In this document: piece by piece, positions 1-64,000 of the stretch
Layout of the letters: each line of letters begins with the position of its first letter
How positions within the stretch are numbered: position 1 is the first letter of the stretch
NCBI GenBank assembly: GCA_001443375.1
Contig: LDXM01000002.1
Location: 1-64,000, forward strand
DNA: 64,000 nucleotides
Direction: 5' to 3'
From: Chloroflexi bacterium CSP1-4
GTDB lineage: Bacteria; Chloroflexota; Limnocylindria; Limnocylindrales; CSP1-4
Program-made: the position numbers and the translations under genes
Notes under the pieces: generated by a model
What the model saw: the letters and a program-made list of their open reading frames with translations, nothing else
Databases searched by the model: none
What the model was told of the DNA's origin: nothing

Positions 1-89
1 AGGACGCCTTCATCTTCGAGCCTCGAGGGACCATCAAGATCAAGGGCAAGGGCGAACTGGCCACCTACTTACTCGTGGCGCGGCGCTGA
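1..89 (+). CDS. C-terminal end of a probable class III adenylate/guanylate cyclase (partial)
   Basis: The reading frame is open from the window edge and stops with TGA at 87-89. The visible 28 residues include FEPRGTIKIKGKGELATYLL. This matches the usual end of class III nucleotide cyclase domains, where an RG..KGKG...TYxL segment forms the last strands. The catalytic core lies outside the window, so cyclase identity is inferred from the tail only. The neighbouring HPr gene begins 4 nt downstream. That is notable because PTS proteins regulate adenylate cyclase in some bacteria, but nothing here shows such a link. Confidence 0.5.
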   Translation, partial: DAFIFEPRGTIKIKGKGELATYLLVARR

Positions 90-93
90 CGCC

Positions 94-378
94 ATGCAGT
101 CCAGGGAGCTGATCTTGCGCAACCCGAGCGGTCTCCACGCCCGGCCGGCGGCACTCTTCGTCGAGGTCGCGAGCAGGTTCGGCGCCCGAATCACGGTCGA
201 GAACCTCGATCGAGGATCGCGCACGGTCGACGCGAAGTCGATCCTGCTGCTGCTGACCGCCGGCGTCCAGCGCGGCCACCGGATCCGGATCGCGGCCGAC
301 GGGCCCGACGAGGTCGAGGCGCTGCGGGCCCTCGAGGAGCTGATCGAGGCCGGCCTGGGCGAGCCGGCCGAGGGCTGA
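94..378 (+). CDS. ptsH: Phosphocarrier protein HPr
   Basis: 94-residue HPr-fold protein that carries phosphate from Enzyme I to EIIA in the cytoplasm. The active-site His15 sits in the signature GLHARPA, and Ser49 in DAKSILLL is at the position of the regulatory Ser46 of Gram-positive HPr. No HPr kinase gene is in the window. Length is typical (85-95 aa). It follows the cyclase fragment by 4 nt and converges on ptsI, with a perfect terminator hairpin between them. A second HPr lies at 4621-4896. Confidence 0.93.
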   Translation: MQSRELILRNPSGLHARPAALFVEVASRFGARITVENLDRGSRTVDAKSILLLLTAGVQRGHRIRIAADGPDEVEALRALEELIEAGLGEPAEG

Positions 379-402
379 GGGCGCCCTCAGGCGAGGGCGC
401 CC
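379..402. terminator. Bidirectional intrinsic-type hairpin between ptsH and ptsI
   Basis: Perfect 10-bp inverted repeat GGGCGCCCTC-AGGC-GAGGGCGCCC starting at the base after the ptsH stop and overlapping the stop of convergent ptsI. There is no clear T-run, as is common in high-GC genomes. The position between two convergent genes supports a shared terminator. Confidence 0.75.
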
Positions 403-2162
403 GCCCGGAGAGCCTCGAACCTGGCCCGCACCGCGACGGCGGATGGCTCGCGGAGTGCCTCACCGGCGGCCATCCGCATCTCCGCGAAGTCGCTCCCGCG
501 GATCGTCCGCCTGACCTCGGGCAGGCTTCCCGCCGACATGCTCAACCGGGTGATCCCGAGCCCGACCAGCGCCAGCGCGGCGGTGGCGTCGCCTGCCATC
601 TCCCCGCACACCGAGAGCTCGATGCCGGCCCGCTCCGCGGCCTCGACGGATCGAGCGACGAGACCGAGGAGCGCCGGATGGAGCGAGTCCTGGTAGCGCT
701 CGAGCTGCGGGTTGCCCCGGTCGACGGCCAGCGTGTACTGGAGCAGGTCGTTCGTGCCCAGGCTGCCGAAGGCGATGCGCCCGAAGTACGAGTCGGCGAC
801 GAGGATCGCCGAGGGGATCTCGAGCATCACGCCGAGGGCGACCTCGCCGTGCGCGATGCCGTCCGCCTCCAGCCCGGCCCGGGCCCGTTCCGCCAGCTCC
901 AGGAGCGTGGCGGCGTCGGTCGCATCGGCGATCATCGGGGCCATCACCTTGACCTGTCCGTGGGCCGCGGCGCGATACGCGGCACGCAGCTGGGTCACGA
1001 AGACCTCCGGCCGGACCGCCGCGAGGCGCAAGGCGCGGACGCCCAGGAAGGGGTTCGCCTCCGGCTCGATGGGCAGGTAGGGGATCGGCTTGTCGCCGCC
1101 GACATCGAGCAGCCGGATCGTGACCGGGTGCGGCGCGAAGGCCGCGACCACGCGCCGGTATGCGTCGAGCTGCTCGTCCTCGCTGGGCGGCGTGGCGCGC
1201 TCGAGGAACAGGAACTCCGTGCGGAAGAGGCCGACGCCCCGGGCGCCGAGGGCGACGCTCCGAGCCGCCTCGTCAGGCGTGCCGATGTTGGCGAGGAGGA
1301 ACACCTCGACGCCGTCGCGGGTCACCGCCGGCAGCGCCGCTTCGGCCAGGCCGCGCGAGGCCGCCGCGTCCGCGGCCGCGGCGCGAGAAGCCAGCCGCTC
1401 GGCGACGGCCACGTCCGGATCGATGAAGACCTCCCCGGAGTCGCCGTCGATGGCGAGGACCGGGGCTCGACCCTCCAGGTGGGCACCGGCGGCGGCATCG
1501 GCGAGCGCGACGAGCAGCCCGGCCACACCGACCACCGCGGGGATCCCGTAGGCGCGCGCGAGGATGGCCGCGTGGGCGGTCTTGGAGCCGGCCTCGAGCG
1601 CCAGGCCAAGGAGCCGCTGGCGGGGCAAGGTCGCAGCCAGCGAGGGCGCCAAGTCGTGCGCGACGACGATGGCAGCCTCGTCCAGGCGCGGCACGTCGGC
1701 CTCCGGCCGTCCCGCCAGGTGCCGCGCGACTCGCGCCGCGACGTCGATGAGATCGGCCGCCCGGGCCGCCAGGAGTTCGTCGCCCAGGGCGCGGAGCTGG
1801 TCGGCCAGCTCGCCGGCCGCCCCGAGCGTCGCTGCGATGGCATCCTCCCCGCGCTCCCGGATGCGCTCGGCGCTCAGCGTGGCCAGCGCGGGATCGCGGG
1901 CCATCGCCGCCTGGGCGTCGAAGATGGCCCCCTCGTCGGGATGGCCCGAACTCGACACCCGCTCGGCAAGGCGCTCCAGGTCCCCGGCCGCCGCTTCGGC
2001 CGCCGCGGCGAGCCGGGCGATCTCCCCTTCGGCCTGCCCCGGATCGATGCGGCCGCCAGCCGGCGGAGGCTCGGGCGCCACGAGGATCCAGGGTCCACGG
2101 GCGATCCCGGAAGAGGCCGCCGTGCCGGTAAGCGACTGCACCGGCCCATTCTGCCTTGCCAT
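387..2162 (-). CDS. ptsI: Phosphoenolpyruvate-protein phosphotransferase (PTS Enzyme I)
   Basis: Enzyme I autophosphorylates from PEP and passes the phosphate to HPr. From the chosen ATG it has 591 residues, close to the usual 570-580. The N-terminal phospho-His is His197 in GSKTAHAAILA. The PEP-binding domain shows GLFRTEFLF, LDVGGDKPIPY and GTNDLLQYTLAVDRGN, and the catalytic Cys lies in LSVCGEMAGD. The ORF track extends this frame to 2690, but that extra N-terminus is antisense to the EIIA gene and has no EI homology. The start at MARQNGPVQ leaves a 66-nt divergent spacer to EIIA. Confidence 0.93.
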   Translation of the reverse strand: MARQNGPVQSLTGTAASSGIARGPWILVAPEPPPAGGRIDPGQAEGEIARLAAAAEAAAGDLERLAERVSSSGHPDEGAIFDAQAAMARDPALATLSAERIRERGEDAIAATLGAAGELADQLRALGDELLAARAADLIDVAARVARHLAGRPEADVPRLDEAAIVVAHDLAPSLAATLPRQRLLGLALEAGSKTAHAAILARAYGIPAVVGVAGLLVALADAAAGAHLEGRAPVLAIDGDSGEVFIDPDVAVAERLASRAAAADAAASRGLAEAALPAVTRDGVEVFLLANIGTPDEAARSVALGARGVGLFRTEFLFLERATPPSEDEQLDAYRRVVAAFAPHPVTIRLLDVGGDKPIPYLPIEPEANPFLGVRALRLAAVRPEVFVTQLRAAYRAAAHGQVKVMAPMIADATDAATLLELAERARAGLEADGIAHGEVALGVMLEIPSAILVADSYFGRIAFGSLGTNDLLQYTLAVDRGNPQLERYQDSLHPALLGLVARSVEAAERAGIELSVCGEMAGDATAALALVGLGITRLSMSAGSLPEVRRTIRGSDFAEMRMAAGEALREPSAVAVRARFEALRAGALA

Positions 2163-2228
2163 GGGCGATCGGGGCGCGCCATACTGGAGCTGCGTCCACC
2201 GAGGGAGTCGGATGGAGGGTTGGAGTCG

Positions 2229-2759
2229 ATGGGGGACAGCGTCGGGGGCGACGGCGCGCGAGGCACCCTGTCGGACCTGCTGCCCACAGTGGCGATCCGG
2301 CTCGGGGCGTCCGCCGACGACTGGCGTGCCGCCGTCCGGGTGGCGGGCGACGCACTCGTGGCGAGCGGCGCGACATCGGACGCCTACACGGGCGAGATGA
2401 TCGCCACCGTCGAGTCCCTCGGTCCGTACATCGTCATCGCGCCGGGCGTCGCGCTGGCCCATGCGCGCCCGTCGCCGGCCGTCCACCGGGCAGGTCTGAG
2501 CCTGGTGACCCTCGTGACCCCCGTCCCCTTCGGACACCGCCAGAACGACCCCGTGCGCCTCGTGATCGGCCTCGCGTCGCCGGACGCCGAGGGGCACGTG
2601 AACGCCCTGGCGACGCTGGCTGACTTCATCGCCGACGACGACCGCCGGAGCGCGCTGCTCGACGCGCGCGATGCGGCGTCCGTCCGACACCAGATCGCGG
2701 CCTATGAGGCCCGGGAGGTCGTATCGAACGTCAAGGGAGAGGAGGGAGTCATCGCGTGA
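2229..2759 (+). CDS. PTS EIIA component, ascorbate/mannitol-fructose superfamily (UlaC-like)
   Basis: 176-residue EIIA protein that accepts phosphate from HPr and passes it to EIIB. The probable phospho-His is His78 in APGVALAHARP, followed by the family's downstream LVIGLASPDAEGHVNALA region. It is first in a three-gene run EIIA-EIIB-EIIC; its TGA overlaps the GTG of EIIB by 4 nt (GTGA). I chose the ATG at 2229 because upstream in-frame sequence is antisense to ptsI. The EIIC type points to an ascorbate-like sugar acid. However, no ascorbate catabolic genes (ulaD/E/F/G) follow, so the substrate is uncertain. Confidence 0.85.
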   Translation: MGDSVGGDGARGTLSDLLPTVAIRLGASADDWRAAVRVAGDALVASGATSDAYTGEMIATVESLGPYIVIAPGVALAHARPSPAVHRAGLSLVTLVTPVPFGHRQNDPVRLVIGLASPDAEGHVNALATLADFIADDDRRSALLDARDAASVRHQIAAYEAREVVSNVKGEEGVIA

Positions 2760-3034
2760 AGATTCTCGCGGTCTGCGGCATGGGGCTCGGCAGCGGGCTC
2801 CTGCTGCGGATGCAGGCCGAGAAGGCCCTCAAGCAGCTCGGCGTGCAGGCCGACGTGGAAGTGTCCGACATGGGCTCGGCCCGCGCCCTCTCGGCGACGG
2901 CCGACCTGATCATCACCTCCGAGGAGCTGGCCCAGCAGCTCGGCAACGTCAAGCCCCGCGTCGTCACGATCACGAACTTCGTCAACCTCGCGGAGATGGT
3001 GGCGAAGCTCGAGGAGGCGCTCAAGGACCGATAA
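2756..3034 (+). CDS. PTS EIIB component, ascorbate type (UlaB-like)
   Basis: 92-residue cytoplasmic EIIB. The phosphorylated cysteine is Cys7 in the P-loop-like CGMGLGSGL, matching the ascorbate/galactitol EIIB group (CGxGxGSS). It starts with GTG inside the EIIA stop, implying translational coupling, and EIIC follows after 54 nt. It should transfer phosphate from EIIA to the substrate carried by the EIIC permease. Confidence 0.9.
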   Translation: MKILAVCGMGLGSGLLLRMQAEKALKQLGVQADVEVSDMGSARALSATADLIITSEELAQQLGNVKPRVVTITNFVNLAEMVAKLEEALKDR

Positions 3035-3088
3035 GCGATCGAAGCAGGTGCGCCGGCCCAGCCCGGCGTAGAGGGAAGGAGTCAGAAC

Positions 3089-4522
3089 GTGGATCAGATC
3101 GGATACGTCGTCGAATTCCTCGCCAAGGAGGTGTTCGGCAAGCCCGCCTACCTTGTCGGGCTCATCACGCTCATCGGGCTGATCGCGGCCCGCAAGACCA
3201 CGGGCGAGGTCATCGGCGGCGCCCTCAAGGCGACGCTGGGCTTCGTCGTCCTTGGCATCGGCGCCGGCGCGGTCGTCGGCGCCCTCAACCCGCTGGGCGA
3301 GCTGATCAAGGGCGCCACCGGGGCGGAGGGCGTCGTCCCGACCAACGAGGCGATCACCGCCATCGTCACGGCGAACCCGGACTACGCCACGAACATCGCC
3401 TACGCCATGTTCTTCGGCGTGCTCCTGTCGCTCGTCATCGCTCGCCTGACGCCGCTGCGCTACGTCTTCCTCACCGGCCACCACATGCTGTTCATGGCCA
3501 CGGTCCTCACCGTCGTCCTGCTCAGCGCCAAGGTGACCGACTGGCTGGCGATCCTGACGGCGGCCCTCGGGCTGGCGACGATGATGGTCATCATGCCGGC
3601 CTTCGCGCATCCCTGGATGAAGAAGGTGACCGGCAACGAGCCGGTGGCCATGGGCCATTTCGGGACGCTCGGCTACATCGCGGGGGGCGCGGCAGGCCAG
3701 CTCTTCAAGGGGTCGAAGAGCACCGAGGAAATCAACTTCCCGAACAGCCTGCGGTTCCTGCGCGACCCGATGGTGGGCACCGCGGTCGCGATGATCTTCA
3801 TCTACCTCCTGCTCTCGATCATCTTCCTCTTCCGGGCGCCGGAGGCGACGGTGGCCGAGCTGGTCGGCTCGGGTGACATCGGGGGCGTGCTGGGCATCCT
3901 CGCCACGCAGTTCGGCCAGGCTCTCGTCTTCGGCGGCGGCGTCGCCGTCATCCTGCTCGGCGTCCGGACGATCCTCGGTGAGATCGTGCCGGCCTTCGCC
4001 GGCGTGGCCGAGAAGATCGTCCCGGGCGCGGTCCCGGCCCTCGACTGCCCGGTCTCGTTCCCGTACGCGCCGAACGCCGTGATCATCGGCTTCCTGGCCA
4101 GCGTGGTCGGGGGCCTGCTCGGATTCGGCATCCTGGCGGTCTGGCTCGGTGCGGCCTTCGCCCTACCGCTTATCCTGCCCGGGATGATCCCCCACTTCTT
4201 CACCGGCGGTGGGGCGGGCGTCTTCGGCAACGCGACCGGCGGCCGCGCCGGTGCCATGGCCGGGGGCTTCGTGAACGGCCTGCTCATCACGCTGCTGGCG
4301 GCATTCCTGGTGCCGACCATGAGCGCCATTGGTTTCCCCGGCACGACCTTCGGCGACACCGACTTCCAGTGGTTCGGTCTCGTCGTGGGCAACGTCGCGC
4401 GGATCGGCGATATCACCGCCGCGCTCGGGGTCGTCGTCGTGTGCGCGATCCTCATCCTGATCGCCAGCTGGTGGCAGCGCCGCTACGTCGAGACGGGTTG
4501 GGTCCCGGGCGGCCAGTCCTAG
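3089..4522 (+). CDS. PTS EIIC permease, ascorbate type (UlaA/SgaT-like)
   Basis: 477-residue polytopic membrane protein starting with GTG behind a GGGAAGGAG ribosome site. It has many hydrophobic segments and the family's internal features, such as YVFLTGHHMLFMATVL in the N-terminal half and a glycine-rich IPHFFTGGGAGVFGNATGGR segment late in the protein. Length fits the UlaA family (about 465). It completes an EIIA-EIIB-EIIC set of separate polypeptides. Substrate is inferred as L-ascorbate or a related sugar acid from family only. Confidence 0.88.
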   Translation: MDQIGYVVEFLAKEVFGKPAYLVGLITLIGLIAARKTTGEVIGGALKATLGFVVLGIGAGAVVGALNPLGELIKGATGAEGVVPTNEAITAIVTANPDYATNIAYAMFFGVLLSLVIARLTPLRYVFLTGHHMLFMATVLTVVLLSAKVTDWLAILTAALGLATMMVIMPAFAHPWMKKVTGNEPVAMGHFGTLGYIAGGAAGQLFKGSKSTEEINFPNSLRFLRDPMVGTAVAMIFIYLLLSIIFLFRAPEATVAELVGSGDIGGVLGILATQFGQALVFGGGVAVILLGVRTILGEIVPAFAGVAEKIVPGAVPALDCPVSFPYAPNAVIIGFLASVVGGLLGFGILAVWLGAAFALPLILPGMIPHFFTGGGAGVFGNATGGRAGAMAGGFVNGLLITLLAAFLVPTMSAIGFPGTTFGDTDFQWFGLVVGNVARIGDITAALGVVVVCAILILIASWWQRRYVETGWVPGGQS

Positions 4523-4571
4523 AACTCCGACCATCGATACGGTCGCTCGCCGACCGATCGACGACCAGGAT

Positions 4572-4604
4572 CCGAAGGCCCGGGCAGCGCGCCCGGGCCT
4601 TCGG
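4572..4604. terminator. Perfect 14-bp GC-rich hairpin between EIIC and second HPr
   Basis: The arms CCGAAGGCCCGGGC and GCCCGGGCCTTCGG are exact reverse complements around a 5-nt loop AGCGC. It lies 49 nt after the EIIC stop and 16 nt before the HPr start, with no T-run. It could end EIIA-B-C transcription or act as an attenuator or processing hairpin that sets HPr expression apart from the permease. Confidence 0.7.
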
Positions 4605-4620
4605 CACAGCAGGGGCTGAG

Positions 4621-4896
4621 ATGACCTCGCACGACCTCGTGTTCCGCGACCGGTACGGCCTCCATCCCCGGGCGGCGATGCGGATCCAGCAGACGGCCGG
4701 CGCGTTCCGCTCCCGGGTCACGATCCAGAGCGTCACCGCCGGCGGCGCTCCGGTGGAGGCGCGAAGCATGATCTCGCTGGTCAGCGCGGGGATCCGGCAG
4801 GGCGACACGATCCGGCTGGCCGCCGAGGGAGAGGACGAGGCGGCGGCCGTCGCGGCGCTCCGGGCGCTGATCGAACAGGGGGTCTGTCACCCCTGA
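4621..4896 (+). CDS. Second HPr-family phosphocarrier protein
   Basis: 91-residue HPr paralogue. His15 sits in YGLHPRAAM and Ser49 in EARSMISLVSAG, so both the phosphotransfer His and the regulatory Ser position are kept. It differs clearly from the first HPr (GLHPRAA against GLHARPA), suggesting a system-dedicated carrier for the adjacent EIIABC. It sits just downstream of the 14-bp hairpin. Enzyme I at 387-2162 is the only EI in view and would serve both carriers. Confidence 0.88.
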   Translation: MTSHDLVFRDRYGLHPRAAMRIQQTAGAFRSRVTIQSVTAGGAPVEARSMISLVSAGIRQGDTIRLAAEGEDEAAAVAALRALIEQGVCHP

Positions 4897-4915
4897 GCGT
4901 CGGCGAGCGCTCGGC

Positions 4916-6130
4916 TCAGGGCCGCGTGGGAACGCGCAGCAGCGCGCTCCCCAGCCGCAGGCCCGCCCCGGCCAGCTCGTGCTCGAGGCCCCGGCTGAGC
5001 CAGTAGCGTTCGAACAGCACCTTCCCCGCGTGCCAGGTCCGACCCGGACGACGAAGGACGACGGCCGGGTCCGGGGTGGCGAAGAAGTCACCGGCGGCGA
5101 AGCCCGCCACGCCGTTGCCGAGCTCCACCCAGCAGTAGCCGTGGCCGTCGAAGCGGCCGGCCGCGGTGCCACTCCCCAGCCGCGCGGCGATCTGCGCGGC
5201 CACGACCTCGGCCTCGGCGTGCGCGAAGACGCCAGCCTTGGGCAGGAGCTTGCCGTTGGCGAGGGTGATGGCGGTCACGTCGCCGATGGCGAAGACGTTC
5301 GGGGCGCTGGTCTCGAGCGTCTCGCGCTCGACCGGGATCCAGCCCGACGGCCCGGCCAGGCCGGAGGCGGCGACGGCCGCGGGCGGCCGGTGGGGCGGCA
5401 CCGCGGCCAGCAGGTCGAAGTCCACCGCCGACCCGTCGCTGAAGCGGACCTGGCGCGCTCCTGCGTCGTAACCCTCGACCGGGTGCCCGGGGAAGTAGCC
5501 GATGCCGCGCTGGGCAAGGAGCCCGATCACGGCCTGACCGAGGACGGGTCCCGCGACCGGCATCGGCGCCGGCTCGGGCGTATGAAGCTCGATCGTGCTC
5601 CGGTCTCGGAGGCCCCGACGGCGCAGCTCGGCGTCGATGAGGAAGGCGGCCTCATAGGGCGCCGCGGGGCATTTGAAGGGCAGCCCGCTGACGGCCACGA
5701 CGATGCGGCCGCCGGAGAAGCTCGCGAGCGCACTCGCGAATCGCTCGGCCCCGGCGAGCGTGAAGAAGTCGTGGGCCGCGTCGGCGTAACCGGGGACAGC
5801 CTCCGGGGCGAGGTCGGCGCCGAGGGCGATGACGAGCGCATCCCCGCTCAGCTCGCCGGCGTCGGTGGCCACGCGCCTCGCGCTCGGATCGAGCCCGCGA
5901 ACCTCGCTGCGGACGATCTCGATCCCGGGTCGGAGCATCTTGGCCAGCGGGCGCGAGATCGCGGCCGGCCGGCGCTGGCCGACCATGAGCCACAGGAGCG
6001 ACGGCGCGAAGACCTGCTCCGCCTCGCGCTCGACGAGGATGATCCGGTGCCGCCGATCGAGACGCCCGCGCAGCGCATCGGCGGCGGTCGCGCCGCCGAT
6101 CCCGCCCCCCAGGACCAGGATCGTCGCCAT
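4916..6130 (-). CDS. FAD-dependent NAD(P)/quinone oxidoreductase, sulfide:quinone oxidoreductase-like
   Basis: 404-residue flavoprotein of the two-dinucleotide-binding-domain family. The N-terminus shows the FAD motif LGGGIGGATAA, and the second FAD motif is NVFAIGDVTA near residue 279. Cys154 in LPFKCPAAPYE matches a cysteine conserved in SQR-type enzymes, and Cys333 in GYCWVELG is a candidate redox partner. The C-terminus is amphipathic, fitting monotopic membrane attachment. The start is the ATG at 6130; the longer ORF to 7300 runs antisense to the HicB-DinB gene. It could oxidise sulfide or another sulfur species to quinone; a type II NADH dehydrogenase is the alternative. Confidence 0.8.
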   Translation of the reverse strand: MATILVLGGGIGGATAADALRGRLDRRHRIILVEREAEQVFAPSLLWLMVGQRRPAAISRPLAKMLRPGIEIVRSEVRGLDPSARRVATDAGELSGDALVIALGADLAPEAVPGYADAAHDFFTLAGAERFASALASFSGGRIVVAVSGLPFKCPAAPYEAAFLIDAELRRRGLRDRSTIELHTPEPAPMPVAGPVLGQAVIGLLAQRGIGYFPGHPVEGYDAGARQVRFSDGSAVDFDLLAAVPPHRPPAAVAASGLAGPSGWIPVERETLETSAPNVFAIGDVTAITLANGKLLPKAGVFAHAEAEVVAAQIAARLGSGTAAGRFDGHGYCWVELGNGVAGFAAGDFFATPDPAVVLRRPGRTWHAGKVLFERYWLSRGLEHELAGAGLRLGSALLRVPTRP

Positions 6131-6349
6131 GGTCGGCCTCCCCTTGCTGCACCTGCCGCAACAGAACGACATGGAGGCTACGGCGGAACGGACGCTACGG
6201 GCAACCGCAGGCGGCCGACAGGGCCGAAGGTCATCTGACGGCCCACGCCGATGTACGATCCGAGTCCCCAGCAAGGTGCGACCCTGAGTGTCTCCGCGAC
6301 CGCGTCCCCGTGCGAGGATCGACCGACCCCGGCCACGTCGGGCCGCTCG

Positions 6350-7060
6350 ATGAGCGTCCCGATGCGCTTCGACCTCTACCTCGAGTCCGGCCCCCGCCGG
6401 CGCAGGACGATGGTGCACGTGCTGGCCCTGCCGGGCTGCATCGCCACGGGCCCGACGACCGAAGAGGCGATCGAGAACGCGCCGTCCGCCATCCGCGCGC
6501 GGCTCGAGTTCCTGCGCCGCCACGGCGAGCCGGCGGCCGACCCCGAACCGCTCGAACTCGTCGTCGCCGAGCACGTCACCGAAGGCGTCTGGCTGGGCAA
6601 CGGCGCGGCGTTCTTCGAGCCCGATCGCGAACCCCTGGGCGCGGAGGAGGCGTGGCGCCAGGTGACGTGGATGGCCTGGGCACGCGAGGAGTTGATCGCG
6701 GCCGCGCGAGCGCAGCCGGGCGCGCTCATGGCCGCACCGGCCGGCGGCGGCCGGGCCGTCGGGGCGATCCTGCACCACGTGGCCGACGCGGAGCGCTCTT
6801 ACTTCACGTCGATGCTGGGATCGGTGCCCGGCCTGAACGCCGCCCTGACCGCCGTCGAGCGGTCCGGCGACGAGATCTGGGAGCCCCTGGCGCGGGCACG
6901 AGGCCTGATCGTCGAGCGTCTCGCCCTCATGTCCGACGAAGAACTGGCGCGGCTGGTGCAGAAGGGCGGCGAGCCGCGCTCCACGCGGCGGATGCTGCGC
7001 CGCATGCTCGAGCACGAGTGGGAGCACACGCTCGAGCTCCGAGCCCGCCTCGAAGCCTGA
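6350..7060 (+). CDS. HicB-like domain fused to a DinB-like four-helix domain
   Basis: About 236 residues. The N-terminal 55 (FDLYLESG..., ALPGCIATGPTTEEAIENAPSA) read like a HicB/UPF0150 partial RNase H fold. The rest (helices with HHVADAERSYF, EHEWEHTLELRARL) resembles the DinB/YfiT superfamily, whose helical bundle often binds a metal through three His. Candidate ligands are the His residues in ILHHVADAE and LEHEWEH. The start is either the ATG at 6350 or the one at 6362; the ORF track start at 6251 has no domain support. It lies divergent from the SQR-like gene. Function is unknown; the HicB part suggests regulation rather than catalysis. Confidence 0.7.
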   Translation: MSVPMRFDLYLESGPRRRRTMVHVLALPGCIATGPTTEEAIENAPSAIRARLEFLRRHGEPAADPEPLELVVAEHVTEGVWLGNGAAFFEPDREPLGAEEAWRQVTWMAWAREELIAAARAQPGALMAAPAGGGRAVGAILHHVADAERSYFTSMLGSVPGLNAALTAVERSGDEIWEPLARARGLIVERLALMSDEELARLVQKGGEPRSTRRMLRRMLEHEWEHTLELRARLEA

Positions 7061-7197
7061 GCCTCGCCGCGCCGCCGCCACACGCTCGAACCTCATCTCG
7101 GCGCTCAGCAGCGCCAAGGAGTTCGCCATCGCGGCCCGGTCGCACATGCCCGCGTGGTCCTTGCTAGGCTGCCCAGGATGATCGGGGCGAAGATCGC

Positions 7198-7824
7198 ATG
7201 ATCGCCGAGGGCCACACCCGCCAGGTCGGGATCCTCGTGTTCGACGAGGTCGAAGTGCTCGACATGGCCGGGCCGTTCGAGGTCTTCTCGGTCGCCTCAC
7301 GCCTGATGCTCCGGCAGCGACCCGCCGAGCCGCCGCCGTTCGGCGTCGCGCTCGTCTCGGCCGATGGCGGAACGGTCCGCGCCCGCGGCGGCCTGCGCCT
7401 GACGCCGGACCGATCGATCACCGACGCGCCGCCGTTCGACATCGTCGTCGTCCCGGGCGGGATCGTCGACGCGCCAGAGCGGGACCCGATCGTCACTTCC
7501 TGGGTCCGGGAGCGCTGGACTTCATCCGCGGTCGTCGCCTCGGTATGCACGGGGGCCTTCGTGCTCGCCGCCGCCGGGCTCCTCGACGGCCTCAAGGTCA
7601 CCACCCACCGGGAGGACCAGGCGGTCCTCGCTCGACGGTACCCGGCCGTTCGCGTGGTGGGGGACCGGCGCTGGGTGGACCACGGTCGGATCGCCACGTC
7701 CGGCGGGATCAGCGCGGGGATCGACCTGAGCCTGCACCTCGTCGGGCGGTTCCTCGGCATCGGGCACGCCCGCGCGACCGCACACCAGATGGAGTACGAC
7801 TGGCGCGAGTCACCCGCTGGCTGA
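7198..7824 (+). CDS. DJ-1/PfpI family protein (isocyanide hydratase-like)
   Basis: 208-residue class I glutamine-amidotransferase-fold protein. The nucleophile-elbow cysteine is Cys117 in ASVCTGAFVLA, and the core strand VGILVFDEVEVLDMAGPFEVF is typical of the cyclohexyl-isocyanide hydratase/AraC-amidotransferase branch. The AraC HTH half present in related regulators is absent, so this is the stand-alone form. A TAGGCT hexamer upstream (7165-7170) could be a -10 element. Enzymatic substrate cannot be predicted. Confidence 0.82.
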   Translation: MIAEGHTRQVGILVFDEVEVLDMAGPFEVFSVASRLMLRQRPAEPPPFGVALVSADGGTVRARGGLRLTPDRSITDAPPFDIVVVPGGIVDAPERDPIVTSWVRERWTSSAVVASVCTGAFVLAAAGLLDGLKVTTHREDQAVLARRYPAVRVVGDRRWVDHGRIATSGGISAGIDLSLHLVGRFLGIGHARATAHQMEYDWRESPAG

Positions 7825-8160
7825 CCTGCGGGGTGTCCCCCGAGTGGTGGGCTCGGAGGACGGCTCCTGACGCCGACCGACCGAGCGGCGCCGCGGCGAG
7901 CTCATGGAGCAGGATCCCCGAGATCGACCGGGCGGGCCTATGCATGTCGGCCGGTCATGCGGGCGGCCGAGCCCACGCTCGTCCACCGCTCGATGAGGCC
8001 TCATCGCGAGGTGGTTCAGCGTGGAATCGAGGGCTCGGATGCCGGGGGGGCATGCGGCTGGTCACCCCGTACACGGCATTCCCAAACGCCGGCCGGTCGC
8101 GCACACTGGTGGGCATCTCGCCCTGCCGCCAGGCAGATGGGAGACGAACGGGGCTGGCCG
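7825..8160. other. Intergenic region without a supported gene
   Basis: This 336-nt stretch lies between the DJ-1 gene and the sensor kinase. ORFs in it are shadows with Arg/Pro-rich composition. An in-frame ATG at 8137 could extend the kinase by 8 residues. I see no convincing terminator or RNA here. Confidence 0.5.
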
Positions 8161-8622
8161 ATGCGTAGTCTCCAGCGACTGAGCCTCCGCTTCAGGATCG
8201 CCGGCGGCGTCCTCGCCGGGCTGGTGGTCCTCTTCTCCTTCTTCGGCTTCCTCGCCCTCCGTACGATCGACCTGAGCATCGACGTCGCGCTCGAGGATCG
8301 CCTCCGCCTGGCGCAGATCAGTGCCGCGTCTGTCGATGAGCTCCTGGAGCACACCGCCCGGCAGCTCGAGAGGACGGCCGCCTTCGTGGCAGCCGGGCCG
8401 ACAGAGGAGGAGGAAGGGCAGGCCGCGCACGTCTACGATCTGCTCAGTGAGTTCGATCGGATCGTGCGCCTGAGCCCGGAGGGCCGCGTGCTATGGATCG
8501 TCCCGCCGCGGGCCGACGACGCCGGCTGGCCCTTCACGGAGGACGCGGCGGTCCGGGCGGCGCTCGGTCGCACAGAGACCAGCATCGTCGCGCCCTCACG
8601 GGGGATCCCGCGAATGGCCTGA
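8161..8622 (+). CDS. Sensor histidine kinase, N-terminal sensor fragment (frameshifted)
   Basis: N-terminal part of a membrane sensor kinase: a basic start, one TM helix (residues about 13-35, LAGLVVLFSFFGFLAL) and the beginning of an extracytoplasmic sensing domain with a helical segment. The frame ends in TGA at 8620-8622. The same protein continues in another frame from about 8604. Inserting one G in the five-G run at 8600-8604 would join the halves as SRG-DPANGLIAIL. This is therefore either a true frameshift or a one-base homopolymer error. Start ATG at 8161; 8137 is an in-frame alternative. Confidence 0.75.
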   Translation: MRSLQRLSLRFRIAGGVLAGLVVLFSFFGFLALRTIDLSIDVALEDRLRLAQISAASVDELLEHTARQLERTAAFVAAGPTEEEEGQAAHVYDLLSEFDRIVRLSPEGRVLWIVPPRADDAGWPFTEDAAVRAALGRTETSIVAPSRGIPRMA

Positions 8623-9971
8623 TCGCGATCCTGGTCACGCCGCTCGATGGGCAAGACCGCTCCGCCGGCTTCCTGGCCGGGGAGCTCCGCGCCTCGCACG
8701 CCGACGTCAACCTCCTCTCGCTCCCGCAGAACGAGGGCTCGGTTCGCTCCGAGATCGTCGATGCGGCCGGCTACATCGTCGCCGCGTCCGGCACCGGAGA
8801 GCTCGAGCGGCCGGACGAGCACGTCGCGATCCTCGCCCCGATGATCGCCAGCGGACGACCCGGGACGACGATCCACCACCTGGGGGACGGCGCCGACCAC
8901 CTCGTCGCCTTCTACCCCTTTCGATCGCGCCCGGGTGGCGTCGTCGTCGAACAGACCGAAGACGCCGCGCTCGCGATCCCCCGGGAGATGCAGCGGACGA
9001 TGCTCGTCTACGGTATCGGCGCGCTCCTCATCGCCTCGGCCGCCGCCTGGCTCCACGCCCACTCGGTCGTGCGCCCGATCCGGCGCCTCACGGGGGATGC
9101 CGCGCGAATGGCCTCCGGCGACCTGGAGAGCCCGATCGCGGTCTCCCGCGACGACGAGATCGGGGAGCTGGCCCGCCGCTTCGACGAGATGCGCGTCAAG
9201 CTGAAGGCCTCCCTCGAGGAAAGCGCCCGCTGGGCGGAGGAGCTCGAACGCCGTGTCGACGAGCGGACACGCGAGGTGGAGGAGAGGAACCGTGAGCTCA
9301 GCGCCCTCAACCGGATCCGGCGGCAGCTCCTGGCCAAGACGATCTCCGCCCAGGAGGAGGAGCGCAAGCGCCTGGCGCGGGAGCTGCACGATGACTCGGC
9401 GCAGACGCTGACCGCCGTCCTGATGACGCTCAAGACGGCCGAGGACGCGCTCCCCGCCGCCTCCCACGGCGCGCGGCAGGCGATGGACCGGAGCCGCTCC
9501 CAGCTCGAGGTGGCACTGCGCGAGATCCGCAAGGCGATCGTGGATCTGCGACCGAGCGCCCTCGACGACCTGGGTCTCGCGGCCGCGGTGCGCTCGTACG
9601 CCGACGAGCATCTGCGCCCGCTCGGCATCAAGGTCGCCCTCGAGATCGGCGGCGACGAGCAGCGCGCCACGGGCGCCGCGGCGACCGCGATCTTCCGGAT
9701 CGTCCAGGAGGCCGTCAACAACGTCGCCCGGCACTCTGGCGCCCGGCGGGCCAGGATCGCCCTCGAGTTCGGTCCCTCGGCCGTCCTCACCGTCGTCCAG
9801 GACGACGGCGCCGGCTTCGATCCAGAGAGTTTCCGGCAGCCCCACGAGAGCGGGCGCGGCCTCGGCCTGCTCGGCATGCGCGAGCGCGCCGAGCTCTTCG
9901 GTGGCGACGTCGAGATCGAGTCCGGCGCCGGGCAGGGGACGTCCGTCCGCGTCCGGATCCCCTACCCGTAG
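8604..9971 (+). CDS. Sensor histidine kinase, C-terminal part (HAMP-HisKA_3-HATPase_c)
   Basis: Continuation of the 8161 gene: the rest of the sensor domain, a second TM (MLVYGIGALLIASAAAWL), a HAMP segment (VRPIRRLTGDAARMASGD), a coiled coil, then the HisKA_3 phospho-acceptor His in LARELHDDSAQTL. The ATPase domain shows the N-box EAVNNVARHS, DDGAGFDP and GLGLLGMRER. This architecture is the NarX/DegS/LiaS class that phosphorylates NarL-type regulators, and such a regulator follows 11 nt downstream. A gene caller would probably start this piece at the ATG at 8493, where the first residues are out of frame with the real protein. Confidence 0.85.
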   Translation, partial: DPANGLIAILVTPLDGQDRSAGFLAGELRASHADVNLLSLPQNEGSVRSEIVDAAGYIVAASGTGELERPDEHVAILAPMIASGRPGTTIHHLGDGADHLVAFYPFRSRPGGVVVEQTEDAALAIPREMQRTMLVYGIGALLIASAAAWLHAHSVVRPIRRLTGDAARMASGDLESPIAVSRDDEIGELARRFDEMRVKLKASLEESARWAEELERRVDERTREVEERNRELSALNRIRRQLLAKTISAQEEERKRLARELHDDSAQTLTAVLMTLKTAEDALPAASHGARQAMDRSRSQLEVALREIRKAIVDLRPSALDDLGLAAAVRSYADEHLRPLGIKVALEIGGDEQRATGAAATAIFRIVQEAVNNVARHSGARRARIALEFGPSAVLTVVQDDGAGFDPESFRQPHESGRGLGLLGMRERAELFGGDVEIESGAGQGTSVRVRIPYP

Positions 9972-9982
9972 GAGGGCACGCC

Positions 9983-10642
9983 GTGGAGGGGATCAGGGTC
10001 CTGATCGCCGACGACCACACGCTCGTGAGGGAAGGGCTGCGCGCCCTCCTGGAGGGGCAGGGTGGCTTCGACGTGATCGCCGAGGCCTCGAACGGGCGCG
10101 AGGCGGTCGATCGCGCGATCCAGATGCGGCCCGACGTCGTGCTCATGGACATCGGGATGCCGGAGCTCGATGGCCTCGCGGCGACGCGGCGGATCACCAA
10201 GGTCAATCCGGCGATCCGCGTCCTCGTCCTCACCGTCCACGAGACCGAGGACTACTTCTTCCGTGTCCTGGAAGCCGGCGCCCACGGCTTCCTGGTCAAG
10301 GACGCCGCCTCGACCGAGCTGGTGGCGGCCGTGCGAGCCGTCCACCACGGCGGCGTCTACCTCCACCCGCCGATGGCGAAACGCCTCGTCGAGGAGTACC
10401 TGCAGCGGATCGGCAGCGGCGAGGAGCGTGCCGCCCACGCCATGCTGACGCCGCGCGAGCGCCAGATCCTGGCGCTGATCGGCGCCGGCCACACCAACCA
10501 GGAGATCGCCGAGCAGCTCTCGCTCAGCGTCAACACCGTGCAGGCGCATCGGAGCCACATCATCGACAAGCTCAACCTCCACAGCCGTGCCGATCTGATG
10601 CGCTACGCGGTCCGCGTCGGTCTGCTGCGGGAGCCTCGCTAG
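9983..10642 (+). CDS. NarL/FixJ-family response regulator
   Basis: 219 residues starting at GTG. The receiver domain has acidic Asp10-Asp11, phospho-acceptor Asp56 in VVLMDIGMPE, and Lys in FLVKDAAS. The C-terminal LuxR-type HTH is complete (LTPRERQILALIGAGHTNQE through SVNTVQAHRSHI). It is the cognate partner of the kinase just upstream. The divergence-free spacing to the redox operon (118 nt) makes that operon a plausible target; this is inference from position. Confidence 0.92.
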   Translation: MEGIRVLIADDHTLVREGLRALLEGQGGFDVIAEASNGREAVDRAIQMRPDVVLMDIGMPELDGLAATRRITKVNPAIRVLVLTVHETEDYFFRVLEAGAHGFLVKDAASTELVAAVRAVHHGGVYLHPPMAKRLVEEYLQRIGSGEERAAHAMLTPRERQILALIGAGHTNQEIAEQLSLSVNTVQAHRSHIIDKLNLHSRADLMRYAVRVGLLREPR

Positions 10643-10759
10643 CCCGGCGCCCGGCGGGTCCCACTTCGGGGTGACGCCGAGCGCCGGCGGTGCCGCAGCA
10701 TCGCGGAAAGACACTAGTGCGAGGCGCTTCTTTTCCTTCGCGTCTGCTCAGTTGGCCTG

Positions 10760-11788
10760 ATGTGCCCGCCGACTGGCGAGGTGGACGATGGTCCCGAGAT
10801 GGACCTCGAGGAATCCGAGCGGGCGACGGCGGACCGGGACGTTGATCCCGGGGAGGCGATACCTCCGTACGCCGTGACGGACGGATCGCAGTTCGGCCGG
10901 CGCCGCTTCCTGCGGGTCCTCGGACTCGGGACGCTCGCCGTGGTTCCGCTGCCGATCCTGCCGGAGCTGATGCGCGCCGCGGGCCTGGCCGAGGGCCAGC
11001 CCGAGCCGGTCCACGGCATCGGTGAGCCGGCGCGCACGCGCGACGGGCGGATCCGCCAGTGGACGATGATCATCGACCTCCGCTCGTGCGACGGCTGCCA
11101 GAGCGTCGGCCAGCCGCCGCGCTGCACCGCCGCCTGCATCGAGGGCCACTTCGCGCCCGAGCCGATGGAGTGGATCGAGGTCTACGAGGCGGATCTGCCG
11201 GGCGGCGGCACGCAGTTCATCCCGACGCCCTGCCAGCAGTGCCAGAACCCGCCCTGCGTCAACGTCTGCCCGGTCGGCGCCACCTTCTCCACCCCGGAGG
11301 GGACGGTCCTGATCGACCAGGACCGGTGCATCGGCTGCCGGATCTGCATGGCCGCCTGTCCCTACGATCGGCGCTTCTTCAACTGGGGCGACGCGCCGAT
11401 CCCGCCGGAGGCGTTGCTGGCCGATTACTCGCCCGAGCACCAGGTCCCCGCCAAGAAGGGGACGGTCATGAAGTGCGACTTCTGCCCCGACATGGCGCGC
11501 ACCGGGACGCTCCCCTATTGCGTCCAGGGATGCCCGAACCGGGCCATCTACTACGGTGACCTCGAGGAGGACGTCGCCACCAACGGCAGGGTGGTCGTGT
11601 CGGCGTCACGCTTCCTGGCGGAGAACGACGCCTACCGGCTGAAGGAGGACCTCGGCACCAAGCCGCGCGTCTACTACATCCCCGGCCACGGCGAGGCGGT
11701 CGGGCGCGACGTCTTCACCCCCGACCGGCAGCCGACCGAATGGCCCTGGATGGAATGGGCCGAGGGGGCCGTGACATGGCAGCGCTGA
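10760..11788 (+). CDS. Tat-type 4x[4Fe-4S] electron-transfer subunit (NrfC/DmsB/HybA-like)
   Basis: About 342 residues. A twin-arginine-like motif GRRRFLRVLG plus a hydrophobic stretch at residues 47-70 suggests Tat export with a retained anchor. Sixteen-cysteine ferredoxin layout: CDGCQ...CTAAC, CQQCQNPPCVNVCP, CIGCRICMAACP, CDFCPD...CVQGCP, giving four cubane clusters. It is the electron conduit of CISM-type membrane complexes. The start is uncertain: ATG 10760, GTG 10781 and ATG 10799 are in frame, and none has a strong ribosome site. The stop overlaps the NrfD start by 13 nt. No molybdopterin subunit accompanies it. Confidence 0.88.
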   Translation: MCPPTGEVDDGPEMDLEESERATADRDVDPGEAIPPYAVTDGSQFGRRRFLRVLGLGTLAVVPLPILPELMRAAGLAEGQPEPVHGIGEPARTRDGRIRQWTMIIDLRSCDGCQSVGQPPRCTAACIEGHFAPEPMEWIEVYEADLPGGGTQFIPTPCQQCQNPPCVNVCPVGATFSTPEGTVLIDQDRCIGCRICMAACPYDRRFFNWGDAPIPPEALLADYSPEHQVPAKKGTVMKCDFCPDMARTGTLPYCVQGCPNRAIYYGDLEEDVATNGRVVVSASRFLAENDAYRLKEDLGTKPRVYYIPGHGEAVGRDVFTPDRQPTEWPWMEWAEGAVTWQR

Positions 11789-13137
11789 GCGAGTGGCACG
11801 GGCGCCTGGAGGAGACGGCACTCGCGCCTGTCAGGCGGACCGGCTTGCGCTACTGGGCGCTCGTCGCCTTCCTGCTCGCCGTCATCGGCTGGGGCGCCTA
11901 CGCCTACTCGGTCCAGCTCCGCGACGGCCTCGTCGTGACCGGGATGCGCGACCGGATCTCCTGGGGCCTCTACATCGCCACCTTCGTCTTCTTCATCGGC
12001 ATCAGCCATGCCGGCACGCTCATCTCGGCGATCCTGCGCGTCTCACAGGCACGCTGGCGGACGCCCGTGACGCGGATGGCCGAGTTCATCACCGTGGTCG
12101 CGCTCGTCTGCGGTGCCTCCTTCGTCATCATCGACCTGGGTCGCCCCGACCGCGTCCTCAACGTCTTCATCTACGGCCGGTGGCAGTCGCCGATCATCTG
12201 GGACGTGCTGGCCATCACCACCTACCTGACGGGCAGCATCACCTACCTCTTCGTCCCGATGATCCCCGACCTGGCCCTCTTCCGGGACCGGCTGGCCGGT
12301 CGCACCTCCCGCTGGCGAGGTTGGCTCTACCGCGTCCTGGCGATCGGCTGGAACGGCAGCGCCGCGCAGCGGCGCTCCCTCGCCTCCGCCATCGGCGTGC
12401 TGATGATCCTGATCATCCCGATCGCCGTCTCGGTCCACACCGTCGTCTCGTGGATCTTCGCCATGACCTTGCGGGTGCCCTGGAACAGCGCCCTCTTCGG
12501 GGCCTTCTTCGTGGCCGGGGCGATCTTCTCGGGGATCGCCATCCTGATCATCGTGATGGCGATCCTGCGCCGCGCCTACCACCTCCACGAGTACGTCACG
12601 GAGAAGCACTTCGTCAACCTCGGCTTCCTGATGGCCGCCTTCGCGGCGATCATGATCTACGCCAACATCAGCGAGCTGCTGGTCCACGGCTACAAGCTCG
12701 AGGAGGGGGTGGAGTTCCATTTCCGCCAGATCTTCCTGGCAGAGTTCGCCCCGCTCTTCTGGTTCTATCTCCTGGGCGGCCTCGTCGCCCCGATCGTGAT
12801 CGCCCTGCTCCCCGCGACCCGGAACATACGCGGGATGGTCGTGGCGTCCGTCCTGGTCACGTTCGCGATGTGGATCGAGCGGTACGTCATCGTGGTGACC
12901 GGACTGCACGTCCCGCTTATGCCCTACGAGCCGGCCAGCTACGCCCCGACCTGGGTCGAGTGGTCGCTGCTGGCGGCGGGACTCGCCCTCTTCGCCCTGC
13001 TCATCACCGTGTTCACCAAGGTCTTCCCGATCATCGCGGTCTGGGAAGTGGCCGAGGATCACGAGGCGATGGTCGGGGCACCCGGCGCCGCCCGGCGCGC
13101 CGCCCGACCCGCCGCCCTGGAAACCCAAGACGTCTAG
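11776..13137 (+). CDS. NrfD/PsrC-family membrane quinone-reactive subunit
   Basis: About 453 residues with roughly ten TM helices, starting at MAALSEWHGR behind GAGGGGG. The family pattern is clear (WGLYIATFVFFIGISHAGTLISAILR, ITVVALVCGASFVIIDLGRP). NrfD-type proteins exchange electrons or protons with the quinone pool and dock the preceding ferredoxin subunit. The 13-nt overlap with that gene implies coupled translation. The C-terminus ends in a short Ala/Arg-rich cytoplasmic tail. Confidence 0.9.
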   Translation: MAALSEWHGRLEETALAPVRRTGLRYWALVAFLLAVIGWGAYAYSVQLRDGLVVTGMRDRISWGLYIATFVFFIGISHAGTLISAILRVSQARWRTPVTRMAEFITVVALVCGASFVIIDLGRPDRVLNVFIYGRWQSPIIWDVLAITTYLTGSITYLFVPMIPDLALFRDRLAGRTSRWRGWLYRVLAIGWNGSAAQRRSLASAIGVLMILIIPIAVSVHTVVSWIFAMTLRVPWNSALFGAFFVAGAIFSGIAILIIVMAILRRAYHLHEYVTEKHFVNLGFLMAAFAAIMIYANISELLVHGYKLEEGVEFHFRQIFLAEFAPLFWFYLLGGLVAPIVIALLPATRNIRGMVVASVLVTFAMWIERYVIVVTGLHVPLMPYEPASYAPTWVEWSLLAAGLALFALLITVFTKVFPIIAVWEVAEDHEAMVGAPGAARRAARPAALETQDV

Positions 13138-13153
13138 CAGGAGAAACCGGCCC

Positions 13154-13732
13154 ATGAACGTGATCACTCGGCGCACCGTCCGGACCGCGATCGGCTTCTT
13201 CGCGGTCGGAGTCCTTGCCCTCGCCCTGGCAGGCCCAGCCATCGCCTCGCACATCCACGTCCGCGCCACCGTCCCCAGCGAGATGACGGTCGGCGAGATG
13301 GTCCGCATCCCCGTCGCCCTGCAGGAGGCAGACGGCGCGCCACTCCGGGGGACGACCGTCGTCTTCTATCTGCACGCAGTCTTCGCGGGCGTCACCGGAG
13401 AAGCCGAGATCGGCCGGGCGGTGACCGACGAGAACGGCGTCGCCACCCTCGCCTACAGGCCGCGCCTGGCCGGCCACCACGAGCTTCGCGTGGAGTACGT
13501 CGCGCCCGCCGAGGGCGAGGTCGAAGTGGTCAGCACGGCCTTCGACGTCACCGGCGGCGAGCAGCTCTACCGCTCCGCGCCCGGCATCGACGTCCCGGGC
13601 CTCAACGTCGGGCTCCTCATGGCGGTGGTCACGACCGTCTGGTCGATCCTCCTCTGGGTAGCGCTCCGGCTCGTTGCGATCTCGCGCGCGGGCAGTGAGG
13701 TCAGGACACCCGGGCCCAGTGGGGCACGATGA
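13154..13732 (+). CDS. Membrane-anchored Ig-like domain protein of the NrfCD operon
   Basis: 192 residues: N-terminal signal sequence (FFAVGVLALALAGPAIA), an extracytoplasmic beta-rich domain (residues about 30-135) with Ig-like repeats such as DENGVATLAYRPRLAGHHEL, and a C-terminal TM helix (LLMAVVTTVWSILLWVALRL). I do not recognise a catalytic motif. Its place between NrfD and cytochrome c, with a 4-nt ATGA overlap to the latter, suggests a structural or docking subunit of the redox complex on the outer face of the membrane. Confidence 0.8.
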   Translation: MNVITRRTVRTAIGFFAVGVLALALAGPAIASHIHVRATVPSEMTVGEMVRIPVALQEADGAPLRGTTVVFYLHAVFAGVTGEAEIGRAVTDENGVATLAYRPRLAGHHELRVEYVAPAEGEVEVVSTAFDVTGGEQLYRSAPGIDVPGLNVGLLMAVVTTVWSILLWVALRLVAISRAGSEVRTPGPSGAR

Positions 13733-14211
13733 GCCGTTTCTTCGTCCCCCTCGTCTTCGTCGGGGTCATCAGCGGCCTCGCGTTCGGCCTGATCGTCGGC
13801 GTCATCGCGCGCAGCCCCGAGACGCACGCCAACGTGCGGCCGGAAGGCTTCGACCGGACGCCGATCATCTACGTGGGCGAGGAGATCCCCTTCGCGGGCA
13901 TCGGCCTGGCCGACCCCTGGCTCGTCACGGATGTCGATCAGGCCGCGCGCGGCCGGCTCCTCTTCCTGAGCAACAGCTGTGCCGCGTGCCACGGCCTCGG
14001 CGGCCAGGGGGGAGTCGTCGGCCCCGACCTCGACCCCGGCGAGCTGACGCTCTCGGAGCTCCGGCGCGAGGCCCGATCCGGTCCGAAGGGGATGCCCAAC
14101 TTCATGGAGGAGGTCATCAGCGACGACGATCTTGAGGCGATCTACGCCTTCCTTGAGGCGACCCGACAGGGAACCTCCATCACATCCGACGGGTTCACGT
14201 CGACCCCCTAG
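13729..14211 (+). CDS. Membrane-anchored mono-haem c-type cytochrome
   Basis: 160 residues. N-terminal TM anchor (VFVGVISGLAFGLIVGVIA), then a class I cytochrome c domain with haem site CAACH (Cys84, Cys87, His88) and a candidate distal Met in GPKGMPNFM. It starts inside the stop of the Ig-like gene (ATGA). It would take electrons from, or deliver them to, the NrfCD module on the outside of the membrane, possibly with the EB_dh lipoprotein that follows. Confidence 0.9.
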   Translation: MSRFFVPLVFVGVISGLAFGLIVGVIARSPETHANVRPEGFDRTPIIYVGEEIPFAGIGLADPWLVTDVDQAARGRLLFLSNSCAACHGLGGQGGVVGPDLDPGELTLSELRREARSGPKGMPNFMEEVISDDDLEAIYAFLEATRQGTSITSDGFTSTP

Positions 14212-14225
14212 CAGGAGGAACAGAG

Positions 14226-15143
14226 ATGGGAACGCTGCGCACCAGGCTCCTGGCCGGGATCGCCATCGCCGGCCTCGCCGCCGCGGCCTGCACAGCCGCC
14301 GCCACGCCGACGCCGACCGAGGCACCCACCGCCGCACCGACCCCGATGCCGAGCCCGAGCCACGAGCCCGGCGGCGACGTGATCGCCTTCGAGGCCGCCT
14401 CCGCCACGATCGCCGTCGATGGCGACACTTCCGACTGGAGCGCCATCGAGGGCGCGACGGTCAAGCTGGAGCAGATCCGCCTCGCCAATCTTCCCCCGGC
14501 GCAGGCGGCCGAGATCAAGTTCGGGCCCCTCGACCCGGTCGACGTGACATTCAAGGTGGCCAATGACGGCAAGAACGTCTACGTCCTCCTCGAGGTGCCC
14601 GGCGACTTCGACTACGACCCGGCCAACCACAACCTGTCGGCCTCGGTAGCCGTGATGTTCCGCGTCGACGAGCCGGCCGCGCCGCACATGGGCGCCGAGG
14701 AGCCCGAACTCGACAAGAGCCTCGGCATCGTCGACATCTGGCACTGGGAACTCGATTGCGGCCCAGGCGCCGTGTCGGGCGGCAAGGGCATCGCCGGTGG
14801 CGACGATCCCGCCTGCAACCTCGACGACGAGTACTCCACCACCCCGGAGAACCGCAAGGACGACGGCGGGGGCGACGTCGTGAACGCCGCCGCCGAGAAC
14901 GGCCTGACCGGAGTCTGGGAGCACACCGGGCGAGCATCCGGCGCCGGCGCGGACGGCACCTGGATCTTCGAGATCTCCCGGCCGCTCCAGACCGGGGATC
15001 CGCAGGATGGCCAGTTCGCCAGCGGCAGCACGGCGTACGTCGCGCTCGCCTTCTTCGACCCCAACGAGGGCCCCGAAGGATGGAGCGACGCCGGGCACCT
15101 GCAGAGCGCCTACAGCGGCTGGATCGAGGTGACCCTGAGGTAG
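14226..15143 (+). CDS. Lipoprotein with an ethylbenzene-dehydrogenase-type (EB_dh) haem b domain
   Basis: 305 residues. Signal peptide with lipobox LAAAAC (Cys22), a Thr/Pro linker, then an all-beta domain with VDGDTSDWSAIEGA, NDGKNVYVLLEVPGDF and WIFEISRPLQTGD. This is the pattern of the EB_dh family, known as the haem-b gamma subunit of type II DMSO-reductase enzymes. Such a subunit normally accepts electrons from an alpha-beta pair, but no molybdoenzyme alpha subunit is encoded here. It ends the operon and is followed by a nested hairpin. Confidence 0.83.
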   Translation: MGTLRTRLLAGIAIAGLAAAACTAAATPTPTEAPTAAPTPMPSPSHEPGGDVIAFEAASATIAVDGDTSDWSAIEGATVKLEQIRLANLPPAQAAEIKFGPLDPVDVTFKVANDGKNVYVLLEVPGDFDYDPANHNLSASVAVMFRVDEPAAPHMGAEEPELDKSLGIVDIWHWELDCGPGAVSGGKGIAGGDDPACNLDDEYSTTPENRKDDGGGDVVNAAAENGLTGVWEHTGRASGAGADGTWIFEISRPLQTGDPQDGQFASGSTAYVALAFFDPNEGPEGWSDAGHLQSAYSGWIEVTLR

Positions 15144-15178
15144 CCGCCCACCCGGTCATCCGCACTCACCGCCGAAGG

Positions 15179-15215
15179 CCCCCGCGCCCCTGGGGACATC
15201 CCCGCGGCGCGGGGG
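15179..15215. terminator. Nested stem-loop between the redox operon and the convergent vapC-like gene
   Basis: The outer arms CCCCCGCGCC and GGCGCGGGGG are perfect reverse complements, enclosing an inner GGGG-ACAT-CCCC hairpin. It lies 35 nt past the EB_dh stop and 40 nt before the convergent toxin stop. There is no T-run. Probable bidirectional terminator. Confidence 0.6.
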
Positions 15216-15254
15216 GCGGCTCTCTCGGAGGTGCTGGGCGGGCAGACGAACCCC

Positions 15255-15662
15255 TCACCCCACGAGCTCGACGCCGGCCCGCTCACATGCTCGCCTGAGC
15301 CGGTCGTCGACGGTGGCCAAGGCGAGCCCGCGCCGCGCCGCAAGGGCGAGGTAGGCGGCGTCGTAGGCGGTCAGATCGAGCTGGCGCGCCAACTCGGTCA
15401 CCTCGCCCAGCGCAGCGTCCAGCGGGACCCCCTCAACCTGCACGGGCAGCGATACCAGCAACTCCCGGACGTGCGACAGGTCGGCCAGAGCGAGGCGACC
15501 TCGCCGCTCCGCGGTGCGGAGACCGTTGGCGACCTCGAGCGGCCAGATCGCCGGGGCCAGAGCCTCGTCGTGCTCGAGTCGATCGAGGACATGATCTGCC
15601 AGCTCGGATGCCTCGTCGGCGAAGCACCAGGCGAGGGCCACCGAGGCGTCCACGACGAACAC
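15255..15662 (-). CDS. VapC-like PIN-domain toxin
   Basis: 135-residue PIN-fold ribonuclease. Conserved acidic residues are visible: Asp5 in VVDASVAL, Glu43 in WPLEVANGL, Asp101 in TAYDAAYLALA, and Asp119/Asp120 in TVDDRL, enough for the Mg-binding site. The start overlaps the antitoxin stop by one base (TGATG), the classic coupled toxin-antitoxin layout. Expected activity is RNA cleavage blocked by the antitoxin; the RNA target is unknown. Confidence 0.9.
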   Translation of the reverse strand: MFVVDASVALAWCFADEASELADHVLDRLEHDEALAPAIWPLEVANGLRTAERRGRLALADLSHVRELLVSLPVQVEGVPLDAALGEVTELARQLDLTAYDAAYLALAARRGLALATVDDRLRRACERAGVELVG

Positions 15663-15901
15663 TACCGGCGGCCCTCGTCGATGAGCTCGCGGAGTGACAG
15701 CCCATCGCGTGGGTGGGCCCGGCGGAAGGCACGTAGACCGGCGATGGCCTCGTGCGCGGTCAGCGTCGGGCGCGTCGAGGCCGGCGCGAGCACCGCGATC
15801 GCGACGCCGTGCTTGGTGATCGTGATGGCCTCCCCGTTGGCCACCTCGTCGAGCAGCCGGGGAAGGTGGGTCTTCGCTTCGTAGGCGCCGATTCGCCGCA
15901 T
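15662..15901 (-). CDS. Phd/YefM-family antitoxin
   Basis: 79 residues. The N-terminal DNA-binding/dimer domain has the Phd signature (GAYEAKTHLPRLLDEVANGE, ITITKHGVAIAVL), and the C-terminal helix (HPRDGLSLRELIDEGRR) is the usual toxin-neutralising tail. GGAGGAG precedes the ATG. A 7-bp-arm palindrome just upstream is the likely autoregulatory operator. The toxin follows directly. Confidence 0.9.
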   Translation of the reverse strand: MRRIGAYEAKTHLPRLLDEVANGEAITITKHGVAIAVLAPASTRPTLTAHEAIAGLRAFRRAHPRDGLSLRELIDEGRR

Positions 15902-15912
15902 GACTCCTCCAT

Positions 15913-15954
15913 CTGGTCTGAGACCAGTCTACTTGCGGATAACGGCGAGTGCAA
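15913..15954 (-). promoter_or_regulatory. Promoter and operator of the toxin-antitoxin operon
   Basis: On the minus strand, a -35 box TTGCAC (15954-15949) and a -10 box TAGACT (15931-15926) are separated by exactly 17 nt. Overlapping the -10 edge and the expected start is a palindrome CTGGTCT-G-AGACCAG (15913-15927), about 11 nt from the antitoxin ATG. The arrangement fits repression by the antitoxin-toxin complex. Confidence 0.65.
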
Positions 15955-16225
15955 CAACCGGGCGCTGCAGATTGCTCTCACGGGACCGGGCAGTGGCTGC
16001 GCGACCGCTCGATCGCCTGACCGGATCTCGAACGCGCCCCCACTCGAGGGAGCCGAGGTCCGGCCGTCCACGAGCAGGCTAGCAAGGACCGCGACACCTC
16101 GCCCGCCGAGTCGCGGCCGGCGAAGCCGCTTTCCGCGACTCTCCGAGGTCCTGTCTGTGGCATCGTTGTGGAGCCGCGGGCTCAGGCAGATGGTGACCGA
16201 AGCTCGACGGGGAGGACACGATCCG

Positions 16226-16777
16226 ATGGCGCGCACGTGGCTGTCGATCCGCATCGATCTGGTTGAGGGCCATGGGGAGCACCTGTGGCCCCGCCCCGGC
16301 CGCATCTTCGCGGCGGCCCGGAGCCATACCTTCGCCCAGCTGGCGCGAGCCACCGACGACGCCTTCGCTCGCTGGGATAGGGCCCACCTGCACGAGTTCC
16401 GCCTCGCCGACGGGACGCGCTTGACGGCGCCCCACGTGGACTGGGAGGACCTGGGTCCCGCGATCGACGACCGCCAGGCTCGACTCAGCCGCCTGGGACT
16501 CGGCGAACGGTTCGTCTACGTCTTCGACTTCGGCGACGACTGGACCCACCTCTGTACCGTCGGCCCTACGCGCGTGGACCCACTCGAGACGCTCGGGATC
16601 GTTCCGGACGAGCCACTCCCCTACTTCGGCTGGGGCGACATTCCCGACCAGTACCGGCGCCGCTGGGACGGTGACGACGGCGAGTCTCGGCAACCCGAGG
16701 ATCCCGAGCTTGCTGACCTGCCGCCCCTCCGGCCATGGTGGGGCCCGCGCGACCGTTGGCGCGGCCAGCTGGGGTGA
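16226..16777 (+). CDS. Plasmid pRiA4b ORF-3-like protein
   Basis: 183 residues from ATG 16226, with GGGGAGGA upstream. The family hallmark YVFDFGDDWTH occurs at residues about 98-108, and the SHTFAQLARATDDAFARWDRAHLHEF region fits the start of the domain. The family is widespread on plasmids and islands but has no assigned biochemical function. The long ORF track entry beginning at 15752 is not supported upstream of this start. Stand-alone transcription is likely. Confidence 0.82.
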   Translation: MARTWLSIRIDLVEGHGEHLWPRPGRIFAAARSHTFAQLARATDDAFARWDRAHLHEFRLADGTRLTAPHVDWEDLGPAIDDRQARLSRLGLGERFVYVFDFGDDWTHLCTVGPTRVDPLETLGIVPDEPLPYFGWGDIPDQYRRRWDGDDGESRQPEDPELADLPPLRPWWGPRDRWRGQLG

Positions 16778-17045
16778 GTCTGTGTGGGACGGGTGCCGGC
16801 GTCTGACGCTCTTCGCGCCTGGTCGCACCTCCCCGTTTGCCCATCTCCGGGCTGGATTGCGCCCTCGAGGCGTTCGTCGCCATCACTCCACTGTGGCGCC
16901 GGCGGGCGCCCGGTTGGAGCGCAAGAACCTGTCGTGGCCCCAAGACGTTCGACAGTCGGGTTGACGGTTCGCCGACCGGCAGGGCATCCTCTCCGCAGGC
17001 GACAGGTGCCCATCGCCCGTTCTCGACCGCCCGAGCCGCAACGCC

Positions 17046-19199
17046 ATGGGAGCCAGCCGCATGTCCAAGCGCCGTCCCCGAACGACCGTTCGGGTCCTGC
17101 TCGCCGCGCTGCTCCAGGCCAGCCTGATCGGCTCGGCCGGCGCGTCGGTCGTCTCCGCCCAGGTCCCGCTGGTCCCGCTCACGACCGACCAGGTGAGCCA
17201 TCGCCTCGCCCGCGAGGTCTTCGGCTATCTCCCCTACTGGGAGCTCGATGGGGGGATGGACGCCTACTTGCGCTATGACCTGCTCTCGACGATCGCCTTC
17301 TTCGGGGTCGGTATCAACTCGGACGGCTCGCTCGACACGACGACGTCGGGCTACAGGGCCTACATGAGCGACCTCGCCACCCAGATCATCGAGAAGGCGC
17401 ACGCATACGGCATCCGGACGGTCATCACGTTCCAGTCGTTCGGGACGACGAAGAACGCGGCGTTCCTCTCGAACGCTGCCGCCCAGGCAACGTTCGTCGA
17501 ACAAGCGATCGCGCTCATGGCACTGCGCGGTGCCGACGGCGCGAACCTGGACGTCGAGGGTCTCCAGGATACGTACTTCCCGGCCTATGGCGCCCTGACC
17601 GGAGCCCTCAGGAGCGCGGCGATGGCGGTCAACCCGATCGCCACGATCAGCGTGGCTACCAATGCCAACACATCGGGAGCGAAGATGGCCGCCGTCGCCG
17701 TCGCGAACGGCGCCGATCGGGCGTTCCTCATGGGCTACAACTACCGGACGTCAGGCAGCAACCCGGTGGGCTCGATCGATCCGCTCGTGCGCGCCGGGGG
17801 CGGGCTGAGCCTGTCGACGAGCCTCGATCTCTACGCCTCGTACGGCGTGCCGCTCGACCGCGTCCTACTCGGGATCGGGTATTTCGGCCGCAGCTGGCCG
17901 ACGGTATCTGCCGACCTGCGCGCGGCGCGCCAGACGAACACGTCCTTGTACGGCAGCTCTCAGGTCTTCTATCCGCGGACCCTGCCGGCCTCGGCCAACG
18001 CTGCGACCTTCGACTACGACCCGGTCGAGCAATCGGCCCGACTGACGAAGTTCGACACAGGCCGCAACACCTGGGTCCAGACCTACTACAACGACCCCGC
18101 GACACTGGCGGCGAAGATCGGGCTGACCAACCAGCGGAACCTCGCCGGCATGGGGATCTGGGCCCTCGGCTACGATCGTGGCCAGCCGGGTTACTGGGAG
18201 GCCGTGGCCGATGCCTATGCCGCGCCGAAGATCACCTCGGTCACGGTGATGCCGGCGACGCCACCGCCGAACACGATCCCGACGCCCGGCCTGACGAACT
18301 CCTCGAACGTCCTCGTCGACACGACCTGGCAGGACGGCGGGGCCCAGACGACGGAGATCCAGTTCTCGAACGACGGCCTGACCTGGTCTGGCTGGCAGCC
18401 GATCGCGCCGTCCCTCCCGTGGGCGCTGACGCAAGGCGCCCCGGACGGCCCGCGGGCCGTGTACGTCCAGATCCGGGGAATGAACGGGGCCGTCTCGCAG
18501 GCGGCGACGGCTGCGGTCGTCGTCGACACGACCGGGCCGATCGCGAACGCACCGTCTGCCGCCATTCCGGTTCGCACGACCGCCGGAGCGACGGGGCCCG
18601 GTGACGTCCCGGTGAAGATCGCCTGGAACGCCACCGACGCGACGAGCGGCGTGTCGTCCTACCTGCTGGAGATGAGCCTCGACGGCGCTCCCTACGCTCC
18701 CCAGGCACTGCCGTCGTCGGCCGGGGCGGCCGCCGCGATGACCTTCAGCACGGGTCACGACTACCGCTTCCGGGTCACGGCGACCGATCGCGCCGGCAAC
18801 GTGGGCCCGCCGGCTGAGAGCGCGCCGATGAGCGTCGCGATCGTCCAGGAGTCGGCATCGGCCGTCCGGTACTCGGCCAGATGGCGAAAGGTATCCTCGA
18901 GCAACGCCCTCGGCGGGACGCTGAAGTACGCAACGGTCAGCGGGTCGACCGCGACGTTCAGGTTCACCGGCTCAGCGATCAGCCTCGTCGGACCGCTCGG
19001 GCCGGGGCGCGGGGCCGCGAAGGTCCTGATCGACGGCGTGGCTGCCGGCGCGTTCAACGAGTATGCGAAGTCCGGGCGGTCGCGTCAGGTCGTGTATTCA
19101 AGGACGGTCGCGCCCGGCCCGCACACGATCACGATCAAGCTGGCCGGCACCGCCGGCCACCCGCGGGTCGATCTGGACGCGTTCGTCGTCCTGAAGTAG
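17046..19199 (+). CDS. Secreted glycoside hydrolase family 18-like protein with fibronectin-type modules
   Basis: 717 residues. Signal peptide, then a GH18 barrel beginning at EVFGYLPYWELDG; the catalytic motif DGxxxDxE is intact (Asp164, Asp169, Glu171 in DGANLDVEG), with the later MGYNYRTSG. After residue about 400 follow beta-sandwich modules and a C-terminal domain of about 110 residues ending GHPRVDLDAFVVLK. That last domain is shared with the NAGPA-like protein at 19786. Likely acts on chitin, peptidoglycan or spore-type glycans outside the cell. ATG 17046 or 17061 could be the start. Confidence 0.87.
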   Translation: MGASRMSKRRPRTTVRVLLAALLQASLIGSAGASVVSAQVPLVPLTTDQVSHRLAREVFGYLPYWELDGGMDAYLRYDLLSTIAFFGVGINSDGSLDTTTSGYRAYMSDLATQIIEKAHAYGIRTVITFQSFGTTKNAAFLSNAAAQATFVEQAIALMALRGADGANLDVEGLQDTYFPAYGALTGALRSAAMAVNPIATISVATNANTSGAKMAAVAVANGADRAFLMGYNYRTSGSNPVGSIDPLVRAGGGLSLSTSLDLYASYGVPLDRVLLGIGYFGRSWPTVSADLRAARQTNTSLYGSSQVFYPRTLPASANAATFDYDPVEQSARLTKFDTGRNTWVQTYYNDPATLAAKIGLTNQRNLAGMGIWALGYDRGQPGYWEAVADAYAAPKITSVTVMPATPPPNTIPTPGLTNSSNVLVDTTWQDGGAQTTEIQFSNDGLTWSGWQPIAPSLPWALTQGAPDGPRAVYVQIRGMNGAVSQAATAAVVVDTTGPIANAPSAAIPVRTTAGATGPGDVPVKIAWNATDATSGVSSYLLEMSLDGAPYAPQALPSSAGAAAAMTFSTGHDYRFRVTATDRAGNVGPPAESAPMSVAIVQESASAVRYSARWRKVSSSNALGGTLKYATVSGSTATFRFTGSAISLVGPLGPGRGAAKVLIDGVAAGAFNEYAKSGRSRQVVYSRTVAPGPHTITIKLAGTAGHPRVDLDAFVVLK

Positions 19200-19303
19200 G
19201 CAGTCGATCCGGCCACGCCTGCCGGCCGCCCAGCTGTCGCCTACTGCACTATCCGGCTGCGAACACGGGAAACGCCCCCGGTCGTCGGGCTGGCGCGCGC
19301 CGA

Positions 19304-19507
19304 CTACTTCGCGCGCCGCTTCTGGGCGGGGATGACCCGGGCGCTCCCGGCGGTGGGCCAGAGCGTGCTCTCGTGCCCGTCGTCCCAGAGCACCCGATAG
19401 TGCGTCCCGTAGGGGGCCACGATGACCTCGAGGATGTCGCCTTCCCGGGCGGGCTGGCCCACCTTCTCCGACTCGACGACGATCCGGTCGCGGGTCTTGC
19501 CGACCAT
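19304..19507 (-). CDS. DUF1918 domain protein
   Basis: 67 residues from the ATG at 19507, which is preceded by an excellent GGGAGGTGAT ribosome site 4 nt away; the ORF-track start at 19606 lacks this. The whole chain matches DUF1918 (RDRIVVESEKVGQP, GTHYRVLWDDGHES, WPTAGSARV), a small SH3-like fold common in Actinobacteria and Chloroflexota. Function unknown. It lies convergent to the GH18-like gene. Confidence 0.87.
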   Translation of the reverse strand: MVGKTRDRIVVESEKVGQPAREGDILEVIVAPYGTHYRVLWDDGHESTLWPTAGSARVIPAQKRRAK

Positions 19508-19785
19508 CCCGATCACCTCCCTGCCCGGCATCTCGCCCCGGACCACCGCGGACGTCCGCCCGCGTGAGGTCGAGACACCGCCCGATCGTGCCACCGATGA
19601 CGGCATCCGGCCAGTGCCGGCCGGCCCAGGCCGATCGCGGCCAGCTCAGGCTGCTGCCTCCGCATCGTAGTCGGTGAGCTTGACACCAGTCGGGGGGCCA
19701 CCCCGATTCGGCGAATGCCGTAGGCTGACCGCCAGCAAGCCCGCGGCTCCGTCCCGTCACCCAGCGTCCCCGCACGAGAGCATCG

Positions 19786-21960
19786 TTGCCCAGACTGCCG
19801 AGGCCCCTCGCCGCCCCGACATTCGCCCTGGCGCTGATCGTTGCGGGCGCGCCGCTCTCGCTCCTCCCGGCGAACCCCGTCTCCGCGGCCGTGGTCGCCG
19901 CGTACACCTCAGCCGGCCGCGAGCCGCTCGCGCCAGGCGTGGACCACGACTGGGGTCGGCTGTCGACGACGGCCGGCAGCCAGGCGGTCAACCTCGTGGA
20001 GGTCGATCAGTCGAATCCGGCGATCTTCTTCGAGGCTTCCCTGTCCAACGGTCGGGTGACGGGCCTCGAGCGCACGAGCAGTCAGGCGATCAGCCGCTCG
20101 GTCGAGGGCCACCGGGTCATCGCCGCGATCAACGGTGACGTGTGGGCCGGCTTCTCGAATGACATGGAGGACGCCCCCAACGGACTCCACGTCGAGGCGG
20201 GCGAGCTCGTGACCGCCAGGACCACCGGCCGGCCGACCTTCGGCGTCGGTCCGGACGGTCGTCCGATCCTGGGCTCGCCTCTCGTCAGCATCATGCTCGG
20301 CACGACCTCCGCCGGCCAGTTCGTCATCAACCGGGTCAACCAACTGCGGCGCGCCGGCGATGTCGTCCTGTACACCCCGCACTTCGACAGCCGGACGAGC
20401 AGTGCCGCCTCCGGGATCGACGTCGTCATCAGCGGGCTGGCGCTGCCGCTGCGGCCGTCGGGCACGTGGACCGGGTTCGTGTCGACCGTGAGGCCGGCCG
20501 AAGGGGGTTGGCCGATCGACCCTGGAACCGTCGTCGTCACGGTGCCGGCGTCGTCAACGCTCGGCACCTTGCTCCCGGGCGAACCAGTGACCCTGTCGAC
20601 GACCATCACACCGGGCTGGGAGTCGATCCAGCAGGCAGTCGGCGGGCGCGAGTGGATCATCCGCGATGGGGTCGTCAGCATCACGCCGCATCCGCCGAGC
20701 GCCGACGAGATCCATGCGCGGAGCGCGATCGGCCTCACCGCCGATGGGCGCATGATCCTGGCGACCGTCGGTGGGCGTGAGGTTGGCGGACGCGCAGGGG
20801 TCCTGCTCTCCGAGCTGGCCGAGCTGATGCTCGAGCGTGGGGCCGTCTCGGCGATCAACCTCGATGGCGGCGGTTCCTCGTCGCTCGCCATCCGCCGGGC
20901 GGGAACGGACGGCCCGGTCCTCGTCAACCGGCCGTCCGACGGCTTCGAGCGGCCGGTCACCAACAGCATCCAGGTCATCAGCAGCATGCCCACCGGCCCG
21001 CTGTCCGTCCTCAACGTTCAGCCCGGGTCGCGGAGCGTCTATCGGAACAGCACGATCGATTTCAAGGTCAGCGGGATGGACGCGGGCTACAACCCGGTTC
21101 CGCTCGCGTCGGGCCCGGTGAGCTGGTCGCTGAGCGCGCCGATCGGAACGATCGATGCAGACGGCCACTTCGTCGCCACTGACCCAGGCACCGGGCAGGT
21201 CGTCGTAACCGCCGACGGCGTCACCGGCACCGCCCCGATCACCGTGCTCGCCGATACGACCGCGCCCGTGGCGAAGACGCCGCGCGTCACCCTCCCGGTT
21301 GACCGAGGGATCGGCACGGGCGTGCCGGTCACGGTTGCCTGGGACGCCGCAACCGACGACGGATCGGGGGTGGCGTCATACGAGCTCCAGCGCAGCGTGG
21401 ACGGCCATGCCTGGACGACCATGCCGAAGGCGTCGCCCTCGGCACGCACCGCGGCGCTCACCCTTACCCGCAACCGGACGTACCAGTTCCAGGTCCGAGC
21501 CGTGGACGTCGCTGGCAACGTCGGAGCCTGGAAACCGGCCGGCGCCTTCCGCCTTGCCGTGGCTCAGGAGGCCACCCGCGCCCTGTCGTTCGTGCGGGGC
21601 ACCTGGAGCCGGACCACCTCGGTGTCGTACGACGGCGGTGCCGCCCGATCGACGCGCACGGTCGGCGGCATCGCGCGTTTCACCTTCACCGGCAACTCGT
21701 TCGCCTGGGTCGCCGCGAAGAGCCCGGTACGAGGGGTCGCGCACGTTTACGTCGACGGGACGTTCGCGGGCAATGTCGACACCTACCGGCCAACCCCGGC
21801 CGCCCGACTGATGGTCTTCACCCGAACCTGGTCGGCCTCGACCCGTCACACGATCGAAATCCGCGCGGTCGGGACGTCCGGCCATCCGAGGGTGGATCTC
21901 GACGCGTTCGTCGTCCTGACGCCGGTCGCAGCCACGACGCCGCCACCTCCGCCGCCGTAG
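19786..21960 (+). CDS. Secreted phosphodiester glycosidase (NAGPA) domain protein
   Basis: 724 residues starting at TTG. Signal peptide (FALALIVAGAPLSLLPANPVSA), then a NAGPA/phosphodiester glycosidase domain with VIAAINGDVWAG and the signature SAINLDGGGSSSLAIR, which carries family-conserved residues. It is followed by Ig/FnIII-like modules, the C-terminal domain shared with the GH18-like protein, and a Pro-rich tail. Expected to act on exopolysaccharide or phosphodiester-capped glycans outside the cell. A TAGGCT -10-like element lies about 65 nt upstream. Confidence 0.87.
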   Translation: MPRLPRPLAAPTFALALIVAGAPLSLLPANPVSAAVVAAYTSAGREPLAPGVDHDWGRLSTTAGSQAVNLVEVDQSNPAIFFEASLSNGRVTGLERTSSQAISRSVEGHRVIAAINGDVWAGFSNDMEDAPNGLHVEAGELVTARTTGRPTFGVGPDGRPILGSPLVSIMLGTTSAGQFVINRVNQLRRAGDVVLYTPHFDSRTSSAASGIDVVISGLALPLRPSGTWTGFVSTVRPAEGGWPIDPGTVVVTVPASSTLGTLLPGEPVTLSTTITPGWESIQQAVGGREWIIRDGVVSITPHPPSADEIHARSAIGLTADGRMILATVGGREVGGRAGVLLSELAELMLERGAVSAINLDGGGSSSLAIRRAGTDGPVLVNRPSDGFERPVTNSIQVISSMPTGPLSVLNVQPGSRSVYRNSTIDFKVSGMDAGYNPVPLASGPVSWSLSAPIGTIDADGHFVATDPGTGQVVVTADGVTGTAPITVLADTTAPVAKTPRVTLPVDRGIGTGVPVTVAWDAATDDGSGVASYELQRSVDGHAWTTMPKASPSARTAALTLTRNRTYQFQVRAVDVAGNVGAWKPAGAFRLAVAQEATRALSFVRGTWSRTTSVSYDGGAARSTRTVGGIARFTFTGNSFAWVAAKSPVRGVAHVYVDGTFAGNVDTYRPTPAARLMVFTRTWSASTRHTIEIRAVGTSGHPRVDLDAFVVLTPVAATTPPPPPP

Positions 21961-21964
21961 CCCA

Positions 21965-22003
21965 CACCGACACCCTCGGCATCGGGGGCGGTGCTGGTCG
22001 GTG
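21965..22003. terminator. Stem-loop after the NAGPA gene
   Basis: The arms CACCGAC (21965-21971) and GTCGGTG (21997-22003) are perfectly complementary, starting 5 nt after the stop. The interior is G/C-rich and could pair further. No T-run is present. Confidence 0.4.
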
Positions 22004-22229
22004 CCGGCGACAACGCCTGAAGAACGGCTCGGCCGCGGATCAAGGGGCTGCCATGACCCGACCTGGGGCCCGTTCCGCGACCGGACCCACCCGGTCCCCG
22101 GCAACCACGAACCGGCGTCGCTGGATGCGGTGCTTGGGCTTGTCCTACTCGGCTGAGGTTCGCGGTCTGCCCATCGCGGTCGGGCATTCTTGTGCCGGCC
22201 GTGCCAGCTTCGTCGACACGATCCACCGA

Positions 22230-22259
22230 CACGATGGCATGCGTAGGCTCAGAATCGTG
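22230..22259. repeat. Dispersed 30-nt element with terminal inverted repeat, copy 1
   Basis: CACGAT ... ATCGTG inverted repeat enclosing GGCATGCGTAGGCTCA. A second copy lies at 27158-27187; over the 29 nt after the first base the two differ at only two positions. It sits in a 334-nt gap upstream of the B3/B4 gene, where I see no other gene. The internal TAGGCT could be a -10 box, so the element may be a conserved promoter or a small palindromic repeat. Confidence 0.7.
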
Positions 22260-22294
22260 GGTGACCGCCCAGGAGCGCCATCCTGAGGCGCCTC

Positions 22295-23020
22295 GTGTGC
22301 GAGACTCGTCGCGTGGCGCACTTCCGCTATGACCCGGGCATCATCGAGCGCTTCCCGGCGGTCGTCGGCGGCGTCATCCACGCCACCGGCGTCCACAACG
22401 ACCCGACGCCGCCCGGACTCGCCGCAGCCTTCCACGACGAGACGCGCGCGGTACGCACGCGGATCGGCGAGACGCCCCTCAGCGAGCTGCCCACGCTGGC
22501 GGCCTGGCGCAAGGTGTTCCGCGGCTTCGGCGTCGATCCGACGCAGTACCGCTCGGCGGCCGAGGCACTCCTGCGGCGCCTGACGAAGCAGGGCGAGCTG
22601 CCGTCCATCGGGACGCTGGTGGATCTCGCGAACCTCGTGAGCATCCGCTACGCGCTGCCCGTCGCGATCTTCGACCAGCGCGGGATCTCCGGCGGCACGA
22701 TCGTCCGGTTCGCCCGCGGTGACGAGCGCTGGGTCGACCTCGGCTCGAGCCAGACCGCGCACCCGGAGCCCGGCGAGGTGATCTTCGCCGATGAGGCGGA
22801 CGTCGTGAGCGCCCGCCGCTGGTGCTGGCGGCAGAGCGCCGGGAGTGCCGCGCGAGAGGACACGACCGAGATCCTCGTCACGGTCGAAGGCCATCATGGA
22901 ACGGCCGACCGCGACGTGACGCGGGCGCTCGCGGACCTGGAGGCACTCCTCGTGACCCACGCGGCGCCGGCCACGATCCGCAGCGCCGTGCTGAGCGCCG
23001 GGGACGCAGCGTTCGAGTAG
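22295..23020 (+). CDS. B3/B4 tRNA-binding-domain protein
   Basis: 241 residues from GTG 22295, with an in-frame GTG at 22313 as alternative. The core matches the B3/B4 domain of the phenylalanyl-tRNA synthetase beta chain as found in stand-alone proteins (VHNDPTPPGLAAAF, LAAWRKVFRGFGVDPTQYRSA, LVDLANLVSIRYALPVAIFD). Stand-alone members are thought to edit or bind aminoacyl-tRNA or amino acids, but their roles are poorly known. The dispersed repeat element sits 36 nt upstream. Confidence 0.85.
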   Translation: MCETRRVAHFRYDPGIIERFPAVVGGVIHATGVHNDPTPPGLAAAFHDETRAVRTRIGETPLSELPTLAAWRKVFRGFGVDPTQYRSAAEALLRRLTKQGELPSIGTLVDLANLVSIRYALPVAIFDQRGISGGTIVRFARGDERWVDLGSSQTAHPEPGEVIFADEADVVSARRWCWRQSAGSAAREDTTEILVTVEGHHGTADRDVTRALADLEALLVTHAAPATIRSAVLSAGDAAFE

Positions 23021-23609
23021 CGCACGCCGTCACCAACGGCACCGTGCCACCGGCCGCGGTCGCCTGGGGTGGCCCGGGGGACACCAAGGGACGGCGCGGC
23101 CGGCTAGTCACGAGGTACGATCATGCTGGTGCGAGAACCCCGTCGCCATCCCTCAGGCTGTCACGACGCAGCGAATCCGCCGAGCGGGGGCGCTACCGAA
23201 GGATCCAGACGACCGAGCGGGAGCCGCCCGAGGCGAGACTTGTCTGGCCGACGGCGACGAGGCCCGCCGGACCCATCGCGAGACCCGACAGGCTGGTCCT
23301 GCGGTGATCCGCTGTTGGGCTCGTCCGCCGTAGACGTCGCACAGCGCCGACTCCGGCGCCGGGTGGGGACTGGCGCCAGCGAAGCTGACAGTATGCGCAC
23401 GTTCGACGGGGAGGGCGCCGCGGTCGGGGACATAACAGTCGACGATGGGATGGCCCTGCCCGGGATCAGTGGCGCCGGAGCTCGACGAGAGGTCGGCAAC
23501 CACGACACCACCAGCGCCCCGATCAGGACATCGCGCCAGGACGCCGGGACGGCTCCCGGGGCGCCGGCACCGGGCCCGTCCGCCACGAGGGCCACGGGTC
23601 CGGCCTCCG
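23021..23609. other. 589-nt gap between convergent genes with no supported gene
   Basis: This region lies between the B3/B4 gene (+) and the UPF0182 gene (-). ORFs on both strands are Arg/Gly/Pro-rich and show no domain. One minus-strand ORF (23161-23613) begins with a GTG overlapping the UPF0182 stop but is not convincing. No tRNA, rRNA or clear terminator was found. Confidence 0.5.
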
Positions 23610-26600
23610 TCACGGCGCGGGCGCGGCCGAGGGAAGCGGACTCGGGCTCACGCCCACCAGGAGCTGCAGCTGGCGGAGCGCCTCCTCGACCAGCCGGATC
23701 TCCTCGCCGTAGCGGGCGAAGTCGCCGTCGCGCAGCGCGGCCTGCGCCAGCTCGAAGTGGAGGTTGGCGTAGTCGATCAGCCCCTGGAGATCGCCGGCCG
23801 GCGGGGTGGTCCCCGGTCCGGGCGACGGCCGGGGGGTGGGCACCGGTCCGGGACCCGGCGATGGGGTGGGCCCGGGTGAGGGACCCGGACCCGGGCCCCC
23901 GCCCTCGATCTCGAGGAGCTGACGGAGCGCGTCGCCGAGCGTCTCGGCCCAGACGACCTCGCTCGGCGAGGCGACGACGATCCTCTGGAACTGCGGGAAC
24001 TTCGCGGCGGTGGACTGGAGGTAGACCGGCTGGAGGTAGATGATCGAGTCCTGGACCGGGACCACGATGAGGTTGCCCCGGATGACCGTCGAGCCGGCCT
24101 GGCTCCAGAGGGTGATCTGGGCGCTGATCACTGGGTCGGCGTCGATCTGGGCTTCGATCTGGGCCGGGCCGAAGATCGTCGTGTCGGCCGGGAAGCGGTA
24201 CACGCGGACCTGGCCACGGTGCGGGTCGTCGTTGCGGGCGGCCGCCCAGGCGATCATGTTCGGGCGCCCCTGGGCGACCATCGGCTGGAGGAGCAGGAAC
24301 TCGTCGTCCGCCTCACCGGGCATCCGCATGATCACGTAGTACGCCTCGCTGGGGAGGCTCTGCTCGCTTCCCTGCCCCAGCGGCGTCGTCCAGAGGTCCT
24401 GCTGCTGGAAGAAGGTCAGCGTGTTCTCCACGTGGTACCGGCCGTACATCGCCGTCTGGACGTTGAACAGCTCCTCCGGGTAGCGGAGGTGGGGAAGGAG
24501 ATCGGCCGGCATCTCGTCGAGCGGGCGGAACAGGCCGGGGAAGATCCCGCCGTAGGCCTGCACCAGCGGGTCCGAGGGATCGGCGACATAGAAGCTCATC
24601 CGCCCGTCGTAGGCGTTCATCACGATCTTCACGCTGTTGCGGATGTAGTTGAAGGGCGCCCGGTCCAGCCCCGTCCGCACGAAGCTCGTCGGGAAGAACG
24701 ACTGGGCGTGCGGGAAACGATCCGAGACCGTGTAGGCGTCGGCGATCCAGACCAGGCGGCCCTCGGCGGTGACCACGAGATACGGGTCCTTGTCGTAGCG
24801 CAGGAACGGCGCGATCCGCGGCAGCCGGTCGAAGAGCGATCGACGGAAGAGCAGCTGGCTCTGGTTGGTGACCTGGTCGCTGATTAGCAGGTTGAGGTCG
24901 CGGAAGCGAAGAGCGAAGAGCAGCCGCTCGAGGGTCCGGTCCAGCCGGATCCCGGTGGTCCCGGACCAGCGGGTCTCGATCGCCTGTTCGCCGCCCGCTT
25001 GCTGGCTCCCCTGCGGGAAGTCGAACTCGGGCTGCTTCGCGCCGACGATGACATAGTCGATCGTCGGTCGCTCGCCGAAGTAGATCCGGGGCTCCGTGAC
25101 GACGGGCGCCCCGTCGGACGAGACCGGCGGCAGGTTGCGGATGAACAGGCGCGGCTCGCCGTTGCTGACGACCTCGTTCACCGGGACCATCGCCAGGCCG
25201 ATGCCGTGGGTGTAGATGATCCGCTCGTTCAGCCAGCCGATCGCGTTGGGGTTCTTCTCGAGGGCCAGCTCGCGGGCCGAGAGCATCACCTGGCGGCGCT
25301 CGCCGCCGATGTCGTAGCGGTCCGTGTCCACATCGAAGAAGTCGTAGTACTGGCGGACCGTCTGGAGCTGGTCGAGCGTGTCGCCCAGCGGCCGGTAGTC
25401 CCACAGCCGGGCGTTGCCGAAGGTGGCCGCCTCGTCGGCGATCTTCTCGGCGGTCAGGGCCTGGTCGCCCTTGTAGTCGCGGGTCTCCCAGCCGTCCAGC
25501 CCGAAGGCGAGGCGGGTCATCGCGATGTTGTTGCCGATGTATCGCTCTTCCTTCTGGTAGGGGTTGGGATCCACCGTGAAGCGCTGGATCGCCTCCGGGT
25601 AGAGGGTGCCCAGGACGAGCGACGCGCTGAACCAGATCAGGACGGCCATGACCAGCGGCACCACCCAGCGGGTGAACGCCCCGCCCACGAGGAAGGCCGC
25701 GGTGAGCGCCGAGATGACGGTCAGGACGTCGCGGCCGAGGAAGCGGGCGGCCTCGTCGGTGTAGCTCACGCCGCTGGCGACACCGTTGGCGGTGTAGGCG
25801 AACTCGAACTTGTCGAGCTGATAGCCGGCAGCGGTCGAGAGCAGGTAGAGCCCGCCGAGCACGGCCAGGTGGACGCGGACCGGTGTCGTGAACACCTCGC
25901 CGCCCCGCACCGCCGAGGCCAGGTAGCGGGCGAACGCGATCGCCAGCGCACCGAGGACCAGGCCGTTCAGCGCTCCCTGGACCAGCCGGAGAAAGGGCAG
26001 GTCGAACAGGAAGAAGCCGATGTCGCGGCCGAACACGGGGTCCGGCCACCCGAAGGCCACCTGGTTGCGCCAGAGCAGGATCGTCTCCCAGTCCGAGGCG
26101 ATGCCGCCGGCGATCAGCAGGGCCGCGAAAAGGCCGAGGGCGATCAGGATCGGGGTCGCCATCGGCGTGAGGTCCGGGATCTCCGCGACGGTGGGGCCCA
26201 CCGGGCGCGGACCGGCCGGACCACGACCGAACGGGTCACCCGGACCGAAGCCGCCCGGACCGAAGCGCCCGCGCTCGGCATTGCGGGCCGCCTCCGACAT
26301 GCGCTCGAAGAAGCCGCGGATGGCGCCACCCTCGCCACCGCCCGTGGGAGCGAGTCGCCCGGCCAGCCAGAGGTTGCCGAGCAGGACGACCGCGGCCACG
26401 ACGATGCCACCGGCGAACAGGAGGACCGAGGCGCCGAGCCGGGGCCAGAAGACGCTCTCGTAGCCGACGCTGGAGTACCAGATCGCGTCGGTCCACAGGT
26501 CCAGGCCGAAGCTAAGCAGCCCGAAGATGAAGAGCGCGGCGAGAAGCAGGAATGTTAGCCAGAATCGCCGGACGGCTCGCCGCAGCCCGCCCCTGGCGCC

Positions 26601-26795
26601 GCCGTCGTCGTTCGGGCCACCTCGGCGCATGCTCGGGGGACGTCCTCCGCCGGCGCCGCCCCCGCCCCGCCGAGCTGGCCTGGGTGGCGGCTCCTCCTGC
26701 CCGTCCGCGTCGTCGGGGGCGCCCGGCTGGTCGCCGCTCGCCGGGGCCTGTCGGCGCCGGAGGTCGTCCCTGAACTCATCGAACATGTCGCGCAT
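23610..26795 (-). CDS. UPF0182 family large membrane protein
   Basis: 1061 residues. N-terminal cytoplasmic Pro/Arg-rich segment, about seven TM helices in residues 75-390 (WLTFLLLAALFIFGLLSFGLDLWTDAIWYSSVGYESVFW is diagnostic), a large extracytoplasmic region with YIGNNIAMTRLAFGLDGWE and YTHGIGLAMVPVNEVVSNGEP, then a Gly/Pro-rich linker and a C-terminal coiled-coil segment. The family is common in Actinobacteria and Chloroflexota and lacks an established function. The Pro-rich linker and tail are typical low-complexity additions. Confidence 0.93.
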   Translation of the reverse strand: MRDMFDEFRDDLRRRQAPASGDQPGAPDDADGQEEPPPRPARRGGGGAGGGRPPSMRRGGPNDDGGARGGLRRAVRRFWLTFLLLAALFIFGLLSFGLDLWTDAIWYSSVGYESVFWPRLGASVLLFAGGIVVAAVVLLGNLWLAGRLAPTGGGEGGAIRGFFERMSEAARNAERGRFGPGGFGPGDPFGRGPAGPRPVGPTVAEIPDLTPMATPILIALGLFAALLIAGGIASDWETILLWRNQVAFGWPDPVFGRDIGFFLFDLPFLRLVQGALNGLVLGALAIAFARYLASAVRGGEVFTTPVRVHLAVLGGLYLLSTAAGYQLDKFEFAYTANGVASGVSYTDEAARFLGRDVLTVISALTAAFLVGGAFTRWVVPLVMAVLIWFSASLVLGTLYPEAIQRFTVDPNPYQKEERYIGNNIAMTRLAFGLDGWETRDYKGDQALTAEKIADEAATFGNARLWDYRPLGDTLDQLQTVRQYYDFFDVDTDRYDIGGERRQVMLSARELALEKNPNAIGWLNERIIYTHGIGLAMVPVNEVVSNGEPRLFIRNLPPVSSDGAPVVTEPRIYFGERPTIDYVIVGAKQPEFDFPQGSQQAGGEQAIETRWSGTTGIRLDRTLERLLFALRFRDLNLLISDQVTNQSQLLFRRSLFDRLPRIAPFLRYDKDPYLVVTAEGRLVWIADAYTVSDRFPHAQSFFPTSFVRTGLDRAPFNYIRNSVKIVMNAYDGRMSFYVADPSDPLVQAYGGIFPGLFRPLDEMPADLLPHLRYPEELFNVQTAMYGRYHVENTLTFFQQQDLWTTPLGQGSEQSLPSEAYYVIMRMPGEADDEFLLLQPMVAQGRPNMIAWAAARNDDPHRGQVRVYRFPADTTIFGPAQIEAQIDADPVISAQITLWSQAGSTVIRGNLIVVPVQDSIIYLQPVYLQSTAAKFPQFQRIVVASPSEVVWAETLGDALRQLLEIEGGGPGPGPSPGPTPSPGPGPVPTPRPSPGPGTTPPAGDLQGLIDYANLHFELAQAALRDGDFARYGEEIRLVEEALRQLQLLVGVSPSPLPSAAPAP

Positions 26796-26822
26796 CCAAG
26801 CCAGTCTACCCGGCCGGCGGCA

Positions 26823-27071
26823 TCACAATTCCGCGAGCGCCCCCACGGCCCCCCGGAAGGCCGCCAGAACGGCCGAAGCGAGTTCCGTCGGACGAAGCGT
26901 CGCCGTGCGCGCCGGCTCCCACTTGAACGCGGCCCGGGCGGCGGCCGGCACGCTCCATGGATCGGCCGGGGCGTCGGGCGGGACGAGCGGGGCGAGACGG
27001 ATCGCCATGCGGCCGTTCTCTTCCAGGATGAGCCCGGAGCTGGGCGACCAGCGGCGGGCGGTGGCCATCAT
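26823..27071 (-). CDS. Small hypothetical protein upstream of UPF0182
   Basis: 82 residues (start MMATARRWSPSSGLILEENG). It has balanced composition with alternating polar and hydrophobic residues and no TM helix, and sits 27 nt upstream of the UPF0182 start on the same strand. I recognise no family. Codon-position GC looks normal for the neighbourhood, so it may be a real two-gene operon member, but it could also be spurious. Confidence 0.45.
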   Translation of the reverse strand: MMATARRWSPSSGLILEENGRMAIRLAPLVPPDAPADPWSVPAAARAAFKWEPARTATLRPTELASAVLAAFRGAVGALAEL

Positions 27072-27157
27072 GGAGCGACGGCTGAGATCCGAGCCGACCG
27101 CCGATGTGGTCGGTGCCGGCCGGCGATCAGACCGAGGTTAGGGCGCCCTCTCCCCCA

Positions 27158-27187
27158 TACGATGGCATGCGTAGGCTCAACATCGTG
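27158..27187. repeat. Dispersed 30-nt element with terminal inverted repeat, copy 2
   Basis: TACGATGGCATGCGTAGGCT...ATCGTG. It aligns to 22230-22259 with identical spacing between the ACGAT and ATCGTG ends. It lies in the 181-nt gap between two minus-strand genes, so it does not sit upstream of any obvious plus-strand gene. Confidence 0.7.
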
Positions 27188-27252
27188 CGAGCGACAGGAG
27201 CGGCAACCGACGAGCGGAGCGGTGGTGGACACGGCGCTGAGGCCGGCCACAT

Positions 27253-27648
27253 TCAGTGTCCATCCCGCGGTGGGCCACCAGGCCTGATCGTCCTCAGCGT
27301 GAGGATGTGCGCCGTCACCGCAACCGCGATGGCGGCGAGCAGGAACCTGAGCCAGACGGGGTCAACGGCAAGGATGCTGATCCCGATGAAGAGCCACAGC
27401 ATCGCGATGGCGAAGATCTTGACGTTCAGCTTGATGGCCCGCCGGTCGCGATAGTCCCTGATGTACTCGCCCAGGAGGCGGTTGTTGACGAGCCAGTCGT
27501 GCAGGCGCGCCGAACCGCGGGCGTAGCAGGCGGCCGCCAGCAGCAGAAACGGGGTGGTGGGCAGCACCGGCAGGAATATGCCGATGATGCCCATGGCGAG
27601 CGCCACGGTGCCGCAGATGACGAGTGCGGCCCGAGTGCCCTTCCTCAC
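27253..27648 (-). CDS. DUF454 (YbaN-like) inner-membrane protein
   Basis: 131 residues with the DUF454 pattern: a TM with GIIGIFLPVLPTTPFLLLAAACYARGS, then LHDWLVNNRLLGEYIRDYRDRRAI, and two more TM helices. Family members are small membrane proteins of unknown function, found near haem or respiration genes in some genomes. No such neighbours are present here. Start ATG 27648. Confidence 0.9.
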   Translation of the reverse strand: MRKGTRAALVICGTVALAMGIIGIFLPVLPTTPFLLLAAACYARGSARLHDWLVNNRLLGEYIRDYRDRRAIKLNVKIFAIAMLWLFIGISILAVDPVWLRFLLAAIAVAVTAHILTLRTIRPGGPPRDGH

Positions 27649-27884
27649 GACAAGACCTTCGCTCGGATGCGAGGCGGCCCCAGCGCCGCCGGACTCGGCC
27701 GGCCTCCGCGAGTCCCCGAGCCGAGGCCGCTGGCGATGGTGCCCACGGGTCGACGCTCAGCCGGAGCGGGTCGGTGTCGCCAGTGGCTCGGCGCGGTCCC
27801 GGCGGCCAACGTGCGGGCCACGGACCGGAAGCGCGGCGACCGAGTCGTAAGCAGTCAGGCCGTATCGCTCTCCGTCGCGATCGT

Positions 27885-29075
27885 TCACGAATCGGTGACG
27901 CGATAGACCGTTCCGGTGGCGGCGTCGGTCAGGTACAGCTCGCCCGCCTGGTCCTCGCCGAATGAGGTGATGAGCGCGTCCGTGGTGAGCGCCCGGGTCG
28001 GGGTCGTGCCGCGAACGGCACCACGGTCGATGTACCAGACCTCGCCCGAACAGTAGTCGGCGAAGAGGTACGCGCCGACGAGGTCCGGGTACGCGGACCC
28101 GCGGTAGACGTACCCGCCGGTGATCGAGCAGCGTCCCCTGGCATGACCGTACTCGGTCACGGGCAGCGTCTTGCCGGTTCGAGAGCAGCCGGTCGACGGC
28201 GCGTAGCAATGCGCGCCCTCCATCACTCGCCAGCCGAAGTTCAGGCCACGGCCGGCGTTGCGACCACGGACAGCGAGGGCTCGGTCGACCTCCTCCCAGG
28301 CGTTCTGCCCCACGTCCCCGATCCACAGATCGCCCGTGACCCGGTCGAACGAGAAGCGCCACGGGTTGCGCAGGCCGTAGGCCCAGATCTGGTCGATGCC
28401 ACTGCGCCCGACGAAGGGGTTGGTCGGAGGGATCCCGTACGGCAGCGAGCCGGTCCGCTTGTCGACGTCGATGCGCAGGAGCTTGCCGAGCATGACGTTC
28501 TTGCTCTGCGCCCGATCGCCCGGATCGCCGGCACTGCCGCCGTCGCCGAGTCCGATGTACAGGTAGCCGTCGGGACCGAACGCGATATGGCCGCCGTTGT
28601 GATTCGCGTATGGCTGACGGACGCGCAGGAGCGTCCGGCCGCTTCCGCCATCGACTCGGTCGGGGTTCGAGGCCATCACGCGATACTCGCGCACGACGCT
28701 GTTACCGTTGACATCCGTGTAGCTCAGGTAGAGCTTGCCGTTGGTCTTGTAGCTCGGATGGAAGGCGAGCCCGAGGAGGCCCTGCTCGCTGCCGGTCGAG
28801 ACCGAGGAGCTGAGGTTGACGAACGGTGCAGCCACCAGGCTCCCGTCCTTGACGATCCGGACCTTGCCGGTCTTCTCGACGACGAACAGGCGACCCGAGC
28901 CGTCGCCCGCGTGGGTGACCAGCAACGGCTCCGACAAGCCGGTGACGACGGACGTCAGCCCGAGGTGGATGTTGGCGGGGACGACGGCTCCGCTCGCGGC
29001 GGTCGGAGTCAGCAGTGCGCCGGCGAACAGGATGGCGAGGGTGCGCCGCAGGGCGGCGCGGCGAATCGAAGTCAT
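27885..29075 (-). CDS. Secreted PQQ-dependent sugar dehydrogenase-like protein (GSDH family)
   Basis: 396 residues from the ATG at 29075, which starts a good signal peptide (TLAILFAGALLTPTAASGA); the track start at 29126 adds 17 residues without a signal. The beta-propeller shows FVVEKTGKVRIV, EQGLLGLAFHPSY, NHNGGHIAFGPDGYLYIG, GDGGSAGDPGDRAQ and GLRNPWRFSFDR, the glucose/sorbosone dehydrogenase pattern. It would oxidise aldose sugars with PQQ outside the cell; PQQ biosynthesis genes are not in view. It ends 94 nt before the left tRNA-end repeat, so it is the last host gene before the putative island. Confidence 0.9.
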   Translation of the reverse strand: MTSIRRAALRRTLAILFAGALLTPTAASGAVVPANIHLGLTSVVTGLSEPLLVTHAGDGSGRLFVVEKTGKVRIVKDGSLVAAPFVNLSSSVSTGSEQGLLGLAFHPSYKTNGKLYLSYTDVNGNSVVREYRVMASNPDRVDGGSGRTLLRVRQPYANHNGGHIAFGPDGYLYIGLGDGGSAGDPGDRAQSKNVMLGKLLRIDVDKRTGSLPYGIPPTNPFVGRSGIDQIWAYGLRNPWRFSFDRVTGDLWIGDVGQNAWEEVDRALAVRGRNAGRGLNFGWRVMEGAHCYAPSTGCSRTGKTLPVTEYGHARGRCSITGGYVYRGSAYPDLVGAYLFADYCSGEVWYIDRGAVRGTTPTRALTTDALITSFGEDQAGELYLTDAATGTVYRVTDS

Positions 29076-29168
29076 GCCCGAAGCATGGGGTGCGACGTCA
29101 AGTCGTATCGCCTCCATCCGCCGCATGCTGTCACGTGACCCAGCGGCGGGCGACGTGGATGGGACTGA

Positions 29169-29191
29169 TCGGGGCGAGAGGATTTGAACCT
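29169..29191. repeat. Left direct repeat: displaced tRNA-Pro 3' end (att-like)
   Basis: TCGGGGCGAGAGGATTTGAA followed by CCT is identical to the antisense of the acceptor and T-arm end of tRNA-Pro at 50936-50958. Extending 3 nt outward adds one mismatch. The sequence beyond it does not fold into the rest of a tRNA, so it is a fragment. A relic of another tRNA-Pro gene is the alternative. Confidence 0.65.
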
Positions 29192-29366
29192 ACCCGTCCC
29201 ACGCCTTTGGTTGTGCTGCCCGACTGGATCACAGACAAGCTTGAACCGCGTTTCACGGGATCGATTGGAATTCGCAGGGACCAGTTCGGCCACGGCCATC
29301 GTCTTGATCACGCACGAACGCCATGTACTTCCCATCGGGATGACTGGCGTGGGCATGATCGACTCA

Positions 29367-30305
29367 TCAGGCGTTTGCCAGTTCGCGCACTGGCTCCTGC
29401 ACCCAGGCGAGGCCGTTCTTGAAGTAGCCCAGGCTCTCGGCCTTGGCCTCGGCTGTCGTGTCGGGCGACAGGACCCGGCCGAGAAAGCCCTCAATGTCCT
29501 CGAAGTAGCGCTTGTAGAGGTAGAAGGCGTAGAAGCGTTGATCGACCTCGTAGTTGAGAAAGGCGCGTTGGTAGAGGGGCAGGAAGGCGGCCGCCGCCTG
29601 GGGCGTGGTCAAGTGGAACCAGGTGTCGCGCTCCGGTGGCGCGAGCAAGACGTCGTCCCAGTCGATGAGGTAGAGCCGACCGGACGTGTCGCGAAGGATG
29701 TTGCCGGGCGCGTCATTGTGGGTTACCACCATCGGCGCGTCATCGATCCGGGCCAGCTCACCGAGCAGCCGCTTGTAGCGGTTAAGGTCGCCCTCCAGCT
29801 CGCGCTCAATCAGCCGAATCTCCCGGTGGAACTCCTGTTGTGACGGCTCCACGAAGGTGCCTCTCAAGATCTGGTCGAGTTGGCGCTCGAACAACCGCAG
29901 TGTCGGGTCTTCGAAGGTCTCGCGCCCTGCCGGAACGGTGATTCGGGCCCTGTGGACGTGCGTAAGCAGGTCGACGTAGGCCTCAAGTGGATAGTCGAAC
30001 GTCTGCTCGCCGTCGATGAATGTGTAGACCACGAGGATGTCGCGGTCGAGGGTCACGCTGAGCGCACCCGACGTCGTCGGCATCGGGTAGCTCATCTGCC
30101 GGATGCCAAGGTCGTGCAGCTCCTTCTGGACCGGCAGCGCCTTCTCGATGTTCGCCGAGTAGCGTGAGATCGGGGTCAGCTTCGCGAAATAGTTCGGGCC
30201 GTCGGTCTCGACGATGTGGGTCTCGGCGACAAAGCCGCGCGGCCCGGGCCGGATGCTCGTGGCTTTGAGGCGGTAGTGGTGCCGGAGGAGCTCTTCGAGG
30301 TTCAT
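29367..30305 (-). CDS. Aminoglycoside phosphotransferase (APH)-fold kinase
   Basis: 312 residues. APH/choline-kinase fold: N-lobe (FVAETHIVETDGPNYFAKLTP with the likely ATP Lys), a catalytic loop HNDAPGNILRDTSG matching HxDxxxxN, and the metal-binding Asp in LYLIDWDDV. Many such proteins phosphorylate small hydroxylated metabolites rather than antibiotics, so resistance should not be assumed. Start MNLEELL at 30305. Codon use is less GC-rich than in neighbours outside the island, fitting acquisition. It is the first gene inside the left repeat. Confidence 0.85.
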   Translation of the reverse strand: MNLEELLRHHYRLKATSIRPGPRGFVAETHIVETDGPNYFAKLTPISRYSANIEKALPVQKELHDLGIRQMSYPMPTTSGALSVTLDRDILVVYTFIDGEQTFDYPLEAYVDLLTHVHRARITVPAGRETFEDPTLRLFERQLDQILRGTFVEPSQQEFHREIRLIERELEGDLNRYKRLLGELARIDDAPMVVTHNDAPGNILRDTSGRLYLIDWDDVLLAPPERDTWFHLTTPQAAAAFLPLYQRAFLNYEVDQRFYAFYLYKRYFEDIEGFLGRVLSPDTTAEAKAESLGYFKNGLAWVQEPVRELANA

Positions 30306-30373
30306 GCGGGATCGAACACTACACGGCAGAAACCGCCCTACGTTCTCGCCTCGATCGTCACACGCGCCACGCG

Positions 30374-30895
30374 TTGACGACCACAGCGATCGCCGTGCAG
30401 ACTCGAGCAATGGAGCGCCCAAAGCCGTTGCCGGTCCTGCCGCCCGATGAACTCGGCCTGCGTCGCGCACGGCGGCTCTTGGCGGACTTCCGCACGCCCT
30501 GGCGCGACCCAGCGATCCCGGACCGGCTGCGTGAGGAAGCGCTGCGCGAGCGACGGGGGTCGCGTCGGCCCTGGGCGCTATCACGAGCGGACTGGTGGTC
30601 GCCCCGCTCGGGGACCGAGCGAGGGCCTGGCTCGTCGCTCGCCATGGAGTCCCGCGCGACGGCCAGGGCCACGGGACGATCCGCCGCAATCTGGGACCGC
30701 TACGGGGTCGTGGGGTTGGGCCTGCTCGCACCACTGCTCGTCGGGGCACCGCTGGGGACCGCCCTGGGCCTCCTCCTGGGCGCGCCCGTGCGACGCCTCC
30801 TGCTCTGGGTGAGCGTCGGCATCGTGCTCTGGAGCGCCCTGCTCACGGCCGCCGGGGCCCTCGGGCTGGCCGGCTTCGAGACGCTACGCGGATGA
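30374..30895 (+). CDS. Putative membrane protein, possibly a decayed small multidrug-export-like gene
   Basis: 173 residues in the track, with an internal ATG at 30410. The C-terminal third has two good TM helices (YGVVGLGLLAPLLVGAPL, LLLWVSVGIVLWSALLTAAGAL) in the style of the small multidrug export (PF06695-like) family. The middle is Arg/Ser/Trp-rich and implausible, whereas the +2 frame there reads a hydrophobic helix (SALGAITSGLVVAPLGDRA). Two compensating frameshifts would restore one coherent membrane protein, so this may be a pseudogene or contain sequence errors. Confidence 0.45.
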   Translation: MTTTAIAVQTRAMERPKPLPVLPPDELGLRRARRLLADFRTPWRDPAIPDRLREEALRERRGSRRPWALSRADWWSPRSGTERGPGSSLAMESRATARATGRSAAIWDRYGVVGLGLLAPLLVGAPLGTALGLLLGAPVRRLLLWVSVGIVLWSALLTAAGALGLAGFETLRG

Positions 30896-31051
30896 CGGAG
30901 AACGGTTCCCGGGGCGGCGATGCTCGCCAACTCGCCGCGGAACTGCAGCGTCGTGTGGCCCGTGCAGGCGGGGACGGCGCGACCAACTGGGCCTACGGCG
31001 AGCGCCCGACGTATCGCCGACTGGTTGACAGCCTCGATCCGACCGGACCGG

Positions 31052-32002
31052 TCATGCCGTCTGGGCCGCCACCTCCCGGACCCGGCGGGCCATCCACGCG
31101 ATGACCGCCACACCGACCACGATGAGCAGATAGCCGCCGAGCGGCCCGCCGTCCGGTAGGGCGCCCTTGGAGATCGCGGCGAACGCGGCCGTGATCACCG
31201 CCCCGACCACGAGGACGCTCGTCACGATGTTGGCAGGCGCGCGCTGGAGCGCCGCGTACCAGGTCGCGACGTAGCCGAACAGGAGTCCGCCTGTCAGCAG
31301 GACCCAGGCCCAGCCGGTCAGGCCGAGGGTCCCGATCGCACCGAGCTTGCCGGTTGCCGCCAGGAAACCGAACAGGACGATGAGCCCGAAGCCGAGCCGC
31401 GCGGCGCCGGCGACGCTCGGTGGAACGCCACCCGACAGGAGCCGCTTGGCGATGACGACCTCGATCGACCAGAGCAGCGTCGCCGCCGCGATCATCGTCT
31501 CGCCGGTGCCCCAGACGATCCCGGTCGGCGGCACGATGATCGCCTGGCCGACGAGGAGGACCGCGAACGCGGCGATCTGCGGCCAACCGAGCCGCTCGCC
31601 GAGGAACGGGATGGCGAGGAGGGCGACCCAGATGAACAGCGTCTTGTGGATGAACGCGGCGGAGGGCGCGCTCGCCTGGGCGAGACCCGTGAAAAACAGC
31701 AGGAAGGGGATGCTGCCGCCGATGACGCCGAGGATGAGGAGGCCGCCCCACTGGCGTGGCCGGAGCGCCCGGGCCGCTGTCCCACCGCCAGCCCTCGCCG
31801 CGAGGCCGACGAGGAGCCCGGCCGCCACCGCGTTCTTCAGCGTCGTGAAGACCGCGGGGTCGGGCACCTGCTTCACGGCGAAGCTGTTCAGGTAGATGGC
31901 GAGACCGCTGATCACGGCCGTGGCGAAGGCGAGGCCGACACCCCAGGAGACCGTCTGTGGCAGCGCCTCGAAGCGCGCCGCGAGGCTCGACCGTGAAACC
32001 AT
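31052..32002 (-). CDS. EamA/DMT-superfamily transporter
   Basis: 316 residues with ten predicted TM helices in two EamA repeats (FATAVISGLAIYLNSFAVKQ, PSAAFIHKTLFIWVALLAIPFLGERLGW; second half WAWVLLTGGLLFGYVATWYAAL). The start is the ATG at 32002, preceded by AAAGGAG at 8 nt; the track start at 32089 adds a hydrophilic extension without support. Drug/metabolite exporter of unknown substrate. It is encoded downstream of the hydrogenase operon on the same strand with a 111-nt gap. Confidence 0.85.
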   Translation of the reverse strand: MVSRSSLAARFEALPQTVSWGVGLAFATAVISGLAIYLNSFAVKQVPDPAVFTTLKNAVAAGLLVGLAARAGGGTAARALRPRQWGGLLILGVIGGSIPFLLFFTGLAQASAPSAAFIHKTLFIWVALLAIPFLGERLGWPQIAAFAVLLVGQAIIVPPTGIVWGTGETMIAAATLLWSIEVVIAKRLLSGGVPPSVAGAARLGFGLIVLFGFLAATGKLGAIGTLGLTGWAWVLLTGGLLFGYVATWYAALQRAPANIVTSVLVVGAVITAAFAAISKGALPDGGPLGGYLLIVVGVAVIAWMARRVREVAAQTA

Positions 32003-32113
32003 TGCAGACTCCTTTCTCTCCGTGTCTCCGCGTGCTGTCGTGTCCGTGTGCGCTGGTGGCACTACCGTGTCGATGTCAACATCGCTCACGTGGCCCGGCC
32101 GCCTCGGTGTCCA

Positions 32114-32902
32114 TCAGATCGTCTCGTTCGCGATCGCGAGGTGGTGGCGCGACCACCGCTCGAGGGCAGATCGCTGCGCGTCCGTGATCACCTCGCAGAC
32201 CCAACCCCAGTGGATCGAGACCCAGTCGCCCGGCCGCGCGTCGTCGGCGAAGCCGCGGCCGTCCACCTGGCGGGCGATCCGCTCCTCGCGCGGCGGGTCG
32301 AGGGCGAGGCGTCCGTCGCGGAGCACGAGCGGAGAGCGCTTGGCGACGAGCTCGCCCCCGTCGGCCCGAACGACCCGACCCCAGCTCACACGACAGCCGT
32401 CCATCGTCGCGAGGCTGTGCTCGAGCTCGCCGACCCGGCTGTGAACATCGAGAACATGGAAGCTGTGGTGGGGCCGGGCGCCCGCGGGCGCCTTGCCGAG
32501 GACGAGCTCCCGGCTCCGGCCCTGAAGCTGGCGCCCGAAACGCTCGCGGAGCGAGTCGTACAGCTCGCTGACCTCGACCCGCTCGAGGAGCGGGCTGCCG
32601 AGCCAGTAGGCCTCGACGACCCGGACGTCGAACGGGTCACGGATCCCGTTCGCCCGGGCGATGAGCTGGAGGTACGGGAGGGCGCCGGTGAACGACCGCA
32701 GGAGCGGGGCGAGCCCGCCGTCGTCGACCCGCTCGACAGCATGATCGAAGAGCGTCCGGTTGACGTCCGCGCCGCAGTAGCGAAGCCGGTTCGGCATGAA
32801 CGCATAGCGGATGAACCGGAGCGTGCCGGCAAGCGGCGCTGCCGGGGGCTCGAGAGCGATCCCGGCGGGAGCGGTCTCCGAGGACCTCGGCGAGACCGTC
32901 AT
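32114..32902 (-). CDS. Hydrogenase-cluster protein, DUF6390-like
   Basis: 262 residues, last gene of the hydrogenase operon, starting within the hypC stop (4-nt overlap). Features are RYAFMPNRLRYCGADVNRTL, LRSFTGALPYLQLIARANGI, DPFDVRVVEAYWLGSPLL and HHSFHVLDVHSRVG. I associate this with DUF6390, a family found in [NiFe] hydrogenase clusters; the name is from memory and needs a profile check. The conserved Cys in RYCGAD and the His cluster hint at a metal-related maturation role. Function is not established. Confidence 0.75.
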   Translation of the reverse strand: MTVSPRSSETAPAGIALEPPAAPLAGTLRFIRYAFMPNRLRYCGADVNRTLFDHAVERVDDGGLAPLLRSFTGALPYLQLIARANGIRDPFDVRVVEAYWLGSPLLERVEVSELYDSLRERFGRQLQGRSRELVLGKAPAGARPHHSFHVLDVHSRVGELEHSLATMDGCRVSWGRVVRADGGELVAKRSPLVLRDGRLALDPPREERIARQVDGRGFADDARPGDWVSIHWGWVCEVITDAQRSALERWSRHHLAIANETI

Positions 32903-33132
32903 CGGCTCGCCTCCTCGAGCATCGCCTCGAGCCCGGCGTAGAAGCCCAGGACCATCTCGACGTCCTCCGGGTCCATCCGCTCCAGCGCCTGGCTCGCGTA
33001 GACGACGACGTGCTCGCCGACCGCAAGATCGTCGAGGCCCGTCGCATCGACCCACGTCGGCCGGCCGTCGTAGTCGACCTGGACACGGGTCCCCTCGACC
33101 CGCAGGACGCGGCGCGGGATCGCCTGGCACAT
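32899..33132 (-). CDS. hypC: Hydrogenase assembly chaperone HypC/HupF
   Basis: 77 residues starting MCQAIPRRVL; the mature N-terminal Cys2 is the residue that binds the Fe(CN)2CO precursor and HypD. The family pattern (MCxAIP, WVDATGLDDLAVGEHVVVYASQALERM) is complete. It chaperones the large-subunit precursor during active-site assembly. No hypA, hypB, hypD, hypE or hypF lies in the window, so these must be elsewhere. Start at 33132, 5 nt after the protease stop. Confidence 0.93.
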   Translation of the reverse strand: MCQAIPRRVLRVEGTRVQVDYDGRPTWVDATGLDDLAVGEHVVVYASQALERMDPEDVEMVLGFYAGLEAMLEEASR

Positions 33133-33137
33133 CGCCG

Positions 33138-33668
33138 CTACCCGGCGACCGGGGTGGCGCCTGCCGGCGCGGTCGCAACGGCGAGAGCCTGCTCGGCCAA
33201 CCGGCGGACCTGTCGCGCCGCGATGGCCACGGCGCGAGCGACCGGTTCGCTCAGTCCCTCCCCGTGCGTCTCCGCGTCGAGCGGCTGGCAGCCGACGAGG
33301 CGGACGGTCCCCGGCAGCACGCCCAGCGACCGGGCGAGGAGCAGGATCCGGTACGGCTCGGCGAGATGGAGGTTGGAGAAGAGCGCCCGCCACGCGTCCG
33401 GATCCATCTCGGACGGCTCCGGGATCTCCGGCTCGAGGACCCAGACCGTGCCGGGTGCCTCGCCCCGATCGACCGCATCGACGACGATGAGCGCGTCATA
33501 GCGATCGATCAGCTGGTGGACGACACTCATCCCACCGATCCCGGTCTCGATCAGGTCCACGCCTCCGGGCAGGGGGTCGCGGTCTAGCACCTCCGCGACC
33601 CGGACGCCGAACCCGTCATCGCCTCGGAGAACATTGCCGACGCAGGCCACCAGGATGCGCCCCGTCAT
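33138..33668 (-). CDS. [NiFe] hydrogenase maturation protease (HyaD/HybD-like)
   Basis: 176 residues. N-terminal LVACVGNVLRGDDGFGVRVAEVL contains the family's GN.LxxDDG nickel-site Asp, with VVDAVDRG as the second conserved acidic site, and an Asn/His-containing LFSNLHLAEPY near the third. Such proteases clip the large-subunit C-terminus after the last L2-motif His once nickel is in place. Its start overlaps the NifU-Rieske stop by 4 nt. Confidence 0.9.
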   Translation of the reverse strand: MTGRILVACVGNVLRGDDGFGVRVAEVLDRDPLPGGVDLIETGIGGMSVVHQLIDRYDALIVVDAVDRGEAPGTVWVLEPEIPEPSEMDPDAWRALFSNLHLAEPYRILLLARSLGVLPGTVRLVGCQPLDAETHGEGLSEPVARAVAIAARQVRRLAEQALAVATAPAGATPVAG

Positions 33669-34621
33669 GACCTGCCGCCCCGGAGTACCCCGATCCGGAT
33701 CTCCGCGCCCACGACGGCAATGGGCATGACACCGAGACCGGAGCCCTCCGCGTCGAGCCGGCGTCCGCCGCGGATGTCGAAGCGGCAGCCATGCCACGGG
33801 CAGATGAGCGTCGAGCCTTCGAGCCGCGCTCCCGATGCGAGCGGCAGCGGGGTACCTGGACACACGTCCCGATAGGCGTAGAAGTCCCCGTCGAGGCCGA
33901 CCACGAGGACGCCCAGCCCCTCGACCGCGACACCGCGGACCGTTCCGGGCAGGACCTCGGCGACCGGCATGGCCGACCGCCAATCGAGGGTCGGACGCTC
34001 AGGCCGCCTGAGGTTGTCGATCTGGATGAGCCCTGGCGGGCTGGCGGGCTGCGCGGACGGGCTGCGGACATGGACGTGGCCGGGGCGTTCGGGCACGATC
34101 TCCACCTCCATCCGCTCGAAATCGGGCAGGCCGTCGCGGAGGGCCTGCTCGATGACGTGACGGAGGGTGGCCGTCGAGCCGACGCACCCCGCGCAAGCGC
34201 CGGCCAGCCGCACCGTCACGACGCCGCCCACCGCGTCGAGTACGGCCAGCTGTCCCCCGTGCGACTCGATGTACGGTCGGGCCGCCTCGAGAACCGCCTC
34301 CGCCCGCAGCCTGTCGCCGTCGTCGCCCAGGTCGTACAGATCGAACAGGAGGCGGACCTCCGGATTGATCAAGACGCGCTCGCGAAGGTCGGCCTCGCGG
34401 AGAACGGCGTCAAGTCGCCGCAGGCCCGCGCGGTGAACGATGTCGACGGCGCGAAGGAGGTCCACGAGCAGTCCCTGGACGCGCTCGTCGGCATCGGACT
34501 CGACGGTTGCGACGAGCTCGGTCAGGCGCTCGACGGCATCGGCGACGGCGGCCGGAAGCGCATCGGCCGCGAGCGGAGCGGCCGGCGCGAGATCCGCGAC
34601 CGCCTCCGCCCTACGCGCCAC
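33665..34621 (-). CDS. NifU-like / Rieske-like fusion protein of the hydrogenase operon
   Basis: 318 residues from GTG 34621, chosen because GGAGGCGG lies just upstream and it overlaps the previous stop by 11 nt. Residues 1-105 are helical; 106-180 form a NifU C-terminal scaffold with CAGC (Cys143, Cys146); 210-318 are a Rieske fold. The second Rieske pair is intact (Cys274, His277 in CPWHGCRFD), but in the first box the His is replaced: VCPGTPLP has Cys254 and Gly256. A normal two-His Rieske cluster is therefore unlikely. Rieske/NifU partners occur in high-affinity hydrogenase operons, so electron transfer or cluster delivery is the best guess. Confidence 0.85.
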   Translation of the reverse strand: MARRAEAVADLAPAAPLAADALPAAVADAVERLTELVATVESDADERVQGLLVDLLRAVDIVHRAGLRRLDAVLREADLRERVLINPEVRLLFDLYDLGDDGDRLRAEAVLEAARPYIESHGGQLAVLDAVGGVVTVRLAGACAGCVGSTATLRHVIEQALRDGLPDFERMEVEIVPERPGHVHVRSPSAQPASPPGLIQIDNLRRPERPTLDWRSAMPVAEVLPGTVRGVAVEGLGVLVVGLDGDFYAYRDVCPGTPLPLASGARLEGSTLICPWHGCRFDIRGGRRLDAEGSGLGVMPIAVVGAEIRIGVLRGGRS

Positions 34622-35033
34622 GAGCCGCCTCCGGCCGGTTCGGGCACGCGTCCGCGTGGTGCCGCGGATCCTGGCACCAGCAGCCGGGGCCGCATTCGCC
34701 GTGCCCCGCACGGGTCATCGACGCGAACTCGTCGTCGAAGCTGCGGGCACCCTCCTCCGAGCCGCGCTCCGTGAGGAGGAACCGGCGTGGCGACCGATCG
34801 GCGGCGACGACGAGGCCACCCGCAGCCAACCGCTCGAGCTGGACGGCGACCATGGCCGGCTCCGCGGCGAGGAAGCGGGCCAGCTGGCTCGCGTCGACAT
34901 CGGCGGCGATCCCCTCCCCGCGCATCCAGTAGAGCGCCTGGAGGATCTCGGAGCGCCAGAAGAGCTCGTTGAGCGCCTCCGCTCCGGAGCCCGCCGGTAC
35001 CGCCTCGGCCCGACCGTTGCGCCCCGCGATCAT
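34611..35033 (-). CDS. Winged-helix-like protein with a Cys/His-rich C-terminal tail
   Basis: 140 residues. The central region (ELFWRSEILQALYWMRGEGI, LARFLAAEPAMVAVQLERLAAGGLV) reads as a winged helix. The C-terminus carries HGECGPGCWCQDPRHHADAC, four Cys and three His in 20 residues, a strong metal- or cluster-binding candidate. It starts within the preceding stop (ATGA) and overlaps the NifU-Rieske start. I do not recognise the family. A redox- or metal-responsive regulator, or a maturation factor, are both possible. Confidence 0.75.
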   Translation of the reverse strand: MIAGRNGRAEAVPAGSGAEALNELFWRSEILQALYWMRGEGIAADVDASQLARFLAAEPAMVAVQLERLAAGGLVVAADRSPRRFLLTERGSEEGARSFDDEFASMTRAGHGECGPGCWCQDPRHHADACPNRPEAARGA

Positions 35034-35578
35034 GCCAGCCACTTCTCGACCTCGCGCCGCACGAGCGTCTCGACGGCGGCGAGGGCGACCTGGACCGGCT
35101 CGCTGACGACCGGTCCCCAGTCCTCGTCGCGGGGCTCGACCTCGATGACGGTCACGCGTGGAGGGAGGGCCTCGAATCGGCCGAGGATCGCGAGGAGGGC
35201 GTCGAGGCTGATCAGGCCGGTGACCGCCTCGGCGACCCATCCCTGGATCTCGTCGTCGGACCGGCGCGATGGGCGGTACGGCGCGCACCGGACGGTCCCC
35301 GGAGCGTCGCCCCGACGGACGCCCGCGACGAGGATCATGGCGTCGTAGGGCTCGGCGGCCTGCAGGGCATGGAGGACGTGGACGGCACCCGCGCTCAGGT
35401 CTTCGACGTCGACGCCGGCCGGCCAGTCGAGGCATGCCAGGCGCTCCACGAGGAGCGGTCCAGCCGACAGGTCACGCAGGTTCGTGTAGCCGACCCCGCC
35501 CACCAGCACGCGCCGCCCACGAACCGCCGCGCCCGGGACGGCGTCGGCTGACGGGGCTGCGACGCTGCCCAGGCCCAT
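35030..35578 (-). CDS. Second hydrogenase maturation protease-like protein
   Basis: 182 residues beginning directly after the large-subunit stop. The fold is HyaD-like (RVLVGGVGYTNLRDLSAGPLLVERL, YDAMILVAGVRRGDAPGTVR), but the canonical GNxLxxDDG is altered to GYTNLRDLSAG and the middle acidic metal site reads LVAGV. This suggests a diverged or non-proteolytic partner of the orthodox protease at 33138. Two such proteins in one operon point to a dedicated maturation or regulatory role for this copy. Confidence 0.8.
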   Translation of the reverse strand: MGLGSVAAPSADAVPGAAVRGRRVLVGGVGYTNLRDLSAGPLLVERLACLDWPAGVDVEDLSAGAVHVLHALQAAEPYDAMILVAGVRRGDAPGTVRCAPYRPSRRSDDEIQGWVAEAVTGLISLDALLAILGRFEALPPRVTVIEVEPRDEDWGPVVSEPVQVALAAVETLVRREVEKWLA

Positions 35579-37456
35579 CTAGTCGTCCAGTTCGCAGGCG
35601 CAGGTCGTGACCTCCTGGACGATCGTCTTCGCCCCCGCATAGACGTGGGTCGTGCAGGGCATGCACGGGTCGAAGCTGCGGATCGTGCGCAGGATGTCGA
35701 TGGCCTTGAAGTCGTCCGGGCTGTCGAACCGCTCGAGGATCGGCGTGTTCATCACCGCCTCCTCGTACGGGCCGGGCTTACCGAACGGATCCGGCGGCGA
35801 CGCGTTGGTCGTCGAGGGCGTGTTGATCTGGTAGTTCTCGATGAGGCCGCCGTCGAGCACGAGGTGATGGGCCAGGTAGCCCCGCCCGGCGCCCCAGAAC
35901 CCGACACCGATCCGCCGGTCGCGCGGGACGACGAAGTCGGCCGAGACCCTCGTCTCGCCCTTCTTGATGAGGTCGTAGCCGGCGAGGAGGTTGTTCAGGC
36001 AGACGAGGGCCGAGTACGCCTGGGCGAACGCCCGGGCCCGGTTGCGCTCGACCGCGTTGTTCTCCTCGGGCACCTTCCATTCGAGGGTCATCTCCGGGAG
36101 CGCGCCCTTCGGGAGCGTCATCCGCATGCTCGTGCCGGTAGGCTCGATGAACGGGTTGGCGGGCATCTTGCGGGCGACGGCGGTGATCCACATCCGCGCG
36201 TAGGCGCCGGCCTCGAGGACCTCGCGATCCCAGCGCGGCGACGTCGCCCAGGTGTACTTCTCCTTCCAGCTCCGGCCGGTCGGCGCCGGCAGGGTCTGCT
36301 TGTTCCAGGGGTGGTGCGGGCTGAGCGGGTTGCCGAGCGGGTCGGTCGGAAAGGCGGGCGTCCCATTCGCCCACGGCTCGTAGTAGGAGTGCTCGACGAA
36401 TTCCTCGAGGCCTAGATTGATCCGCTGCAGATCGGTCGTCCGGAGCTCGCCGGCGACCATCGCGCCCGGCGTCGCCCAGCGCGCCTCACCCCACTTGTCG
36501 GCGTTGGCGTAGGTCGCGTCGTAAGCCTCATGGTGCTCCCAGATCCCGAGGTCGATGAAGCTCTTCGGTCGGCTGCCGATGCGGTGGAAGCCGGGATTCG
36601 CCGCGTACAGGAACTCCGAGATGTCGTCCCAGATCAACGCCATCCGCTTCGAGTGGTCGAGCAGCTCGAACAGGCGGATCTGGTACTCGTTGAGTGTCTG
36701 GGTGGTGATCGTCGTGCTGATCCCGCCGGGGACGATCGTCTGTGGGTGCGGGTACTTGCCCCACACGAGGACGCACATCTCGCGGGCGCGCCGGGTGACC
36801 TCGAACGCTTCGAGATAGAGCGCACCCGACAGCGGGGTGAGCGCGGTCATGATCTCGGCGACCGTGCGGAAGCCGTGGACAGCACCATGAAGGGTCGGTG
36901 CCGTCTCCGCCGCCGTCCACAGCTCCGGGTTGGTCGCCTTGACGACCGGCTCGGAGTAGTCCGGCCCGGCCAGCAGGAACAGGTGGAGCGGGTGGTCGTA
37001 CAGGAACTCGGCCGCCTGGCCGAGGTTCCGGACGATCGTGCCCATCGGCGGCGGGGCGACCCCGAACGCCATCTCGATCGCCTCGGCGGCACAGTTCGAG
37101 TGGACGCCGCCGCACACGCCGCAGGCGCGGCTGGAGATGAAGATCGCGTCGCGCGGGTCGCGGCCCTTGAGGATGACCTCGTAGCCCCGGAACAGGGTCG
37201 CCATCGAGTGGGCGTCATGGACGGTCCGGTTCTCGAGGTCGACGACGGCGTGGAAGGCGAGCGCGCCCGCCACGCGCGTCACCGGGTCGATGCTGATCTC
37301 CTTGATGTGACCGTTGCGTGCCAGGAGCGCCTCCATCCGGGCCTGGCGGTCGGCGGTCTCGGTGCTGGCGGAGTACACGTACGGGTCGGCTGCCCCCTCC
37401 CGGAGATGGGCCTTGCCCGCCTCGTCGAAGACGACCGGCAGGTTCTTGAAGCACAT
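35579..37456 (-). CDS. [NiFe] hydrogenase large (catalytic) subunit
   Basis: 625 residues. The L1 motif RACGVCGGVH (Cys112, Cys115) and L2 motif DPCMPCTTH (Cys598, Cys601, His604) supply the four Ni-Fe ligands. A 21-residue C-terminal extension after His604 is the protease-removed peptide and unusually ends CACELDD. Segments such as SMATLFRGYEVILKGRD and WGAGRGYLAHH resemble the actinobacterial high-affinity uptake enzymes (Huc/Hhy type); the exact group (1h, 1l or 2a) is not resolved here. It should oxidise H2 and feed electrons to the small subunit and quinone. Confidence 0.95.
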   Translation of the reverse strand: MCFKNLPVVFDEAGKAHLREGAADPYVYSASTETADRQARMEALLARNGHIKEISIDPVTRVAGALAFHAVVDLENRTVHDAHSMATLFRGYEVILKGRDPRDAIFISSRACGVCGGVHSNCAAEAIEMAFGVAPPPMGTIVRNLGQAAEFLYDHPLHLFLLAGPDYSEPVVKATNPELWTAAETAPTLHGAVHGFRTVAEIMTALTPLSGALYLEAFEVTRRAREMCVLVWGKYPHPQTIVPGGISTTITTQTLNEYQIRLFELLDHSKRMALIWDDISEFLYAANPGFHRIGSRPKSFIDLGIWEHHEAYDATYANADKWGEARWATPGAMVAGELRTTDLQRINLGLEEFVEHSYYEPWANGTPAFPTDPLGNPLSPHHPWNKQTLPAPTGRSWKEKYTWATSPRWDREVLEAGAYARMWITAVARKMPANPFIEPTGTSMRMTLPKGALPEMTLEWKVPEENNAVERNRARAFAQAYSALVCLNNLLAGYDLIKKGETRVSADFVVPRDRRIGVGFWGAGRGYLAHHLVLDGGLIENYQINTPSTTNASPPDPFGKPGPYEEAVMNTPILERFDSPDDFKAIDILRTIRSFDPCMPCTTHVYAGAKTIVQEVTTCACELDD

Positions 37457-37459
37457 CGT

Positions 37460-37747
37460 TCAGGCCTCCTGCGGCACCAGCGCGGCGAGTCTTTGGTCCG
37501 CCGAGGCGAGAACGCCGGCCACGGCCTCGGCTCCCTCGGTGATCTGGGTCAGCGCCGTCGCGGTCGTAGGCAGCTCCGTCTTCAGGATCGCCGTCTCCGC
37601 CTCGATGGCGCGGACGCCCATCGCGACCTTGGCGATGGTCGCATTGATCCCGCTCAACGACCGCCGGATGCGATCGAGCATCAGGACGAGGACGCCCAGG
37701 AAGAGCCACAGGGCGAGGCCGGACAGGATGGTCAGCAGGAGCTCCAT
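37460..37747 (-). CDS. Small single-TM coiled-coil protein 4 of the hydrogenase operon
   Basis: 95 residues: N-terminal TM helix (LLLTILSGLALWLFLGVLVLML), then a helical region with heptad-like spacing (INATIAKVAMGVRAIEAETAILKTELPTTA). The start overlaps the previous stop by one base (TGATG) and the large subunit begins 3 nt after its stop. I recognise no family. One of four similar-length proteins between the hydrogenase subunits, suggesting a membrane-bound coiled-coil scaffold or quinone conduit. Confidence 0.82.
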   Translation of the reverse strand: MELLLTILSGLALWLFLGVLVLMLDRIRRSLSGINATIAKVAMGVRAIEAETAILKTELPTTATALTQITEGAEAVAGVLASADQRLAALVPQEA

Positions 37748-38052
37748 CAAGCGCGTCCTCCAGCCAGTGCGCGCCTCACGGCCGCGACTCTCCGGGCGAT
37801 CGAGGCGCTCGTCGCGGCGAGCGCTCCGGCGCCGGCGGCGAGCCGTCCGACGACCGGCACGACCCCCTCGAGCGCCGCGATGATCGCGGTGTTCTCGACG
37901 ATCCCCACGGCGGCCGGAAGGGCCACCTTGGCGAGTCGATCGATCTCGCGGGCGTGATGCACGACCCGGACGATCTCGAGGACGGCGATCGCCGTCAGCA
38001 CGAGGGCCCCGAGGAGGGCGATCCACCAGGCAATGACGATCGCGACGTCCAA
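37747..38052 (-). CDS. Small single-TM coiled-coil protein 3 of the hydrogenase operon
   Basis: 101 residues: N-terminal TM helix (VIAWWIALLGALVLTAIAVLEIV), then VHHAREIDRLAKVALPAAVG and an Ala-rich helical region with a second moderately hydrophobic stretch (LEGVVPVVGRLAAGAGALAAT), ending in a basic tail. It lies 9 nt after protein 2. No recognised domain. The His pair in VVHHAREID near the membrane exit is of interest as a possible ligand site. Confidence 0.8.
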   Translation of the reverse strand: MDVAIVIAWWIALLGALVLTAIAVLEIVRVVHHAREIDRLAKVALPAAVGIVENTAIIAALEGVVPVVGRLAAGAGALAATSASIARRVAAVRRALAGGRA

Positions 38053-38061
38053 TTCGATCTC

Positions 38062-38370
38062 CTACGCGACTTCGCGCGCGCTGAAGCGCCGCTCGCCCAT
38101 GGCGCCAGCCAGCTCGTCGTCGGCGACGTCGAGATGCTCGGCGGTCTCGGCGAGGGCCGCGGCAACCTGACCCAGTCCGTCGTTGAGAGCCGTCACGTGA
38201 TCCGACAGCGGCGCCGTCTGGCGTTCCACGACCAGGAGGCCGTCGGCGATCCGGCCAAGGCTCCCGGCGACGCTCCAGAGCGCCCGCCCGATGACGATCA
38301 GACTGACCGCGACGACGATGACCAGGACCGCGGCATAACCGACGCTCAGCGCCGTCAACAGCTCGATCAT
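38062..38370 (-). CDS. Small single-TM coiled-coil protein 2 of the hydrogenase operon
   Basis: 102 residues: N-terminal TM helix (AAVLVIVVAVSLIVIGRAL) followed by an amphipathic helix with regular hydrophobic spacing (IADGLLVVERQTAPLSDHVTALNDGLGQVA). It starts in the stop of protein 1 (ATGA). The layout resembles proteins 1, 3 and 4 without strong sequence identity. Function unknown; co-translation with its neighbours implies fixed stoichiometry. Confidence 0.8.
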   Translation of the reverse strand: MIELLTALSVGYAAVLVIVVAVSLIVIGRALWSVAGSLGRIADGLLVVERQTAPLSDHVTALNDGLGQVAAALAETAEHLDVADDELAGAMGERRFSAREVA

Positions 38371-38669
38371 CCTGTGCCCCCCCGACCCAGCGCCTCGGGC
38401 AGCCGGGCGAGCCGGTCGTCCATGGACATCGCGACGGTGGCGATGTCCTGGGCGGTGCGCAGGATCTCGGTCGCGGTCTCGTTCGTCTTCTGGAGCTGCC
38501 AGATCTGGACCGTGTTTGTGGCGATCGCCGTTCCGGCGCCCCACACGGCCTGGGCGTGCGCGTCGATCCGCTCCGCGGCACGGGCGATCCAGATGAGCAG
38601 CGCGGCCACGACGAGGACCACTACGAGGGCGATCCCGAGGGTCACGATCCAGAGCGTCGTGGGATCCAT
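38367..38669 (-). CDS. Small single-TM coiled-coil protein 1 of the hydrogenase operon
   Basis: 100 residues: N-terminal TM helix (LWIVTLGIALVVVLVVAALLIWIA), then a long helical segment (TNTVQIWQLQKTNETATEILRTAQDIATVAMSMDDRLARLPEAL) with coiled-coil-like periodicity. It begins 19 nt after the small-subunit stop. No family recognised. First of the four-protein set placed between small and large subunit genes. Confidence 0.8.
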   Translation of the reverse strand: MDPTTLWIVTLGIALVVVLVVAALLIWIARAAERIDAHAQAVWGAGTAIATNTVQIWQLQKTNETATEILRTAQDIATVAMSMDDRLARLPEALGRGGTG

Positions 38670-38688
38670 GGTGGGCGCCTCCTGATGG

Positions 38689-39906
38689 CTACCGGTCCTT
38701 GGCCGCCGTGCCGGAGTGGCGGATCCAGTCGTAGCCGACGTGGATCAGGCGATCGACGAATGTCGGGCGCGGCGGCGCGCCCCAGCCGCTCGGGACTTCG
38801 CCCGCGCGGTCCCAGCGAGCTGTCCGGTCGCGGTCCCGCTCGCTGACCCGGCGGAGGGGCCGGATGAACAGGCCGGTGAGCTTGGCGCCGGTGGCGGAGA
38901 ACGTCGAACCGGGCGGCTTCTTGTAGAAGGGCGCGAAGCGGTCCGGGAAGCCCGGCATCGTGCAGCCGATGCACACCCCGCCGACGTTCATGCAGCCGCC
39001 CACGTGGTTGATCGCGCCGCGGCTCGTGATGTTGCAGTTCACGACCGGGCCCCAGCAGCCGATCTCGACGAGGCACTCCTTGTCGCCATACGCCTCGGCG
39101 AACGTGCCCTCCTCGTAGTAGCCGGCCCGGGTGCAGTTCCGGTGGACGGTCTCGCCGAACAGCCAGGCCGGCCGGCCGAGCTCATCGAACTCGGGCAGCG
39201 GCCCGACGCCCTGCAGGAAGAGCAGCACGGCGGCGACCGTCTCGGTGAAGTTATCGCCGACCGGGGAGCAGCCCGGGATGTTGACGACCGGCAGGCCCAG
39301 GGCGCTCCGGTAGTCCTTGCCCAGGAAGTCCATCATGCCCATGGACCCGGTCACGTTGCCGAACGCCGCGGGGATTCCACCCCACGTCGCGCAGGTGCCG
39401 ATCGCGATGACCGCAGCGGCCCCGGGTGCGAGCCGGCGGACCCACTCGGCGGACGGGACCTGGCGCAGCCGGCCGTCGACCTCCTCCTCGCCGACCGCCG
39501 ACCAGTACCCGCCGGAGCCAGCCGCGAGCGACTCGTCGGCGAGCGATCCCTCGTAGACGATGACGTACGGGTCGCCGAGCTCGCCGCGCCAGGCCCGCCA
39601 CATCGGCTCCATGTAGGCTGCGCCGGCCTCGAGCTGGACGGCCGTGTGATGGAGGAAGACGAGTGGGATGGCCGGGAGCGAACCGGTCAACAGGCTCTCG
39701 ACGGACGGGGTGGTGGCTCCCAGGACGGCGATCGAGCAGCCGTCGCAGCTCATCCCGGCGAGCCAGAAGACGTGCACCCGGTCGAACGGTCCGATCTTCG
39801 TCCGCGGCCCGCCCCCGGCCGCGACGATGGTCGCCCAGGCCTCCTGGCTGATGCCCGCGACGTTGCCGACCTGCGAGACCGGTTGCCCGGGTGGGGCGAT
39901 CACCAC
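38689..39906 (-). CDS. [NiFe] hydrogenase small (Fe-S) subunit
   Basis: 405 residues from GTG with AGGAGG at 8 nt. Proximal-cluster cysteines lie in GMSCDGCSIAV (Cys54, Cys57), GTCATWGG and IPGCSPVGDNF; the medial and distal clusters use RNCTRAG, KECLVEIGCWGPVVNCN and GGVCIGCTMPGFPD. There is no Tat signal, so the enzyme should be cytoplasmic and needs a separate membrane link. It relays electrons from the Ni-Fe site. The C-terminal 70 residues are basic and unusual. Confidence 0.94.
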   Translation of the reverse strand: MVIAPPGQPVSQVGNVAGISQEAWATIVAAGGGPRTKIGPFDRVHVFWLAGMSCDGCSIAVLGATTPSVESLLTGSLPAIPLVFLHHTAVQLEAGAAYMEPMWRAWRGELGDPYVIVYEGSLADESLAAGSGGYWSAVGEEEVDGRLRQVPSAEWVRRLAPGAAAVIAIGTCATWGGIPAAFGNVTGSMGMMDFLGKDYRSALGLPVVNIPGCSPVGDNFTETVAAVLLFLQGVGPLPEFDELGRPAWLFGETVHRNCTRAGYYEEGTFAEAYGDKECLVEIGCWGPVVNCNITSRGAINHVGGCMNVGGVCIGCTMPGFPDRFAPFYKKPPGSTFSATGAKLTGLFIRPLRRVSERDRDRTARWDRAGEVPSGWGAPPRPTFVDRLIHVGYDWIRHSGTAAKDR

Positions 39907-39926
39907 TGGATGCCTCCTCTCGGCGG

Positions 39927-40730
39927 TCAGCCGGCGCTCGGCGCCGCCGACCCGGCGCGGGCCGCGATCGAGTCCGCGAGCGCCGCGATCGCCACCACTG
40001 CCGGACTCGTCGGGTCGTGGTCGACGAGGGCACGACCGCGCCGGTCGGCTTCGGCGACTCGCTCGTCGTACGGGACGATGCCGAGGATCTCGAGGTCGTG
40101 GCTATCCGCGTAGGCGTAGATGGCCGCGCGGTCGCGCTCGTCCCGCACCTTGTTGGCGATGACCCAGACCCGCTCGATCCCCAGCTCCCGGGCAAGCGGG
40201 ACGACCCGACCCGCCGTCTCGAGCGAGCGGTAGTACGGCTCGGTGACGACCAGCAGAGCGTCGACGTTGCGCACGGTCCCTCGCGACAGGTGCTCGATCG
40301 ACGCCTCGGAGTCGAGGATCGTGACCTCATCGGACGGGCGATCGGCCAGCTGCTCCATGACCTCGCGGACCATCCCGTGCTGACCGCAGATGCAGCCCTG
40401 GCCCGCTCCGAGCAGGCCGGTCATCGTCAGGACCCCCACCCGATCCGGCGCTTCGACCCCGAACTCGGCGAGAACCTCGTCGAGCGGGCGGGCGAGATGG
40501 GCGTGGGCCTGGCCGCCGTTGTCTGTCCGCTCGTCGAGGATCGCCTCGCGCGGAACGCGTCGGAGTCGGGTCGCCTCGTCCGCTGGCACCCCGAGCGCCG
40601 CCGCCAGGTTGGGGTTCGGATCGCCGTCGAGGGCGTTGACGCGAAATCCTCGGCGCGCGTAGACGCGGGCGAGCGTGGCGGCGAGGGTCGTCTTGCCCGA
40701 GCCGCCCTTGCCGGTGAGCGCGATCCTCAC
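39927..40730 (-). CDS. CooC-like MinD/ParA-family nickel-insertion ATPase
   Basis: 267 residues from GTG (GTGA overlap with PadR). Deviant Walker A GKGGSGKTTL at residues 7-16. A CxC motif (Cys113, Cys115 in GCICGQHGM) falls at the place where CooC binds nickel at its dimer interface. CooC loads nickel into CO dehydrogenase. No CODH is in the window and no HypB is present, so this protein may serve nickel delivery to the hydrogenase. Other MinD-like roles cannot be excluded. Confidence 0.87.
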   Translation of the reverse strand: MRIALTGKGGSGKTTLAATLARVYARRGFRVNALDGDPNPNLAAALGVPADEATRLRRVPREAILDERTDNGGQAHAHLARPLDEVLAEFGVEAPDRVGVLTMTGLLGAGQGCICGQHGMVREVMEQLADRPSDEVTILDSEASIEHLSRGTVRNVDALLVVTEPYYRSLETAGRVVPLARELGIERVWVIANKVRDERDRAAIYAYADSHDLEILGIVPYDERVAEADRRGRALVDHDPTSPAVVAIAALADSIAARAGSAAPSAG

Positions 40731-41182
40731 GTCGGACCGCCCACGGAGGCTGTCGCGCGCGCCGTCAAGGACCGGGCCACGATGCTCGGCCCCGCGGCGA
40801 GTCGGCTGTATCGGGCGAGGAAGGAATCGAGCACCGCCCGGTTCTGCTCGAGCGTCCGCGCCCAACCGTCGAGCAGATCCCATCCGTCCGAGGTCAGCGC
40901 GTAGATTCGCCGCGCAGGGCCCCTGCGGGGCAGCTCCCACTCCGAGGAGACGAGCCCATCGCGCTCCATCTGGCGGAGCGACTTATAGACACTTGCGGGA
41001 TCGGCGACCTCGAATCCGAACGGGCGCAGCCGGTCGATCAGCTCATAGCCGTGGGCGGGCGCCTCAGATAGCAGGAGGAGCAGGCACGGCCGAGCGAAGT
41101 TCTTGGGCTGGCCCCCGTCGCAGCGACAATCGTGCGCGGCCTCAGCGGCCTCCGCGGCCTCCAGAACGGGCAACTCCTGCAC
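40727..41182 (-). CDS. PadR-family transcriptional regulator with N-terminal CxC motif
   Basis: 151 residues from GTG 41182, preceded by GGAG at 8 nt; the track ORF to 41725 runs antisense to the ABC permease. Winged helix PCLLLLLSEAPAHGYELIDRL and SVYKSLRQMERDGLVSSEWE are typical PadR. The N-terminus carries HDCRCDGGQPKNFARPC, a cysteine cluster that could sense metal or redox state. It heads the hydrogenase operon and is coupled to cooC, so it probably controls the operon. Confidence 0.82.
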   Translation of the reverse strand: MQELPVLEAAEAAEAAHDCRCDGGQPKNFARPCLLLLLSEAPAHGYELIDRLRPFGFEVADPASVYKSLRQMERDGLVSSEWELPRRGPARRIYALTSDGWDLLDGWARTLEQNRAVLDSFLARYSRLAAGPSIVARSLTARATASVGGPT

Positions 41183-41283
41183 GGGTCGCTCCAGAATCGG
41201 GTGCGACGCCGGACTAAGGTCGTCGCGCAGATATAGGGCAGCGTCCCAACAACGGCATGGTAGCGACCAAGTCAATACTCGCC

Positions 41284-41328
41284 AAGCGCGATCTCTCGAA
41301 GCGCGATCTCTCCAAGCGCGATCGGCCC
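41284..41328. repeat. 15-nt tandem repeat (3 units) upstream of the hydrogenase operon
   Basis: AAGCGCGATCTCTCG, AAGCGCGATCTCTCC and AAGCGCGATCGGCCC follow each other directly. The array lies about 100 nt upstream of the padR start, between it and the end of the ABC permease gene. It could hold operator sites or simply be slippage-derived. No coding sequence is supported here. Confidence 0.7.
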
Positions 41329-41346
41329 CGCAAGCGGCCGCCCGTG

Positions 41347-42279
41347 TCAGCGCCGCGGCGGGAGGGAGTCGTTGATCGCGTCCGCGACGAGGTTCAAACC
41401 GATCACCACGAGGATCAGCGCCGCGCCCGGGAAGAACCACAGCCACCAGGCTACCCGCAGGAAACCCTGCGCCTGGCTGGCGAGGTAGCCGAGACTGATC
41501 GCATTCGGGTCGCCGAGCCCGAGGAATCCGAGGCTCGCCTCGACCAGGATGACCTGGGCGATGAGGAGCGCGAAGTAGACGATCGTCGCCGGCAGTGCGT
41601 GGGGCAGCATGTGGCGGAGGAGGATCCGCAGTTCGCTGCAGCCAAGGGCGCGCGCCGCCTCGACGAATTGCCGCTCCCGGACCGACAGGATCTCGGCCCG
41701 GACCACGCGGGCGAGGAGCACCCACGAGGTGAGCGCCAGGACCAGGACGATCCGGTCGAGGCCGGGACCGAAGAGCGCGATCACCATCATCGCCAGGAAG
41801 AATCGCGGCAGGACCTGCCAGAACTCGCTCAGGCGCATGAGGAGATCGTCAAGCCGGCCGCCGCGCGCCCCAGCCGCCGCCCCGACGCCAACGCCGAGGG
41901 GCAGCACGATGAGTCCCACGAGCAACGCGACGAGGACGGTCGTCCGGACCCCGTACACCAGCCCGGACAGGAGGTCGCGGCCGAGGTCGTCGGTCCCCAT
42001 CCGGTAGGCCGCCGAGGGCGGGGCGAGTGGTGGCCCGACCGGCACGAGCGGGTCCGCCGGCGCCAGGACGTCGGCGAGAGCCGCGACGACGAGGAACCCG
42101 AGGACGATCAGCAGCCCGAGCCAGCCGGTGGCCGTGCGGACTCGACCGCGGGACCGTCGTCGGTCCGAGGTCGCGACACGACGCTCGGCGTCTGTCGCGC
42201 GCGGCCACGCCGGGGCCTCGGCGGCCGGATGGCCTGCCGCAGGCTCAGCGATAGCGGATGCGCGGGTCCAGCCGAACAT
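41347..42279 (-). CDS. Peptide/nickel-type ABC transporter permease (DppC-like)
   Basis: 310 residues: an extended N-terminus, TM1 (GLLIVLGFLVVAALADVLAP), then the DppC-type MGTDDLGRDLLSGLVYGVRTTVL and the EAA-loop region REILSVRERQFVEAARALGCSELRILLRHMLPHALP. It overlaps the DppB-like gene by 35 nt. It forms the membrane channel with the 42245 product. Proximity to a nickel enzyme makes nickel uptake conceivable, but the binding protein does not show this. Confidence 0.88.
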   Translation of the reverse strand: MFGWTRASAIAEPAAGHPAAEAPAWPRATDAERRVATSDRRRSRGRVRTATGWLGLLIVLGFLVVAALADVLAPADPLVPVGPPLAPPSAAYRMGTDDLGRDLLSGLVYGVRTTVLVALLVGLIVLPLGVGVGAAAGARGGRLDDLLMRLSEFWQVLPRFFLAMMVIALFGPGLDRIVLVLALTSWVLLARVVRAEILSVRERQFVEAARALGCSELRILLRHMLPHALPATIVYFALLIAQVILVEASLGFLGLGDPNAISLGYLASQAQGFLRVAWWLWFFPGAALILVVIGLNLVADAINDSLPPRR

Positions 42280-43210
42280 ATGCGAGATCGGTCATGACGT
42301 TGGCGAAGACGACGCTCAACCCGACGACCAGGAAGATCCCCAGGACGACCGGGATGTCCCGGGCCTGGACCGATGAGAGCAGGAGTCGCCCGATCCCCGG
42401 CCAGCCGAAGACCATCTCGACGAGCACGGCCCCCGAGAGGAGATGGCCGACCCGACCGCCGATGACGGTCAGGACCGGCAGCATCGCCAATGGCAGGGCG
42501 TGGCGGGTGAGGACCCGGCTCTCGGGGAGACCCTTGGCCCGGGCCGTGCGGACGTAGTCCTGGCGGAGCTCGTCGAGTAGCCCGATCCGCGTCAGCCGGG
42601 CGATCGCCGCCACCTCCCCGGCGGCGAGCACGGCCATCGGCAGGAGGAGGTGCCTGGCGACGTCGGCGATCGCGCCGAGCCCCGTCGCCGACGAGCGTGG
42701 ATCGGTCATCCCGCCGATCGGGAACCAGCCGGCATGGAGGGCGAGCGCGAGCAGCGCCAGCTGGGCGAGCCAGAATGCCGGCGTCGCAAGCAGCGTGAGG
42801 GCGGCGAGGTTGATCGCCACGTCCGGCCCACGACCGGCGTGCGAGGCGGCGACCACGCCCAGCGCGATCCCGATCAGTGTCGACACCACGAGCGCCGAGC
42901 CCGTCAGCAGAAGGGTCGCAGGCAGGCGCTCGAGAACCACGTCGAGCGCGGGCCGACCCAGCACGTAGGACACCCCGAGGTCCAGGCGTGCCACGTTGGC
43001 CACGAAGACCCCGAGCTGCTCGGCGAGGGATCGATCAAGGCCGAACTTGGCCCGCATTTCGGCGTAGTACGCGGCATCGCCGTGCTCGCCGGCAAGCGCC
43101 ACGACCGGGTCGCCCGGCGCAAGGTGGATGAGCAGGAAGCTGACGAGAAGGATCCCGGAGACCGCGAGCGGGACCTGGAGCAGGCGCCAGGCGAGGTAGC
43201 GTCCGGTCAC
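42245..43210 (-). CDS. Peptide/nickel-type ABC transporter permease (DppB-like)
   Basis: 321 residues from GTG overlapping the binding-protein stop (GTGA). DppB hallmarks: N-terminal LLQVPLAVSGILLVSFLLIHLAPGDPV, six TM helices and the EAA loop LRQDYVRTARAKGLPESRVLTRHALP. Partner of the DppC-like permease. ATP-binding subunits (DppD/DppF) are absent from the cluster and must be supplied elsewhere, or the system is non-functional. Confidence 0.9.
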   Translation of the reverse strand: MTGRYLAWRLLQVPLAVSGILLVSFLLIHLAPGDPVVALAGEHGDAAYYAEMRAKFGLDRSLAEQLGVFVANVARLDLGVSYVLGRPALDVVLERLPATLLLTGSALVVSTLIGIALGVVAASHAGRGPDVAINLAALTLLATPAFWLAQLALLALALHAGWFPIGGMTDPRSSATGLGAIADVARHLLLPMAVLAAGEVAAIARLTRIGLLDELRQDYVRTARAKGLPESRVLTRHALPLAMLPVLTVIGGRVGHLLSGAVLVEMVFGWPGIGRLLLSSVQARDIPVVLGIFLVVGLSVVFANVMTDLAYVRLDPRIRYR

Positions 43211-44853
43211 GGCCGACAGGTCGCCGCTTCGGCGAACTGGGCATATGGCGCGAAACCCATGCAGGCCAGGCGGTACGCTCGAGTTCCCGCCGTCTCGACG
43301 AGCCAGACGTACGGCTGGTCCTTGACGACCTGCTCCTGGATCTGGCGGTAGATCTTCGCGCGCGCGGCAGCGCCGAACGTCTGCTGGGCTTGATCGAACA
43401 GCGCGTCGACCTCGGGGTTCCGGTACGCGGCCGCGTTCGAGAACGGAATCGGACCGATCTGCGACGACACGAACATCCGTCGGACGCCGATCTCCGGGTC
43501 CGTCCCGTTGCAGTAGGAGATGATGTTGGTGTCGAAGTCGCGAGCCTTGAAGACCGTGTCGGCGAAGACCGGTGGATCGAGCGGCTTGAGCGCCACATCG
43601 ATACCGACCGTCCCGAGCTGCGCCCGGAGGAGCTCGCCGTAGCGGGCGAACGACGGGAAGTGGAGGAAGTCGATCTTGAGCGGCGTGCCGTCGGCCACGC
43701 CGGCGACCCCGGACGCAGTCCGGATCCCACCGTCGGCGGCCTTCCAGCCCGCCTCGTCGAGCCGGGCGGCGGCAGCCTTCGTGTCGAACGCGGGCATCGC
43801 CAGCCCGGTCGCGTGCGCCCAGGCAATGCCGCTCGAAATCGGCGCCTCCGCGACCCGGCCCTCGCCGAACAGGATCAGGTCGACGTACTGCTGGCGATCG
43901 ATGGCGCTGGCGATCGCTCGCCGGACCCGAACGTCCTGCAGGATCGGCCGGTCGAGGTTGAAGCCGACGGTCATGATGCAGTTCGAGCCACCCGGGTTGC
44001 GGTCGGTCCGCACGAACTTCAGGTTCGGGTCACTCGCGAGGCGCTGCTGATCGGGTCCGGGGAGGCCCCACAGCCAGTCGACCTCGCCCTTCTCGAGCGC
44101 GATGACCTGGCTGCCGGCATCCGGCATGATGCGCATGACCACTGCGTCGAGCTTCGGCAGGCCAGGCTTCCAGTACGCCTCGTTTCGCGCGAGCTCGATC
44201 TCGGTGCCCGGCGCGTACGATACGAACTTGAACGGGCCGGTACCGACCGGCGCGAGGTTGGCCGGGTTCTCTGACGGGTCGCTCCCCTCATAGATGTGCT
44301 TCGCGATGATCGGTGCCTCGGTCACGTCAAGCTGCTGGAGGAGCGGCGCGTACGGGTGCTTGAAGCGGAACACGACGGTCGAGGCATCGGGCGTCTCGAT
44401 CGCCTCCAGGGCCGGACCCACCGAGGCACGGGTCCGAGAGTGGAACTTCAGGAGAACCTCGTCGAAGGTGAACTTGACGTCCGCCGAGGTGAACGGCCGG
44501 CCGTCATGCCAGGTGACCCCTTGTCGGAGCTTGAATCGGTAGACCTTGCCGTCCTCCTCGACGACCCAGCTTTCGGCCAGCTCGGGGATCGGCTCGAGGT
44601 TCGGGCCGAGGCCGACGAGACCGTTGTACAGGAGCTCGCTGGCGGTGTGCGTGGCGCCGCTCGTCGTGGTCGCCGGGTTGAGCTGCCCCGGGTCGGCGCC
44701 GATCGCCACGACGAGCGTCCCGCCGCCGCCAGCCGTTGGGGGAGCACTGGTCGCCGGCGCCGGCGACACCGCCGGCGACGGGGTTACCGCCGGCGCGCAG
44801 GCACCGATGACGGTGGAGAGGAGAACGGCGAAGACCAACGACCGCGTGCGCAC
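43207..44853 (-). CDS. ABC transporter substrate-binding lipoprotein, family 5
   Basis: 548 residues from GTG 44853, chosen for GGAGG with a 5-nt spacer and a compact lipoprotein signal (SLVFAVLLSTVIGAC, lipobox Cys); the track start at 44880 is in frame. The mature part has the SBP_bac_5 pattern: LNPATTTSGATHTASELLYNGLVG, YRFKLRQGVTWHDGRPFTSADV, GTGPFKFVSYAPG, VRRAIASAIDR. It binds oligopeptides or related solutes. First gene of a binding protein-DppB-DppC operon. Confidence 0.9.
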   Translation of the reverse strand: MRTRSLVFAVLLSTVIGACAPAVTPSPAVSPAPATSAPPTAGGGGTLVVAIGADPGQLNPATTTSGATHTASELLYNGLVGLGPNLEPIPELAESWVVEEDGKVYRFKLRQGVTWHDGRPFTSADVKFTFDEVLLKFHSRTRASVGPALEAIETPDASTVVFRFKHPYAPLLQQLDVTEAPIIAKHIYEGSDPSENPANLAPVGTGPFKFVSYAPGTEIELARNEAYWKPGLPKLDAVVMRIMPDAGSQVIALEKGEVDWLWGLPGPDQQRLASDPNLKFVRTDRNPGGSNCIMTVGFNLDRPILQDVRVRRAIASAIDRQQYVDLILFGEGRVAEAPISSGIAWAHATGLAMPAFDTKAAAARLDEAGWKAADGGIRTASGVAGVADGTPLKIDFLHFPSFARYGELLRAQLGTVGIDVALKPLDPPVFADTVFKARDFDTNIISYCNGTDPEIGVRRMFVSSQIGPIPFSNAAAYRNPEVDALFDQAQQTFGAAARAKIYRQIQEQVVKDQPYVWLVETAGTRAYRLACMGFAPYAQFAEAATCRP

Positions 44854-44991
44854 ATCACCCTCCATCGAAGACGCCGTCACCCCGCGTCTGCGAAGTCGCA
44901 GCGTATCCGTGAGAGCGCGGGGCCACTAAGTGCTGGCCCCCTCTAGGTGGCCTGCTCCGGGGAATGCGCGGGCCGCCGGACGGCGCCGGCG

Positions 44992-45490
44992 TCAGTCGGT
45001 CATCAGGTTCTCGCCCACGGCGTCGCGCCACCGGCCCGCGTCCACGAACGACAGGAAGGCCTCCCCGACGGGACCGAACCGGCGATCCGGCGGGTACACG
45101 AGGTGCCGGTGCCGGCGGAGAGGAAAGCCTGTCACCGGGAGCTCGACCACGACCCCGAGACGTAGTGCGACCGAGACGGCGTAGCGCGAGAAGATAGCGA
45201 CCCCCAGACCCCGAGCCACGGCCCGCTTGATCGCGGCGCTACTGGCCAGGTCCATCGCGACCTGTACCGGGCGTCCGGTCTTGGGGAGAGCCTCCTCGGC
45301 GGTCTCGCGCGTCCCCGAGCCGGGCTCGCAAAGGATGAACGGCTCATCCGCGAGGCGCGCCAGCGAAACACGACGGGCACCGGCCAGCGGATGCCCTGGT
45401 GCCGCGATGACGAGGTCCACGTCCGACGCAAGACCGAGCTGACCAGTCAGATCGAGGCGGCCTTTCGGTTGCGTTGGTCGGGGCGAGAGG
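44992..45490 (-). pseudogene. Truncated LysR-type regulator (C-terminal half only)
   Basis: The last approximately 155 codons encode the second half of a LysR effector domain (VDLVIAAPGHPLAGARRVSLARLADEPF, AAIKRAVARGLGVAIFSRYAV). The HTH and first half of the effector domain are missing. Homology fades at about 45460-45490, exactly where a 17-nt tRNA-Pro-end-like sequence occurs. The frame stays open to 45903, but the upstream residues are basic and without family resemblance. Probably cut by a recombination event. Confidence 0.75.
45474..45490. repeat. Third, partial copy of the tRNA-Pro 3'-end sequence
   Basis: TTGGTCGGGGCGAGAGG equals 50932-50948 over 17 nt, in the same orientation as the other two copies. 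It sits at the breakpoint of the LysR fragment. It is also the left arm of an imperfect hairpin (45472-45509), so a chance match is possible. Confidence 0.45.
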
Positions 45491-45570
45491 CATAGCCCCG
45501 CGACCAACGACCTTCCGATCACGATGCGGCTCGCCGAGCCACCGGAACCGCACGAGCTGGACCGGAGCGC

Positions 45571-45816
45571 ATGACTCGCCAGCGCTCTCACGACCCCGCC
45601 GGACGCGCCACGGATCGTGAGGTCGGCGTGGTTGCGGCAGTCCTCGTTGCCGGGTCGGAGAAGGCCGCCGCCCACCGACTCGGGCTGTCGCACTCGACCG
45701 TGAAGCACCACCTGGCGAACGCGCGGTACAAGGTGGGGGCGGCGACGACCGCGCAGCTCGTGTGGATCCTGGCGCCGCGGCTGCCCGATCCCGAGGGTGT
45801 CCAGACGGACGACTAG
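45571..45816 (+). CDS. Small LuxR-type HTH protein
   Basis: 81 residues, essentially a lone LuxR/GerE-type helix-turn-helix (DREVGVVAAVLVAGSEKAAAHRLG, SHSTVKHHLANARYKVGAATTAQLVW). No receiver or sensor domain. A 16-codon ORF (ATG 45524) ends in an ATGA overlap with its start and may be a coupled leader or a remnant of a longer gene. Possibly a regulator of the mobile segment; a degenerate tRNA follows immediately downstream. Confidence 0.75.
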   Translation: MTRQRSHDPAGRATDREVGVVAAVLVAGSEKAAAHRLGLSHSTVKHHLANARYKVGAATTAQLVWILAPRLPDPEGVQTDD

Positions 45817-45820
45817 CGGG

Positions 45821-45894
45821 TCTGCCGGAATGGATCCGAACCTGTGACCTTCGGCCCCGAAGGGCCGACGCTCGATCCACTGAACTTCCAGGCG
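45821..45894 (-). pseudogene. Degenerate tRNA-Arg-like sequence
   Basis: Read on the minus strand, GTTCAGTGGATCGAGC (D-arm), TCGGCCCTTCGGGGCCGA (anticodon arm, one base too long) and ACAGGTTCGGATCC (T-arm start) align with a tRNA-Arg of the UCG/CCG type. The T-stem has two mispairs and the acceptor stem pairs at only five of seven positions, so the gene is likely dead. It is a probable scar of recombination at a tRNA gene. Confidence 0.55.
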
Positions 45895-45969
45895 CGCGGG
45901 CAACGACCAGACCGGGCTTGCGCCTGTTAGGCCTTCGGCTTCTGGTGTTCGAAGGAGGTTCGGGCAACC

Positions 45970-46845
45970 TCATGGCTCGATCCGGACGCTGTCGACGATC
46001 GCTCGCAGCTCGGCAAGATCCTCCGCGGGCGAGCCGGGGGACCCTTCCGCCGCGATCATCAGACGCGTCCCTTCGACGTCGACGATCCAGAACTCCTCCC
46101 GGTAGCCAGGCCCCGTGTAGCCATAGAACGCGTCCCCTGGTTCGGCGGTGTCGATGAACCCGACCCAGCTCTTGAGGTTGCCTTCGACGCATCCGGTGAA
46201 ACGGAGGTCGTTTCCCGTTCCATCGACCGGCAGGTCGGGCACGGTCCATTCCAGATGCTTCCCGCTGTAGCCATCGATGGTCACGTCCCTCGTGGGCGCC
46301 GTCACCTGGAACGGAGCCAGGTCCGCCAGCGCTTCCGCCAGGTCGTCGACGCTCGGCCCGACCGGTGGATCGGCCCATGAATGGTCGCGGCACCCATCAC
46401 TCACCAGGTTCGTCACGGTGGTGATGCTCACGCCGACGTGTGAGGGGTTGCCTGGGCAGCCACTGGCCGAACAAGCCGTTCCCTGATTGGCGAACTTGGC
46501 AGCGCCGATCCACATCGACCATCCCTCGGCGGGGATCTGGTACACCACGCGGAGAGCGGTGGCGGGGTCGCCGTCGGGGTCGATGAAGTACGTTCCGGGC
46601 TCGAGTGGAGCGAACGGCTCGATCTCCATGACGTCCAGGACCGACGGCGTGGAGCTTGGTGTCGGGGCGGAGCTCGGCGTCCGCGTCGGGGTCGACGGTG
46701 GGCTGAGCGTCGGGTTCGTCGTAGCTCCCGGGGCGGAACTCCCGCAGCCCGAAACGATGCCAACGACGAGTGCGATGGCCAGGGTCGCTCGCGCAACCGC
46801 TCGTGCGGCAAGCGTGAAGTGGGTCGCCGTTACCCTCGTGTCCAC
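45970..46845 (-). CDS. Putative secreted lipoprotein
   Basis: 291 residues from GTG. Lipoprotein signal ending in GIVSGCGSS, a long Ser/Thr/Pro linker, then a globular domain (residues about 70-290) with paired cysteines (GTACSASGCPGN) and a C-terminal AEDLAELRAIVDSVRIEP. The ending resembles other surface lipoproteins of this phylum, but I do not recognise the family. It overlaps the preceding small gene by 16 nt and appears to be last in the sigma/anti-sigma operon. Confidence 0.75.
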   Translation of the reverse strand: MDTRVTATHFTLAARAVARATLAIALVVGIVSGCGSSAPGATTNPTLSPPSTPTRTPSSAPTPSSTPSVLDVMEIEPFAPLEPGTYFIDPDGDPATALRVVYQIPAEGWSMWIGAAKFANQGTACSASGCPGNPSHVGVSITTVTNLVSDGCRDHSWADPPVGPSVDDLAEALADLAPFQVTAPTRDVTIDGYSGKHLEWTVPDLPVDGTGNDLRFTGCVEGNLKSWVGFIDTAEPGDAFYGYTGPGYREEFWIVDVEGTRLMIAAEGSPGSPAEDLAELRAIVDSVRIEP

Positions 46846-47099
46846 TCTAGCCCCGCCGGGTCGATCAGCGCGTCGCGCAGTGAGTCGTAGGAAAGGCTGA
46901 GGTTTCTCAGCTGCTCTTCGAGCGGTGCACCGCTGAGCGCGTGGGCTTGGCTGCCGTCGTCGCAGGCGTGGTCGGGCTGTGCGATGACGATCGTGCTCGC
47001 GTCTCGCGGCGCAGCGACCGCGGTCATGGTTGACAAGGCCCCATCGCAGAAGGACGCGAAGTCACCGCGAATGGTCACCCCATAGGAGCCGTCGGGCAT
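46830..47099 (-). CDS. Small hypothetical protein of the sigma-factor operon
   Basis: 89 residues from the ATG at 47099, which has GGAGGTGA with a 5-nt spacer; the track start at 47114 is less well placed. It lies between the propeller anti-sigma-like gene and the lipoprotein on the same strand. Two cysteines (FCDGAL, HACDDG) could pair if exported, but no signal peptide is visible. No family recognised. Confidence 0.55.
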   Translation of the reverse strand: MPDGSYGVTIRGDFASFCDGALSTMTAVAAPRDASTIVIAQPDHACDDGSQAHALSGAPLEEQLRNLSLSYDSLRDALIDPAGLEWTRG

Positions 47100-47104
47100 C
47101 GCCG

Positions 47105-48643
47105 TCACCTCCATCGTGAGATGGCTGCTATCAGGTTGCCGGTCGGTCGCCTTCCAGGTGCCGGTGAAGTCAACGGGTTGACCGGGGTGATCGTGGGATT
47201 CGCCGGCGCTGGAGCCGCGCTGGTGTTCGCCCCATTCCCTGCTGGCTCTGAACCGGAGATCCAGACTGCTGGCCTGTTGTCGGACTCGCCGCCGACGATG
47301 AAGTCAGACCCCCATGCTGCGGCCACATTGGCCTCCGCACCGGTCGGAGCCCCGAACCGATCGTCGACGGGCAGTCGTGACCAAGAGCGTCCGTCAGGCG
47401 ACGTCCAGATCACCGTCTCTGCGGATGGGCAATCGAGCATGCAGACGCCGTCGGCCCCGACCGCGATGTACCCGGCAGCCCCTGCAGCGATCGATCTCAG
47501 GTGCATCTCGACCCGCCACCCATCGTCGTTGTGAAGCGCCGGCCAACGAGACGGCCCGAAGGCGTCTTCGGCGACGTGCTCCCATGACCGTCCGTCGGCG
47601 GAGAGCCACACGTCGGCGGAGAGCCACACGTCGGAGGAGTCCTCGACGACGAAGCCGTTGGGCCCTCCCGCCACCGTCGCATACCGCGTAGATTGCGGAA
47701 CAGGCACGCTCGCCCACGAGAGGCCGTCGTTCGAGGCCCAGAGAACGGGCACGAAGGTCCCCGAGTTGTCGTCGTGGATCCAGGAGGACACTCCCCAGGC
47801 GATCAGGTTGCGCCCCGACACGGCGACGCCCAGCATCTCGACGGCGCCCTGCGTCTGGACTCGATCCAGCGGGCGCTCCAGCTGCGACGGCTCGCTTGGA
47901 GCCGGCGGTACATCGGCTAGCGTCCAGTCGGTTCCATCCGTGGAGTACCACGCCTTGTTGTCGCTGCCGACGGCCACGACGCCGGGACCGGCGACGGCTG
48001 CGGCGATCGGCGTACCCGCGCGGAGGTCCGGGTCCATCGCCGAGTCGGCGATGCGCTGCCAGCTCAAGCCGTCTTCGGATGCGAGCACGTCGTTCCCGAC
48101 AAGCAGGAACCTCTGATCCGTGGCAACCAGCGCCGCGCCGTTGTGTCCGACCGGCCCATGCTGATCAGCCGGCACGCGCGTCCAGTCGCGACCGTCGGCG
48201 GAGAAGTACAGCCGGGACTCGTCACCTTCGCCCACTGCCGCGAGTAGGCCACGTGGGCCGGCGGCAACCGCGAATACACCACCCTCGGCCCCCGAGTCGA
48301 TCACCACTCGCCGCCAGGCACCCGGCGTGGTGGGCAGGGCAGGCGGTCGTTCCGGCTGATTCCTTTGTGAGCCGATGTAGACGACGCCGGCGACAAGGAG
48401 CGTAACCATCAGGGACAGCGCCGCGAACACGACGGCCACCCGCGCGAGGCCTTGGCGTCGCACTGCGATGTCCACCGAAAGCCACCTTTCGAGGAACGTC
48501 CACGCGGGCCGCTGCCGCGTGCGACCGGCCTGCGCGACGATGTCAGGGAGGTAGTCGGGCCGCGCCGGGCCGGCTACGTCGCCAAGGGCGGCATGCAGCT
48601 GGTCAGTGGAGAAGGAGCGAGGGGTCGTGTACTTCCGGTTCAT
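47105..48643 (-). CDS. Membrane-anchored beta-propeller protein, probable anti-sigma/sensor partner
   Basis: 512 residues. N-terminal cytoplasmic region of about 70 residues, one TM (VAVVFAALSLMVTLLVAGVVYIG), then an extracytoplasmic propeller built from BNR/sialidase-like repeats (YFSADGRDWTRV, ASEDGLSWQRI, YSTDGTDWTL, WASNDGLSWASV, WTSPDGRSWSRL). It starts in the sigma-factor stop (ATGA). That position and topology suggest an anti-sigma factor with a sensing domain, although no classical zinc anti-sigma motif is seen. A recent 18-nt duplication repeats DVWLSA. Confidence 0.78.
   Translation of the reverse strand: MNRKYTTPRSFSTDQLHAALGDVAGPARPDYLPDIVAQAGRTRQRPAWTFLERWLSVDIAVRRQGLARVAVVFAALSLMVTLLVAGVVYIGSQRNQPERPPALPTTPGAWRRVVIDSGAEGGVFAVAAGPRGLLAAVGEGDESRLYFSADGRDWTRVPADQHGPVGHNGAALVATDQRFLLVGNDVLASEDGLSWQRIADSAMDPDLRAGTPIAAAVAGPGVVAVGSDNKAWYSTDGTDWTLADVPPAPSEPSQLERPLDRVQTQGAVEMLGVAVSGRNLIAWGVSSWIHDDNSGTFVPVLWASNDGLSWASVPVPQSTRYATVAGGPNGFVVEDSSDVWLSADVWLSADGRSWEHVAEDAFGPSRWPALHNDDGWRVEMHLRSIAAGAAGYIAVGADGVCMLDCPSAETVIWTSPDGRSWSRLPVDDRFGAPTGAEANVAAAWGSDFIVGGESDNRPAVWISGSEPAGNGANTSAAPAPANPTITPVNPLTSPAPGRRPTGNLIAAISRWR
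47593..47628. repeat. Perfect 18-nt tandem duplication inside the propeller gene
   Basis: CGTCGGCGGAGAGCCACA occurs twice in direct succession, adding six in-frame residues (LSADVW) to one propeller repeat. Its perfection suggests a recent slippage event. Confidence 0.9.
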
Positions 48644-49260
48644 GCGAATCGCTCCGTGGCCGTTGCCGGGACCGGCAACTCGTTCTCGTCGGCGACACTG
48701 ATGCGCATCGCCGCGAGCGCTCGGTTCAGGCGGGATTTGGCCGTCCCGACCGGGATGCCGAGCGTGGCGGCGGTCTCGGGCAGCGTGAGATCGAGGTAGT
48801 AGTGCAGCACGACGACCGCGCGTTGGGCGGGGTCGACGGCCGCGAGCATGCGTTCGACGTAGAGCGTGTCGGCTACCCGGGACGTGGGGTCCGAGACCGG
48901 TGCGTCGTGGAATGGCGTGAGCTCGACTTCGAAGGTTCGGCCGCGCCGCTTTCGAGCGATGTCAAGGCAGGCGTTGACGGTCAGCCGGTGGAGCCAAGCA
49001 CCCAACCTGTCCGGGTCCCGAAGCCCGCGCAGGTTCTTCCATGCCCGAAGCGTCGCCTCCTGGACCGCATCGCGCGCGAGCTCCGGGTCGCGGAGGATCA
49101 GCCGGGCGGCAGTGTCCAGTCGCGCCAGGTGCTCGCCGACGAGCATCCCGAAGGCCTCATGATCGCCTTGGCTCGCCTGCTCAAAGAGACGCGTCAGGTC
49201 CACGGTGTCCTCATGTCTCGCCGCGGCGAACGACCGCGGATACCCATATTGACTCGCCAT
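48640..49260 (-). CDS. ECF-type RNA polymerase sigma factor
   Basis: About 206 residues from ATG 49260; a GTG at 49203 with nearby GAGGA is an alternative. Region 2 is LFEQASQGDHEAFGMLVGEHLARLD through AVQEATLRAWKNLRGLRDPDRLGAWLHRLTVNACLD. Region 4 is LPETAATLGIPVGTAKSRLNRALAAMR. It is translationally coupled to the propeller membrane protein, the usual sigma/anti-sigma pairing. Likely controls an envelope response; targets are unknown. Confidence 0.9.
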   Translation of the reverse strand: MASQYGYPRSFAAARHEDTVDLTRLFEQASQGDHEAFGMLVGEHLARLDTAARLILRDPELARDAVQEATLRAWKNLRGLRDPDRLGAWLHRLTVNACLDIARKRRGRTFEVELTPFHDAPVSDPTSRVADTLYVERMLAAVDPAQRAVVVLHYYLDLTLPETAATLGIPVGTAKSRLNRALAAMRISVADENELPVPATATERFA

Positions 49261-49469
49261 CGAACCCGAACGGTTCCCGGCACGGTCGCGCTCGCCGTTG
49301 CCGTGCGACGAGTTGGGCCGGCGCGAGCCGTTCCATGGACCGACTGAGCCCATGCCGGCGCAGTCGGTCGAGGACGAGGAGCACGACCAGGACGATCGTG
49401 AGCGCGGCCGCTGCGCCGATCCGGGCCGAGGAGTAGACATCGGAACGCGAAGCGTGAGGCCAGGGTGGC

Positions 49470-51009
<1,540 letters not shown>

Positions 51010-51312
51010 ACCGAGATTGCCCGCGGCATCGCACCGCGGCGGCCGGAGTATAGCCGAGGTCCGCGAGACGGCCAATCTTCGGGGCCGTCGTGGTGGGTGC
51101 CGCTCCTCATACGCACGGGCCCGGAGCAGTAGAAGCCACGTGACGCCGGGATGTGCCCCCACGCCCCGCAGGCGCTCACGGGGCGTGCGGATGAGGGCGA
51201 TCCGGCGCCCCGGCGCTTCTAGCGTTCCGTGGGCGTGCGTATGAGGCTCCGCTCGGACCGGCTCGGCTCGGCCGGGCCCGGCTCGGCCCAGACCGGCGCC
51301 AGAACCCCTGCC

Positions 51313-52569
51313 CTACGAACCCTCGGCCCTGGCCTGCGCCGCGGCGCGCTCGTCGGCGCGGATGGGCAGCACTGACAGCGCGGCGAGCAGGAACGCCGCG
51401 GCCATCATGGCGAACACGATCCCGAGCCCGGTGGTCTTCCCGAACAGCTCCACGACCACGCCGTAGACGGCGACCCACAGCGAGCCCACTCCGAACGCGA
51501 GCGTGAAGTAGGCCGCGTACGAGGCATCGCGGATGCCCGCCGGCGCGATGTCGGCCAGCAGCGCCTGGAGCTGTGGGCTCTCGGCGAAGTTGAACAGGCC
51601 GAGCAGCAGGATCCCCGCCCATAACCCCACCACGTTCGAGCCGGCGGCCAGGAAGACGGCGAACGCACAAGCGCCCGCGACGTAGACGCCGACGATGAGC
51701 GGCTTCCGCCCCCAGCGATCCGACAGCCAGCCCGCGACGAGCGGCGCGGGCACGCTGAAGACGACGAGCACGGCGTACATGAGCGCCACCGTGGCATCGT
51801 CGAGCCCGACGACCTGCGAGAGGTAGATGGGCACGAAGACGTTGACCACACCGAGCCCGCGCCCGCCGCCGCCGAGGATCGACGAGAGGTAGAGCCAGAG
51901 CAGGTCGCGGTCGCGCCGGATCGTCCGGAAGGCATCGCGCACGCTGCCGTGCGCGCGGGCGGCGGCGCGGTCGGTGCCGGCCTCCTTGACCAGCACGAGG
52001 ATGGCCAGGGCGATGAGCACGGCCGGGATGCCGAACAGGACGACCGTCCAGCGCCAGCCGACACCGGCGATCAGCCACGCCCCGAGGAGCGGGACGGTGA
52101 CGGTGCCCACGTTGCCGCCCGAGATGTGGGCGCTGATGGCGAAGCCGCGCCGGTGGGGCGGGAACTGCTCGGCCAGCAGGCCGTTGCCGACCGGGTGCTG
52201 CGGCGCCCCGCCCACGCGCATGGCGATGTGCGTGGCCGCGAAGGGCAGGAAGCTCGTGGCCGCGCCGAGGAGCACCTGGCCCCCGCCGAAGACGAGCCCG
52301 CCGAGGCCGAGCAGCACGCGCCGCGGCACGTACCGCGTCAGCGACGCGAAGCTCAGCTGCACCATCCCCGAGGCGAAGCTGCTCACCCCGGCCAGGACCG
52401 CGACCGCACCGATCGACACGCCGAACTCGTCGATGATCTTGAGGTAGATCAGCGGCAACAGGACCGCCTGGGCGTGGTTGACGGCATGCGCCGCGGAGAG
52501 CAGCCAGAGCGTGCGCATGGGGCGCACCACGGCGTCGGCGGCGGGCCGCAGGGCGGAAGGGAGGTCCAC
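51313..52569 (-). CDS. Major facilitator superfamily transporter
   Basis: 418 residues from GTG 52569 (ATG 52518 is the alternative). Twelve TM helices; the MFS loop motif SDRWGRKPLIVG lies between TM7-8-type helices, and GGNVGTVTVPLLGAWL in the first half. No substrate signature visible. Encoded divergently from another MFS gene with a 118-nt shared promoter region. Outside the proposed island. Confidence 0.87.
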   Translation of the reverse strand: MDLPSALRPAADAVVRPMRTLWLLSAAHAVNHAQAVLLPLIYLKIIDEFGVSIGAVAVLAGVSSFASGMVQLSFASLTRYVPRRVLLGLGGLVFGGGQVLLGAATSFLPFAATHIAMRVGGAPQHPVGNGLLAEQFPPHRRGFAISAHISGGNVGTVTVPLLGAWLIAGVGWRWTVVLFGIPAVLIALAILVLVKEAGTDRAAARAHGSVRDAFRTIRRDRDLLWLYLSSILGGGGRGLGVVNVFVPIYLSQVVGLDDATVALMYAVLVVFSVPAPLVAGWLSDRWGRKPLIVGVYVAGACAFAVFLAAGSNVVGLWAGILLLGLFNFAESPQLQALLADIAPAGIRDASYAAYFTLAFGVGSLWVAVYGVVVELFGKTTGLGIVFAMMAAAFLLAALSVLPIRADERAAAQARAEGS

Positions 52570-52687
52570 GGCCCCGGAGCGTATCAGTTGCGGTGGACGA
52601 CCCGGCAGACCGTGGCACCGGGTCGGGGACCGCCCGATTCCCCCACAATGAGCGCTTGGTCGAGATGAGCCAGAAGGAGAACGACCG

Positions 52688-53950
52688 ATGACGGCCAGCG
52701 CGAGAGCGGCAGCCGCGCGAGCGGCCGCTGCCGTGCGCGGCCTGGACCGACCCCTGACGCTGCTCGCCGGCATGGCCTTCGTCACCCAGATCGGCGTCGC
52801 GGTCATGCTTCCCCTGCTGCCGCTCTACGCGACCCAGATCGGCGCCACGCCCTTCGTCCTCGGGCTGCTCACGAGCGCTCACGCCGTCGCGAGCGCGATC
52901 GGCCAGCTGGCGGGTGGCTTCCTCACCGAACGCTTCGCGTCTCGCCGACTCGTGGCCACCGGCATCGGCGTCTACGCCGGTGCGAACATCCTCATCGCGA
53001 CCGCGACCGCAGCCATCCCGCTGATCGCCTTCCGGGCCCTGGCGGGTCTCGGTGGCGGCGTCAACCAGATCGCCGAGCGGCTCTACCTCACCGAGGTCTC
53101 GGAACGGTCCCGGCGCGCCTTCGCGAACGGGATCCTGTCCGCGGCGGGTGCGGCCGGCTCGGTCATGGGCCCGGCGGTGGGCGGCCTCCTGGTCGCCGTC
53201 TCCGACCTGCGCGTGCCGTTCATCCTCGTCGGAGCCACGAGCGCCCTGGCAACCCTCGGCGCCCTCTTCCTGCCGCGCCCGTCGGTGCGCGCGGAGGCGG
53301 GCGTCGAACCACCAGACGCGACACCGCTCGCGGAAACGTCGCCCACTCCCGAGGCCGAACCCGCACACGAACACGGCCGGCGGCCGATCGTCGCTCTGTT
53401 CCTCTCCAACCTCGCGGCCATGGCCGGGTTCGGCGCCTTCATCACCACGTACGCCATCTTCGCGACGGGCAACCTCGGCTGGTCGGCGGCGGAGGTCGGC
53501 ATCGTCTTCGCCATGTTCGGGCTCGGCAGCGTCATCCTCGGACCATGGCTCGCACGACGAGCCGACCTCACCGGTCGAAGGCGGATGGCGGTCCTCGGCT
53601 GCATCCCCGTCGTCTTCCTCCCGGTCGTCATGGCCCTCGGCTTGCCGCGACCCGCCATCTATGCGGTCACGATCATCGCCGGCGGGGGCCTGACGGCCTT
53701 CGAATCGTCGTGGTTCGCGCTTCTCGCTGCGGCGACCGACGAGGGGCGGCGCGGCCGCATCTTCGGCATCGTCACCGCGCTGTCGAGCCTGGGGATCGCG
53801 ATCGGCGCGATGGGTGCCGCTCGGGCCTGGGAGCTCGTCGACATCCACGTGGCGGTCCTGCTTGCGGCCGTGACCTTCGGGCTGGCCGGGCTGGCGATGC
53901 TCGCGCACCCGACGGATCGCATCCCCTCCCCCGCAGCGGCCGGGGACTGA
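52688..53950 (+). CDS. Major facilitator superfamily transporter
   Basis: 420 residues, twelve TM helices, AGAAGGAG ribosome site before the ATG. N-terminal LLAGMAFVTQIGVAVMLPLLPLYA and GQLAGGFLTERFASRRLVATG carry the typical MFS loop; the central loop is acidic and Pro-rich. Drug-efflux-like set-up but no specific substrate predicted. It is followed 46 nt later by an enoyl-reductase-type SDR. Confidence 0.88.
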   Translation: MTASARAAAARAAAAVRGLDRPLTLLAGMAFVTQIGVAVMLPLLPLYATQIGATPFVLGLLTSAHAVASAIGQLAGGFLTERFASRRLVATGIGVYAGANILIATATAAIPLIAFRALAGLGGGVNQIAERLYLTEVSERSRRAFANGILSAAGAAGSVMGPAVGGLLVAVSDLRVPFILVGATSALATLGALFLPRPSVRAEAGVEPPDATPLAETSPTPEAEPAHEHGRRPIVALFLSNLAAMAGFGAFITTYAIFATGNLGWSAAEVGIVFAMFGLGSVILGPWLARRADLTGRRRMAVLGCIPVVFLPVVMALGLPRPAIYAVTIIAGGGLTAFESSWFALLAAATDEGRRGRIFGIVTALSSLGIAIGAMGAARAWELVDIHVAVLLAAVTFGLAGLAMLAHPTDRIPSPAAAGD

Positions 53951-53996
53951 CGCCCACCTCGCTACACTCGTGGCTGACGACCCGCAGGAGAGACCG

Positions 53997-54848
53997 ATGG
54001 CCCCCAACCGTCCCGAAACGCGCGAGCGCTGGGCGCTCGTCCTGGGCTCGAGCAGCGGCTTCGGCGCCGCCGCCAGCCGCGCCCTGGCCCGTGACGGCTA
54101 CGGCATCGTCGGCGTCCACCTCGACATGCGGGCGTCGAAGGCCACCGCGGACGCGGTGCGCGACGAGATCGCGGCCATGGGCGTGCCCGTCGTCTTCCAC
54201 AACGTCAACGCCGCCGACGAGGAACGCCGCGGCGAGGTCATCGCCGACATCGCGGCTCGCTTCGCCGAGCGGCGCGCGGCCGGCGCCGACCCGGTCATCG
54301 CCGTCTTCCTCCACTCGCTGGCCTTCGGTACCACCCTCCCCTACATCACGACCGATCCCCAGCAGAAGGAGGTGAGCCAGAAGCAGATCGAGATGACGGC
54401 CGACGTGATGGCCCACTCGATGATCTGGTGGGTGCGCGACCTCTTCCACGCCGGCCTCATCCGCGCCGGGTCGCGCCTCTTCGCCATGACCTCGGAGGGC
54501 GCCCTGAAGAACGTCCCGACCTACGGGCCGGTGAGCGCCGCCAAGGCCGCCCTCGAGTCGCATTGTCGGCAGCTGGCGCTGGAGCTGATCCCGCACGGCA
54601 TCACGGTCAACTGCATCCGCGCCGGCGTCACAGACACGCCCGCCCTGCGGCGCATCCCGGGCCACGAGGAGCTGCGCGACTTCGCCGCCGAGCGCAACCC
54701 GGGCGGCCGCCTCACGACGCCTGAAGACGTCGCCGAGGCGATCGTGGCCCTGGCCTCGCCGCGGCTCCACTGGATGACCGGCAACACCATCGGCGTCGAC
54801 GGCGGCGAGCTGATGGGCACCCGGCAGATCGGTGTCAAGGAGTCCTGA
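53997..54848 (+). CDS. SDR-family enoyl-ACP reductase-like protein (FabI/FabL type)
   Basis: 283 residues from ATG 53997 with GGAG 8 nt upstream. Rossmann motif GSSSGFGAAASRAL; the catalytic pair has spacing Tyr-x6-Lys (TYGPVSAAKAALES), the pattern of enoyl-ACP reductases rather than the Tyr-x3-Lys of ordinary SDRs. The late region GGRLTTPEDVAEAIVALASP and NTIGVDGGE are typical. Likely reduces enoyl-ACP or enoyl-CoA in fatty acid synthesis; an acyltransferase gene follows 22 nt downstream. Confidence 0.85.
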   Translation: MAPNRPETRERWALVLGSSSGFGAAASRALARDGYGIVGVHLDMRASKATADAVRDEIAAMGVPVVFHNVNAADEERRGEVIADIAARFAERRAAGADPVIAVFLHSLAFGTTLPYITTDPQQKEVSQKQIEMTADVMAHSMIWWVRDLFHAGLIRAGSRLFAMTSEGALKNVPTYGPVSAAKAALESHCRQLALELIPHGITVNCIRAGVTDTPALRRIPGHEELRDFAAERNPGGRLTTPEDVAEAIVALASPRLHWMTGNTIGVDGGELMGTRQIGVKES

Positions 54849-54870
54849 CGGCCGACCCGCCGGGGCCCCC

Positions 54871-55560
54871 ATGATCGAGCGTCCAGCCCGCCCCGCGCTG
54901 CCGTTCCTCTTCCGGCTGGGCAACCTGGGCATCCGCGTCGCGCTCGCGCTCATGCGCGTGCGGATCCACGTCGAGGGCGTGGAGCACGTGCCCGACGAAC
55001 CCGGCGTCATCGTCGCCTCGAACCACCTCTCGATCGTCGATCCGCCGCTGGTGTGCGTCGTCGTGGCGCGGCTGGTCGGCCGGCGCACGCGCTACATGGC
55101 CAAGGCCGAAGCGCTCGACGCGCCGATCCTGGGCCTCGTGCTGCGGGCCTACGGCGGATTCGGCGTGCGCCGGGGCCGCCCCGACCGCGAGGCGTATCGC
55201 ATGGCGCGCTCCGTGCTGGATGCGGGGGAGTGGCTGGGTGTCGCGCCGGAGGGGACGCGCTCGCGCAGCGCGACGCTCGGCGAGCCGAAGGCGGGTGTCA
55301 CCCTCCTCGCGCTGCGCAGCGGCGCGCGGATCCTGCCCGTGGGGCTGGCCGGGACCGAGCGGACCTGGCCGGTCGGCGCGCGCCTGCCACGCTTCGGGAC
55401 GACGGTCACGGTGCGCTTCGGGCCGCTCTACCGGCCGTCGGAGACGCGCACGGACGGCGGGCCGGCCGATCGCCGTGAGGCACTCCAGGCGAGCAACGAG
55501 GAACTCATGCGCCGCATCGCCGCCCTTCTGCCCGAGGCGTATCGGGGCCGCTTCGGATAG
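54871..55560 (+). CDS. 1-acylglycerol-3-phosphate O-acyltransferase-like (PlsC family)
   Basis: 229 residues from ATG 54871. HX4D catalytic motif NHLSIVDPP (His52, Asp57), substrate-phosphate motif APEGTRSRS, and a hydrophobic N-terminal membrane-association region. It would make phosphatidic acid from lysophosphatidic acid at the membrane. The upstream in-frame extension to 54832 overlaps the reductase end and is not needed. Operon with the enoyl reductase supports lipid synthesis. Confidence 0.9.
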   Translation: MIERPARPALPFLFRLGNLGIRVALALMRVRIHVEGVEHVPDEPGVIVASNHLSIVDPPLVCVVVARLVGRRTRYMAKAEALDAPILGLVLRAYGGFGVRRGRPDREAYRMARSVLDAGEWLGVAPEGTRSRSATLGEPKAGVTLLALRSGARILPVGLAGTERTWPVGARLPRFGTTVTVRFGPLYRPSETRTDGGPADRREALQASNEELMRRIAALLPEAYRGRFG

Positions 55561-55603
55561 GGTCGTGCCGAAGTTCCGAGCCGGGGGCCCGACCGGGCGG
55601 ACG

Positions 55604-56992
55604 CTAGAACGCGTCGAGGTAGCGGTCGATCTCCCACTCGGTGACCTGGGTGCGGTACTCGTCCCACTCACGGCGCTTGGCCGCGACGAAGTGGTCGAAG
55701 ACGTGCTCCCCCAGCGCCGTCCGCACGACCTCGTCCTTCTCCAGCTCGTCGAGCGCCTCACCGAGCGTGCCCGGCAGCTCGCGGATGCCGTGCTCCGCGA
55801 TGCGTGCCGCGCTCATCTCGAAGAGGCTCTCCTCGACCGGGTCGGCCAGCTGCATGTCCTTCTCGATCCCGTCGAGGCCGGCGGCGAGCATGACCGCAAA
55901 GGCGAGGTACGTGTTCGAGGAAGGATCGGGGCAGCGGACCTCCACGCGGGTGGCCTCGACGCTCCGCCCGGGCGACGCCTTGGGCACCCGGATGAGCGCC
56001 GAGCGGTTCGTCCGTCCCCAGGTCAGGTAGGTCGGTGCCTCGTAGCCGGGCACGAGCCGCTTGTACGAGTTCACGGTCGGCGCCAGCACGGCGATCATGC
56101 CCCGGGCGTGGGCGAGGATGCCGGCCATGTAGCTGCGCGCCAGGTCGGACAATCCGTACTGGTTCTCCCCGTCGGCGAAGGCGTTGCGCTGCTCGGCCAG
56201 GCTGTACAGGCTCTGGTGCGTGTGCATGCCCGAGCCGTTGATGCCGAAGATCGGCTTGGGCATGAACGTGGCGTAGAGGCCGTGCAGGTTGGCGATCGCC
56301 TTGAGGGCGAACTTGAAGGTGATGGCGTTGTCGGCCGTGGTGAGACCGTCGTCGTACTCGAAGTCGATCTCGTGCTGACCGGCCGCCACCTCATGATGGG
56401 CCGCCTCGACGCGGATGCCAAAAGCCTCGAGCGCATTGACCATGTCCTGGCGGACTTCCTGCGCCAGGTCGGTGGAGAAGTCGAAGTAGCCCGCCTGGTC
56501 GTGCGGCAGCGGCGCGACACGCCCGTCCTCGTCACGGCGGAAGAGGAAGAACTCGAGCTCGGGGCCGGTGTTCCACTTGTAGCCGAGCTTGGCCGCGCGC
56601 TCCAGCTGGCGCTTGAGGATGAAGCGCGGATCCCCCGCGAACGGCTCGCCGCTGGGGGTCATGACATCGCAGATGACGCGCGCCGTGCCCCGGCTGCCCA
56701 GCGGTCCGGCGCCCAGCGTGCCGTGGCCGGGTTGCCAGGGGATCTCCGCGAAGGTGGCCATGTCCGGCCGCAGCCACTGGTCGCTCTCGGCGATGCGCGT
56801 GAAGCCCTCGATAGAGCTGCCGTCGAACCAGGTGCCGTGCTCCACGGAGCCGGCGAGCTGGTGCAGCGGGATCGTCACGCTCTTGACGATGCCCAGGATG
56901 TCCGTGAACTGGAGCTGGACGAAGCGGATGTTGTGCTCTCTCGCCGCCTCGATCTTCGAGAGCGCGTCCATCTCCCGCAATTCGATCGTCAA
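55604..56992 (-). CDS. glnA: Glutamine synthetase type I
   Basis: 462 residues from TTG 56992, which has AAGGAGG with a 6-nt spacer; the internal ATG (MDALSKIEA) is an alternative. GSI features: WFDGSSIEGF, GPELEFFLF, AAHHEVAAGQHEID, PIFGINGSGMHTHQSL (ATP/substrate loop) and EVRCPDPSSNTYLAF. The Tyr-adenylylation NLYDLP motif of the beta class is absent, suggesting the alpha class regulated by feedback. Makes glutamine from glutamate and ammonia. A PucR regulator lies just upstream. Confidence 0.95.
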   Translation of the reverse strand: MTIELREMDALSKIEAAREHNIRFVQLQFTDILGIVKSVTIPLHQLAGSVEHGTWFDGSSIEGFTRIAESDQWLRPDMATFAEIPWQPGHGTLGAGPLGSRGTARVICDVMTPSGEPFAGDPRFILKRQLERAAKLGYKWNTGPELEFFLFRRDEDGRVAPLPHDQAGYFDFSTDLAQEVRQDMVNALEAFGIRVEAAHHEVAAGQHEIDFEYDDGLTTADNAITFKFALKAIANLHGLYATFMPKPIFGINGSGMHTHQSLYSLAEQRNAFADGENQYGLSDLARSYMAGILAHARGMIAVLAPTVNSYKRLVPGYEAPTYLTWGRTNRSALIRVPKASPGRSVEATRVEVRCPDPSSNTYLAFAVMLAAGLDGIEKDMQLADPVEESLFEMSAARIAEHGIRELPGTLGEALDELEKDEVVRTALGEHVFDHFVAAKRREWDEYRTQVTEWEIDRYLDAF

Positions 56993-57107
56993 CGCCGTCC
57001 TCCTTGCCCCGACAGCCGGTGTGACGCCCGATGCTAGGGCGTCCCGCACGATTGGCGGCCATCGTACCCCATGACCGATCGAACAGGGCGGCCTCGAGGT
57101 CCCAGGC

Positions 57108-58601
57108 TCAGCCCTCCTCTTGGGCAGTTTGCACAAGCCTGGCAGCGAGGGCGAGGACGAAGCGGAGCTCGGGATCGTCGAGGCGCCAGCCGCCGAGGGC
57201 CTCGATGCGCGCCACTCGGTAGGCGAGGGTGTTGCGGTGGATGCCGAGCGCGGCCGCGGCCTCCGCCAGGCCGGGTCGCTCGAGGACGGCCCGCAGCGTG
57301 GACAGGCGCTCCGCCTGCACCTCGGGTCGACCGACCAGGATCGGCGTGAGCAGCGCGCGTGCGTGCCGCACGCCGTCGGGCAGGTTGTGCAGGCTGCCGA
57401 GCAACCGGTATGACGGCAGGCGGTCGGCACGGACGACGAGCGCGCCGGCCGCGTCCAGGGGGAGGTTCGCGGCGGCCTCGAGCGTCGCGCGCGCCTCCTC
57501 CTCGGCCAGCGGCCGATCCTCCGGGCGATGGAACGGCCGCGAGGCGGCGACGGGCCGCCCGGCGGTTTCGGCAACGCGGGAGGCGGCCGTCAAACCGAGC
57601 GGATCCGCCGCTCCCGCCGCGACCACGACGCGCAGCTCGAGGCTGCCTGCGTCGCCGCGCAGGCGGAGGCGCCGTGCCGGCGCGAGTCGGGCCACGCGCT
57701 CACGAAGCCGTTCGCGCTCGTCGAGCGTCGTCTCGGTACCGGCGATGAGCTGGCGCGCCATGAGCACCACCCATGGCGGGCCGTCACCGGGGAGGGCGTC
57801 GGCCCGGCGGCGGGCCTCAGTCGGTCGGCGCCCGGCCTGATCCCGGGCCAGTTCCAGGGCGAGCAAGGCCGCCACGCGGTCGCCGGCCAGTCGCTCCAGC
57901 TCCGTGGCGGGCGGCGCGCCCAGCACGACCAGCGCACCGGACGCTTCGGCCGCGGGGCCGGGAAGCGGCGTGCGCAACGCGACGTGCCGGCGGTTGGCGA
58001 GGTAGCCCGCGGCGTCGGCGGCCGCGCTCGGGACACCGGCCGGGGCGTGCACCGCGACCGCCTGCCCCTCGGCGCCCTCGATGGCCACCGCCCGTCCGAG
58101 GAACGTGGCGATCAGCGCGGCATGGGCGGCCAGGTCGCGGCCCTCGAGGGCCAACGCGGCGAGCCGGTCCTCGAGGTCGGCCGCGCGGCGTTCGAGCTCC
58201 GCGCGCGCGTTCACGAGGTAGCCGATGACCGAGCGCTCCACCTGCGCAGGGTCGGGGCCGGCGAGCCGCCAGGCCGGCAGCTTGAGCTCCGTCGCGCGCC
58301 GAAGGGTGGCCGCGGCGATCGGGTCGGCGTCGCCCTCTCCGACCAGCAGGGCGCCGGCGGCCCCGGCCCGATCGAGGGCATCCACGATCGCCCCCGGCTC
58401 CAGGCCGCCGGCCGCCAGCGAACGCAGGGCCGTCTCGGGCAGGATGGCCAGGTCGCCCCGATCGAGGGCGTCGAAGGCGGGCACGCGCGCTTTCAGGACG
58501 CGCACCCAGACCACATCTCGCAAGGCGGTGGCCCCGCGGGCCGGCGCACCACCGGCGGCGGTCGGGAAGACAGCGCGGCGCAGCTCCTCGAGGTCGGGCA
58601 T
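57108..58601 (-). CDS. PucR-family transcriptional regulator
   Basis: 497 residues. The C-terminal PucR HTH is clear (GLAEAAAALGIHRNTLAYRVARIEALGG, DDPELRFVLALAARL). An N-terminal PucR-type ligand domain (VLKARVPAFDALDRGDLAILPETAL) and a central GAF/GGDEF-like region precede it. These regulators act on purine, amino acid or nitrogen metabolism genes. The position 115 nt upstream of glnA on the same strand suggests nitrogen control; the target is inference. Confidence 0.9.
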   Translation of the reverse strand: MPDLEELRRAVFPTAAGGAPARGATALRDVVWVRVLKARVPAFDALDRGDLAILPETALRSLAAGGLEPGAIVDALDRAGAAGALLVGEGDADPIAAATLRRATELKLPAWRLAGPDPAQVERSVIGYLVNARAELERRAADLEDRLAALALEGRDLAAHAALIATFLGRAVAIEGAEGQAVAVHAPAGVPSAAADAAGYLANRRHVALRTPLPGPAAEASGALVVLGAPPATELERLAGDRVAALLALELARDQAGRRPTEARRRADALPGDGPPWVVLMARQLIAGTETTLDERERLRERVARLAPARRLRLRGDAGSLELRVVVAAGAADPLGLTAASRVAETAGRPVAASRPFHRPEDRPLAEEEARATLEAAANLPLDAAGALVVRADRLPSYRLLGSLHNLPDGVRHARALLTPILVGRPEVQAERLSTLRAVLERPGLAEAAAALGIHRNTLAYRVARIEALGGWRLDDPELRFVLALAARLVQTAQEEG

Positions 58602-58625
58602 CGTCGCGCCAGCCTACCCGACGGT

Positions 58626-60005
58626 TCAGCCGGACCGCTGCTCCGGATGGCGGCCGGTGACCCGCGCCAGGTCATCGAGGAGCTGCCCGAACTCCCGCCT
58701 CGCGTCGACATAGCGGTCGGCGAGCATGGCCACCTCGAGCCGGCCGCCGACGAACCGCGCCCAGACGCGGCGGCGCGGGAAGTAGAAGGTGAGCACGATG
58801 CCGCTGATGAGGCTCAGGTAGGCCAGCCAGATGAGCGGCTGGCCGGGGTCCCGCTTGGCCACGATACCGGTGAAGGCGCCGGCCTTGGTCCAGCGGATGG
58901 CGTAGCCGGCCGTGCGGGCCAGATCGGTCGTGCCGCCCAGGGCGACCTGGTCGGCGAAGATCGGCACGAGGCTCCCGTCGTCGTCGATCGTGCCGTCCGT
59001 GCCCACCAGGGTCAGGCGCCCGGCGCCCGTGGCGTCGCGGTCGAGGATCACGAAGACGCCGTACGGCGACCCAGGGAGGGACAGGAGGCCTTGCGGCTTG
59101 CCCAGGACCTGGCCGTCCATGAGCACCGGCGCGTGCCAGACCAGCCGGCCGGTCGGATCGCGGACCTCGAGCGTCTCGGCGGCGCCGAACGTGTTCTGGT
59201 GGAAGACGAAGCCGCCGACCTCGAGCGGGTCGTTGACGCGGATCGTCTTGCGCGCCACCTCGCGACCGTCGCGGTAGACGGCCAGATCGGTGCGGAAGTC
59301 GGCGAAGGAGCCGTCCGGCCGCACCGGCGCCTCGAAGCCGAGGTTCTTCACGAGCAGGTTCCCCGGCGTGCCGACCGGCTGCACCGGCGCGGTCTGCCCC
59401 TCCCCGACGAAGAGCACGGTCTCGTACCCGAACGCCCCGGTCACCCCGCCGCCGATGAGGAAGAGGATCAGGCCCAGGTGGGTGAAGAGTGTGGCCATCT
59501 TGAGGTACTGGTTGCGGTCGCCGTAGAGATGCCGGATCGGCGCGCCGTCGACCTCCGCCTCCACCGCGCGTCGAACCTTGAAACGCCGGCCGCGCAGCGC
59601 CGAGGCGAGCTCGTCGTCGGTCGCCTCGACGGCCGGGAAGGCCGCCCGTTCGGGCAGGCGCAGATCGAAGAAGGCCGCCGGCTGGACGACCCGCACCTGG
59701 CGCACGCCCCGCCACAGCCGCGGCGTCCGGTCGAGCGTGCAGACGACGATGCTCACGACGAGCAGCGTGAGAAGGAAGGTGAACCAGGGGGCGGTGAAGA
59801 TGCGGAAGAAGCCGAGTGCCTCGAAGACGTCCACCAGGGTCGGGCCGATGTTGGCCCCGAGGACCGTGATCGGGTCGTAGCGCAGGTGGAGGTCGGCGAT
59901 CTCCGTCGCGTAGCCGATGGGGTTGTTGCGCAGCGCGTAGGCGGGGATCTGCCGGACCATCGTGCCCACCAGGCCGGCCAGGGCGAGGACGATGATCTGG
60001 AGCAC
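58626..60005 (-). CDS. resB: ResB-like cytochrome c biogenesis protein
   Basis: At least 459 residues; the track begins at GTG 60005. TM segments flank a large extracytoplasmic domain (DPLEVGGFVFHQNTFGAAETLEVRD is ResB-like), and a later TM shows WLAYLSLISGIVLTFYFPRRRVWAR. The frame is open for 37 more codons upstream, encoding LRATVWRTLTDVRFAVLQII, which matches the conserved ResB N-terminus. That stretch has no ATG, GTG or TTG and runs back to the TAG of the PLP gene. The true start is therefore unclear. ResB works with ResA/CcsA in haem attachment; ccsA is not in view. Confidence 0.85.
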   Translation of the reverse strand: MLQIIVLALAGLVGTMVRQIPAYALRNNPIGYATEIADLHLRYDPITVLGANIGPTLVDVFEALGFFRIFTAPWFTFLLTLLVVSIVVCTLDRTPRLWRGVRQVRVVQPAAFFDLRLPERAAFPAVEATDDELASALRGRRFKVRRAVEAEVDGAPIRHLYGDRNQYLKMATLFTHLGLILFLIGGGVTGAFGYETVLFVGEGQTAPVQPVGTPGNLLVKNLGFEAPVRPDGSFADFRTDLAVYRDGREVARKTIRVNDPLEVGGFVFHQNTFGAAETLEVRDPTGRLVWHAPVLMDGQVLGKPQGLLSLPGSPYGVFVILDRDATGAGRLTLVGTDGTIDDDGSLVPIFADQVALGGTTDLARTAGYAIRWTKAGAFTGIVAKRDPGQPLIWLAYLSLISGIVLTFYFPRRRVWARFVGGRLEVAMLADRYVDARREFGQLLDDLARVTGRHPEQRSG

Positions 60006-60116
60006 CGCGAAGCGGACGTCGGTGAGCGTCCGCCAGACGGTCGCACGGAGGCGGCCGAGCGGGTCGCCGAGGAAGGATGCCCGGTCCCGACCGAGCGCGA
60101 TGCTCGAGATGGCTGC

Positions 60117-61325
60117 CTACGCGGGGACCGCCGAGCGCGCCGCGGCCAGTCCGTCGGCGACATCGGCGACGAGATCCTCGACGTCCTCCAGTCCCACGGA
60201 GACGCGCACGAGGCCCTCCGAGATCCCCGCCGCGGCCAGGGCCGCCCCGTCGTACTGGCGGTGCGACGTCGTCGCGGCATGGACGGCGAGCGTCCGGATG
60301 CTCCCCAGCGAGGCGGTCCGCTCGGGGATGGCGAGGCCGTCGATGAAGGCGAGGGCGGCGGCGCGTGTCACGAGGTCGATGGCCAGCATCCCGCCCCCGG
60401 CGCGCAGCAGGCGCTGCGCCACGACCGCCTGCGGGTGGCTGGCCAGGCCCGGGTAGACGACGGCGCGCGGCCCCAGCGCGCTCTCCAGGAAGCGCGCCAG
60501 GGCGAGGGCCGTCTCCGAGTGTCGATCCATGCGCACCGGGAGCGTGGCGATGCCGCGCAGCACGAGGAAGGCCGAGAAGGGCGCCACGATGCCGCCGGTG
60601 TCCACCTCGACGGCAGCCACCTCGCGTACCAGGCGCTCCGGCCCGCTGACGGCCCCGGCGATGACGTCCGAGTGGCCGCTCAGCCATTTCGTGGCCGATT
60701 CGACGACGAGGTCGGCGCCCAGCTCGATCGGCCGGCAGAGGTACGGCGAGGCGAACGTGTTGTCGACGACGACGAGGGCGCCGGCGCGATGCGCCCGCTC
60801 GGCCAGCTCGGGGATGTCCACCACCACCAGGGTCGGGTTGCTGATCGTCTCGAGGTAGAGGAGCCGAGCGCCGGGCAGCGCGGCGCTCACCTCGTCCGCG
60901 TCCGTGGCGTCCACGTAGGTGGTCTCCACGCCGAACCTCGCGAAGACACGGTCGAGGAGCGAGCGCGTGCTGCCGTAGACGGCACGCGTGGCGACGATGC
61001 GGTCGCCGGCACGAACGAGGGCGGCCAGCGCGGCGTGGATGGCGGCCATGCCGGAGCCGAAGGCGAAGCCTGACTCCGCCCCCTCCAGCTCGGCGACCGC
61101 GGCGGCCATGGCCGAGGCGGTCGGGTTGTCGAGGCGGGCGTACGTGTAGCCGCTCCCGGCGGCGATGATCGCAGCGAACTCCGCGGCGTCGTTCGCAGCG
61201 AACGTGGCGCTCTGGTAGATCGGCACGGCCGTGGGGTGCTGTTCGACCTTCGGGGAGCGCGTGGCGGCGAGGATGGCGCGAGTCGAGAAGCCGCGGACGG
61301 GGCGGCCGGCGGGCTCGTCGGTCAT
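60117..61325 (-). CDS. Trans-sulfuration family PLP-dependent enzyme (Cys/Met metabolism)
   Basis: 402 residues. The PLP Lys lies in ESATKWLSGHSDVIAG, the phosphate-binding FGSGMAAIHAAL and the TISNPTLVVVDIPELAERAH region are complete, and YTYARLDNPTASAMA is at the N-terminus. Family members include cystathionine gamma-synthase, gamma-lyase and O-acylhomoserine sulfhydrylases, which sequence reading cannot tell apart. It ends in TAG immediately in frame with the ResB coding region. Confidence 0.92.
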   Translation of the reverse strand: MTDEPAGRPVRGFSTRAILAATRSPKVEQHPTAVPIYQSATFAANDAAEFAAIIAAGSGYTYARLDNPTASAMAAAVAELEGAESGFAFGSGMAAIHAALAALVRAGDRIVATRAVYGSTRSLLDRVFARFGVETTYVDATDADEVSAALPGARLLYLETISNPTLVVVDIPELAERAHRAGALVVVDNTFASPYLCRPIELGADLVVESATKWLSGHSDVIAGAVSGPERLVREVAAVEVDTGGIVAPFSAFLVLRGIATLPVRMDRHSETALALARFLESALGPRAVVYPGLASHPQAVVAQRLLRAGGGMLAIDLVTRAAALAFIDGLAIPERTASLGSIRTLAVHAATTSHRQYDGAALAAAGISEGLVRVSVGLEDVEDLVADVADGLAAARSAVPA

Positions 61326-61368
61326 GGCCGCGCCATCCTACACCGGGCGGCCGGCGCCGCCCGACGGC

Positions 61369-63060
61369 TCAGGCGGGGCGTTCGTCGACCTCGAGCCGGT
61401 CCTCGTCGATCGACTCCACCGGCCGGGGGCCGCGGATGAAATCGCGCATCGTCCGCTCGAAACGCGGATCGTCGTGATGGAGCACCTCGAAGCGCCTGGG
61501 GCCCTGGGACGCCTTGGCGCGCGGCACGCCGGGGCGCGCCGATGTCGTCGCCGCCTTCGCATGGCGGGCCGCCGCGCTGCCCTTCGGCTTCCCACCCTGC
61601 CGCGCGGCAAGCTTCGCCGCCGCGGGCGCAGCCGCCGCCACGGGTGTCGCAGCGGACGCCACGTCATCGGCGGCCTGGCGCCCCGAGTCGGGATCGGGCG
61701 GTCCGGAACCGCGGCGGTCGAGCGTCCGCCGATCCGCGGCACGTCGATCCGCGGCACGTCGGTCCGCGGCGTTGGCGGGCACCGCCACGCGGGGGCCCGG
61801 CCGGACGGGAAGGCCGGCGACGGTCCGCCGGTCGGCACGGGCGACGCCGGCCCAGACGCGATCCTTGCCGGTTCGCTTCGACTCGTACATGGCCTGGTCG
61901 GCCCGATTGAGCAGGGCGTCCGCCGTCCGTCCGTCGTCCGGGAAGGCGACCACGCCGACCGAGACGGTCGTGCGCAGGACGTCGGCGCCGGCGACGACCC
62001 TGATGCCGGCGATCCCTCGACGCATCTTCTCGGCGACCACGAGCGCGCCGCTGGGATCGGTCTCGGGCAGGAGGACGACGAACTCATCGCCGCCGTAGCG
62101 GGCCGCCGAGTCGATGACGCGGATGCCGCGCCGCACGACTTCGGCCACCTCGCGCAGCATCCGGTCGCCGAAGTAGTGGCCGTAGTGGTCGTTGATCGGT
62201 TTGAGGCCGTCGAGGTCGAGCATGAGCAGGCTGAAACGGCGCTGGGTCCGCCCGGCGCGGGCGATCTCACGGTCCATCACCGCGAACAGGTAGTTGCGGT
62301 TGTAGAGCCGCGTCAGCGGGTCGTGCAGCGAGAGGCGGACGGCGGCGTCGCGAGTTCGCCGTTGCTCGCGCGCCACGACCGAGGCGAGGTACGAGAGGAG
62401 CCAGAGCGCCATCAGGTTGAAACCGAGGCGCTCGATCTGCGGCAACTCCAGCGGCGTGGCGCCCTGGACGAGCAGGAGCGCCAGCAGATAGACCGCCGAG
62501 ATGGCGGCGGCCAGCAGGAAGTTCGCAGTGCCCCCGACGACGAAGGCCGCGGCCGCGGCGATGAGGTAGTAGCCGAAGAAGAAGGGGCTGTCGACACCGC
62601 CCGTGAGGACGATCAGGACCGTGAACAGCGCGATCGCGGTGACGGCCTCGAAGACCAGCACGGCGCCGCCCAGGCGCGAACTGGGCAGGACGTCGTGGAC
62701 CACGAATACGACGATCGCGCCCCCCGCGAGCAGCGCGTAGATGGCCGGCGCGCTCGTCGCCCAGAGCCCGCCGAGAGCGACGATGATGGCCGTGCCGATG
62801 AAGAACCCGTAGCTGACGATGCGCACGACGCGGTCGTACGTCGCTGCGCTGATGCCGGCCCGCGAGGGTGGCGAGCCCTCCGCCCGGGCGGCGGCCTGGA
62901 GGGCGATGTCGATCGGCTCCGGGGGCATCGCGCCGACCCACGCATCGTCGGGCGGCGACGAGCGCCGGCGGACGACCGAGGAGACGAGCACGACCCCCAC
63001 GAGTGCGAGGTTGACCAGGACGGCCACCCCGAGGAGCACGACGAGGAAACCGGTGGGCAC
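61369..63060 (-). CDS. Membrane diguanylate cyclase with intact GGDEF and I-site
   Basis: 563 residues from GTG 63060; the ORF-track extension to 63705 is antisense to the Lrp gene. N-terminal TM, then a cluster of about five TM helices (residues 80-220), a GGDEF domain starting LSLHDPLTRLYNRNYLF, active motif RYGGDEFVVLLP, and an inhibitory RxxD (RVID) five residues before GGDEF. It should make c-di-GMP with product inhibition. The C-terminal 170 residues are a basic, Ala/Arg-rich tail with ADRRA repeats, odd for this family and perhaps nucleic-acid binding. Confidence 0.9.
   Translation of the reverse strand: MPTGFLVVLLGVAVLVNLALVGVVLVSSVVRRRSSPPDDAWVGAMPPEPIDIALQAAARAEGSPPSRAGISAATYDRVVRIVSYGFFIGTAIIVALGGLWATSAPAIYALLAGGAIVVFVVHDVLPSSRLGGAVLVFEAVTAIALFTVLIVLTGGVDSPFFFGYYLIAAAAAFVVGGTANFLLAAAISAVYLLALLLVQGATPLELPQIERLGFNLMALWLLSYLASVVAREQRRTRDAAVRLSLHDPLTRLYNRNYLFAVMDREIARAGRTQRRFSLLMLDLDGLKPINDHYGHYFGDRMLREVAEVVRRGIRVIDSAARYGGDEFVVLLPETDPSGALVVAEKMRRGIAGIRVVAGADVLRTTVSVGVVAFPDDGRTADALLNRADQAMYESKRTGKDRVWAGVARADRRTVAGLPVRPGPRVAVPANAADRRAADRRAADRRTLDRRGSGPPDPDSGRQAADDVASAATPVAAAAPAAAKLAARQGGKPKGSAAARHAKAATTSARPGVPRAKASQGPRRFEVLHHDDPRFERTMRDFIRGPRPVESIDEDRLEVDERPA
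61731..61770. repeat. 15-nt tandem repeat in the diguanylate cyclase tail
   Basis: GATCCGCGGCACGTC occurs twice in succession, followed by a diverged third start GGTCCGCGGC. It encodes the repeated ADRRA pentapeptide in the disordered C-terminal tail. Confidence 0.8.
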
Positions 63061-63216
63061 GTGTCGAGGGTACCCCGCCCGACCCTCGGGCGCCAGACTC
63101 GACGACCTGCGAGCCGTCGGGGGCCGAGCGCAGCACGCGAAGTCTCGTCGCCTGCCGCCACCACCCGGTGTGAATCGCGTTGCCAGGCGGCACCAGCCGG
63201 TGGTACCGTCCCGGCC

Positions 63217-63708
63217 ATGACCCAGGCCCGCAAGCCGCTCCCCGCGCGGGGCGGCGAGGGCGACGTCTCGCCCCTCGACAAGCGCATCATCGCGCACCTG
63301 CAACAGGACGGCCGCCGCCCGTTCACGCAGATCGCGTCCGACCTCGGCGTGAGCGAGGCGGCCGTGCGGGCGCGCACGAGCCGGCTCATCGAGCGCGGCG
63401 TGCTCCAGATCGTCGGCGTCACCGACCCGCTCAAGCTCGGCTACGACCAGATGGCGATGATCGGCGTCCGCTGCGAGGGGGACCGGCTGATCCAGGCCGC
63501 CGAGGAGATCGGGAAGCTGCCCGAGGTCATCTACGTCGTGGTCACCGCCGGCGCCTTCGACCTGCTCGTGGAGGCCGTCTGCGAGGACAGCGAGGATCTG
63601 CTGCGCTTCCTGACGGAGAAGCTCCGTCGCGTGTCGGGCGTGCAGTCCACCGAGACGTTCGTCTACCTGCGCATCGTCAAGCAGACGTACCAGTGGGGGA
63701 ACCACTGA
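63217..63708 (+). CDS. Lrp/AsnC-family transcriptional regulator
   Basis: 163 residues from ATG 63217. N-terminal HTH (LDKRIIAHLQQDGRRPFTQIASDLGVSEAAVRARTSRLIERG) and a C-terminal RAM/AsnC ligand domain (VIYVVVTAGAFDLLVEAVCEDSEDLLRFLTEKLRRVSGV). Binds amino acids and controls amino acid metabolism or transport genes. Encoded divergently from the diguanylate cyclase and convergent with the partial gene at the window end. Confidence 0.9.
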   Translation: MTQARKPLPARGGEGDVSPLDKRIIAHLQQDGRRPFTQIASDLGVSEAAVRARTSRLIERGVLQIVGVTDPLKLGYDQMAMIGVRCEGDRLIQAAEEIGKLPEVIYVVVTAGAFDLLVEAVCEDSEDLLRFLTEKLRRVSGVQSTETFVYLRIVKQTYQWGNH

Positions 63709-63727
63709 CCCAGGACCTGACGGCCCT

Positions 63728-64000
63728 CTAGGGCGTGGCGGTGGGTGTGGCGCTGGGCGACGGGCTCGGTGCCACGGAAGGGGGCGGCGTGGCCGTCGGC
63801 AGCGGCACGGTGACGCGCGCGACGGATCGCTCGGCCAGCGGGCCGACCAGCTCGCCGAGCGCCTCGGCGAGCTTCTTCGCCGCCTCGACCTTCGTGGCGT
63901 CCGGCGGGGCCGGCACGTGGCCCTGCGTGCTCGGGCCCCAGAGGACCGCGATGTTCAGGCCGGCGAAGGTGAAGGCCGGCTGCCCGGCGCCGGGCGCGCC
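63728..64000 (-). CDS. C-terminal part of an unidentified protein (runs off the window)
   Basis: The frame is open to the window edge, giving 90 visible codons: GQPAFTFAGLNIAVLWGPST, then VPAPPDATKVEAAKKLAEALGELVGPLAERS and a Ser/Thr/Pro tail. The track lists only the part from GTG 63916. The Pro-rich tail and the AGLNIAVLWG strand suggest a secreted or surface protein, but no family can be named. Confidence 0.6.
   Translation of the reverse strand, partial: GAPGAGQPAFTFAGLNIAVLWGPSTQGHVPAPPDATKVEAAKKLAEALGELVGPLAERSVARVTVPLPTATPPPSVAPSPSPSATPTATP

Follow-up and report, generated by a model that had tools for sequence, protein, structure and literature searches.

The window analysed here comprises bases 1-64000 of contig C2 in the draft genome of Chloroflexi bacterium CSP1-4 (G000; 2.59 Mb, 65 contigs) and has a GC content of 71%. 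Two 30-nt copies of a short sequence lie on its forward strand, c1 at 22230-22259 (CACGATGGCATGCGTAGGCTCAGAATCGTG) and c2 at 27158-27187 (TACGATGGCATGCGTAGGCTCAACATCGTG), exactly where the original prediction had placed them. They are identical at 27 of 30 positions and share an exact 21-mer (22231-22251 in c1, 27159-27179 in c2), and the closing ATCGTG stands at equal spacing in both, so the common core and ending that had been claimed were recovered. A -10-like TAGGCT is found at 22244-22249 in c1, with ACC 16 nt upstream, and at 27172-27177 in c2; the hexamer also occurs elsewhere in the window, as had been noted, at 7165 and at 19721 (noted as 19719). When the window was dinucleotide-shuffled 100 times, none of the shuffled sequences contained a match to the 20-mer with at most three mismatches.

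Both copies are intergenic and their neighbouring genes are unrelated, in agreement with the original prediction. c1 lies between a NAGPA-domain gene and a B3/4-domain gene (22319-23020, plus strand; Pfam PF03483, E 2.9e-23), which is downstream of c1, starts with GTG at 22319 and has close relatives in few genomes of the family. The likely -10 of this leaderless gene is GAGACT at 22307-22312 on the plus strand, six bases before the start; it is conserved at the B3/4 locus of genome G022, and c1 is absent there. Between the two copies is the gene of a UPF0182 membrane protein (23610-26795, minus strand; Pfam PF03699), whose leaderless -10, TAGACT at 26808-26803, is 7 nt ahead of its ATG. On the other side, c2 lies 65 nt past the stop of a DUF454 gene (27253-27648, minus strand; Pfam PF04304) and points into it. 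Upstream of the DUF454 gene, at 27770-27834 on the minus strand, a decayed riboswitch-like stretch of the c-di-GMP-II-GAG type scored 25.5 bits against a gathering score of 40, and its ortholog in the relative G015 (Chloroflexi MAG GWC2_73_18) scored 43.6 bits.

Some further features of the surroundings were recorded. An intact c-di-GMP-II-GAG riboswitch precedes the gene of a secreted protein, another precedes a surface-protein gene of G015, and a weaker one precedes the G015 DUF454 gene; together with the window stretch at 27770-27834, their positions are G000:C2:135603-135687 (L118:15603-15687), L063:2722-2805 and L204:1309-1396. The intergenic sequence at 22064-22153 of the window reads WGPFRDRTHPVPGNHEPASLDAVLGLVLLG*, which gave no Pfam match and, judged by its letters, looks like a metallophosphatase remnant.

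The original prediction had described an inverted repeat. Arms of 6 bp are indeed present in c1 (CACGAT/ATCGTG) and c2 (ACGATG/CATCGT), but they are short, the copies fold only slightly better than shuffled sequences (z of -1.1 and -2.0), and the right arm is missing from every copy in other genomes. Since the arms are confined to the two window copies, what all copies have in common is the core, CGATGGCATGCGTAGGCTC. No palindrome or hairpin is conserved among the copies, and an inverted doublet is found only in the relative G059 (Chloroflexi MAG Chersky.27_23). A hairpin or terminator at the copies was rejected on the same folding values and on finding no terminator there. A known RNA was also rejected, as Rfam gave no match at the copies and its only relevant matches were the nearby c-di-GMP-II-GAG riboswitches.

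Occurrence of the core in the genome and the family

In the whole of G000 no third match to the element was found within three mismatches. Hexamer counts, repeat listing and weight-matrix searches were performed on an 860-kb sample, about a third of this genome. In it the weight matrix detected no degenerate copies between scores 16 and 31, and c1 and c2 are among the very few dispersed exact repeat pairs of at least 18 bp, and likewise of at least 20 bp, with both copies intergenic; several longer exact repeats coincided with tRNA-gene sequence and the remainder was left unclassified. Two copies per 2.59 Mb and this gap in the scores mean that the sequence is not an abundant repeat, which bears on the suggestion of a REP-like element. 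Like REP and REPIN sequences (PMC8049555), the motif is short and extragenic, and in G059 it forms one inverted pair with a short spacer; unlike them, it has two copies per genome instead of tens to hundreds, no degenerate population in the sampled third and no conserved palindrome. A repeat of this type mobilised by a RAYT transposase is accordingly very improbable.

The exact 19-base core is present twice in G000 and once each in G015 and G059, which belong to other genera of the same family. Close variants were found twice in G014, from a third genus, and a single one, perhaps adding a fourth genus, at the end of a G161 contig. The motif thus occurs in about 5 of the 107 family genomes searched, at unrelated sites. 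Further copies, which the original prediction had proposed to count, are absent within G000 but present as exact copies across genera. When 84,980 prokaryote species were scanned for an exact 17-mer, eight matches were obtained, two of them G015 and G059, the only Chloroflexi records; the six others, from distant taxa, were taken as chance because they share no flank beyond the core. Viral contigs contained no exact match.

Could the similarity as a whole be accidental? Most matches with two or three mismatches in relatives are scattered and occur at or near control frequency, as chance would predict. However, none of the shuffled windows gave the motif, exact 17-mers are as rare as described, with two of them in the same family, and the similarity of the full copies reaches beyond the core, which refutes chance; we consider it scarcely credible. 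The motif is a genuine, rare and laterally spread sequence, since a few related genera also carry it, at unrelated positions, and its role is unproven.

The full copies in G000, G015, G059 and G014 are all intergenic with unrelated neighbours. The G015 copy (contig C14) has a surface-protein gene on one side and, at a distance of 24 bp, an IS481-like element on the other. In G059 a second, diverged copy faces the first across 49 bp, and about 100 bp away is a gene remnant which, by its C-terminal letters and without a database match, we take to be that of a transposase. The G059 copies facing inward, and the transposase genes or remnants near the G015 and G059 copies, are reminiscent of the ends of MITEs or insertion sequences. 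Unlike such ends, the motif has an inverted partner in G059 only, and the IS481-like element in G015 has TGTCA ends of its own, so that the motif as the end of this element was rejected. No transposase or integrase could be linked to the motif.

An 85-bp repeat (78% identity) was also seen in G014, at G014:C25:2597-2682 (L064) and G014:C135:17338-17422 (L256), one of its copies following a motif copy at a distance of about 60 nt. It has a terminator-like end, CCTAGGCTAGGTTTTCTT, and a block, GCGGAATCCCCCC, and is possibly an unnamed RNA or a terminator.

Probably exchanged modules, half-motifs and mosaic flanks

The UPF0182 gene with its flanks is 95.8% identical in DNA between G000 and G015, and the DUF454 module (27196-27822, minus strand) is 92% identical to its counterpart on G015:C47, whereas the other sampled loci of the two genomes show 66-78% identity. 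In addition, the order is swapped, G015 having DUF454 on the opposite side of UPF0182. Identities so far above those elsewhere indicate a recent lateral exchange of UPF0182 and DUF454 between the two genomes.

A breakpoint lies beside c2. The homology of the DUF454 module with G015 stops 9 bp from c2; at this breakpoint G015:C47 has CCTCCACACGATGGCATCTGAAGG in place of CCCCCATACGATGGCATGCGTAGG in the window and keeps just the left half of the c2 motif, CACGATGGCAT. A gene fragment on G015 contig C53 partially duplicates the gene that lies to the left of the motif on C14. Their coding sequences are about 75% identical; a stretch of 72 bp with 100% identity follows and ends mid-motif at ACACGATGGCA. 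When the left half was searched in ten genomes, G015 was the only one in which true half-sites, besides the window copies, were recognised; of the remaining matches, the four whose context was inspected lie within genes. Among full copies, flank similarity reaches past the core and is mosaic: c1 and G015:C14 agree towards the left (32 nt, 97%), whereas the G059 copy and G015 agree towards the right (36 nt, 94%).

These patterns fit lateral movement, with the motif moving along with gene modules or at their edge, or serving itself as a crossover site. It is possible, though we think it somewhat unlikely, that the core is a recombination site or the end of a non-autonomous mobile element and that its promoter-like letters are incidental; cutting or exchange at the core would then join its halves to different neighbours and shuffle single-gene modules. 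The half-motifs at two loci of G015, where the partner sequences part in the middle of the motif, the mosaic of left and right flanks, the displacement of the DUF454 module, bordered by the motif, with respect to UPF0182, and the two facing G059 copies close to the transposase remnant all speak for such a site. On the other hand, an inverted partner is missing near c1, c2 and the G015 and G014 copies, no recombinase is linked to the motif, the far end of the DUF454 module has no motif, and the G015:C47 half-site could equally be explained by a 27-nt deletion. A bolder version, in which a so far undescribed system uses the core for crossovers and thereby shuffles single-gene modules (DUF454, UPF0182, B3/4 and perhaps DUF1918) among the genera of this uncultured family of Chloroflexota, would account for half-sites and mosaic flanks as products of shuffling at the core, but we regard it as improbable.

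Two other repeats in G000 were noticed. A module of about 370 bp with a DUF1918 gene occurs twice, the copies being 97% identical, at 19274-19645 of the window and at G000:C3:109054-109424 (L124:9054-9424), and appears to be another small moving module. At G000:C3:100001-108104 (L124) there are repeated 3'-end fragments of a tRNA-Gly(CCC) gene, with the intact copy at L124:8029-8104, an arrangement reminiscent of an island anchored at a tRNA gene and containing several attachment-like repeats.

Promoter-like features of the core

TAGGCT fits a class of TAGnnT -10 hexamers enriched between genes in G000. In the 860-kb sample it was seen 13 times between genes against 3.4 expected, about fourfold in excess; TAGACT and TAGCAT are enriched there as well, and many of these hexamers lie 6-10 nt before a start codon. 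TANNNT at this distance from starts is the pattern of leaderless genes (PMC3160421). The TAGGCT of c1 and c2 is therefore a credible -10. An ACC-containing, weak -35-like stretch was found 16-18 nt upstream of it in most, not all, of the aligned copies, a pattern which, like the mosaic of the flanks, rests on 7-9 sequences because copies are few. A standard scan with the TTGACA/TATAAT consensus found nothing at the copies.

The -10-like reading that had been proposed for the hexamer is supported, but the copies are not clearly ahead of genes. Their orientation does not follow the neighbouring genes: c2, the G015 copy and both G014 copies are aimed at a gene on the opposite strand, towards its 3' end. 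Because B3/4 comes with a conserved leaderless promoter of its own and c2 is antisense to DUF454, neither window copy is clearly a gene promoter. The motif resembles leaderless-gene promoters (PMC3160421) in that TAGGCT has the TANNNT form, and in G000 many starts are preceded by TAGnnT at 6-10 nt; it differs in its conserved spacer and in that no convincing gene start follows c1 or c2 at 6-10 nt. Small leaderless open reading frames beginning 7 nt after TAGGCT (9 codons in c1, 89 in c2) were considered and rejected, the one in c2 running antisense through DUF454; no shared product of such frames appears in the other copies.

The spacer, ATGnCATGCG, is conserved between -35 and -10 as strongly as the -10 itself, and ordinary G000 promoters have no such conserved spacer. 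This would be expected of an operator-containing promoter in which a regulator of a very small regulon binds the spacer. However, the neighbouring genes are unrelated and different in every genome, the orientation is inconsistent, and the motif is confined to the few genomes mentioned. Orthologues of neighbouring genes also stand without it, namely B3/4 in G022 and, in G035, the small gene found beside a G014 copy. An operator is therefore an unlikely reading.

A proposed dispersed promoter-like block

We ranked a dispersed promoter-like block first, a recombination site or element end second and a small-regulon operator third; all three are based on few copies in draft genomes, in which a single breakpoint may be an artefact of assembly. 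Our tentative preference is thus for a laterally dispersed block that moved with small gene modules or at their edge, by an unproven mechanism. The shared block would comprise the core and up to about 48 nt including flanks, with a sigma-70-like promoter signature in which TAGGCT acts as the -10 and the weak ACC-containing stretch as the -35. Infrequent copying would have placed it between genes, at unrelated sites, in several genera of one Chloroflexota family, and it probably travels at the margin of small gene modules that are transferred laterally. If it is functional anywhere, we infer that it would act as an outward promoter, with a transcription start near the end of the block.

Sequences of this kind, termed putative mobile promoters, are reportedly the subject of 'Promoter propagation in prokaryotes' by Matus-Garcia, Nijveen and van Passel (2012). 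A putative mobile promoter is a short promoter-like intergenic sequence found at non-homologous sites in one genome and shared with other species. The motif is comparable in that c1 and c2 are near-identical at non-homologous loci of one genome and further copies occupy non-orthologous loci in other species (G015, G059 and G014). It differs in that its homology block is short, its copies are not consistently upstream of genes and its promoter activity is putative.

If real as read here, the motif would be a sequence of promoter size that spreads from genus to genus with no obvious transposase, at the edges of recently exchanged modules. The swapped order of DUF454 and UPF0182 offers a concrete site at which to seek the moving machinery, and the motif would help in studying the movement of regulatory DNA in uncultured, high-GC Chloroflexota.
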